Part shown: positions 1 through 35,537 of the stretch, in pieces
Numbering within the stretch: position 1 is the stretch's first letter
Layout of the letters: every line of letters starts with the position of its first letter
Assembly: GCA_029941865.1 (NCBI GenBank)
Contig: JAPYTO010000026.1
Location: 1 to 35,537 of the forward strand
DNA length: 35,537 nucleotides
Reading direction: 5' to 3'
DNA from: Fuerstiella sp.
GTDB taxonomy: Bacteria > Planctomycetota > Planctomycetia > Planctomycetales > Planctomycetaceae
Notes under the pieces: model-generated
The model's database searches: none
What the model was told of the DNA's origin: nothing
Seen by the model: the letters and a program-made list of their open reading frames with translations, nothing else
Program-made: the position numbers and the translations under genes

Positions 1-199
1 TATCGAATCGGAAACCTCGGCCAGAGTCCGCAGTTCTGTCGGAAATGTGGAGTTCAGGCGGATGCGAAGAGGTCATTGTTCCTTACCCTATAGATCCGGA
101 TCTCTGATTGCGGCGTATCCGACCTGCCAGTAAGCTTTGGTTGCTGACAGTTCGGAAAACGATTCATTGAAGGTCAGCTGTCACACCGAAGGTGTCACG

Positions 200-1606
200 A
201 TGTTGAGCCTGCTGCAAAAACCAACGCGACTGTGCGACGGAATTCGTCGCCGTGAAGTGCTTCGCGCGGGTGGACTTGGGGCGTTAGGGCTTTCGCTGCC
301 CTTCCTGAATCGGCAGAGATCCTTTGCTGCAGAGTCCGTGCGACCTTCGCTTCCGGGGAAAGCGAAATCCTGCATAGTGCTGTTTATGCTGGGAGGCCCT
401 CCGCAGCATTCAACTTTCGACCCCAAGCCTGAAGCCCCTGCGGAAGTGCGCGGTGAATTCGGAGCGATCAACAGCGTCGTCCCGGGAATCGAACTGTGTG
501 AACTCTGGCCGAAGACCGCGACGTTGACGAATAAAATCGCGATCCTGCGAGCGATGTCGACCGGCGATAATGCTCATTCTTCCAGCGGCTACTACATGTT
601 GACTGGGCAACCGCATGCCCCCATGAATGCGGAAAACGTAAACCCCGGTTTTCCGAATGACTTTCCAAATCTGGGTGCCAGTGTTCGAAAACTGATGCCT
701 GCGAAAGGACATCTGCCCACGTCTGTGCGGTTGCCTCACCACATCTTTAACACAGACGGAAGTGTCTGGCCTGGTCAGGACGCGGGTTTCCTTGGACGTA
801 GCGTCGAACCGTGGCTGCTGAACTGTCAGCCAGCCGATCCCGGATTTCACATCGACGAACTGGATCTCAACAGCGATGTTTCCGACCGTCGGCTGAACGA
901 TCGTCGCGCGCTGCTGAACAACATCAACCGAAATCTCAAAGGGGCGAACGACCTGATCTCAACCGAAACCTACGGGCAACTCACGGACAAAGCATTTGAT
1001 GTCCTGAGTTCACCAAAGGCACGGCAGGCGTTCGAACTGAACAGAGAACCGGACGCTGTGCGAAACCGCTACGGTCGCTCGCAGTTCGGCCAGAGCGTTT
1101 TGATAAGTCGTCGGCTGGTCGAAGCCGGCGTTTCGCTAATTCAGGTGAATTGGTTTCGCGGGCCCGATGAACCGTCTAACGCTCCCTGCTGGGATAGTCA
1201 TGCAAAAGAGGCGGAACGCTTAAGAACTGTGTTGTGTCCGCCTGCCGATCAGGCATTTTCCGCATTGTTGGAAGATCTCGAAAGAAGCGGACGTCTTGAC
1301 GAAACGCTGGTTGTGATGATGGCAGAATTCGGCCGAACACCAAAGTTCAATGCAAACGCGGGCCGCGATCATTGGGGCCATGTATTCTCAGTAGCTTTGG
1401 CGGGTGGCGGAATCCGCGGTGGCGTTGTGCATGGTGCTTCAGACAATCTCGGTGCGTTTGCTCAGAACGGAAAAGTGTCACCTGCGGACCTCACGGCAAC
1501 GATTTTTCACTGTCTGGGATTGAATCCAAACGCAACAATTCATGACACATTGGGGCGGCCGTTGCCGATTAGTCGCGGCGAAACAATTCGTCCGATTCTG
1601 GCATAA
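200..1606 (+). CDS. DUF1501 family protein, Tat-exported
   Basis: The protein is about 468 residues from the ATG at 200. I prefer this start over a TTG at 137 because GAAGG lies 8 bases upstream and the signal peptide then begins near the N-terminus. The leader carries a twin-arginine pattern (RRREVLRAGG) followed by a hydrophobic stretch, so export by Tat is likely. The body has the usual DUF1501 blocks: MLGGPPQHSTFDPKP near the front, and AEFGRTPKFN...GRDHWGHVFSVALAGGG near the end. DUF1501 is a sulfatase/alkaline-phosphatase-fold relative common in planctomycetes, with no settled biochemical role; it is normally encoded beside a PSCyt/DUF1549/DUF1553 gene. That partner is not adjacent here, so it may lie before the window. 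The family call is firm; the function is unknown. Confidence 0.9.
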   Translation: MLSLLQKPTRLCDGIRRREVLRAGGLGALGLSLPFLNRQRSFAAESVRPSLPGKAKSCIVLFMLGGPPQHSTFDPKPEAPAEVRGEFGAINSVVPGIELCELWPKTATLTNKIAILRAMSTGDNAHSSSGYYMLTGQPHAPMNAENVNPGFPNDFPNLGASVRKLMPAKGHLPTSVRLPHHIFNTDGSVWPGQDAGFLGRSVEPWLLNCQPADPGFHIDELDLNSDVSDRRLNDRRALLNNINRNLKGANDLISTETYGQLTDKAFDVLSSPKARQAFELNREPDAVRNRYGRSQFGQSVLISRRLVEAGVSLIQVNWFRGPDEPSNAPCWDSHAKEAERLRTVLCPPADQAFSALLEDLERSGRLDETLVVMMAEFGRTPKFNANAGRDHWGHVFSVALAGGGIRGGVVHGASDNLGAFAQNGKVSPADLTATIFHCLGLNPNATIHDTLGRPLPISRGETIRPILA

Positions 1607-2344
1607 TTCGACTGTCCCGAATTGAGAGCCTTACAAGTTAGTTTTGCCGTTGCGCAGTTAGGCGTTTCATTAGCATCTGAGACGGTGAAAAACGATGTAA
1701 TGATGATCGACGCATTCGGTCGGTGATCAGTCCCATTTCCAGTGTTTGCTGGGCGTCCCGAAAAACGGTCGTGCTGAGCAATCTGCCTCAGATGTTGAAG
1801 TCACGGTCGAATGTGGCCAAATTGGCGACCCATCAAAGCAGCATGTTTTGGCGCAGGTCAAATCCCGTCACCTCTCTTGATGTTCTTTTTTTACAACGTC
1901 ACACCGGATTTGCGCCTATGTAAGTTGCGTCAGTGCCCGTCTTCACGGTCGTTTCAAAGCAGCACAGACTTCCGAGGTCGGCTCACCGACGCTGGTCATA
2001 GGCGAGCGCAACCCGCTGAAGTCCATACAACTTCAAGGCGAGTTTCAGAACTCAGCAGTTCCGCCACATGACGGCTTTTCGGACAGCCTGCTGGAGCAGA
2101 TTACAATTCGACGGAACCGGTCCTGGCTCGTGGGGGCAGCTGTTCTGCTATTGAAACACGTCAACCGCGCCATGAGTCAGCGAAATTCTCTGTAGTCCGT
2201 GGTCCAGTCTAAGAGCTGAGGTTGTTCCGTCGCCGAACTCGCCAGAGTTTGGAGGTTAATCTCTATGTCGTCCACCGTCTGGCGACTTCGGCTACTCCAA
2301 AATCAAGACTTGACGAAGCACTGGAACGCAATCCGGCGGGTTGC
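1607..2344. other. 738-base gap, no convincing gene
   Basis: This stretch separates the DUF1501 gene from the end of the TPR gene. Short open frames exist on the plus strand (1723-1923, 1811-2071, 2222-2467) but none has a recognisable domain, a good ribosome binding site or gene-like composition. The only structured element is a copy of the dispersed repeat at 2102-2196. The 1620-2090 part could be a decayed gene, but I cannot name a parent. Confidence 0.5.
2102..2196 (+). repeat. Dispersed ~95-base repeat, copy A
   Basis: This copy matches four others in the window (near 3585, 12191, 20080 and 33371). It shows the shared blocks GACGGAACCGG, CTGGCTCGTGGGGGCAG, CACGTCAACCGCG, CCATGAGTCAGCGAAATTC and CTGTAGT in the same order and spacing. 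The arms at 2123-2133 and 2170-2180 can pair over 11 positions if G-U pairs are allowed. It lies downstream of the TPR gene. Confidence 0.85.
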
Positions 2345-3490
2345 CTACGGCGCAGGAGACGGTGGCCCGGGCGGCAAATCCGTTGTGATGATCAACGGAC
2401 GCACTTTTTCAGTCTCTGCTTCCCAGCCTTCGATGAATCGACTGACACTGTACGCAGCGTCAATTGACGCGTTGTGCCGAACGATCAACAGGACACGCTG
2501 AACGTCTGCATCTGCCGTCCGGTTCATTGCTGCCAAAGTAACGCTTTCTAAATTCGCTGTCTCGCAGCCGATGAAGACAGCCACATTCCTGCCGTCTTTC
2601 TTTGCCAGCAGCTTGCTGCACCGCAGTGCTGGATAATCCTTCACCACCGACAACACCTCATAACCACGATCGGAAAGCGTCGATCGCGCAAGTGCCGTAC
2701 ACGTTTCCCAGTTGAAGATCGAATCGTCGATCACTGGCACCGCCGTGACCACGGCAGCAGTGGGAACAATTTCGACCCAATCGATGCCGGGAATGATGAT
2801 GTTGCCGTCGAGCTCGCGGGCGTGTTCAAGGTGCTGCATGGCCAGCTCCCGCTCACCGGCATTGTAACGTCCGACACCACGGTTCATCCATGCTTTCGCA
2901 TGCGTGGCGTTAATTTCAATGGCTCGTGTGTAGTCGGCCTCTGCTTCCACCAGCCGCCCCTGCTGCAGATAAACGTTGCCGCGCTGGAACCAGTTTTCCG
3001 CATCATGCGGCGCCAGCGTCACCGCCGCCGTATAGTCAGCCAGCGCTTCGTCAAAGTTTCCCAGATCGTGTTGGCAAAGACCGCGGTTCCTGAGCGCCAG
3101 AACATTGTCCGGCTGCTGACGAATCAGACCAGCAAACGCTTCTGATGCTTCCTCGTATCGTTCCAGTTTCGCAAGAACAACACCTCTGTTGTTCAGAGAA
3201 TCCAAATGGGATGGCTGTAGTTCCAGACACCGCGAATAGTCTTCCAGCGCTCTGGGAAGCAGTTCCAGATTCTCATAACAGATGCCGCGTCTATAGTAGA
3301 TATCGCCGCGATTCGGGAATCCGGCTGCCGCTTTCGTATAGAGCAGAACGGCATCATTGTAGCGCCCCCGATCCGACATGATGTTCGCTTTTTCGAGCGT
3401 CACTTCGGGGCTGTCTGTGTTTACCGAACAACCATTGACCATCCCCATGACCAGAATTACAGAACACCAATGAAACCGGGAACATGTCAT
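2345..3490 (-). CDS. TPR-repeat lipoprotein with unusual C-terminal domain
   Basis: From the ATG at 3490 the product is about 381 residues. It begins with a hydrophobic leader ending in a lipobox-like VNGC (Cys about residue 21), so it is probably a lipoprotein. Residues about 30-240 hold at least six tetratricopeptide repeats (for example DIYYRRGICYENLELLPRAL and AENWFQRGNVYLQQGRLVEA), which normally make a protein-binding solenoid. After the TPRs come about 130 residues that are not TPR, with the block LLAKKDGRNVAVFIGCE. Its beta-hairpin pattern resembles restriction-endonuclease-fold domains (Mrr/NO VEIN type), but without the usual catalytic E-x-K, so it would be a degenerate version; this is inference. 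In-frame ATGs at 3508 and 3514 are alternatives. Copies A and B of the dispersed repeat bracket the gene. Confidence 0.82.
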   Translation of the reverse strand: MTCSRFHWCSVILVMGMVNGCSVNTDSPEVTLEKANIMSDRGRYNDAVLLYTKAAAGFPNRGDIYYRRGICYENLELLPRALEDYSRCLELQPSHLDSLNNRGVVLAKLERYEEASEAFAGLIRQQPDNVLALRNRGLCQHDLGNFDEALADYTAAVTLAPHDAENWFQRGNVYLQQGRLVEAEADYTRAIEINATHAKAWMNRGVGRYNAGERELAMQHLEHARELDGNIIIPGIDWVEIVPTAAVVTAVPVIDDSIFNWETCTALARSTLSDRGYEVLSVVKDYPALRCSKLLAKKDGRNVAVFIGCETANLESVTLAAMNRTADADVQRVLLIVRHNASIDAAYSVSRFIEGWEAETEKVRPLIITTDLPPGPPSPAP

Positions 3491-3584
3491 GAGTTTGCCA
3501 CCAGACATCTGCATAGGAATGTGCTTCGTTAACCGGTCCACCTGAAAGCTGTTGTGGGGGTGATTTTTCAGCATTAAAGCAGTG

Positions 3585-3680
3585 TACAAATTGACGGAAC
3601 CGGATCTGGCTCGCAGGGGTACCCGGTCTGCTATGGAAATTCGTCAACCGCGGCGATGAGTAAGCGGAATTCGCTGTAAT
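3585..3680 (+). repeat. Dispersed ~95-base repeat, copy B
   Basis: This is a more diverged member of the family, aligned over its full length from TTGACGGAACCGG through TCTGGCTCGC, CGTCAACCGCGG and GATGAGTAAGCG to GAATTCGCTGTAAT. The 11-base arm complementarity seen in copies A, C and D is weakened here. It sits upstream of the TPR gene in the same orientation as copy A. Confidence 0.8.
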
Positions 3681-3847
3681 ATCGCCTCGCCAGCATGCAA
3701 CAAGCAAGCAAAAACGCAGGAAGCAACAACGATTGAATTTATTCCACGGTGGTCCACATGGCACCAGGGAATCGTAATGAATTCATGAAGCGAATTCGGT
3801 CGGCAGCCACGAACAAATCAGTGCGGTTGTTCGCAGCAGCGCATAAG

Positions 3848-3888
3848 AAAACGGCAGCCCCGGACATGCGTGTCCGGGACGCCGTGTT
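3848..3888 (-). terminator. Rho-independent terminator after the TIGR03000 gene
   Basis: An 8-base perfect stem (CCCGGACA / TGTCCGGG, 3859-3878) with a TGCG loop is enclosed by a second stem (ACGGC 3851-3855 / GCCGT 3881-3885). Read on the minus strand, which is the direction of the gene ending at 3954, the hairpin runs into TTTTCTTATGC. That is a classical terminator layout. The remainder of the 3491-3953 gap holds repeat copy B and nothing else I recognise. Confidence 0.75.
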
Positions 3889-3953
3889 TGGTAATTCTGC
3901 CGACCGACACAGTAGCGGCCCGCTCTACTGCACCGGTCGGACTGGTGTGCTGC

Positions 3954-4781
3954 CTATCGTGCAGCCACGTCCACAGCAGTCTGTACAGCCACGTCATTGA
4001 CTTTCACGCTGACCGTCCGGCCAGCAACGAGAGTTTCGGTGCTTTCAGCAATGAACAACTGTCCCCCACGAGTCATCTCTGCTCGAACCGTGTACGGATA
4101 ACTTTGTTGAGAATTCGACAGTGGAATCTTGAACTTCCGCACGTTGCCGGAAACCGAAGTGTTGTTGCCGCCAAGAATCAGCGTCGCATCCTCTGGCAAC
4201 TGCACAACGATATAGGCAAATTCGACAGCTGGCGTTTTCAAGGCGGGGACTGACGGAACAGTGTTCGGTCGTACTGTGAAACCCGGTGACCTTTGCGCGG
4301 CATAATACTGAGCGGCCTGCCCCGTATACCCTGATTGAAGATTTCCGCCGGACGATGCACCACCGCTGGACGCAGAGCCATAAGACCCGCTGGACCCAGT
4401 GGAACCATGGAACAATCCGTGACGTCGGTGTCCGATTGAACCGAAAGACCCTGTGCTGCCACCAGACGACCCGTGAGAACCGTAAGATCCCCCCGAACTG
4501 CCAGTCGACCCCAGAGAGCCGCTGGAACCGTGTGATGCGGCACGACGTTCAGATCGCTGAATCAGTCGTGCTTCGCGGCGAGAAATTCCGCCCGACGAGC
4601 CGCCCGTCGAACCATATGAGCCGCCACTACTGCCGCCGCTGCTGCCGTAGGATCCGCCGCTTGATCCTGATGAACCCGCAGACCCGTACGAGCCATGATG
4701 CTTATGGCCCGCATCAGCATGCAAGCCAAGTCCAAACACCGTCAGCGCGATCGTTGTTGCTGACAAAGCTAGTTGTTTCAT
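3954..4781 (-). CDS. Gly/Ser-rich secreted protein with TIGR03000 domain
   Basis: The start at 4781 is supported by AAGGAGAG 7-8 bases upstream of ATGAAACAAC; it gives about 275 residues. The N-terminus is a Sec signal peptide (MKQLALSATTIALTVFGLGL...ADA). Residues about 27-150 are low-complexity GS/GSYGSSGG repeats interrupted by a basic segment (REARLIQRSERRAA). The last roughly 80 residues match TIGR03000, a planctomycete-restricted beta-rich domain: VVQLPEDATLILGG, then YPYTVRAEMTRGGQ, then TLVAGRTVSVKVND. The domain's role is not established; the layout suggests a flexible stalk with an adhesive or structural head at the cell surface, which is inference. The gene stands alone and has its own terminator at 3848-3888. 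Confidence 0.88.
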   Translation of the reverse strand: MKQLALSATTIALTVFGLGLHADAGHKHHGSYGSAGSSGSSGGSYGSSGGSSGGSYGSTGGSSGGISRREARLIQRSERRAASHGSSGSLGSTGSSGGSYGSHGSSGGSTGSFGSIGHRRHGLFHGSTGSSGSYGSASSGGASSGGNLQSGYTGQAAQYYAAQRSPGFTVRPNTVPSVPALKTPAVEFAYIVVQLPEDATLILGGNNTSVSGNVRKFKIPLSNSQQSYPYTVRAEMTRGGQLFIAESTETLVAGRTVSVKVNDVAVQTAVDVAAR

Positions 4782-5427
4782 TTCTAATCTCTCCTTCGTT
4801 ACTACTCGATAACGCCACGAAATCCAGGACCTATTCGGCGCATTACCGCCAGACTCCACAACCAGAAGAGTTTACCCATACGCACTCCGTCGTCAAACCA
4901 GACAGACGTGGTAGTTTACGGGTTTTGGATTCTTTTCCTTAGTGGGGCCAGGGCCACTGAGTTCTGTTGGCAGACTGGACCACCCAATAATGGAGGCCGG
5001 GGTCATGTCATACCTTTTCTGCGTGCGGAATCGCTAGGCGCAGGGGACGTGTGGGAAATGGCGAACTTCGTCAGATCGCTTCCGAAACCAGCACAGGAAG
5101 CTGCATGAAAGTGTGCCAAAAACACGTTCCGGGCTGTATCCAGAGGGCAGCAACTGCATTTGGGAGCCCGGTCACCGGAAAATTTTGACGATTCAAACGG
5201 TGAAAGGTGGGGAGTGATGCCGGGCACTTCGTTATGTTGGCGAGATGCGATCCGTTTCCGGAAACTGTTCGATTGCCAGGTGTTCCCCGATTCCTCTTGA
5301 AGAGGCCATGGTCCTGAGCACTGTTTCGAGCAAGGTTTGGATGAGGATGTATCGCTATGGTTGGTCGCTGTGAGGTTGTGCAGGACAGACCGTTGTTTTT
5401 TCGAAAGACTTTAGTCCTCCCCATTTC
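4782..5427. other. 646-base gap before aroA
   Basis: Apart from the possible cytochrome remnant listed at 4983-5108, I see no gene or clear hairpin here. aroA starts at 5428 without a good Shine-Dalgarno, so any promoter probably lies in 5110-5420; no convincing -35/-10 pair stands out. Confidence 0.4.
4983..5108 (+). pseudogene. Possible C-terminal remnant of a c-type cytochrome
   Basis: The reading frame ending at the TGA at 5106-5108 encodes GDVWEMANFVRSLPKPAQEA just before the stop. This resembles the final helix of small class I cytochromes c and cytochrome-like domains (pattern D-x-W-x-[ML]-x-N-[FY]-[VI]-R-S-L). No CxxCH haem motif or methionine ligand is found upstream in any frame, and no start site is convincing. 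If the resemblance is real, this is a decayed 3' fragment. The match is short and could be chance. Confidence 0.25.
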
Positions 5428-6729
5428 ATGTCAGACGTCAGAGAAATCAGCAGTGTGAACGAACCCGTCTCGGGGGACATCCGTCCACCGGGTTCCAAGA
5501 GCATTACCAACCGTGCGCTGATTCTGGCGGCGCTTGCGGATGGCAGGTCTGAGTTGAATGGCGTATTGGACAGCCACGACACTCAAGTCATGCTGGACAG
5601 TCTTTCGCGGCTGGGACTTGCGGTGGAGCACGATGCGAACGAAAGCAGATGTTCGGTCGGCGGCTGTGCCGGCCGCTTTTCAAAATCCAATGCAGATCTA
5701 TGGCTGGAAAACAGCGGAACCAGCATTCGCTTCCTGGCGTCAATGTGCACCGTCGGCGATGGGCAGTACCGACTTGACGGCGTTGAACGCATGCGAGAAC
5801 GCCCCATCGCGGATCTGGTCCGTGCGCTCAACGCTCTGGGGGCCGAAGTTCACTGTGAAGACCGGACTTCGGGCTGTCCGCCGGTCATGGTGAACAGCAG
5901 TTCTCGGCGCCTGAGAGGCGGTGTCGCTAACATCGCCGGCAATATCTCAAGCCAGTTTCTCAGCGGTCTGTTGATGACAGCTCCTGCGGCTGAGACGGCC
6001 GTGCAGTTGGAAGTTGAGGGCGAGCTGGTGTCAAAGCCATACGTCACGATGACCCTGGAAATGATGAAGGCATTTGGCGTTCACGTAGAGTACCCGGAAG
6101 ACCTCTCATCATTTCGGATCGCACCTCAAAACTACCAGCCACAGTCATACGAAATCGAACCCGACGCATCGGCGGCCAGCTATTTCTTTGGAGCCGCAGC
6201 GGTGACCGGAGGCCGTGTGACTGTGCAGGGGTTAACGAAAAATGCATTGCAGGGCGACGTTCATTTTGCTTCGGCGCTGGAGCAGATGGGATGTGAGGTG
6301 AAGTGGAATAACGCCAGCGTCACCGTCACCGGCAGGCCTTTGCACGGCGTCGACATTGACATGAATGCCATCAGCGACACAGCTCAGACGTTGTCGACAG
6401 TTGCTGTATTTGCTGATTCACCAACGACAATTCGAAGCGTAGGACACATGCGTCATAAGGAGACCGACCGCATTACGGCCGTCGTCACCGAACTCCGACG
6501 TGCCGGAATCCGGGCGGAGGAATTTGACGATGGTCTGCGTATTTACCCGGGCACGCCTCAACCCGCCGAGATTCAAACCTATGACGATCATCGCATGGCA
6601 ATGAGTTTTTCGCTGCTCGGTCTGCGCGCCGGCGGTATCCGAATTCTGGATCCTGGCTGCACGGCCAAAACATATCCCAATTACTTCGAAGATCTTGAAG
6701 CGCTGTGCAACGGCAGTCTGCAGGCCTAG
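5428..6729 (+). CDS. aroA: 3-phosphoshikimate 1-carboxyvinyltransferase (EPSP synthase)
   Basis: This cytoplasmic shikimate-pathway enzyme joins shikimate 3-phosphate and phosphoenolpyruvate, the step before chorismate synthase. At 433 residues it is full length and carries the family blocks in order: [17 protein letters not shown] (residues 21-37), [13 protein letters not shown] (93-105), [50 protein letters not shown] and [12 protein letters not shown], ending with [15 protein letters not shown]. The loop that reads NAGTAMRP in E. coli is NSGTSIRF here: the Gly equivalent to E. coli Gly96 is kept, while the Pro101 position is Phe. The ATG at 5428 has only a weak ribosome binding site. The gene is probably transcribed alone. 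The chorismate it helps to make is the presumed substrate of the DUF98 protein at 24335. Confidence 0.96.
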
Positions 6730-6952
6730 TGCGTGGTCACAGTTAAATCTTTGGGTTGCAGATTCGTGGCGTAAGCTTCCAGCTTTCGATTCATCAGCAG
6801 AAACACGCGGCAAGCAGGATGCTTACCCCACTTTTCGACAGTGACAAGCCGTTAGTGCTTCGTCAAGCGTTTGTCCGGGGTGCCACAAGTCAGCATCATA
6901 CGCTGTCGTGGGACGGAGCGTTGGCGGCATGCGAATCAGTCATTACGACAGG

Positions 6953-7690
6953 ATGAACCACGTGCAGATTCTGTTTCAGGATGATCATCTGGTGGCGATC
7001 GCCAAGCCATCCGGCATGTTCGTTCATCGCAGTGATGCCGACCGCAGTGCGGAATCCGTGGTCCTTCAGATACTGCGAGACCAGTTGGAACAGCATGTCT
7101 ATCCGGTTCATCGACTGGATCGGGCCACGTCCGGAGTTCTGCTGCTGGCCAGATCTCGCAGTGCGGCGGCGGCTTGCGGGCAGATGTTTTCAGAACGTCG
7201 TGTGAAGAAGACGTACCACGCGCTGGTTCGCGGATACGCACTGCCTGAAGGACAGATTGATACTCCGCTGATATCCTCCCGGGGACGAGAAAAGCCCGCT
7301 GGACACCCGTGGACGGAACCGCAACACGCTTTGACTGGCTATCGGACGTTGCTGCAGTTTGAGATCCCGATTGCGATGGGCGAACACGCGACGACTCGCT
7401 GTTCACTGGTTGAGGCACTCCCGGAAACGGGGCGATATCATCAGATTCGGCGGCATTTCAACTACGTTTCTCACCCGGTGATTGGAGATACGTCACACGG
7501 CGACAGTCGTCACAATCGTCTGTACCGTGACCACTTTGAAGCGGAACGCCTGATGCTCGCAGCGGTGCGACTTGAATTCAGGCATCCGGTCACCGGAACG
7601 CCGTGCGACCTGCTGTGCCCACCCGACCGGTCCTTCACGACTGTGATGGATCAACTGGATGAGTTTCGCATTCTGCCGTCGGTTGATTAA
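6953..7690 (+). CDS. truC: RluA-family pseudouridine synthase, TruC-like
   Basis: The product is about 245 residues from the ATG at 6953. I prefer this start over a GTG at 6908 and an ATG at 6929 because MNHVQILFQDDHLVAIAKPSG lines up with the normal TruC N-terminus. The active-site block HRLDRATSGVLL (catalytic Asp at residue 56) is intact. GMFVHRS, LRDQLEQHVYPVHRLDR, ETGRYHQIRRH, HPVIGDTSHGD and the Arg-rich ending follow E. coli TruC, which converts U65 to pseudouridine in tRNA. Assignment to TruC rather than another RluA-family member rests on that similarity. The last 56 bases overlap the 3' end of the Nudix gene on the other strand, so the two transcripts converge and overlap. Confidence 0.88.
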   Translation: MNHVQILFQDDHLVAIAKPSGMFVHRSDADRSAESVVLQILRDQLEQHVYPVHRLDRATSGVLLLARSRSAAAACGQMFSERRVKKTYHALVRGYALPEGQIDTPLISSRGREKPAGHPWTEPQHALTGYRTLLQFEIPIAMGEHATTRCSLVEALPETGRYHQIRRHFNYVSHPVIGDTSHGDSRHNRLYRDHFEAERLMLAAVRLEFRHPVTGTPCDLLCPPDRSFTTVMDQLDEFRILPSVD

Positions 7691-8105
7691 AAAAAGCGGC
7701 CACGTGTTCCAGCAGTGGGTCGATCGCTTTGGTCTGAATCCGGTGCGGCGGCTTCCATTCAAACCACTCGAAACCCAGGTGCTCTGTGATGGCGAGCTGC
7801 ACGTCTTCGGTCAGTCGTCCCAGGTAAATACGCATGGTCTTTTCGACGGGGCCTTCGCCAAGTCCGTAGCGTTTGCCAGTCACCATGTACCGGGTTTCGT
7901 AAAGAAAGTCTTCCACCACGATGATTTGCTGGCTGCGGATGCCCGTTTCCTCTTCCAACTCACGCAATGCACATTCGATGTCTGTTTCGCCTGGATCCAC
8001 GTGGCCCTTGGGAAGGTCCCATCGATTTGCATGCTTCATCAGCAAGAAGGATTGAATGGGGTTTCCTTTAACGATCAGAAAACCGCATGATCGTGGTTCT
8101 TTCAT
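7635..8105 (-). CDS. Nudix hydrolase, diadenosine tetraphosphatase-like
   Basis: The protein is about 156 residues from the ATG at 8105, with AGGTG about 10 bases upstream; extensions to 8207 would run into the preceding gene. It opens with a SCGFLIV strand and has a complete Nudix box from Gly34 to Ile56 (GHVDPGETDIECALRELEEE followed by TGI), so Mg-dependent cleavage of a nucleoside diphosphate linked to another group is expected. KHANRWDLPKGHVDPGE and a following YxxR-type segment resemble bis(5'-nucleosyl)-tetraphosphatases (Ap4A hydrolases). The exact substrate cannot be read from sequence. It follows the second Nudix gene by 34 bases on the same strand, suggesting a two-gene operon. Its 3' end overlaps the end of the TruC-like gene. 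Confidence 0.87.
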   Translation of the reverse strand: MKEPRSCGFLIVKGNPIQSFLLMKHANRWDLPKGHVDPGETDIECALRELEEETGIRSQQIIVVEDFLYETRYMVTGKRYGLGEGPVEKTMRIYLGRLTEDVQLAITEHLGFEWFEWKPPHRIQTKAIDPLLEHVAAFFNQPTAECETHPVDPSQS

Positions 8106-8139
8106 CTGTTTAGGTACACCTTTTGTCTGCGTAATGAAG

Positions 8140-8742
8140 TTACTTGCTGTCAGATTCGGGAGGCCGAAAATCGGGGTGAAACGGTTCCTGTGACATCCGT
8201 TGATCACGATGTTCCGGCCGAGTCGTAAACGGTTGTGCAGGAGCCTGTCCGTGCACGCTTAAAAAATCACGAAGTACCCAGTCATTCACTGGAAATGCCA
8301 GATCATCCCACGGAAGAGATTCTTCCGTCAGCGGAAACAGCCGCACGTCCAGACTTTCCGGCCCCGCAAGGAACTCAGAGGAACGCATTGCCGCATGGAA
8401 AACCATATGGACCTGACCGATTCTCGGAACGGTGTAAGTCGCCAGCAGATTCCGGATGTCCACCTCGGCTCCTGCCTCTTCGCGAACTTCGCGGCAGGCA
8501 CCTTCTTCAATCGTTTCACCGATCTCCATGAAGCCTCCGGGAAGCGTCCAGAATCCGTAACGTGGTGCGATGGCGCGGCGACACAACAGAACCTGATTTT
8601 CCCAGGTACATAGTCCCGTCACAATGATTCGGGGATTATCGTAGTGAATCCAGTCACATTCGTTGCAGACCATCCGCGCGACGAAATCGCCTGGAGGCAC
8701 CTGATTTTTGAAGTTGGAAAATGATGAGATGGGGATGTTCAT
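8140..8742 (-). CDS. Nudix hydrolase with degenerate N-terminal zinc ribbon
   Basis: This 200-residue protein has a complete Nudix box (residues 70-92: GGFMEIGETIEEGACREVRE then EAGAEV), so it should be an active pyrophosphohydrolase. The N-terminus has the form seen in Nudix proteins with a zinc ribbon (VPPGDFVARMVCNECDWIHY, then DNPRIIV). The second zinc pair C26/C29 is kept. The expected first C-x-x-C is SFSNF, with Phe at both Cys positions (residues 8 and 11). Family relatives act on NADH, ADP-ribose or similar compounds; which of these applies here is unknown. About 40 residues at the C-terminus (from SVHGQAP) are polar and proline-rich, and probably disordered. It is the first gene of a likely two-gene Nudix operon. 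No clear Shine-Dalgarno precedes the ATG at 8742. Confidence 0.87.
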   Translation of the reverse strand: MNIPISSFSNFKNQVPPGDFVARMVCNECDWIHYDNPRIIVTGLCTWENQVLLCRRAIAPRYGFWTLPGGFMEIGETIEEGACREVREEAGAEVDIRNLLATYTVPRIGQVHMVFHAAMRSSEFLAGPESLDVRLFPLTEESLPWDDLAFPVNDWVLRDFLSVHGQAPAQPFTTRPEHRDQRMSQEPFHPDFRPPESDSK

Positions 8743-8958
8743 GCACGCACTGTAGAAAATCTGCCGCCGGAAGTCGCGGTGACTTTCACCCCGGTGATCC
8801 GCAAGGGTTGCCGCGACTCGCCAAACGAAGAAGAACTTCAGAATTCACTCGCTTGTACCACAATTCCCGGTGTCGACTCCAGGAACCAATCATCGGACAA
8901 GGTAATCCGTCGCTGATTGCGGCCGGGCCTGCGAACACATATTCCTGGCAGACATTCG
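8743..8958. other. Intergenic stretch left of a long hairpin
   Basis: This stretch together with the hairpin (8959-9035) forms the 308-base gap between the divergent-side Nudix gene and the 3' end of the PSCyt/DUF1553 gene. It should hold the Nudix operon promoter on the minus strand, but I cannot point to a convincing one. Open frames crossing it are by-products of the inverted repeat. Confidence 0.35.
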
Positions 8959-9035
8959 CTCGTTTAACCGCGTGGGCATCGCCCCGCGTTTTGTCTGCGA
9001 AAAAGCGCGGCCCGATGCCCACGCGGTTAAACGAG
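8959..9035. repeat. Long perfect inverted repeat (23-base arms)
   Basis: The arm at 8959-8981 is exactly the reverse complement of 9013-9035 (the left arm begins CTCGTTTAACCGCGTGGGCA). Inside it a second complementary pair, CCGCG (8984-8988) and CGCGG (9006-9010), extends the hairpin, leaving a loop of about 10-17 bases. The right arm ends 15 bases before the stop of the gene at 9051, read on the opposite strand, so the hairpin could act as its terminator, although no strong T-run follows. The size and regularity also fit a dispersed REP-like hairpin; only one copy is in this window. Confidence 0.85.
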
Positions 9036-9050
9036 AGGAGGCTTTTTCGT

Positions 9051-11843
9051 TCAGTTTCTCGTGATGGTTTCGTGAAGATTGATCACTGTTGCGGCCACGG
9101 TGTACCACGCGGCCAACTCGGACTCGCTGATTCCCGCAGGCAGGTCTGTTGCCTTCTTTGCATTTCTGTCGCTGGCGTTGTTGATGCTGATTTGTGTCTC
9201 CAGCAGGTCGCGAAGAGTGTTTCGTTCATCGACGGACGGTGTGCGAGCCGTACATAACTGAAAGGCATAGTCGATTTTTCGGTCAACGTCGACGGTCGAT
9301 CTTTCGGTCAGAACCCGCCGCGCCAAAGCTTCCGCCGCTTCGACATAGACCGGATCGTTCAACAGGGTCAGTGCCTGCAGTGGGGTGTTGCTGCGGGATC
9401 GTCTGACGGTACACGCCAGTCGAGCCGATGCGTCGAAATTGATAAAGCTGGGGTACGGAGCCCCGCGTTTGAGGACGACGTATAGTCCGCGACGATATTT
9501 GTCTGTGCCCGGACTGGCTTCGTAACTGTAAGACGTGCCGCCCACCTTGGACCAGATCCCGTCCGGTTGATACGGACGAATGGAGGGTCCGAACTGCTTC
9601 AGGCTGATGAGGCCGGCTGCGGTCAGGATGTTGTCGCGAATCATTTCCGCGTCCATCCGAAATCGCGGTCCGCGAGCCAGCAATCGATTCCGGTCGTCGT
9701 GTTCCCGCAGGTCCGGCGTTACGATTGCTGCCTGCCGGTAGGTGGCAGACAGCAGAATGGTTCGCAGGAGTTTCTTCATGGACCAGTCACTGTCCATGAA
9801 TTCCACAGCCAGCCAGTCCAGCATTTCCGGATGCGACGGAGCGTCGCCTTTGATGCCGAAGTCCTCCACGGTCGGCACAATTCCCCGTCCAAAAATCTCC
9901 GCCCACCAGCGATTCACCGCGACTCGTGCAACCAGCGGATTTCGGCGATCCACAAGCCATTTTGCCAGCGTGAGACGGTTTGGCGGACCATCAAGGGCCG
10001 GATGAAGAATCTGCGGTGTGCCCGCGTGAACCGTTTCTCCGTGGCTTCGATAATCGCCTCGTTCGAAGATGTAGGACATGCGTGGCTGATCCAGTTCGAT
10101 CATCACCAGCGTTGTGTCCGCGGCCACGGAACCGAGTTTCTTCTTCACACTGCTGATCTCGTCCGTGATTTTCTTTGTGTCAACGTCGTTCTTTGTTCGG
10201 TAGTCGAGAAGTTTTCGTCGCTGTTGTTTGGTCCATTTCTTCGGCGTTGATCTGAGCGCCGCAGCGACGTCTGCCGGAATGGAAGCGGCTTCAATATTTC
10301 CCGTGACTGCTGACAACCGAAAACGGCCGATCGATCGAGCCCCACCATAGTCATGGGCCAGCGTAAAGGTGATGGTGGCGGATTTGGCAAGGGCCAGAGG
10401 TTCCGTCAACGTGAATCGGGCCCAGTGTGGCTTTCCGAATTGCGCGGCGATCGCCCAGCCCGTCTTTGCTTTGTTGCTGAGTGCTCCGCCGACATCCCAG
10501 TTCTTCTGGGAAAAATCGGCGATTGCTGACTTGAACTCCACGGACCGCAAAACGCTTGCACCCTGCCCCGGCACGGCAGCGGAAAATCGATTCAGCACGA
10601 AGTTGTTCCGCATGGCATCGCCACGACCGGGGCCCGTCCCGGGCAGTGAATCGTGGGTCAGCACATCCAGACGAATCGCAGAGATTTTCGGCAGCGTCGT
10701 TCTGACCGTCACTGTGTACGTATCCTTGTCCGGCGGGTCATTGCCGACAAGCAGAACGGAACCGTCTTCGAGGATCTGATGTGAGTCGGTCGTGCCAAGT
10801 GACTGAAAGTCGACAACCTGCAACACGTGAGTCTGTGGCAGGTCACTCACGGTTTCGGCAAGCTCATGGCTCCATGCCGGAAGTGTCTGGTTTAACGCCA
10901 CCTTTCGCTGCCCAAGGCTGGTTTGCAATGTCGTGAGTTCAGTTTGCACCGACTTTCGCTGTGCATCCTTTGCGGGATTGGTCAGTGGCATTTTCGGTCC
11001 GCGAAAGGCGATCGAACTGGGCTTCTTCGGGTCAGCTCTATCGGCTTCGGTCTCCGTGTTGTTGAAGTAGGCGAGTAGCCGGTAGTAGTCCTTTGCAGAA
11101 AACGGATCATACTTGTGGTCATGGCATTGAGCACACTCCAGCGTCGTTCCCAGCCATACGGCGGCGGTTGTATTGACGCGGTCAATCACCTGTTCAAGCC
11201 GCGTCTCTTCCGGCAGCGAGCCCGCTTCGACATTTGTGGGTGTGCAGCGATGAAACCCGGTGGCAATCTTCTGAGCTTCCGTCGCATCAGGCAGCAGGTC
11301 ACCGGCGATCTGTTCGATGGTGAATCGATCGAAGGGCATGTCGTCGTTGAGTGCCGTGATGACCCAGTCGCGGTAGGCCCAGATTTCACGAAGGTTGTCG
11401 CGTTGGAATCCGTGAGAATCGGCGTACCGCGCCAGGTCCAGCCATGGACGAGCCCAGCGTTCGCCGAACTGAGGTCGTTGCAGAAGTTCGTCGACAAGTT
11501 TTTCATAGGCGTCGTCGGACGGGTCTGTCGTGAACGCATGGACTTCATCCGGTGATGGCGGCAAGCCAATGATGTCAAGGTACGCTCGGCGGATCAGCGT
11601 TTCCGGCAATGCCTGGGGCGATGGGTGCATGTTCTCGCGTTGCAGTCCAGCCAGAACGAAAATGTCGATTGGGTTTCTGGACCACTCGTCACCCTTTGAT
11701 GGTGGCGATGCAGGCCGCTCGGGGGCGACGTAGGCCCAGTGTTTCCCGGGGCTGAAGTCTGTCGGCCATTCGGCGCCGGACGCAATCCAACGTCGGAGAA
11801 TTCGGATTTCCGTCTTGCTCATTGGCTGGCCGATGGCAGGCAT
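9051..11843 (-). CDS. DUF1549/DUF1553 protein (main part of a frameshifted PSCyt gene)
   Basis: This 930-residue frame holds the end of the PSCyt1 domain (PAIGQPMSKTEIRILRRWIA then SGAEWP), then DUF1549/PSCyt2 (NPIDIFVLAGLQRENMHPSP, GERWARPWLDLARYADSHGF, TLECAQCHDHKYDPFSAKDY), a central beta-rich insert of about 200 residues, and DUF1553/PSD1 (NPLVARVAVNRWWAEIFGRG, FINFDASARLACTVRRSRSN, TPLQALTLLNDPVYVE). Proteins of this kind are abundant and presumably exported in planctomycetes; the role is unproven and the CQCH motif suggests haem c. The frame has no natural start: upstream in-frame codons read PEDSELLRRVSLPSGHDEI, the continuation expected from the fragment at 11904-12109. The ATG at 11843 is therefore only the first Met after a frameshift. 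A DUF1501 partner is not adjacent. Confidence 0.88.
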   Translation of the reverse strand: MPAIGQPMSKTEIRILRRWIASGAEWPTDFSPGKHWAYVAPERPASPPSKGDEWSRNPIDIFVLAGLQRENMHPSPQALPETLIRRAYLDIIGLPPSPDEVHAFTTDPSDDAYEKLVDELLQRPQFGERWARPWLDLARYADSHGFQRDNLREIWAYRDWVITALNDDMPFDRFTIEQIAGDLLPDATEAQKIATGFHRCTPTNVEAGSLPEETRLEQVIDRVNTTAAVWLGTTLECAQCHDHKYDPFSAKDYYRLLAYFNNTETEADRADPKKPSSIAFRGPKMPLTNPAKDAQRKSVQTELTTLQTSLGQRKVALNQTLPAWSHELAETVSDLPQTHVLQVVDFQSLGTTDSHQILEDGSVLLVGNDPPDKDTYTVTVRTTLPKISAIRLDVLTHDSLPGTGPGRGDAMRNNFVLNRFSAAVPGQGASVLRSVEFKSAIADFSQKNWDVGGALSNKAKTGWAIAAQFGKPHWARFTLTEPLALAKSATITFTLAHDYGGARSIGRFRLSAVTGNIEAASIPADVAAALRSTPKKWTKQQRRKLLDYRTKNDVDTKKITDEISSVKKKLGSVAADTTLVMIELDQPRMSYIFERGDYRSHGETVHAGTPQILHPALDGPPNRLTLAKWLVDRRNPLVARVAVNRWWAEIFGRGIVPTVEDFGIKGDAPSHPEMLDWLAVEFMDSDWSMKKLLRTILLSATYRQAAIVTPDLREHDDRNRLLARGPRFRMDAEMIRDNILTAAGLISLKQFGPSIRPYQPDGIWSKVGGTSYSYEASPGTDKYRRGLYVVLKRGAPYPSFINFDASARLACTVRRSRSNTPLQALTLLNDPVYVEAAEALARRVLTERSTVDVDRKIDYAFQLCTARTPSVDERNTLRDLLETQISINNASDRNAKKATDLPAGISESELAAWYTVAATVINLHETITRN

Positions 11844-11903
11844 GATTTCGTCATGGCCGCTCGGCAGAGAAACACGCCGGAGCAGTTCGCTGTCTTCCGG
11901 CTG

Positions 11904-12109
11904 CCGGGCACTACTGTTCCTGATGACAGAAACTGCGCGCGGTCGTCCAGCCTCAGTTCTCCTTCCTGCTTTTTGTGATCATGACATTCAAAGCATGCCT
12001 TACGGAGAATCCGGTATACATCACGTTCGAAGTCAACGCCGTTTTCCGCAGAAACGGACGCGAGGAATGCCGAGAACGTCAGCATCGCAGTCGCCACTTT
12101 TTTAATCAT
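11904..12109 (-). pseudogene. N-terminal part of the frameshifted PSCyt1/DUF1549/DUF1553 gene
   Basis: The frame from the ATG at 12109 (AAGG 7 bases upstream) encodes a Sec signal peptide (MIKKVATAMLTFSAFLASVS) followed by a PSCyt1 cytochrome-like domain with the haem motif CFECH (Cys39, Cys42, His43) and KKQEGELRLDDRAQFLSSG. After GTVVPG (residue 69, ending near 11903) it slips out of frame. One added base in CCGGCAGCCGG (about 11899-11908) would restore GTVVPG-x-PEDSELLRRVSLP and join it to the 930-residue frame. Without that base the fragment ends in unrelated residues at 11819. This is either a true frameshift mutation or a sequencing or assembly error. Confidence 0.82.
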
Positions 12110-12190
12110 GCCAGCCTTCATTGTTCTCAGCGAATGCGCCGCCCGGTACACTCCACCAACCCAACGGCCATACCTGGAGCAGCTTACTTG

Positions 12191-12281
12191 TTGTCGTGGA
12201 CGATACTGGCTCGTGGGAGTAGCGAAACTGCCTTTGAAACGCGTTATTCGCGGCCAAAAGTCAGCGTGAAACACTTTAGTT
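12191..12281 (+). repeat. Dispersed ~95-base repeat, copy E (degenerate)
   Basis: This is the most diverged copy. It keeps ACTGGCTCGTGGGAGTAGC, TTTGAAAC-CGT, CGCGGCC and AAGTCAGCG in the same order and spacing as copies A, C and D. It lies between the divergent PSCyt gene (start 12109) and VOC gene (start 12301), where it could overlap promoter sequence. Confidence 0.6.
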
Positions 12282-12300
12282 TACAAGGACTCAGACCTGA

Positions 12301-12684
12301 ATGAAGATCGAACACACCGCTTTCAACGTAGAAGAACCGGTTTTGATGGCCAGATGGTACGTCGAGCATCTGAGGTTAACGGTCAAGCGACGAACAACAG
12401 ACGCTCCGTATGCCCATTTTCTGGCCGACGACAGCGGGACTGTTATGATTGAGATTTACGGCAACAAAGACGCTCCTTTGCCCGATTATCGAAATATGAA
12501 TCCCGCCGAAATGCACCTGGCCTTCGTTTCCAGCGACGTTGCGGCTGATACTCAGCGGCTTCGTAACGCAGGAGCGACCGTTGTGGCGGACGTCCATCAA
12601 CTGAACGACGATACGTTCGCGATGTTACGAGATCCATGGGGCCTGCCAGTGCAGCTTGTGCAGCGGGCGACGTCCATGATCTAG
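12301..12684 (+). CDS. VOC (glyoxalase/dioxygenase) family protein
   Basis: The 127-residue protein has the two beta-alpha-beta-beta-beta modules of the vicinal oxygen chelate fold: MKIEHTAFNVEEPVLMARWY at the start and PAEMHLAFVSSDVAADTQRL in the second half, ending DPWGLPVQLVQR. Candidate metal ligands are His5, Glu51 and His72. The fourth ligand, usually Glu in the last strand (IELV), is Gln118 here, so metal binding or activity may differ from glyoxalase I. The substrate cannot be predicted. It is convergent with the C45 peptidase gene, with a 49-base gap between them. Confidence 0.85.
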   Translation: MKIEHTAFNVEEPVLMARWYVEHLRLTVKRRTTDAPYAHFLADDSGTVMIEIYGNKDAPLPDYRNMNPAEMHLAFVSSDVAADTQRLRNAGATVVADVHQLNDDTFAMLRDPWGLPVQLVQRATSMI

Positions 12685-12695
12685 CACCCCCGGCA

Positions 12696-12725
12696 AACCC
12701 CGTGTGACCCATGGGGGTTCTTTGG
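12696..12725. terminator. Possible shared terminator between convergent genes
   Basis: AACCCC (12696-12701) pairs with GGGGTT (12714-12719) around a 12-base loop, followed by CTTTGGG on the plus strand. It sits between the ends of the VOC gene (12684) and the C45 peptidase gene (12734). The stem is short and the T-run weak. Confidence 0.4.
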
Positions 12726-12733
12726 GCGTCGGC

Positions 12734-13786
12734 TTAATTCATCGTGTACGTTTCGTACGGATTGTCACAGGGCGTCCCCCGGGTAATCTGCATTTGCCGC
12801 AGCGTGGGCTGGATGACGATGGAAAACACGGTCGTCCAGAAGCCGTGTTGGGGATCGGAATTCTCGTGTCGACAAATGGAAGTCGGGTGTCCGCTGTGGT
12901 CCCGCAGCGCTTGTTTCACTTGTTGCAGATCCGGGCTGTCATGGGCCAGCAACAACTCGTCAATTCGTTTCTTACGCGGGTATGATTGAATTAACTCCGC
13001 AAAGTCACCGTTGATGTATTTGAAGTCGGGATGTACGCAGTGATTAGTATGAGTGACGCAGTGGCTGTTCACAGGTGTCAGTGTGCGAATCCTGTCGACC
13101 GTCGCTTCCAGGTTGGCCGGGCCCTGAGGTGTGGTCATCATAATGTTCACGGGGATTGCTCGGTGAGCAGAAGCCAGAACGGCTGTCGCTTCGTCAAGTG
13201 ATGTCGCATCGTACATCTGCCTCAGAATGAAATAGTGTGGCACTCCGACGTTACGGCTGGGAGCTGGCAAGGAATTGACGCAGGCTCCAATACATGTTTC
13301 TGAAAATCCCATGTACGAAATCAGGCCGGCCTGCGTGCACATCATCGTCGCCGGCTTGTCGGCGGGGCGTCGCGTCAGGACGACGGTGAACTCGTCCAGA
13401 ATCGGGTCGTTGTCCCAATTCTGTGCGACGATGGGCGCTCGCGATTCGTCTCCTGACAATGACAACGACGTACAGCCCGCATCCTCATCGCCTGTCAGTT
13501 GGTTGCGAATCTGAAGCAGCATCAAATCCGCCTCCAACACGCCGGCGGCCTCGGCCGTTCCTCGGATTTCTTCCAGCAGATCGGGACACCAGTCTGCCAC
13601 GTAACGCGTGGATTCGGCAGCTATGAGTGCCGCTCGATCTTTGGAGACGCACATCGTCTTATTAACGCGTTCCAGCGCAATTTGGCAGAATCCACGAATC
13701 TGTTCTCGGGCCGATTCACCGATTTGCTGCCCCAGTTGGCGCGGGCTGCCGGAAACTGTCAGCTCGGGATATCGCGTCGATGTCAT
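12734..13786 (-). CDS. C45 family peptidase / acyl-CoA:6-APA acyltransferase-like protein
   Basis: This 350-residue protein is a member of the Ntn-hydrolase C45 group. The key feature is AGCTSLSL, where Cys105 would become the N-terminal nucleophile after self-cleavage at Gly-Cys. It is followed by APIVAQNWDNDP, matching the GQNWDW-type block of the family, and by GFSETCIGACVNSL and NSHCVTHTNH. No signal peptide is evident. Relatives cleave or transfer acyl groups on amides (penicillin N-acyltransferase, bacterial acylases); the natural substrate here is unknown. The start at 13786 has an excellent ribosome binding site (CCGGAGGGGAGC before ATG). It lies 140 bases downstream of the broken kinase-tubulin gene on the same strand and may once have been co-transcribed with it. 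Confidence 0.9.
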   Translation of the reverse strand: MTSTRYPELTVSGSPRQLGQQIGESAREQIRGFCQIALERVNKTMCVSKDRAALIAAESTRYVADWCPDLLEEIRGTAEAAGVLEADLMLLQIRNQLTGDEDAGCTSLSLSGDESRAPIVAQNWDNDPILDEFTVVLTRRPADKPATMMCTQAGLISYMGFSETCIGACVNSLPAPSRNVGVPHYFILRQMYDATSLDEATAVLASAHRAIPVNIMMTTPQGPANLEATVDRIRTLTPVNSHCVTHTNHCVHPDFKYINGDFAELIQSYPRKKRIDELLLAHDSPDLQQVKQALRDHSGHPTSICRHENSDPQHGFWTTVFSIVIQPTLRQMQITRGTPCDNPYETYTMN

Positions 13787-13926
13787 GCTCCCCTCCGGAA
13801 ATCAGGAATCAGGTCCGAAAGACCCGGCACGGCAGACTATCGATTCGGAAAAACGACGTCAAATATGTCGACATTAGTCACGCGAATCGTGGCGCCTGGA
13901 TTGCCCCCTGGAAGTCTGCGTTGCAC

Positions 13927-14660
13927 TTACCAGTCCACGTCAGTTCTGGTGTGGATGCGACTGGCGACGTCAGTGATGTGCGGGTTGTTGTGAGTGAGAC
14001 GGGCTACAAGAGCTTCGACGGATACATTGGAAATTTCACAGACAACCGAGATCGATTCATCCGTCACCTGCCGCACAGCAACACACTCGTCGAACGTTTG
14101 TTCAAGTTTTTTCTTCCATTTGCTCTGATCGACCCATTCCGGGATCAGGCCGATGACACGACGTTCACCGTCGCATCCGCGAATGAACGGCCACGCTCCT
14201 TCCGGGAACCGGCACGTGTTTCCGTCGGTGTCGTGCTGTGGACCAGCAAGCCTGTCAGATGCGTTCATTAGAAAATGAGTCGCTTCACCCACGATTCGTT
14301 TAGACCAATCGTTCCGGGTGATCTGGCCCGATGCAAGTGCCGACAGCAGCGATTCGTCGTGCGAACTAAGATGTCGGTCGAATGCATCAATGACTTGCTG
14401 AGGCACGGCACTGGACAATATCACCGTAGTTGATATTTCTGACGCGACGGATTCCAGCTGCAGTTGAAGTCTGTCCTGCTTCTCCAGAAACCCCTTGACG
14501 CACGCCGAGACGGCTTCCAGATGTTGCACAAAACAGTGGTAAATGGCCTGATATGCCAGCAGGACGCAGTATTGGTATTGTTTTGTGAACGCAAGCACAG
14601 CGTCTGCAACGCTGCTGTTTTCAGTGGCTTGAAACGGAGCATCGGCTGCGCCATCCGCCC
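13927..14660 (-). pseudogene. Fragment 5: extreme C-terminus of the kinase-tubulin fusion
   Basis: This frame carries ADAPFQATENSSVADAVLAF, a helical segment (HLEAVSACVKGFLEKQDRLQ, LQLESVASEI) and the ending VARLTHNNPHITDVASRIHT, RTDVDW before a TAA/TAG-type stop at 13927. The first Met-like codon (GTG, 14598) is internal. The C-terminus appears natural because the sequence ends cleanly 140 bases before the C45 gene. Confidence 0.62.
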
Positions 14661-15436
14661 TGTGTGCGCTTCAGTTCACCAGCGGTGAAATGAGCGGCCG
14701 TCCTGGCGCCTTCCAGACGATGATGTGAGTTCAGAATCTGTCGAAGATGATCAACGATGGTCTCCTGTGCCTTTTCGCTGGTCGTGGCAAGGGCACTCTG
14801 GAGGTTTGACACAATGCCGTGCAGAGTCCGCCGATCACCCGGAGTGTCTTCTTTGCGGGAAAGTTCCTCCTGTAAGAAATCCAGTGTCTGGCCGTGTGTC
14901 ACTGCCTCGGCCGGAAATATGTCGGTCAGGCGGGTATTGATTTCCGCTGCAAAGGATTCTAGTTCGTGCCCGCATTCGCCTCGCAGAAACGTCATGACCT
15001 GTTCGGGTAGCGTTGTTTCTGTCAGGCTGAGTTCTGTCAAGAGTGTTTGTGTGTCGGACAATTCAACCGGTAAGTTGTGGTGTTGTTCCGGTGCCATGCG
15101 CCCGACAGCTCCGCACCACTTCCGCAACAGCACGGTACACAGACTACTGCTTTCCTGGAACGCTGCGTTGTACGCGCCTGCATGATGCGAACAGAATCCC
15201 AACATGCGGAGTCGCGCGGGCTCACCCTGGTGTATTGGCGTCGCCGTTCTCCACGCCCGGAAATCGAAGCTGGCCGATGTGGACGCGGCAAGGAAAAGAT
15301 GCCCTGCGACTTCGTCGGCTTTCGTGGCTACGGCTGCGTCGTTGAGGCCGTCGCCGACGTGGACGAAGTACGTGTGATCAAACGGTGCGGCATCACTGAT
15401 ACCGGGAACTGGGTCGAACCCAGAGCCGACGCGCAC
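14621..15436 (-). pseudogene. Fragment 4: C-terminal half of the tubulin-like protein
   Basis: The frame begins RVGSGFDPVPGISDAAPFDH, TYFVHVGDGLNDAAVATKAD, EVAGHLFLAASTSA, which continues fragment 3. It then becomes a mostly helical region (for example QVMTFLRGECGHELESFAAE and QETIVDHLRQILNSHHRLEG). It loses sense after ELKRTQGG (about 14664), where fragment 5 takes over with ADAPFQATENSSVADAVLAF. Confidence 0.65.
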
Positions 15437-15580
15437 ATGCCTGGCGTACTCAGATGCTTCAATTCTTCAAGAGTTGAGACCGTATTCGCTTCCTGGACAT
15501 CTGTGGTGGTTCGGACTGCGCCGGTGCCATGCAGAAGGACGCCGTGAATCTCCACGTTAGGATCGACATTGATGCGGCGA
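15328..15580 (-). pseudogene. Fragment 3: short tubulin-like segment
   Basis: In a third frame the sequence continues as NVDPNVEIHGVLLHGTGAVR and then EANTVSTLEELKHLS (to about 15440). This is what follows the G-box in tubulin-like relatives (strand, loop, then an ANTxxxLxEL helix). The tail to 15328 is out of frame. Confidence 0.6.
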
Positions 15581-15860
15581 TGCTGCGGACCATCAAGCCG
15601 ACGTCCGCCACAGTTCCGCTGCTGGTGCCGCCGACTGTTGACGCGACAACATAAACGTCAATGCCGTCAAGGCGAATCGGAAATTCGAACCGGTCAGCGG
15701 CGCTGGCGATCGCGTTTGCCGCAGAGGCCTTCAGCAACTGTTGTTCAATCTGCTTTCGCACGGTCTGGCGATGGTCACACAGCGCAAGGCGGCCGAGTGG
15801 TCGAATACCCTCCACCTGACCCGACCGGGGAATGTTGAACACCAGCGACGACTCATCCAT
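15459..15860 (-). pseudogene. Fragment 2: tubulin-like domain with GTP-binding G-box
   Basis: The sensible part runs from FNIPRSGQVEGIRPLGRLAL (near 15839) to GTVADVGLMVRSI (near 15580). VASTVGGTSSGT corresponds to the tubulin signature GGGTGSG, with one Gly replaced by Ser. The last 35 or so residues are out of frame. The start codon of this open frame is incidental. Confidence 0.7.
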
Positions 15861-16750
15861 GATAAGTCCAGTTCGCGGGCCGATCGATATGCTGTCGCCG
15901 TGCGGAGTGGAATGGCTACTGTTTCGTCAGCGGACAATCCCACGCCACCGTCGCTGTGCCGCAACGACTGCAGTGCTTCGCGATCAGTGTCAATCTGCAG
16001 GAACCGAAAGACGTCTGCGTCCCGTCCGTTGCTGACAAATTTGTTTTTCAGCTGTTGGAGTATGTGTCCGGCAATTCCTCCGACTCCAACAAAGACAACC
16101 GGGCGCAAACTGCATTCTGCGGGGTCGACGGCGTTAATCGGAATCGAAGTGGATGCGACATGTCCCACCGTCTTGCCATCGTCTCCATCCGGCGTCTGCA
16201 GAGGATCAGTGCGATTGAGTTCGCCGTTGGAATACGGGTCGTTCGGAGGAACGACGCTTCTGTGTAATCGCGACGTCCTGCGACGCTGCAGTTCTTCCAC
16301 GAATTGTCGGCAGTTCTCGTACCGGGAATTCTGATTCTTTGATAGCGCTCGTGCGACGACCGGACGGTCAATGGGTTGAAGGTGAATCAGGTCCGGCTGA
16401 CTGCGCAGATGTTGTGCCGTCAGTTGTGCGGCCGTTCGTCCGTTGAACGGAGGTTGCCCGGTCAGCATCATCTGATAGACGATCGCCAGACTGTATTGGT
16501 CACTGCCGCGTCCGGTACGGCCCTCGAAGATTTCGGGAGCGGCGTACAAAGGCGTGAAACCGTTTACCAGAGACACGTTGGCAGAGTTCAGGTCCTTTGC
16601 CAGGCCGAAGTCGCCGACTTTTGCGTGGTTCCCCTGCAGCAGCAGGTTGTCTGGCTTGATGTCCAGATGCTGAAGCCCATGTTGCTCAGACATGAAGTCC
16701 AGTGCGTCGGCGGCGTCCTTCAGGTAAGGGAATGGTGTTGTAGCAATCAT
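15731..16750 (-). pseudogene. Fragment 1: kinase C-lobe plus start of tubulin-like domain
   Basis: The frame shows HLDIKPDN (residues 28-35, catalytic loop), DFGLAK (47-52), YAAPEIFEG (69-77), SDQYSLAIVYQMMLTGQPPF, and the end of a kinase fold near residue 155. A polar linker of about 60 residues follows. The first tubulin-like strand and loop then read RPVVFVGVGGIAGHILQQL (216-234) and FLQIDTDREAL (250-260). Correct sense ends at SWMSRRW (residue 303, about position 15842); the remaining 36 residues are out of frame. Confidence 0.78.
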
Positions 16751-17146
16751 GCAAATGAGTCCGATTGCGCTGTGCTATAGAGCACCGTTTGACAGGCTGA
16801 GAAACGTGTGACGGCCGTCCCCGCGTTTCGAAAATGGCCGTCGTGATGTTTCGCCCGGTTTTCTATTTGCAGCATTTTGAGGTGTTCGACACGTTGGAAA
16901 CGCTGTCCGCTGGCCTCTTGATCGACTGTTGATAAAGCGTGAGTTCCGTGAGCATTTCTATGAGGAAAAAGTCGGCTGGCAAAGACGGCGTTGTCGGTTC
17001 ACAATGGGACGGGTTTGGTGAGAACGATGCCGGGATACGTCAGCCCCGTCGGAGGTTGAGAATCACTACTTCAACACTTATGGCGGCTGAATGCCGGCAC
17101 GACTGAGAATTGTTTCCTTGGCGGTCCTGATGTATCGGGGGATGAC
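16751..17146. other. 396-base gap where the kinase N-lobe should be
   Basis: The kinase fragment needs roughly 300 more bases of N-lobe here on the minus strand. No frame shows a glycine loop, VAxK or other kinase motifs. One minus-strand frame is open for about 83 codons (about 16999 to 16749, containing EASGQRFQRVEHLKMLQIEN) but has no ATG and I do not recognise it. The gap may mark a deletion or an inserted foreign segment. It also contains the upstream region of the secreted-protein gene starting at 17147. Confidence 0.45.
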
Positions 17147-18223
17147 GTGATCCATTTGTCGCAACTATCTGTTTTGTTTCTAAGCGCCGCGGGCTGTCTG
17201 TTCCCGACGCCAGTCGTGGCACAGCAGGAATACTCGCTGCAGCTTGAAGTTTTGACGCAGCCGTTGCCGGGAGTCGGGCGCCATACACAGCAGTGGGCAG
17301 AAGTCTTTCTGGATATGGGGCGGCGAGCAAGGTTTCGTGCCGGAAGAAACGGTGAGAAAAGTCGGCTCGAGGATTCCGGTGTCGCGGGCCGGAGGGTGGT
17401 CAAGGCGGTTGGCATTCTGAAGGGTGATGGTTCCCTCATGTTCCTGGATCGTAAATTCGTGACGACAAATCTCAAGCCTGTTGAGGATTGGCTGCAGCGT
17501 CTGGAAACGTTTGGAGCTGCCGGACCTCCGAATGAGAGTCCCACATGGGGACTTACCGCAAAACAATACGCGGCCGTTCTGAAACAGCTGAGCGAATCCG
17601 TGAAGACTCCGCTGAACGTGCGTACTCCGATGGAACTGATTGACAGCCTGAATCTTCCGGCGGGCTTTCAAGTGACGTTTACAAATGCGGGACGCCAGCG
17701 TGCGTTTCCGAAAACAACGATTCGCCGAACAACTGATGCCTACAAAGGGCTCAGCAAGGGCAGTGTCCTGGCCGCCGCCCTGGCACAGTTCGGCCTGGGC
17801 TTTCGACCCAAGTCCAGCCCGGCCGGAGGCTTCCTGATTGAGGTCGATGTCGGCACCGAGTCTGATAATATGTTTCCGGTCGGCTGGAAGAACACTGCGC
17901 CCATTACGACCGTGGCCCCCGGGTTGGCCAAGTCTGTTTCTGTCGACCTTGAAGGGGCGGACCTGGACGACCTGATTCAGGTGATCGCCGAGCGTCTGAA
18001 GGTGCCCTACTTTTACTCACACTTCGAGCTGCTTTCGAACGGCACAGATGTTTCCGCCCTTAAGTACTCACGCAAACCAGACAGGCTGTCGCTCTTCAGG
18101 CTGATGGACATTATTGGAAAGAAGCACAATCTGGGCCTGAGTCTTCGCACTGATGAGGCCGGCCATCTATTTCTGTGGGTGACCACGGCCGCTGAAAATA
18201 AGGCATTTCGCAGACGGTTCTGA
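17147..18223 (+). CDS. Secreted protein with possible secretin-N-like (STN) repeats
   Basis: The 358-residue protein starts at a GTG preceded by GGGGGATGAC, a reasonable ribosome binding site. A Sec signal peptide (MIHLSQLSVLFLSAAGCLFP then TPVVAQ) indicates export. I recognise no named family. Two segments have a beta-alpha-beta pattern like secretin/TonB short N-terminal domains: about residues 165-240 (TPMELIDSLNLPAGFQVTFT ... LAAALAQFGLGFRPK) and about 264-350 (SVSVDLEGADLDDLIQVIAE, KVPYFYSHFEL, RLMDIIGKKHNLGLSLRTDE). The resemblance is by eye and is inference. It is on the opposite strand from the broken kinase gene. Confidence 0.7.
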   Translation: MIHLSQLSVLFLSAAGCLFPTPVVAQQEYSLQLEVLTQPLPGVGRHTQQWAEVFLDMGRRARFRAGRNGEKSRLEDSGVAGRRVVKAVGILKGDGSLMFLDRKFVTTNLKPVEDWLQRLETFGAAGPPNESPTWGLTAKQYAAVLKQLSESVKTPLNVRTPMELIDSLNLPAGFQVTFTNAGRQRAFPKTTIRRTTDAYKGLSKGSVLAAALAQFGLGFRPKSSPAGGFLIEVDVGTESDNMFPVGWKNTAPITTVAPGLAKSVSVDLEGADLDDLIQVIAERLKVPYFYSHFELLSNGTDVSALKYSRKPDRLSLFRLMDIIGKKHNLGLSLRTDEAGHLFLWVTTAAENKAFRRRF

Positions 18224-18598
18224 CACGACTGTCAACACTGTGAAGGGCACGCGTCAGACCGACCATAGTTTACACCTGGTGTGTCGTGTTACTGCTTCGG
18301 AGAAGCAGTGAGCCATTGCAAAAGGCGTAGGTTGTTGAGATCGGCCAACCACGGTAGAGCGATAAGCAGGTTTCCTGTGTCAGGTGAGGCGCCCGCAATT
18401 TCACTGCCTGCAAGCAAGCAGTGGCACGGATCACGGCGGGGGGCTGGAAGAGCATGGCGCAGGTAACATGGCACAAAAAAAATCCGCCGCCTGTCCATGC
18501 CTGCCCTCCGGGAGGCTGTCCGGATATAGTCTTCCCTGACACAATTGGCGTTCATCTTATTCAACCTCAGAACAACAACGACGGAAAGAAGTTTCTCA
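18224..18598. other. 375-base gap with a short perfect hairpin
   Basis: ACTGCTTC (18291-18298) and GAAGCAGT (18302-18309) form an 8-base stem with a GGA loop, about 70 bases after the preceding stop. No T-run follows, so it is at best a weak terminator. Minus-strand open frames across 18289-18621 have no recognisable domain. An A-rich run (AAAAAAAA at about 18475-18482) and TATAGT (18525-18530) lie before pepA, but I cannot assign a promoter with confidence. Confidence 0.4.
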
Positions 18599-20077
18599 AT
18601 GGCCATGACGGCTTCCCTCACACCCGCTCACGAAGTCGCAGCGGATTGGCTGGTTGTACTCGTTTCAGACACACCGGAGTTTCAGGGCAACACACGTCAG
18701 GTGGACGATGCGCTTGGCGGAATGATCCGGACCGCGATGGAACGAGGCGATTTTGAGGCAAAGAGGCAGGAAGTGCTTCCGCTCTATCAGACGGCAGGAG
18801 TGGCGGCGACCAATGTCGTTGTTGTTGGAATGGGACCGACAGCGGCCAATGATGTCCGTAATCTGCGGCAGAGCATGTTGACCGGTCTGCGGGTCTGCTG
18901 CATGAATAGTGATCAGTCGGTGGCAATGATTGTGGACGACACAGTCAGTGAAAGGCTTTCGATCTCACAGCTGGCCGAGACGTTCAGCGACAGCGTGGTT
19001 TCCGGGCCAGTCGATTCCGACGTGTACAAGGCAGAAGTCAAACGGCATCCCTTCGTCGAGGCTACCTTGTGTCTGACGGACATCGCTGACATCGACCACG
19101 CACTCAATGCGGGCGCAATCGTCGGCAGCGCGTGCAATGTTGTCAAGGACCTTGTCAACAGGTCAGCCAATGACATCTTTCCGCAGACCTTTGCCGCGTG
19201 CGCCGCTGAGATCGCGGAAGACTGCGATCTGGAGTGTGTCATTCTGGATGAAACGCACCTGGCGGCGGAGAAAATGGGCGCGCTGCTGGCGGTGGCTCGA
19301 GGCAGCGAGAAGCCGCCGCGAATCGTGAAGCTGACCTACCGAGGCGCTGACAGCGACGCTGAGACAGTGGCGCTTGTCGGTAAAGGCGTTACGTTCGACA
19401 GCGGTGGCTACTCGATCAAGCCAAGTGACGGCATGATCTCGATGAAGGCCGACATGGCCGGCGCGGCGACGGCGCTGGGAGTGATCAGCGCGGTCGCAAC
19501 TCTGAAGCTGCCGGTGAATCTTTCTGTGTACCTGGGCCTCGTGGAGAACATGATCAGTGGCAGCGCCTATCGTCTGGGTGATGTTGTGACCGCTCGAAAC
19601 GGCACCACCATCGAAATTCATAACACGGACGCCGAGGGGCGGCTGGTGCTGGCGGACGTGCTGAGTTACGCGATTGACGACGGTGCCGACGCGGTCATTG
19701 ATCTGGCGACGCTGACCGGAGCCTGTGTTGTTGCCCTGGGAGAGGAAATCACAGGAATATTCGCCAACAGTGCTGAACTGAGTGATCGCATTTCCGGGGC
19801 TGCGACTTCGACAGGTGAGTTCTTCTGGCCGATGCCGATGCACGAGCATTTTGAGCCACTTTTGAAGAGTGACGTCGCGGACTGTAAAAACGTAGGTCCC
19901 CGATGGGGCGGAGCCGTCACAGCCGCAAAGTTCCTGGAAAAGTTTGTCGGCGATACTCCGTGGGTTCACCTGGATATTGCCGGACCATCGTGGGCCGATT
20001 CGGCGACGGCGTGGCAGGACGCCGGGGGCACCGCCAGCTGCGTGCGAACACTGGTCGAAGTTTTTCGCCGTGAATAG
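18599..20077 (+). CDS. pepA: Leucyl aminopeptidase (M17 family)
   Basis: This is a cytosolic two-metal aminopeptidase, about 492 residues from the ATG at 18599 (GGAAAGAAG upstream); the ATG at 18605 is equally plausible and a TTG at 18545 is not needed. The C-terminal catalytic domain is complete: GKGVTFDSGGYSIKPSDGM (about residues 261-279, metal-binding Lys and Asp), MKADMAGAATALG, and NTDAEGRLVLADVLSYA (342-358, with the ligands Asp344 and Glu346 and catalytic Arg348), then DLATLTGACVVALG. The N-terminal domain is divergent, as is usual in M17. In other bacteria such hexamers trim peptides and some bind DNA. The stop at 20075-20077 is followed two bases later by copy C of the dispersed repeat. 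Confidence 0.95.
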   Translation: MAMTASLTPAHEVAADWLVVLVSDTPEFQGNTRQVDDALGGMIRTAMERGDFEAKRQEVLPLYQTAGVAATNVVVVGMGPTAANDVRNLRQSMLTGLRVCCMNSDQSVAMIVDDTVSERLSISQLAETFSDSVVSGPVDSDVYKAEVKRHPFVEATLCLTDIADIDHALNAGAIVGSACNVVKDLVNRSANDIFPQTFAACAAEIAEDCDLECVILDETHLAAEKMGALLAVARGSEKPPRIVKLTYRGADSDAETVALVGKGVTFDSGGYSIKPSDGMISMKADMAGAATALGVISAVATLKLPVNLSVYLGLVENMISGSAYRLGDVVTARNGTTIEIHNTDAEGRLVLADVLSYAIDDGADAVIDLATLTGACVVALGEEITGIFANSAELSDRISGAATSTGEFFWPMPMHEHFEPLLKSDVADCKNVGPRWGGAVTAAKFLEKFVGDTPWVHLDIAGPSWADSATAWQDAGGTASCVRTLVEVFRRE

Positions 20078-20079
20078 CG

Positions 20080-20174
20080 ACTACAGCGAATTTCGCTGAC
20101 TCATGGCCGCGGTTGACGTGTTTCAATAACAAAACGGCCGCCCCCACGAGCCAGAACCGGTTCCGTCAATTTTT
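20080..20174 (-). repeat. Dispersed ~95-base repeat, copy C (inverted)
   Basis: Read on the minus strand, this is the cleanest copy: AAAAATTGACGGAACCGGTT, CTGGCTCGTGGGGG, TTATTGAAACACGTCAACCG, CGGCCATGAGTCAGCGAAAT, TCGCTGTAGT. Arms at 20096-20106 (CTGACTCATGG) and 20144-20154 (CCACGAGCCAG) are complementary if G-U pairs are allowed. It starts two bases after the pepA stop codon. The rest of the 20175-20473 gap shows no gene. Confidence 0.87.
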
Positions 20175-20473
20175 GGCTCCATTGGTGTTTTCGCTCACAT
20201 TCTGAGCAGGGTCGGACATGCCCGCGTGGCAACGTTTTATGGTCGGGAACGGTACAATGCCGGACCTGCCAGGGAATTTGCTGGTCTGGTATCGTTGTTG
20301 GCAGCTGCATCAACGGGTAAACTGTTGTGTGCTGGTGTGACGACGGGTACAGATACCGGGCTCGCTCAGCATTGCCGCATTTCCGGTCTCTTCAACCATG
20401 CCCCGTCACCTTTCTGCTCACACAGTCCCACCGCAACGCCATCCACACTCGTCTTGAGTGACGCTCGTGAAAA

Positions 20474-21685
20474 ATGATTCCCGTTACCGAAACCACCTTC
20501 AATCCGAGTCTGCAATTGGGTTCAGCCACAGCGTTTGACTATCAGCCACGGACCCGCGTGGTTTTCGGAGTCGGCAGTTTCGCCAGACTCGGTGAGATTG
20601 CCAGCGAGTTTGGTAACGGACCCGTGCTGCTGGTGACTGATCCGGGACTGAAGCAGGCGGGCCACGAGGAGTCAGCGATCGCGTCTCTGGAGTCCCAGGG
20701 GCTGAAGGTTGCCGTTTTTGATGACGTCGCCACGAATCCAACAACAGACGACGTGGACCGTTGTGTCGAGTTTGCCAGGGGGAAGAGCATTCAATTGATC
20801 GTCGGACTCGGCGGCGGCAGCAGTATGGATTGTGCGAAGGGCGCCAATTTTCTGCTGACGAACGGCGGTCGCATGCAGGACTACAAGGGCATCGGCAAGG
20901 CGACGCATGAGATGTTGCCCATGATTGCCGTCCCCACAACATCCGGCACGGGCAGCGAAGCTCAGTCCTTTGCTGTGATTGCGGACGCCAAAACGCACAT
21001 GAAGATGCCCTGTGGGGATCCCAAGGCGGCCTGTCGCGTGGCCATCCTCGATCCGGAACTGACCGTCACGATGCCTCGGGTTGTGGCGGCAGCTACTGGC
21101 ATCGACGCCATGACGCATGCCATCGAAAGCTATGTGACGAAGAAGCGTAATCCGATGTCTCAGATGTTTGCCCGTCAGGCGTGGGCACTGCTGTCGAAAT
21201 CGTTCGCTGTGGTCATGAAAGCTCCCGATGATCTTGAGGCACGCGGCAACATGCAGCTGGGGGCTCACCTGGCCGGAGCAGCCATTGAAACGAGCATGCT
21301 GGGCGCAGCACACGCGACGGCCAATCCATTGTCGGCACACTTCGACATGGTGCATGGGATTGCGGTTGGTGTCATGTTGCCACATGTGATCCGGTGGAAC
21401 ATTCCGGAGGTTGGTCATCTTTATCGTGACCTTGCCATATCTGCGGGTTGGGCTGGCCGCGGTGATACAGCTGAGCAGGCTGCTGAAACGCTGGCGAAGG
21501 GTTTTGCAGAACTGGTTGCGGTCGCCTCGATGCCTCAAACGCTGACGGATGCTCTTGAACTACAGCTGAATGACAAAATGCGGGATACTCTGGTCGAAGA
21601 AGCGACTCAACAATGGACGGGAACGTTCAACCCGCGAACAATGGACGCGGATGGGTTTCGGCAACTTTACAGAAACGCGACGTGA
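20474..21685 (+). CDS. Iron-containing (group III) alcohol dehydrogenase
   Basis: The 403-residue protein belongs to the Fe-ADH family: NAD(P)-dependent oxidoreductases acting on alcohols or aldehydes in the cytoplasm. The nucleotide-binding block GLGGGSSMDCAKGANFLL lies at about residues 111-128, followed by the classical PTTSGTGSEAQSFAVI. The metal site is complete: Asp and His in GIDAMTHAIESYVT, and two His in AHATANPLSAHFDMVHGIAV. The exact substrate is unknown. It begins a run of five same-strand genes to 26305, and the next start is 46 bases after its stop. The ATG at 20474 has a weak ribosome binding site. It follows pepA after a 396-base gap that contains repeat copy C. Confidence 0.94.
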   Translation: MIPVTETTFNPSLQLGSATAFDYQPRTRVVFGVGSFARLGEIASEFGNGPVLLVTDPGLKQAGHEESAIASLESQGLKVAVFDDVATNPTTDDVDRCVEFARGKSIQLIVGLGGGSSMDCAKGANFLLTNGGRMQDYKGIGKATHEMLPMIAVPTTSGTGSEAQSFAVIADAKTHMKMPCGDPKAACRVAILDPELTVTMPRVVAAATGIDAMTHAIESYVTKKRNPMSQMFARQAWALLSKSFAVVMKAPDDLEARGNMQLGAHLAGAAIETSMLGAAHATANPLSAHFDMVHGIAVGVMLPHVIRWNIPEVGHLYRDLAISAGWAGRGDTAEQAAETLAKGFAELVAVASMPQTLTDALELQLNDKMRDTLVEEATQQWTGTFNPRTMDADGFRQLYRNAT

Positions 21686-21731
21686 TGGCAGATCAGTAGC
21701 GTTGCACGCTGGCTGTATCAGGAGTTCAATT

Positions 21732-22916
21732 ATGCGACCACGATTTACTCGACGCGAAGCACTTTCCGCCCTTTCCGGTGGTGCGGCCGCATTTTTCGTT
21801 GGTCAACACCTGGCCAGTGCTTTGCCGCCGACGTCTGCGTTGACAGGCCCCACGGACTCCAGCTGGGCATCGTTTCGCAACGGGTCGGCTCAACGAGGAA
21901 TCTCGAAAACCCAGCTGGCTGAGAAACCGGAACTCAGATGGGAGGTCGTCTCGCGTGATGGCTGGCTGGCGACCTGCGCGATTGTCGGCAATCACGTCTA
22001 CGCGCCTGCGTTGCAGGGATATCTGCACTGCTTCGACAAAGACACCGGCGCAGAACTGTGGCGGTACCGCACGATTGACAGTGCCGACGAAAAGAAGTTT
22101 GCCCCCGGCTTTAAGGCGGCTCCTCTGGTGACCGAAGAAGCTGTTTATGTCGGCGACGAGGACGGAATTCTGCACGCCGTAGACCGTGTCTCAGGCAAGC
22201 TGTTGTGGAAGTACAGCACCGATGCTGAAATCGCCGGAGGCGTTGCCGTATATCAGGACAGGTTGCTGCTGGCGTCACACGATGCGTTCCTGTACTGCCT
22301 GTCAAAGCAAGGCAAGGAACAGTGGAAGTTTGAAACGAACGACCGTATCAACTGTTCACCGGGGATCGCCGATCATTTTACCTTCGTGTCCGGCTGTGAT
22401 GAACACCTGCGAGTCATCGACCTGAATAGCGGAGACGAAGTTCGCGATGTCGCCATGGAATCCTATCTGATCGCATCGCCGGCCATTGTTGACGATATGT
22501 TGTATGTGGGTTCGCAGGCGGGGATCGTTGCTGGCGTTAACTGGAAGACGGGAGAGATCGAGTGGCGTTACGAGGGCGAACGAAGCATGCCATACCATGC
22601 GTCCGCGTCTGTGACGGACGATCTGGTGCTGGTCGGCAGCCACGACAGTAAATTTTATGCCATCGATCGACATACGGGAAAAGGACGCTGGACCTTCTCG
22701 ACCAAAGCCCGAATTGAATGTTCTTCCGCCGTCGTGGATAGCCGGGTCTTCTTCGGTTCTCGCGATGGCAATATTTATGGGCTTTCCATCGCAGAAGGCC
22801 GTGAAGTCTGGAAGTTTAATGCGGGCAAGGCGATCACGGCTGGTATTGCAATCGGGGAAGAATGTATGGTTGTTGGAGAAGACGACCACAACGGTAAACT
22901 ACGGTGTTTTGCATAG
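21732..22916 (+). CDS. PQQ-binding-like beta-propeller repeat protein, Tat-exported
   Basis: The start at 21732 is chosen because GGAG lies 8 bases upstream and the protein then begins with a twin-arginine signal (TRREALSALSGGAAAFFVG). It is about 394 residues. From about residue 60 onward it consists of repeated PQQ-type blades with the pattern (V/I)YVG..DG.(L/I)(H/Y)A(V/I)D..(S/T)GK..W: for example AVYVGDEDGILHAVDRVSGK, LVLVGSHDSKFYAIDRHTGK and RVFFGSRDGNIYGLSIAEGR. Such propellers resemble quinoprotein dehydrogenases and BamB, but the catalytic residues of true PQQ dehydrogenases are not apparent, so a binding or scaffold role is as likely. The next gene starts 69 bases downstream. Confidence 0.9.
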   Translation: MRPRFTRREALSALSGGAAAFFVGQHLASALPPTSALTGPTDSSWASFRNGSAQRGISKTQLAEKPELRWEVVSRDGWLATCAIVGNHVYAPALQGYLHCFDKDTGAELWRYRTIDSADEKKFAPGFKAAPLVTEEAVYVGDEDGILHAVDRVSGKLLWKYSTDAEIAGGVAVYQDRLLLASHDAFLYCLSKQGKEQWKFETNDRINCSPGIADHFTFVSGCDEHLRVIDLNSGDEVRDVAMESYLIASPAIVDDMLYVGSQAGIVAGVNWKTGEIEWRYEGERSMPYHASASVTDDLVLVGSHDSKFYAIDRHTGKGRWTFSTKARIECSSAVVDSRVFFGSRDGNIYGLSIAEGREVWKFNAGKAITAGIAIGEECMVVGEDDHNGKLRCFA

Positions 22917-22985
22917 ACGAGACTTATTGAATTCTTCCGTCGTCACGCCGATGCACGGCGGTGCGCAACAACATAATCGAAAATT

Positions 22986-24305
22986 ATGAAAACAACTGAC
23001 GTCTCAACCGCAACCGAAGTGGGCAGCTACTTTATTTCCAACTATCCACCGTTTTCGCTGTGGACCGAAGAAAATACGCCGGAGATTCTGGAAGCCTTTG
23101 ACCGGCCCGTCGAGCAAACGAAGGACACGACGGCGGGGTTGTACATTCACATTCCATTCTGTCGGAAACGCTGTAAGTTCTGTTACTTCCGCGTCTACAC
23201 GAACCAGAACGCGGCAGCGATCGAAGAATATGTTCAGGCCTTGATACGTGAGATTGAACTAATCAGTCGCAAGCCGGGAGTGCAGGGACGTGGACTGGAG
23301 TTCGTCTACTTTGGCGGTGGCACGCCATCGTATCTAAGCTCAAAACAACTGCGTTCGCTGCGAGAACGTATGAGTCAGCATGTCACGTGGGAGAAGGCAA
23401 AGGAAGTGACCTTCGAGTGCGAACCGGGCACGCTGAGTCTGGACAAACTTAAGACGCTGAAGGAGATTGGAATTACACGATTGTCGCTGGGCGTGGAAAA
23501 CTTTGATGATCGCATTCTGGAAGAAAACGGCCGCGCACATTTATCGCCGGAAGTGATGAAGGCATACGACTGGATTCAGGAGGTCGGATTTCCTCAGGTC
23601 AACATTGACCTGATCGCCGGCATGGTGGGCGAGACCGACGATAACTGGCAGCGGTGCATCGACAAGGCCATCGCGATGCAGCCGGACAATATTACGGTCT
23701 ACCAGATGGAGCTGCCGTTCAACACCGTGTATTCGAAGGAGATGAAGGAACAAGGCGTTGAATCACCTGTCGCAGACTGGCCCACCAAACGTCGCTGGGT
23801 CAGCGAAGCGATGGACCGGATGATGGCGGCGGGCTACAGCATTTCCAGCGGTAACGAGCTGGTCCGGAATCCCGAGACAGATCACTTTGTCTACCGAGAC
23901 AACGTGTGGCGGGGTTGTGACCTGATTGCTACCGGGGTTTCTTCATTCGGGCACTTCCAGGGTGTTCATTATCAGAATCTGGATCGCATTGAAGGCTATA
24001 TTGAAACCGTGAATCAGGGCGAACTGCCGGTAAATCGAGCGCTGCGGCCGACTGAACATCAGATGTTGATTCGCGAAGTCGTCCTGCAGATGAAAGAAGG
24101 ACACATCAGCGGCGACACGTTTCGCAGCAAGTTCGGAGTCGACATTTTTGCTGAGTTTCCGGAAGCCTTTGCAAATCAGCAGGCCGCTGGATATCTGACC
24201 GTGGATGGCGACAATGTGAAACTGACCCGGAAGGGGCTGTTGCAGGTCGACAGTCTTCTGCCCGAATATTTTGAAAAAGAGCACCGCGCTGTTCGCTATA
24301 CCTAA
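22986..24305 (+). CDS. HemN/HemW-like radical SAM protein
   Basis: The 439-residue protein has the 4Fe-4S radical SAM motif C-x3-C-x2-C (Cys59, Cys63, Cys66 in [20 protein letters not shown]), then [12 protein letters not shown] and [28 protein letters not shown] and [18 protein letters not shown] HemN-type C-terminal domain ([19 protein letters not shown] to about residue 430) is also present. It is longer than typical HemW, with about 45 extra residues at the front ([20 protein letters not shown]). Family members include coproporphyrinogen III oxidase, haem chaperone HemW, and various methyl- and cyclopropane-forming enzymes. The family name does not fix the reaction. The DUF98 gene follows after 29 bases, so it probably works with that protein and the halogenase-like enzyme rather than in haem synthesis. 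Confidence 0.88.
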
Positions 24306-24334
24306 ACTCAGATGATCGATGGAGCCTCCTGCCT

Positions 24335-24877
24335 GTGAACCCGTTAATTGAACTGGATCAGCTTTGTGCGCTGTTTCCCGAGCCCGTAGGACAGCCGCTG
24401 TACCTGTCGGCCGAACATATTGCCCGTGAGGCCACGCCGGAACCGTACCATCGGATGCTGGTGCATGAACATCACATGACCATTGAGATGGAGAGTTATC
24501 ACGATTGCTCGGTCGACGTGGAAGTCGTGGATTCTCGCTTTGAAGACGATTTGTACTGCCGCAAAATACTGTTGAAAAAACAGGGGACCAGCGACGTTGT
24601 GCAGTTTGGAATTGTTCGATTCAATTTCGACTTCGTCACCGACGCGGTCCGCCGTGAGATTGAATCGGAATCGATTCCTTTGGGTCGCGTTTTGATTCAG
24701 CATAATATCCTCAGGCATATTGATCTGGGTGCGATTGTCAAATTTGAAGCAGGGCCGGCGTTGAGTCGGTATCTGCCGCTGAACGAGGCACAGAGTACGT
24801 TTGGACGCATGGCGACTATCTTCTGCAATGGATCCCCCGCCGTGGATTTATTGGAGATTTCAGCACCCTTGCCTTGA
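24335..24877 (+). CDS. DUF98 / chorismate pyruvate-lyase-like protein
   Basis: This 180-residue protein starts at a GTG with GGAG 11 bases upstream. Blocks typical of DUF98 (PF01947), a relative of UbiC, are present: MLVHEHHMT (residues 41-49), [25 protein letters not shown] (76-80), [39 protein letters not shown] (about 109-127). UbiC-type enzymes remove pyruvate from chorismate to give 4-hydroxybenzoate. Whether this member does that, or a related reaction, cannot be decided from sequence. It lies between the radical SAM gene (29 bases) and the halogenase-like gene (117 bases), which suggests it provides an aromatic precursor to them. No signal peptide is seen. Confidence 0.78.
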
Positions 24878-24994
24878 ATCAAGTAATCGCCAGACTGATG
24901 ACGTCGATGCAGTAGATGCTGGCCACATCTTCCGGCGGCGAGGTTTCTTAGCATTGTTGCCACCCTTTGAATCATCCGTGTAAGCTCGTTCCGT

Positions 24995-26305
24995 ATGATC
25001 CAGCCCAATCCTGAATCACCCATCAACTACCTGCCGCCGCTTCAGGATCAGTACGACGTGATCGTCGTCGGTGGTGGTCCGGCCGGATCGACGACCGCAG
25101 CGCTGGTGGCAGAATACGGGCACAGCGTGCTTTTGCTGGAACGAGCTCAATTGCCGCGATTTCACGTCGGTGAGTCCCTGATTCCGGAGACCTACTGGCC
25201 GCTCAAGCGACTTGGGCTTATTGAGCGATTGAAGCAGTCAGCATTTCCACGCAAGTACAGTGTTCAGTTCGTGAGCGACGGTGTGAAGGAGTCTGCTCCG
25301 TTTTACTTTGAACTTTATAACCTGCACGAAAGCAGCGTGACGTGGCAGGTCGATCGCGGCGAATTCGATCAAATGCTGATGGACCGGGCCAAAGAACTAG
25401 GCACCGTCGCTCACACTTCCGCCCATGTGACAGACGTTATCTATGAGGATGATCAGGCTGTGGGGGTCAAGTGTCGGCTGTTGAACGAGGACGGCGGACG
25501 CACAGAACGCGAGATTCGTTGCAAAATCGTGGTGGATGCGACAGGGCAATCCGCATTTATCAGCAGTCGTCGGGGACAGCGAGACGCAGATCCGATGCTG
25601 AAAAAAGGAACCATCTGGACTTACTGGAAGGGCGCACTCCGCGATTCCGGCAAGGACGAAGGCGCTACGCTCATCATGCAGACGCCCGGTAAAAAATCGT
25701 GGTTCTGGTACATCCCACTGCAGGATGACGTCGTCAGCATCGGCTGCACCGGCAGCATGAATTACATGTTTGGTAAAGAAGCCGGGAGCGTGGAATCCGT
25801 CTACGATCGGGAACTGTCGCGATGTCCTGCCATGCAGAAGCGGCTCGCAAATGCCACTCGGTACACAGACTTCTTCACAACGAAAGACTTCTCGTACTAT
25901 TCACGCGAGGGTGCGGGGCACGGCTGGTTATTAGTCGGAGACGCATTCGGATTCATTGACCCGGTATATTCGAGCGGAGTCTTCCTTGCATTGAAGGGCG
26001 GCGAGTTTGCGGCAGACGCAATTCATGATGCTCTGGAACGTGGCGACCTGACGGGGCCACGACTGGGCCAATGGCAGCCGTTGTACAAACAGGGCATCGA
26101 AAACTTCCGCAAACTTGTTTATGCCTTCTATGCCGAGGACTTCAGCTTTGGAATGTTTCTGAAGGAGCATCCTGAGTACAAGTCGAACATGGTCGACATT
26201 CTTGTGGGCGACGTGTTCAAGCCTTGTGTTGGCGACATCTTTGATGCCATGGGAGTCGTTGAGCCTGCCATGGACACGCCGCTCAAACGTACGGCACTGG
26301 CCTGA
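24995..26305 (+). CDS. Flavin-dependent halogenase-like oxidoreductase
   Basis: The 436-residue protein has the FAD-binding GGGPAG (residues 26-31), RFHVGESLIPE (56-66), Lys87 in AFPRKYSVQF, WFWYIP (236-241, the W-x-W-x-I-P fingerprint of flavin-dependent halogenases) and GDAFGFIDPVYSSGVFLALK near the C-terminus. Lys87 sits where the catalytic lysine of PltA/CndH-type phenolic and pyrrole halogenases is found. These features support a halogenating flavoenzyme, but some non-halogenating monooxygenases and reductases share the fold, so activity is not proven. It probably needs a separate flavin reductase, which is not visible here. It ends the five-gene run; a hairpin terminator follows at 26391. 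Confidence 0.85.
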   Translation: MIQPNPESPINYLPPLQDQYDVIVVGGGPAGSTTAALVAEYGHSVLLLERAQLPRFHVGESLIPETYWPLKRLGLIERLKQSAFPRKYSVQFVSDGVKESAPFYFELYNLHESSVTWQVDRGEFDQMLMDRAKELGTVAHTSAHVTDVIYEDDQAVGVKCRLLNEDGGRTEREIRCKIVVDATGQSAFISSRRGQRDADPMLKKGTIWTYWKGALRDSGKDEGATLIMQTPGKKSWFWYIPLQDDVVSIGCTGSMNYMFGKEAGSVESVYDRELSRCPAMQKRLANATRYTDFFTTKDFSYYSREGAGHGWLLVGDAFGFIDPVYSSGVFLALKGGEFAADAIHDALERGDLTGPRLGQWQPLYKQGIENFRKLVYAFYAEDFSFGMFLKEHPEYKSNMVDILVGDVFKPCVGDIFDAMGVVEPAMDTPLKRTALA

Positions 26306-26390
26306 TCCGCACGATTTCGTCTCTACCTGTGTGCCGGCTGCCGGCGGGCCACACGAGGCTGTGATTCAAATCAAGTCAGCGCAAGAAAAG

Positions 26391-26417
26391 AACGGTTCGA
26401 ACAAAGCTCGAACCGTT
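26391..26417. terminator. Bidirectional hairpin terminator
   Basis: A perfect 10-base stem, AACGGTTCGA (26391-26400) and TCGAACCGTT (26408-26417), surrounds a 7-base loop. On the minus strand it is followed by CTTTTCTTG, giving a Rho-independent terminator for the DUF309 gene ending at 26446. On the plus strand the tail is only CCTGTCGTC, so termination after the halogenase-like gene would be weaker. Confidence 0.75.
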
Positions 26418-26445
26418 CCTGTCGTCTGAGTTGTGCAACTGCCGA

Positions 26446-27021
26446 TTATGGATCTGCCGGGGCCGCCATTTCCGGTTTCAGGAGAAACGGGAAGACTCGA
26501 ACGGCTTCACCTGGAGGGTGTTCTTTTTTGTAGGCCAATTGAGCAGCTCGGTCGGCAGCAAACTGCAATCGTGTGAAGTCCAGACCGCAGTAGCTGTCGG
26601 TGTCGGCTTCGGCGGCCACATCGGCAAACATTTCGCCGGAAGACGCAGCGTGGCGACGAACGCCGTGGATGCTTCGTTCGCGGACCTTCACGCCGGCAGC
26701 TGAGAGTTTGATGAGACCCTTCAGAAAACGGCCGGACGTCGTGTCTGCACCTGAGACGCGCCACAGACGCTCCCATTCTTCGTGAGCTTCCCAGTAGTAG
26801 CCCATGTTGAAGAAGTCGATAGCAAGAAGGTAGTTGCGGTTATCTTTCCATGATTCGGGACTTAGGGCTTTGGGGCCCTGTCCCGGAGCATGCTTGCGGC
26901 CATAGCTGTGACCTTTCGGGTCACGAATGGGGTGTGGCAGACCGGACGCCGGATAAAATGCGTATTCGGGAACAGGGATGGACGGAAGTAGACGTGGACG
27001 CTCCGCATCGGCCGTGATCAT
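26446..27021 (-). CDS. DUF309 domain protein
   Basis: The start at 27021 (TTTTGGAG about 10 bases upstream) gives about 191 residues; an upstream extension to 27087 lacks support. The DUF309 core is clear: [20 protein letters not shown] then WR, followed by [20 protein letters not shown] and SIHGVRRHA, a helical fold built around the F-x-x-G-x-[YF]-x-E-A-H-E motif. The first 60 residues ([20 protein letters not shown], then [11 protein letters not shown]) are an extension rich in Pro and Gly. The biochemical role of DUF309 is unknown. The gene is transcribed alone toward the terminator at 26391. Confidence 0.88.
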
Positions 27022-27694
27022 TGGCTGTAGACTCCAAAAGTTTCGCTTAAGAAAATGGGCGCTGTTGCCACCCTTCCCACCAACCACTTGATTAACGAAC
27101 TCCGTTCAAGACACAACCTGTCAACCAGCACCGTGTGTCTGACTGGTCAAAGCAGGCTGGGTTTGATGTCTTACGCACCTGAGTACGTGGAGCGCTGAGA
27201 AGTTAGGAGGCTCGGAAAGGTAGGTGAGTTGGTTGGGTGAGTTGGCGGGGCAGAACCCAGTGATTTGTTCCCCATGACTTTACACGCTTTTTGGCGAACT
27301 GCGAGCACTTCTTTGTCGAAATCCACAGATTCCGACCGTTCTCGAACGCAGTCGGATAGGTCCACGAATGCCGAATTCCTGATCCAGCTTTCGTAACCTG
27401 AAAACACCGGGGAACATATGTCGACCCGCGTCTCTGATCAGGTCACGCGGACGGTTTTCGATATCGGGTCACGCGATATCGCCGCCCCTGGCTAAGGATT
27501 CGTTTTGGCGCGTTTGTGGCGTGGGCAGTCCATAAGGGGGGGGCAGTTCTGGAAAAGCTCTGCTCTTTGTAAGCTCCATGACCGCGGGAGCGTCGAATCA
27601 CGGAGACTTCGGGGCTATGGTTCCGGATATGCCGCTGCTGTTGAACGGCGGTTGCCAGCGAAGTCCGTCACCAAAAAGGAAAAGATCGGAAAAC
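27022..27694. other. 673-base gap before the ArsM-like gene
   Basis: No gene is supported. The stretch contains a direct near-repeat GTGAGTTGG (two copies near 27225 and 27238) and a small hairpin at 27459-27481. Open frames (27171-27407 minus, 27505-27711 plus) have no recognisable domain. It should hold divergent promoters for DUF309 and the methyltransferase. Confidence 0.45.
27459..27481. promoter_or_regulatory. Palindromic pair CGATATCG, possible operator or hairpin
   Basis: CGATATCG occurs at 27459-27466 and again at 27474-27481, separated by 7 bases. Each is its own reverse complement, so the pair can form one hairpin or two binding half-sites. GGTCACGCG also repeats (27441-27449 and 27467-27475). 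It is 214 bases upstream of the ArsM-like gene. Regulation by a repressor is only a possibility. Confidence 0.3.
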
Positions 27695-28867
27695 ATGTCG
27701 ACAACGAGTGAACACCTGAATGTGGATGGAGCCGTTCGAGACCGGTACAGCAACGCTGCTCAGGCCGCAGAAGCCTCTCTGTGTTGTCCAGTGTCCTATG
27801 ACGCGCAGTATCTGGAGGTTATCCCTGCGGAAATCATCGAACGCGACTACGGCTGTGGTGACCCTTCGAAATACCTGCAGCCTGGCGACCAGGTACTGGA
27901 TCTCGGTTCCGGTGGGGGCAAGATATGCTACATCGCGTCTCAGGTCGTCGGCCCGGATGGCTATGTCGTGGGTGTGGACATCAACGATGATATGTTGACG
28001 CTGGCCAGAAAGTACCAGGACGAAGTCGCCGATCAGATCGGTTACCGCAACACGGATTTTCGCAAAGGCAGAATCCAGGATCTGCAGCTGAACATGGAAT
28101 TATTCGAACAGCATCTGCGTGAGCACCCGGCGGATTCGGCAAAGAGCTGGCTGGCGGCCGACGAGGCCGCAGCGGAGCTCAGCAAGAGTGCGCCGCTGGT
28201 AGAAAGCGACAGCATGGACGCGGTGGTGTCCAACTGCGTGCTTAATCTGGTGCGGAACGGAGACCGTAAGCAGTTGTTTGCCGAGGTGTATCGTGTGTTG
28301 AAACGCGGTGGGCGAGCGATCATCAGCGACATTGTCAGCGACGAAGACGTGCCGAAAGATCTGCAGAATAACCCCGAACTGTGGAGCGGCTGCATCAGCG
28401 GCGCGTTTCGCGAAGATCGGTTTCTGGAAGCGTTTGAGGAAGCCGGGTTCTATGGCCTGGAAATCGTCAACCGACAGGAAGAGGCATGGGCGGTGGTCGA
28501 CGGAATTGAGTTTCGCAGCCTGACGGTGCGGGCCTGGAAGGGAAAGGATGGTCCGTGTCAGGACCGCCACCAGGCCGTGATTTACAACGGACCGTGGAAG
28601 ACCGTCGTTGATGATGACGGGCACAAGTTACACCGTGGCAAGCGAATGGCTGTGTGTGAGAAGACGTTCAATATCTACACTTCCGAGCCGTATGGCAGCC
28701 ATGTCACTCCCATCGCTCCGGCGCAGGAGGTGCCGTTGGATCAGGCCGCTGACTTCGACTGTCACCGGGCAGCGATTCGAAGTCCACAGGAAACGAAACG
28801 CGGCAAGGCCACTCTGAACGTTCTGCCTGGCGATGACTGCTGCGGCGATGGAGGCAGTTGCTGCTGA
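27695..28867 (+). CDS. arsM: Arsenite S-adenosylmethionine methyltransferase-like protein
   Basis: From the ATG at 27695 (GATCGGAAAAC upstream) the protein has about 390 residues. The SAM-binding motif is VLDLGSGGGK (residues 67-76), followed by VVGVDINDDMLTLARKYQ. Three cysteines fall where ArsM binds trivalent arsenic: CCPVSYD (Cys30/31), SNCVLNL (Cys181) and WSGCISGAF (Cys233); YGCG (52-55) is another family mark. About 40 residues are inserted between RIQDL and the SNC motif (residues 131-172). A C-terminal domain of about 100 residues (PCQDRHQAVIYNGPWKTVVD, CEKTF) ends in DDCCGDGGSCC. The expected role is arsenite methylation for detoxification or arsenolipid/arsenosugar synthesis. No arsR, arsB or arsenosugar genes are nearby, so the substrate is inferred from family membership. 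Confidence 0.82.
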   Translation: MSTTSEHLNVDGAVRDRYSNAAQAAEASLCCPVSYDAQYLEVIPAEIIERDYGCGDPSKYLQPGDQVLDLGSGGGKICYIASQVVGPDGYVVGVDINDDMLTLARKYQDEVADQIGYRNTDFRKGRIQDLQLNMELFEQHLREHPADSAKSWLAADEAAAELSKSAPLVESDSMDAVVSNCVLNLVRNGDRKQLFAEVYRVLKRGGRAIISDIVSDEDVPKDLQNNPELWSGCISGAFREDRFLEAFEEAGFYGLEIVNRQEEAWAVVDGIEFRSLTVRAWKGKDGPCQDRHQAVIYNGPWKTVVDDDGHKLHRGKRMAVCEKTFNIYTSEPYGSHVTPIAPAQEVPLDQAADFDCHRAAIRSPQETKRGKATLNVLPGDDCCGDGGSCC

Positions 28868-28911
28868 GTAATCGCGACAGGCGTTCATTGAACGACCCGG
28901 TTTCACCGCCC

Positions 28912-29253
28912 TCAATCCGTTGTAGGAGTGATCAGAAAGATCTCCGGCAGTACTTGTGGGGTGGTGATGCGGACTGTCTTGTCACGGCTGGACTTGCCGC
29001 TGACTACAGTCACCAGTGATTTGGCGACATCAAATTTTTTGCCGATGAATTTCACCAGGTGAGCGTTGGCTTTTCCGTCCACAGGTGGGGCGGTGATCGA
29101 GACCTTGAGGCGATCACCCATCAGCCCTGCCACCTGATCTCGAGACGCTCGCGGTGAAATCCGCAGGTGTATCAGCAGATCGGCGCCGTCCCAGCGGAAG
29201 TGTCCGTTCATCTGCGAGCGATGAGACGCATCTGTTTTCTCTTCGTCGGTCAT
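28912..29253 (-). CDS. DUF167 (YggU/UPF0235) family protein
   Basis: The 113-residue protein contains the DUF167 core: DLLIHLRISPRASRDQVAGL, RLKVSITAPPVDGKANAHLV and KFIGKKFDVAKSLVTVVSGK then SSRDKTVRI. The P-P-x-x-G-K-A-N motif is characteristic. The family is small, widespread and of unknown function. The ATG at 29253 has a poor ribosome binding site; the Met at 29211 (MNGHFRWDGADLLIHL) is an alternative start and gives the more usual length of about 99. It follows the sulfatase on the same strand 95 bases later. Confidence 0.9.
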   Translation of the reverse strand: MTDEEKTDASHRSQMNGHFRWDGADLLIHLRISPRASRDQVAGLMGDRLKVSITAPPVDGKANAHLVKFIGKKFDVAKSLVTVVSGKSSRDKTVRITTPQVLPEIFLITPTTD

Positions 29254-29348
29254 TTTATCGCGGCAAACTTGCCTGGTTGTCCTGTGTTGATTCCTGGCAC
29301 AGCAATCCTACGGTGAGGTGTGCGACTGTCTGGCTGTCAACTCCATCG

Positions 29349-30827
29349 TTACAGCCGCTTCTGGTTGACTGGCGTCGTTGGTACTTTTCCCGACGCCCGG
29401 GCACCCAACAACGGACGCAGACGGGCAATGACACGTTCCGCTGCTGTATCAGGATCGACTGCCAGATTGTGAAATTCCATGGGGTCTGTCTGGTGATCGT
29501 ACAGCTCGACGCCTTCTTTGCCCTCGGCCCATTCCGTATACCGCCACCTGTGTGTACGAATACTGCAGCCCATCACCATCGTTTTCAGCCGCTCGTCAGC
29601 AGGTCGCAATACCTGAGTGACGGCCAGACCGTCCCATGCTGACAAGGGCGCGTCCAGCAGCGGCGTGAGGTCTCGTCCCGCCAGATTGTCTGGTGCTTTT
29701 ACTCCGGCGACGTTGGTCAACGTGGGGTAAATGTCGACGAATTCGACAATGCGACGACACGATTGTCCGTTCCCAGCCCGGCCCGGCACGCGAATGATCA
29801 GCGGTGTGCGAGCTCCTTCTTCAAACAATGTGCGCTTCTGCCAGATGCCATTATGTTCGCCCAGGTGGTAACCGTGGTCGCTCCAGAAGACCACGATCGT
29901 GTCTTCTGCCAGATTCAGCCTGTCCAATGCCGCCAGCAACCGCCCCACCTGAGCATCGACGAACGACACACAGGCATAGTATGCCTGCAAGGCCTGCAGC
30001 AGCACTGGCTGCGGCAGGTCGTAGTGCGGGATCGGGCAATTGTGAGCGAATGCCGGAACGGGAATGTCGTCTCGATCACCGATCGGAGCAAACGGCAACC
30101 GCATCTGCCGAACGGGATACATGTCGAAGTATTTCTTCGGAGCTACGTAAGGCGTGTGTGGTCGGAAGAAGCCGACTGCCAGGAAAAACGGTTTTGCACG
30201 ATGCTGTTCCATCAGACAGATGGCTTCCGTCGCAATCATACCGTCGGTTTGTTCAGTGTCGTCACCGTCCGCCGCCAGCCAGCTAAGAGCCCCGCTGATC
30301 TTTCGGTGAGGTTCGGCGTTGAAAATCAACGACTCGTCGTCCTTGTCGCGTCCCTTCGGATTGACGGTCTTGTTCCATGACGGCGGATCATCAAATCCGT
30401 CTGTGCCGATCGCCGCGGGGACATTGTAGTGATAGATCTTGCCAACGCGTGCCGCAAAGTATCCCGCTTGCTGAAACGCCTGTGACAGAGTCACCACATC
30501 AGGGACTTCATCACGAAAGTGCCGGTCCAGATCGTAAACCTTGATCTGGTCGGGACGCAGTCCCGTCATGATCGAAGCACGAGTCGGATTGCAGAGCGGG
30601 AGCTGGTTATAGGCTCGATCAAATCGCACACCACTTGCTGCCAGTCCATCGATGTGCGGTGTCCTGGCGATCACGTCACCGTAACACCCCAATGCAGCCG
30701 ACAGATCGTCAACAGCGATGAACAGTACGTTGGGCCTTGCCGCCGAAACTACCGGGGGACTGAAGTTCGGCGCAACCATGAGTGCTGCCGCCGCAGCCAC
30801 GATCTGAAAAGTGTTCACCCGTCCCAT
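29349..30827 (-). CDS. Type I sulfatase, iduronate-2-sulfatase-like
   Basis: From the ATG at 30827 (AGGAT 8 bases upstream) the product is about 492 residues and begins with a Sec signal peptide ([19 protein letters not shown] ... VVSA). The formylglycine site is [12 protein letters not shown] (Cys79-Arg83, the C-x-P-[ST]-R type), so activation by formylglycine-generating enzyme is required. Metal ligands are expected at Asp40/Asp41 (FIAVDDLS) and in [37 protein letters not shown] and the overall order resemble iduronate-2-sulfatases (S1_7). Many such enzymes in planctomycetes desulfate algal polysaccharides; the substrate here is unknown. The Met at 30863 is an alternative start. Confidence 0.93.
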
Positions 30828-31233
30828 TGAATCATCCTGATTTGTTTTTGCGTCCCGATACATACTGAATGAAGACAAAGATGGCGTAACGACCAGACGA
30901 CGGCAACCAACTCGCGCCGGAATATCCTGTCGTACTGTCGTGAAAGCCGAAAAACGGCCAGAGCGACCTGTGAAATGGCTCGGTCGGTGGTCGCAAGCAG
31001 TTTGATTTGACGATACAGCACCAGCCTCGCCATGCCGCCTTCAACAGCAGTCACCTCAGGATACAAGGGCCGGTTCCAACCAGCCACGTTTCTGACTGTC
31101 GTTTGTCCTCGGTCCCAAGCCGGAGCCTGGGGACAAGAGAGGAGGAAGCTCCGCTTCGCCGTGTGCGGTGCAAACACACTCGCGTGCGCTTATAGCTTGT
31201 ATTCACGGCTGAACGTATCGCAGTGCTGACAAA
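30828..31233. other. 406-base gap with a hairpin near 31103
   Basis: This separates the sulfatase start from the M24 peptidase end. A minus-strand frame (30815-31177) is open for 120 codons but contains no family I recognise and overlaps the sulfatase start. An imperfect inverted repeat at 31103-31136 is listed separately. The sulfatase promoter should be within 30830-31050. Confidence 0.4.
31103..31136. repeat. Imperfect inverted repeat, possibly a REP-like hairpin
   Basis: TTGTCC (31103-31108) pairs with GGACAA (31131-31136), and inside it GTCCCAAGC and GCCTGGGGAC are nearly complementary around CGGA. The sequence type (CCCAAGC...GGAGCCTGGGG) recalls hairpins that are repeated many times in some planctomycete genomes. 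Only one copy is seen here. Confidence 0.45.
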
Positions 31234-32349
31234 CTACAGTTCCAGCGAAAAGTTGGTCAGCCTTTCCACTCCGGTACTCGTCACGCGATAATTCTGCTCC
31301 AGCCGAATGCCGGCCTTCAGTTCATCGGTGTACAGCCCCGGTTCGGCAGTGAAGCAGTCGCCTTCCTGAAACGTATCGTCCCAGTTCGGGTTCAGGTGCG
31401 GGGCTTCGTGTGGGAACAGGCCAAATCCGTGACCGAGATGGTGGAAGAACGCGTCTGGACAATATTCGTCAAGCATTGCCTGAGCCGTTTCGAATAACGT
31501 CCTGCACGACGCGCCGGGTATTACCGTGTCTTCAACCATGTCCAGCACAGCCACAATGGCCTGCCACGCGTTGACCTGTTCGTCGGTCGGCTGTCTGTTG
31601 ACGGCAATCGTGCGACAGTTGTCCGCGTAATATCCACGATAGGCGGGCCCCAGATCCAGAATAAACAGTTCCCCATCCCGGGCCGTTCTGTCTCGTGGTG
31701 GGCCACCCGGGGAATTGCATTGAAAGTCATTTCCCAACGCCGTCAACGGTTCACCTGCGACGTCCACTGCGACCGCGTGAAGTTGGTTGAAGACTTCAAG
31801 TTCGCTGATTCCAGGTGCAATGATCTCTCGCGCCCGAACGTACATCGCTTCCGTACATTCGATCGCACGACGTATCATCGCCAGTTCATCCGCTTCTTTG
31901 CGGCGACGGATTTGCCACATCTGGCGGTCGACATCCACCAGACAGTCCGGGCCCGCGACATACTGAGAGAGATGATGCCCGCAGCCTGAGTATTCGACGG
32001 CCGTTCGTCCACCGAGGTTGCTGCCAACGGCATTGACCAGCGTGGCTATGGCGATCTCGGGCTGCTCCTGCCTCAGTGTGCTGTGCCACTGCGCCGAAAA
32101 TGTGACGATTTCATCGGCTGCTGCGAGTTCCGGTTCCTGATTCGGCGCTGCCAGAATGCATCGGCCGTCGGTTTCCAGGCAGACGGCCGCCTGCATCAGG
32201 CGGTGGGGCCGAAAGCCCGTGAGGTACTGGACGTTTTCATGTCCGACAAGAATTGCCCGGTCAACCGACAGTTCGGCGAGTCGTTTTCTGACTCGCTGCT
32301 GCCTGAGACGGCACAGATGCGGCGAAAGGTTGAGAGGTTCTGAGGCCAT
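31234..32349 (-). CDS. M24 family metallopeptidase (Xaa-Pro aminopeptidase-like)
   Basis: The 371-residue protein has a creatinase-like N-terminal domain (about 1-150, including VGHENVQYLTGFRPHR) and a C-terminal pita-bread metallopeptidase domain. The metal ligands are in place: Asp232 (FILDLGPAYRGYYADNC), Asp243, His307 (FFHHLGHGFGL), Glu336 (FTAEPGLYTDELKAGIRLE) and Glu351. The family cleaves the bond before proline at peptide N-termini or acts on related substrates. No signal peptide is seen, so it is probably cytoplasmic. It is divergently oriented to the class IV aminotransferase, 53-83 bases apart depending on that gene's start. No strong ribosome binding site precedes the ATG at 32349. 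Confidence 0.92.
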   Translation of the reverse strand: MASEPLNLSPHLCRLRQQRVRKRLAELSVDRAILVGHENVQYLTGFRPHRLMQAAVCLETDGRCILAAPNQEPELAAADEIVTFSAQWHSTLRQEQPEIAIATLVNAVGSNLGGRTAVEYSGCGHHLSQYVAGPDCLVDVDRQMWQIRRRKEADELAMIRRAIECTEAMYVRAREIIAPGISELEVFNQLHAVAVDVAGEPLTALGNDFQCNSPGGPPRDRTARDGELFILDLGPAYRGYYADNCRTIAVNRQPTDEQVNAWQAIVAVLDMVEDTVIPGASCRTLFETAQAMLDEYCPDAFFHHLGHGFGLFPHEAPHLNPNWDDTFQEGDCFTAEPGLYTDELKAGIRLEQNYRVTSTGVERLTNFSLEL

Positions 32350-32432
32350 GTTGCGGCGATTGGCTGTGGTGAAAGAGATAAATGAGTAGAGTGTAAAACA
32401 AGATGTCAGTTCTGAAACAAGGAGTAATGACT

Positions 32433-33374
32433 GTGAGTGTCGCGAGTAAAACGAGACGCGTCTACCTGTCCGGAGATTTGGTACCGGAGGCGGAAGCGAA
32501 AATCTCCATCTTCGACAGCGCTGTCATGCTGGGTGACTGCGTGACCGAATCGACTCGAACGTTCGCCCACCAGCCGTTCCGACTGCAGGACCACATCGAC
32601 CGGCTATACCGTTCGCTGAAAGTCACCCGCATTGCTGTCGGCCATTCACCGGAAGAACTGACTCGGATTACGTTGGACGTTTTGGAGGCGAATTTACACG
32701 CTCTGGAATCCCACGACGATTGTTGGATCGTGCACAATATTTCTCGAGGTTTGCTGAAACACGGGCCGTCGGCAGCGCAGCAAAACCCTGCCACAGTGAT
32801 GATCTTCACAGACCATCTGAATCTTCGAGGCTGGGCCGGATTTTACACGGAAGGCTGCCACGCCGTCACGTCCATGAGCCGGGCCATTCCCGCGCAGTCG
32901 TTGGATGCTCGTATCAAAAACCGCAGTCGTCTGGCGTACACGATGGCGGATGCCGAAGCGCGGTTGGTGGATCCTGACGCTCAGTGCGTTATTCTGGACG
33001 TCCATGGCAACGTATCAGAGAACAAAGGCGGTAATATCTGTGTCGTAACGGACGGAGAACTGAGAACACCCACGACCGAGAACAGTCTTGCCGGAATAAG
33101 CAGGCAAACCGTCCTTGAACTCGCTGCTGACCTCGGAATACCGGTTCGCGAACGTCGCCTGCAAATGTATGACCTCTATACTGCGGACGAATTGTTCTTC
33201 ACCAGCACTCCGTACTGCATCATGCCGGCGACGCAGTTTAACGGTCTGCCGGTCGCAGACGGCCACGTGGGGCCGGTCACAAAGAAGCTTTTGGAAGCTT
33301 GGAGTGAACGTGTGGGCGTTGACATCATTGCTCAGGCTCAACGACAACTTGACGAAGATCAGGGCGTTTTATGA
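32433..33374 (+). CDS. Class IV aminotransferase (BCAT / D-amino acid transaminase fold)
   Basis: PLP enzyme of about 313 residues. The frame opens with ATG at 32403, but AAGGAG (32419-32424) lies 8 bases before the GTG at 32433 and only 2 before the ATG at 32427. I therefore prefer the GTG; both other starts remain possible. Motifs include VYLSGDLVPEAEAKISIFDS, GDCVTESTRTF, the probable PLP lysine in DARIKNRSRLAY, and VSENKGGNICVVTDGEL (the E-x-x-x-x-N strand of class IV enzymes). The amino donor and product are not determinable. The stop codon TGA at 33372-33374 is contributed by repeat copy D, which begins at 33371; the true end of the ancestral gene may have been different. Confidence 0.88.
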   Translation: MSVASKTRRVYLSGDLVPEAEAKISIFDSAVMLGDCVTESTRTFAHQPFRLQDHIDRLYRSLKVTRIAVGHSPEELTRITLDVLEANLHALESHDDCWIVHNISRGLLKHGPSAAQQNPATVMIFTDHLNLRGWAGFYTEGCHAVTSMSRAIPAQSLDARIKNRSRLAYTMADAEARLVDPDAQCVILDVHGNVSENKGGNICVVTDGELRTPTTENSLAGISRQTVLELAADLGIPVRERRLQMYDLYTADELFFTSTPYCIMPATQFNGLPVADGHVGPVTKKLLEAWSERVGVDIIAQAQRQLDEDQGVL

Positions 33375-33460
33375 CGAAATCGGTTCTGGCTCGTGGGGGC
33401 AGTCGCTCTACGATCAAAATACGTCAACCGCGACCATGAGTCAGCGAACATCGCTGTAAG
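33371..33460 (+). repeat. Dispersed ~95-base repeat, copy D
   Basis: ATGACGAAATCGGTTCTGGC, TCGTGGGGGCAG, ATACGTCAACCGCG, CCATGAGTCAGCGAA and CATCGCTGTAAG match copies A and C. Arms 33386-33396 and 33434-33444 are complementary with G-U pairs. The first bases contain the stop codon of the aminotransferase, and the last lie 21 bases before the nadE start. Confidence 0.85.
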
Positions 33461-33480
33461 AAGCACGAACGAGAATCAGA

Positions 33481-35442
33481 ATGAAACGAATCAGACTTGG
33501 CGCGGCCATCCTGAATCAGACACCGCTGGACTGGGAAGGCAATACGTCGCGAATTCTGCAGGCCATCGATGATGCCCGTCAGCAGGAAGTCAGCGTGCTG
33601 TGTCTGCCCGAGCTGTGCATCACCGGCTATGGCTGTGAAGACATGTTCCTGTCACCAGCGGTGTGGCAGACGGCGTGGAACATGCTGCTGAAGATTGTGC
33701 CAAACACACGCGATATGGTCGTTTCTGTCGGCTTGCCGCTGTACGTGACCAACGGAGTTTATAACGTTGCATGTGTCATTGCCGATCGACAGATTGTTGG
33801 TTTCGTTCCGAAACAGCACCTCGCCGGCGACGGACTGCACTACGAACCTCGTTGGTTTCGGGCGTGGCCGGCAGAAACCATCAGCGAGTATCATCGAGAC
33901 GAAAACAGCTGGCCCATCGGTGACTTGATTTTCGAATGTGACGGTGTGCGACTGGGCTTTGAAATCTGCGAAGACGCCTGGGTCGCGGGTCGGCCGGGGA
34001 ACCGGATGGCGGAATGCGGTGTCGACGTCATCCTGAACCCCAGCGCCAGTCATTTTGCCTTCGGTAAACATGAGACCCGAAAACGCTTTGTGCTGGAGGG
34101 ATCCCGATCGTTTGGCGTCAGCTATCTCTACGCAAACCTTGTGGGCAACGAAGCCGGTCGAGCAATCTACGATGGAGGAGCGCTGATCGCGTCGTGCGGA
34201 GATTTGGTTGCTGCCGGTCCCCGCTTCGGGTTTCAAGACGTTGACTTAACCGTTGCGGATGTGGATGTTGAACTTACACGAACTCGCCGATCCGGAATTC
34301 ATTCGATGCCTGTTGACGTGAGTGATGACGTGCACGACCGCATCGCTCGCATCGGCGGGGTGTTGTCTGCTGCTGCGACTCACACCACAGCTGCGGCCCA
34401 CGCGCCGGCGGAAACCGAAGCCGACGAATTTACGCAGGCCCTGGCGCTGGCCCTGTTTGACTACCTGCGCAAAAGTCGTTCGAACGGCTTTATCGTGAGC
34501 ATGAGCGGCGGTGCGGATTCATCGGCAACCGCCTGTCTGCTGCGGTGCATGGTGGAACGAGCATTCGCAGCGCTGGGCGTCGACGGGTTTCGCGAGAAAC
34601 TGTCCTACATTCCAGGACTTGACCAGGTGTCCAGCGTTGAGGGGGCCATGAATCTGTTGTTCACCGGCGTTTATCAGGCCACCCGCAACAGTTCCGAAAC
34701 GACTCGGGCTGCCGCAGAAGCCGTGACCACCGGAGTCGGAGGCGTCTTCCATCATCTGGATGTGGACCAGATTGTCGCGCAGTACACGTCGATCATTGAA
34801 AACGCGATCGGGCGGAAGCTTGAATGGGATGGCGATGATATCACGCTGCAGAATATTCAGGCCCGCACGCGGGCACCGAGTATCTGGATGTTCGCGAATC
34901 TGAAGAACGCGCTGCTGCTGTCGACGAGCAATCGTTCTGAGGCTGCCGTCGGCTATGCGACGATGGACGGCGACACGTCAGGCGGCCTGAGTCCAATTGC
35001 CGGCATCGACAAGGCGTTCTTACGCCAGTGGCTGACTTTGATGGAAACGGATGGCTGCGCCCATTGTTCCCCGGTTTCTGCCCTGGCTCTCGTGAACCGG
35101 CAACAGCCCACGGCAGAACTTCGTCCGGCTCAGTTCGAGCAGACGGATGAGGGTGACCTGATGCCGTATCCGCTGCTGGATGAAATTGAAAATCTGGCGA
35201 TTCGCGACAAACTGAGTCCGCAGGAAATCCTTGCCCGGTTGACGGAGGGGCATTCGGAATACTCGCTTGATCAGCTGAGGGATTGGGTCAAACGATTCTT
35301 TCGCCTGTGGTCACGCAACCAATGGAAACGCGAACGCTACGCACCGTCATTCCACGTTGACGACAAAAACCTGGATCCCAAAACCTGGTGCCGTTTCCCG
35401 ATTCTTTCAGGTGGGTTCGAATACGAACTCGCGCAGCTTTGA
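33481..35442 (+). CDS. nadE: Glutamine-hydrolysing NAD+ synthetase
   Basis: The 653-residue protein makes NAD from deamido-NAD, ATP and glutamine in the cytoplasm. The N-terminal nitrilase-type glutaminase has its triad: Glu44 (LPELCITGYGCED), Lys111 (PKQHLAGDGLHYEP) and Cys163 (GFEICEDAWV). The C-terminal synthetase has the ATP-pyrophosphatase loop SMSGGADSSATACLL (residues 340-354), then ALLLSTSNRSEAAVGYATMD and DTSGGLSPIAGIDKAFLR, as in the glutamine-dependent form. The length is normal for the two-domain enzyme. The gene begins 21 bases after repeat copy D, so the repeat may lie in its leader. No terminator is visible in the 95 bases to the end of the window. Confidence 0.96.
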   Translation: MKRIRLGAAILNQTPLDWEGNTSRILQAIDDARQQEVSVLCLPELCITGYGCEDMFLSPAVWQTAWNMLLKIVPNTRDMVVSVGLPLYVTNGVYNVACVIADRQIVGFVPKQHLAGDGLHYEPRWFRAWPAETISEYHRDENSWPIGDLIFECDGVRLGFEICEDAWVAGRPGNRMAECGVDVILNPSASHFAFGKHETRKRFVLEGSRSFGVSYLYANLVGNEAGRAIYDGGALIASCGDLVAAGPRFGFQDVDLTVADVDVELTRTRRSGIHSMPVDVSDDVHDRIARIGGVLSAAATHTTAAAHAPAETEADEFTQALALALFDYLRKSRSNGFIVSMSGGADSSATACLLRCMVERAFAALGVDGFREKLSYIPGLDQVSSVEGAMNLLFTGVYQATRNSSETTRAAAEAVTTGVGGVFHHLDVDQIVAQYTSIIENAIGRKLEWDGDDITLQNIQARTRAPSIWMFANLKNALLLSTSNRSEAAVGYATMDGDTSGGLSPIAGIDKAFLRQWLTLMETDGCAHCSPVSALALVNRQQPTAELRPAQFEQTDEGDLMPYPLLDEIENLAIRDKLSPQEILARLTEGHSEYSLDQLRDWVKRFFRLWSRNQWKRERYAPSFHVDDKNLDPKTWCRFPILSGGFEYELAQL

Positions 35443-35537
35443 CAGTGCTGGATGCGTTTGGGGTTTCACACGGTGTCTCAGTTGGAGGGTGAAGTGACTT
35501 GTTTAGATACTTATGTGCCAATTAGGGTCGCGAGTCG

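Follow-up and report, generated by a model that had tools for sequence, protein, structure and literature searches.

Genomic organization of the locus

We analysed a window of 35,537 nucleotides from Fuerstiella sp. (contig JAPYTO010000026.1), in which three co-directional genes, here named A, B and C, lie on the + strand. Gene A (positions 22986..24305, 439 residues) encodes a HemN-like radical SAM enzyme, gene B (24335..24877, 180 residues, GTG start) a DUF98/chorismate-lyase-like protein recognized by its profile and its predicted model, and gene C (24995..26305, 436 residues) a flavin-dependent halogenase-like protein. The intergenic gaps are 29 bases between A and B and 117 bases between B and C. 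The open reading frames, coordinates and shared direction of the trio, first described in an earlier note on this DNA, were all borne out. Relatives align over most of the length of each product, with identities of 49-82% for 27 relatives of A, 21-82% for 31 relatives of B and 35-86% for 29 relatives of C; thus, the three are genuine genes and not chance open reading frames.

Two further + strand genes precede the trio. An Fe-containing alcohol dehydrogenase gene (Fe-ADH; 20474..21685; PF00465, 169 bits) opens the conserved unit and is followed by the gene for a PQQ/BamB-type β-propeller protein (21732..22916; PF13570, 186.6 bits; PF13360, 129 bits). The propeller reading frame opens at 21570 and its true start is likely 21732; a twin-arginine-like N-terminus makes export of this protein likely. 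Many relatives have the Fe-ADH upstream of A, and in many the propeller gene lies between the two. The trio was rejected as an isolated three-gene cluster because the unit also takes in the genes for the Fe-ADH and the propeller. Genes for a leucyl aminopeptidase, a DUF309 protein and an ArsM-like protein were kept out of it: among the loci searched, they adjoin it in just two close relatives, L039 and L040. A scan of positions 19900-27200 for promoters and terminators gave no signal clearly exceeding that of shuffled sequence.

Gene A encodes a HemN-like radical SAM protein

The product of gene A contains a radical SAM domain (PF04055, 89.2 bits) and a HemN_C domain (PF06969, 25.2 bits against a cut-off of 24). 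Its CxxxCxxC iron-sulphur motif (residues 59-66, positions 23160..23183, + strand) is kept in 28 of 28 members. Compared with solved structures, the profile of A matches HemN (1olt, 2.4e-56) and then NocN (9p2u, 4e-36). Coproporphyrinogen oxidase, that is HemN proper, was rejected as an identity because A scores 180 bits against the TIGR00538 equivalog cut-off of 325. Among the matches listed (25 of 34 models), A lies under every NCBIfam cut-off, the best being HutW with 216 against 400. Plasmid records matching A number 407, every one below 60% identity, with 26-31% among the 8 matches listed.

Gene B encodes a DUF98 protein with a predicted chorismate lyase fold

As a single sequence, gene B gave no match to Pfam or NCBIfam at E<=0.1. 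A profile of 32 members was more informative: its first match was the DUF98 structure AF1396/2nwi (7.7e-6), and alignment with E. coli UbiC by hhalign gave an E value of 1.1e-4, the probability being a modest 56%. The AlphaFold model (pLDDT 92.2) likewise has 2nwi as its best PDB match (E 2e-7, TMt 0.75), and B as modelled has the chorismate lyase fold. UbiC itself (1fw9) ranks only 15th (E 3.1e-4), and GntR effector domains, which share the fold, occupy ranks 4-14.

Residues M48, T49, R76, P115, G117, R158 and E174 of B are invariant in 32 of 32 members. In the alignment with UbiC the MT, R, PLGR and GR elements correspond, and the glutamate of B falls beyond the aligned end. We take the Met of MT, the Arg of RxILL, PLG and the C-terminal Glu to be product-binding residues; UbiC Arg91 apparently lacks a counterpart. 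Collectively, these features point to B as a predicted 4-hydroxybenzoate-making enzyme.

Gene C encodes a flavoprotein with halogenase motifs

The product of gene C matches PF04820 with 95.5 bits against a cut-off of 21, and the glycines of its FAD-binding GxGxxG motif (G26, G28 and G31) are present in 30 of 30 members. In profile comparisons C groups with the solved halogenases FasV, PltA and CndH, the top solved relatives being 8zop (9.5e-94, 318 bits), PltA (2e-87, 297 bits) and CndH (1e-84, 288 bits). The profile gave 260 bits against 3nix, listed only as a flavoprotein/dehydrogenase, 101 against a geranylgeranyl-reductase-type protein and 90 against the Bacillus niacini monooxygenase. Against family models C scores 183 bits for CmlS, and non-halogenating flavoenzymes score as well: 133 for a GG-reductase subfamily, 123 for QhpG and 94 for LodB; GoxB also scores.

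Lys87 (codon 25253..25255, + strand), which we take to be the catalytic lysine of the Lys79 type in halogenases, stands opposite a lysine in all five halogenase alignments printed; it is kept in 29 of 30 members and is a serine in L097. The WxWxIP motif reads WFWYIP in C (residues 236-241, positions 25700..25717, + strand), with W236 in 29 of 30 members and W238, I240 and P241 in all 30. Each position of a further element, the FxxPxxSxG motif (residues 320-328, positions 25952..25978, + strand), is kept in 29-30 of 30 members. The position of the Glu in the tryptophan halogenase PLESTG motif is occupied by Phe or Tyr in every one of the 30 members, and a tryptophan halogenase proper was thus rejected; lacking this glutamate, C could at most belong to a subclass acting on phenol- or pyrrole-type substrates. 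The predicted model of C is poor, with a mean pLDDT of 58.7 and values below 50 for residues 85-115. The three assignments of the earlier note, to a HemN-like radical SAM enzyme, a DUF98 chorismate-lyase-like protein and a flavoprotein carrying WxWxIP and Lys87, hold up against these domain, profile, model and conservation data.

Distribution of the genes among planctomycetes

We searched 392 planctomycete genomes and found A in 88, B in 66 and C in 88. The cut-offs were E 1e-80 for A and E<=1e-115 for C, the latter set after the scores were known; the weakest C members still counted are those of G186, G329 and G383. A and C occur together in 85 genomes. All 66 carriers of B also have C and 65 of them have A, while 20 genomes have A and C and no detected B; either 4-hydroxybenzoate is then not the sole input, or in these genomes another gene has taken the place of B or B itself has diverged. 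Within the window's family the pathway is present in 28 of 28 genomes. The full trio lies within 10 kb in 35 of the 66 B-bearing genomes (for G110 the second C match, which adjoins A and B, was taken) and is unclustered in the remaining 31, 14 of which have no two of the genes near each other. Gene fusions were also found, Fe-ADH with A in L136 and L130, and B with C.

Many genomes retain the set even with its genes scattered, and planctomycetes tend to have all of it or none. Scattered orthologues, which the earlier note named as grounds for refuting its reading, were thus seen in part. The proposal of a joint function in that note gains support beyond mere adjacency from the near-perfect co-occurrence and the fusions, in a unit larger than the trio.

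Partner genes track A in their occurrence. Of the genomes tested for Fe-ADH, all 30 that have the A/C pair contain it, against 0 of 30 that lack the pair. Aldehyde dehydrogenase was found in 23 of 23 A-bearing and 0 of 40 A-lacking genomes, and AMP-ligase in 23 of 23 and 2 of 40, both of the 2 weak. PaaK-type ligase was present in 23 of 23 A-bearing genomes, positives alone being tested. For polyprenyl synthase the counts were 28 of 30 genomes with A and 3 of 30 without. The A-bearing sets of 23 (ligases and aldehyde dehydrogenase) and 30 (polyprenyl synthase and Fe-ADH) are drawn from the 88 A carriers, the A-lacking sets of 40 and 30 are low-numbered genomes plus G167, G357 and G377 and not random, and Fisher values for co-occurrence ignore shared ancestry.

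In distant planctomycete families the unit genes lie in a common operon, together with genes for an aldehyde dehydrogenase and two AMP-forming ligases, for a thioesterase and a glycosyltransferase, and for symporter and ABC transporters. The gene maps behind these arrangements were made by simple open-reading-frame picking, so that an absent label does not prove an absent gene. A LuxC/LuxE identity was ruled out, as the operon aldehyde dehydrogenase matches only PF00171 and the short ligase only PF00501.

Comparison with known systems

According to PMC10579414, brominated phenols arise in a known theme from the pairing of a chorismate lyase with a flavin halogenase; this confirms the precedent cited in the earlier note. 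The locus resembles that Bmp pathway in encoding both enzyme types together. It differs in that B is of DUF98 and not UbiC type, in that C resembles the FasV/PltA/CndH class, and in having additional genes for a HemN-like radical SAM enzyme, an Fe-ADH and ligases/reductases; a scan of 8 window proteins at the unit found no P450, which is part of the Bmp cluster.

The DUF98 chorismate lyase Rv2949c supplies 4-hydroxybenzoate for mycobacterial phenolic glycolipids by a polyketide route. Unlike in that system, no polyketide synthase family was found in a scan of 8 proteins from the window and 10 from the operon. NocN, the second solved relative of A, represents the HemN-like radical SAM methyltransferases and cyclopropanases, and PMC6050322 describes C10P as HemN-like.

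Two planctomycete products are described in PMC12078418: 3,5-dibromo-p-anisic acid, which resembles the proposed products in its source and as a halogenated compound of 4-hydroxybenzoate type, reported from one strain (10988), and an ester between 4-hydroxybenzoate and a chlorinated fatty acid from Planctomycetaceae, the genes for which are reported as unknown. Alichondrichlorin (Alienimonas chondri) shares a Planctomycetaceae source, and its tie to genes A-C is hypothetical. We found no description of this gene set in the open-paper literature.

Proposed pathway and alternative readings

We tentatively favour, at a little below even confidence, a reading in which A, B and C work as enzymes in a single planctomycete pathway. 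Its likeliest product class would be a phenolic ester or lipid that derives from 4-hydroxybenzoate and is possibly chlorinated. B would make 4-hydroxybenzoate by releasing pyruvate from chorismate. C would use FADH2, halide and O2 to form hypohalite, held as a Lys87 haloamine, and then halogenate either the phenol or an alkene within the attached chain; both this activity and the product identity are predictions from sequence. The AMP-ligase, aldehyde dehydrogenase and Fe-ADH could reduce an acid first to the aldehyde and then to an alcohol, A might alkylate or otherwise remodel the acid/alcohol branch, and the PaaK-type ligase may activate an aromatic or fatty acid toward the ester. The glycosyltransferase and transporters would decorate and export the product. 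The more specific form, a pathway to chlorinated 4-hydroxybenzoate lipids or esters across the phylum, combining DUF98, halogenase and radical SAM enzymes with Fe-ADH and yielding products such as alichondrichlorin, we consider doubtful. In favour of the broader reading are the co-occurrence of the three genes and their partners, the common operon, the fusions, the fold of B with its conserved R76 and E174, the halogenase relatives and motifs of C, a MarR-like gene beside C and the chlorinated ester reported from Planctomycetaceae. Counting against the favoured reading are the 20 genomes with A and C and no detected B, and the finding of no carrier-protein or flavin-reductase family among the 18 proteins scanned (8 from the window, 10 from the operon).

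It is possible, though on the unlikely side, that the pathway is the same and C is a hydroxylase or oxidase of the 4-hydroxybenzoate-derived phenol, like QhpG and other flavin monooxygenases, with a non-halogenated product of catechol or quinone type. The scores of C against QhpG, LodB and GoxB and the one member with serine in place of Lys87 are consistent with such a role; the serine member and the scores against the GG-reductase subfamily, QhpG, LodB and 3nix count against a halogenase. Presence throughout the window's family is unusual for a specialised halometabolite and suggests a core, not an ornamental, compound. However, the nearest named solved relatives of C are halogenases, at scores above the geranylgeranyl-reductase-type protein and the monooxygenase (3nix being unassigned), and the lysine, WxWxIP and FxxPxxSxG are retained in 29-30 of 30 members.

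Similarly possible, and also unlikely, is a pathway that builds a lipid or terpenoid, in which A and C act on the chain and B provides a minor aromatic head group or uses another substrate. B directly follows squalene-hopene-cyclase-like and DUF116-polyprenyl synthase genes in 9 fetched loci (L049, L075, L076, L078, L079, L080, L082, L084 and L086), C lies near parts of this module in L143 and L144, polyprenyl synthase tracks A, and a C paralogue in the window's genome adjoins a DesA-family desaturase gene. However, the loci in which the cyclase or polyprenyl synthase families were found include none of the long-operon loci L092-L109, and genomes lacking A can also have a polyprenyl synthase, both f3 genomes among them.

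A cofactor pathway, in which the aromatic ring would become a small redox cofactor for the Fe-ADH and the exported propeller, is improbable. The frequent adjacency of both genes to A, the Fe-ADH-A fusion and the spread of the set over the phylum fit it, whereas the glycosyltransferase, symporter and ABC genes of the operon suggest an exported product. That the three are chance neighbours with no common function, as the 31 genomes with an unclustered trio might suggest, is very improbable and largely contradicted, with shared ancestry allowed for, by the co-occurrence of A, B and C, the fusions and the common operon in distant families.

If the favoured reading is true, about one fifth of the sampled planctomycete genomes (88 of 392, by A), including 28 of 28 from the window's family, carry an aromatic pathway that has gone unrecognised and that combines a radical SAM step with a halogenase-type enzyme. 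Genome mining that looks for clusters would be prone to overlook it, given how many genomes have its genes scattered. The set would also offer candidates for the genes behind halogenated phenolics of planctomycetes, the genetics of which is reported to be unknown. Should alichondrichlorin-like compounds be the products, organohalogens would be general and not rare in planctomycetes. A MarR-like gene adjoins C in 5 loci, 2 of which were scanned and both matched MarR; MarR proteins often sense phenols.

Gene unit in the window

The radical SAM, DUF98-like and flavoprotein genes show one part of what appears to be a larger planctomycete pathway. In the window, which belongs to a draft assembly (G000) of 8.04 Mb in 612 contigs, they are three adjacent, co-directional open reading frames on the forward strand, as the earlier note had described: a HemN-like radical SAM gene (A, 22986–24305), a DUF98 or chorismate-lyase-like gene (B, 24335–24877) and a halogenase-like flavoprotein gene (C, 24995–26305). 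Directly upstream, on the same strand, are an Fe-containing alcohol dehydrogenase gene (Fe-ADH, 20474–21685) and, between it and A, a PQQ/BamB-type β-propeller gene (likely start 21732, end 22916). The closest named counterparts of B, in the Fuerstiella MAG loci L039 and L040, share 92% and 88% identity; Fuerstiella belongs to Planctomycetaceae. The forward strand also carries an arsenite-methyltransferase-like ArsM gene (27578–28867) with a Cys-rich C-terminus, which scores 343 bits with the arsinothricin ArsM model, under the cut-off of 500, and a class IV aminotransferase gene (32403–33374; PF01063, 134.8 bits).

Sequence and structure of the three proteins

The HemN-like assignment of A is upheld by PF04055 and HemN_C domains in a Pfam scan and by PDB profile matches to HemN (2.4e-56) and to the radical SAM methyltransferase NocN (4e-36). 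The CxxxCxxC and GGGTP motifs are present in all 28 A members. Among the 25 of 34 NCBIfam models listed, A is under every cut-off, the top model being HutW/ChuW (216 of 400 bits).

The window protein of B gave no Pfam or NCBIfam match. The 32-member B profile found the DUF98 structure 2nwi (7.7e-6), which was also the best fold match of the B structure model (pLDDT 92.2), in agreement with the earlier DUF98 call. UbiC matched more weakly: hhalign gave an E value of 1.1e-4 and a probability of only 56%, with the MT, RxILL, PLGR and GR motifs aligned, and UbiC 1fw9 stood at rank 15 of the fold search, ranks 4–14 being GntR effector domains, a group with the same fold. Met48, Thr49, Arg76, Pro115, Gly117, Gly157, Arg158 and Glu174 are conserved in all 32 B members. 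A 4.4 kb contig of a MAG titled Robiginitomaculum (L054), perhaps misbinned from a planctomycete, also has a 99-base B match at one end.

C matches PF04820 (95.5 bits), and its 30-member profile found, in order, 8zop (317.6 bits), PltA, CndH, Mpy16, ChlB4, 3nix, a Cytophaga "flavoprotein/dehydrogenase", and CmlS. In the fold search 8zop appears as FasV, 32% identical to C; since the C model is poor (pLDDT 58.7), this match is supporting only. The best NCBIfam model was CmlS (183 bits, cut-off 900), followed by a geranylgeranyl-reductase subfamily (133) and QhpG (123). The WxWxIP motif and Lys87 described earlier are kept across the family: Trp238, Ile240 and Pro241 in all 30 members, Trp236 and Lys87 in 29, Lys87 being replaced by Ser in locus L097. 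In a second motif Pro323 and Gly328 are invariant, and Phe320 and Ser326 occur in 29 of 30. The site of the tryptophan-halogenase Glu holds Phe or Tyr in every member. By sequence, C has the features typical of a halogenase of the phenol or pyrrole type.

Co-occurrence and gene order across planctomycetes

Each gene was searched in the same 392 planctomycete genomes. A was found in 88 (E ≤ 1e-80), B in 66, and C in 88 at E ≤ 1e-115, a cut-off set after the scores were known, or in 120 at 1e-70. A and C occur together in 85 genomes, in 20 of which B was undetected; C accompanies B in 66 of 66 and A does so in 65, the exception being G281. Every one of the 28 genomes sampled from the window's family has the complete trio, as do all nine of families f2 and f4; in f3 and f5, with three genomes between them, none of the three genes was found. 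Because some families mix carriers and non-carriers (f12, where G186 has A and C and G007 neither; f24, with G179 and G019, respectively), the set seems to have been gained or lost together. Fisher values for this co-occurrence overstate its significance, as the genomes are related.

In 35 of the 66 B-bearing genomes the three genes fall within 10 kb, and the pairs A–B, B–C and A–C do so in 49, 36 and 37, counts that are lower bounds given the draft assemblies. No two of the genes are near each other in 14, and scattering is also seen in one-contig genomes (for example G291, G152, G105 and G024). The scattered orthologues that the earlier note had named as refuting evidence are in part observed.

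A long operon recurs in distant families. It comprises sodium:solute symporter, AMP-ligase, aldehyde dehydrogenase, Fe-ADH, propeller, A, B and C genes, followed by those for a glycosyltransferase, a YbgC-type thioesterase, a small protein (no Pfam match, membrane-like by eye), a PaaK-type ligase, an ABC ATPase and an FtsX-type permease. The order varies; in simple gene maps of 18 loci (L092–L109) each gene was labelled in 8 to 17, as lower bounds. In G000 the aldehyde dehydrogenase (C210:8702–10111), AMP-ligase (C99:469–1533) and PaaK-type ligase (C511:2055–3317) lie away from the window. All three were found in 23 of 23 A-bearing genomes tested, the PaaK-type ligase count covering A-bearing genomes only; of 40 A-lacking genomes, none had the aldehyde dehydrogenase and two had the AMP-ligase, both as weak matches (30–32% identity). 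Fe-ADH was present in 30/30 A-bearing versus 0/30 A-lacking genomes, and polyprenyl synthase in 28/30 versus 3/30.

In nine fetched loci B comes directly after genes for a squalene-hopene-cyclase-like protein and a DUF116-polyprenyl synthase, and GcvH-like and ferredoxin-like genes adjoin A in several f2/f4 loci. Near C, GcvH-like and ferredoxin-like genes are found with SPASM-type radical SAM and polyprenyl synthase genes in L143 and with a cyclase-like gene in L144, neighbours that tie C to the module beside A and B in f2/f4.

Proposed pathway

The simplest activity of B would be 4-hydroxybenzoate formation. Planctomycetes use menaquinone, so this compound would not be required for ubiquinone. 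In L103 a single open frame of 695 aa covers both B and C, which suggests that C uses the product of B or a derivative of it. Fe-ADH and A are likewise joined, in frames of 821 aa (L136) and 1221 aa (L130), suggesting that A acts on an alcohol or aldehyde from the ligase/aldehyde dehydrogenase/ADH branch. Any of these fusions, each seen as an open frame in a single genome, could in principle stem from misassembly. A long N-terminal extension on A in L149 and L158 gave no detected ADH match. With two PaaK models the PaaK-type ligase reached 188–210 bits; BagE/FevW, which is aryl-ester-forming, gave 134 and flexirubin FlxY 122, and every one of these scores is well short of its cut-off. In the simplest sum, the product would be a phenolic ester or lipid. 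A 4-hydroxybenzoate ester carrying a chlorinated fatty acid, reported from Planctomycetaceae (PMC12078418), offers a lead towards such a product, short of a link to these genes.

That every sampled genome of the window's family has the trio is at least as compatible with a core role as with a specialised halometabolite. Product classes other than a phenolic one are also possible, given the terpene-like module next to B in certain lineages and the propeller, which is likely exported. Against the proposed pathway stand the 20 genomes with A and C in which B was undetected and the L097 member of C, which lacks Lys87. The earlier note's observation holds, and its proposal of a joint pathway to a modified, possibly halogenated aromatic compound finds partial support, the trio being part of a larger pathway; halogenation we infer from the sequence of C. 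We found no published description of this planctomycete pathway among open papers.

Paralogues and other loci

On contig C29, in the stretch L151:8902–13715, G000 encodes a C paralogue of 423 aa (PF04820, 97.7 bits) with 44% identity to a C reference. It is preceded by a TIGR04053-family SPASM radical SAM gene, whose 451 bits exceed the cut-off, and followed by a DesA-family desaturase-like gene; upstream lies an Rrf2 regulator. The C paralogues fetched in L153, L154 and L156 showed no desaturase match next to them. Where C stands apart from A and B, a MarR-like regulator adjoins it in L119, L124, L125, L126 and L128, and the two of these five that were scanned are both MarR. Second, more distant A-like copies (487–523 bits) occur in G056, G064, G158, G188 and G320, and in G064, G158 and G188 they adjoin a C-like copy, which suggests a paralogous radical SAM/flavoprotein pair.
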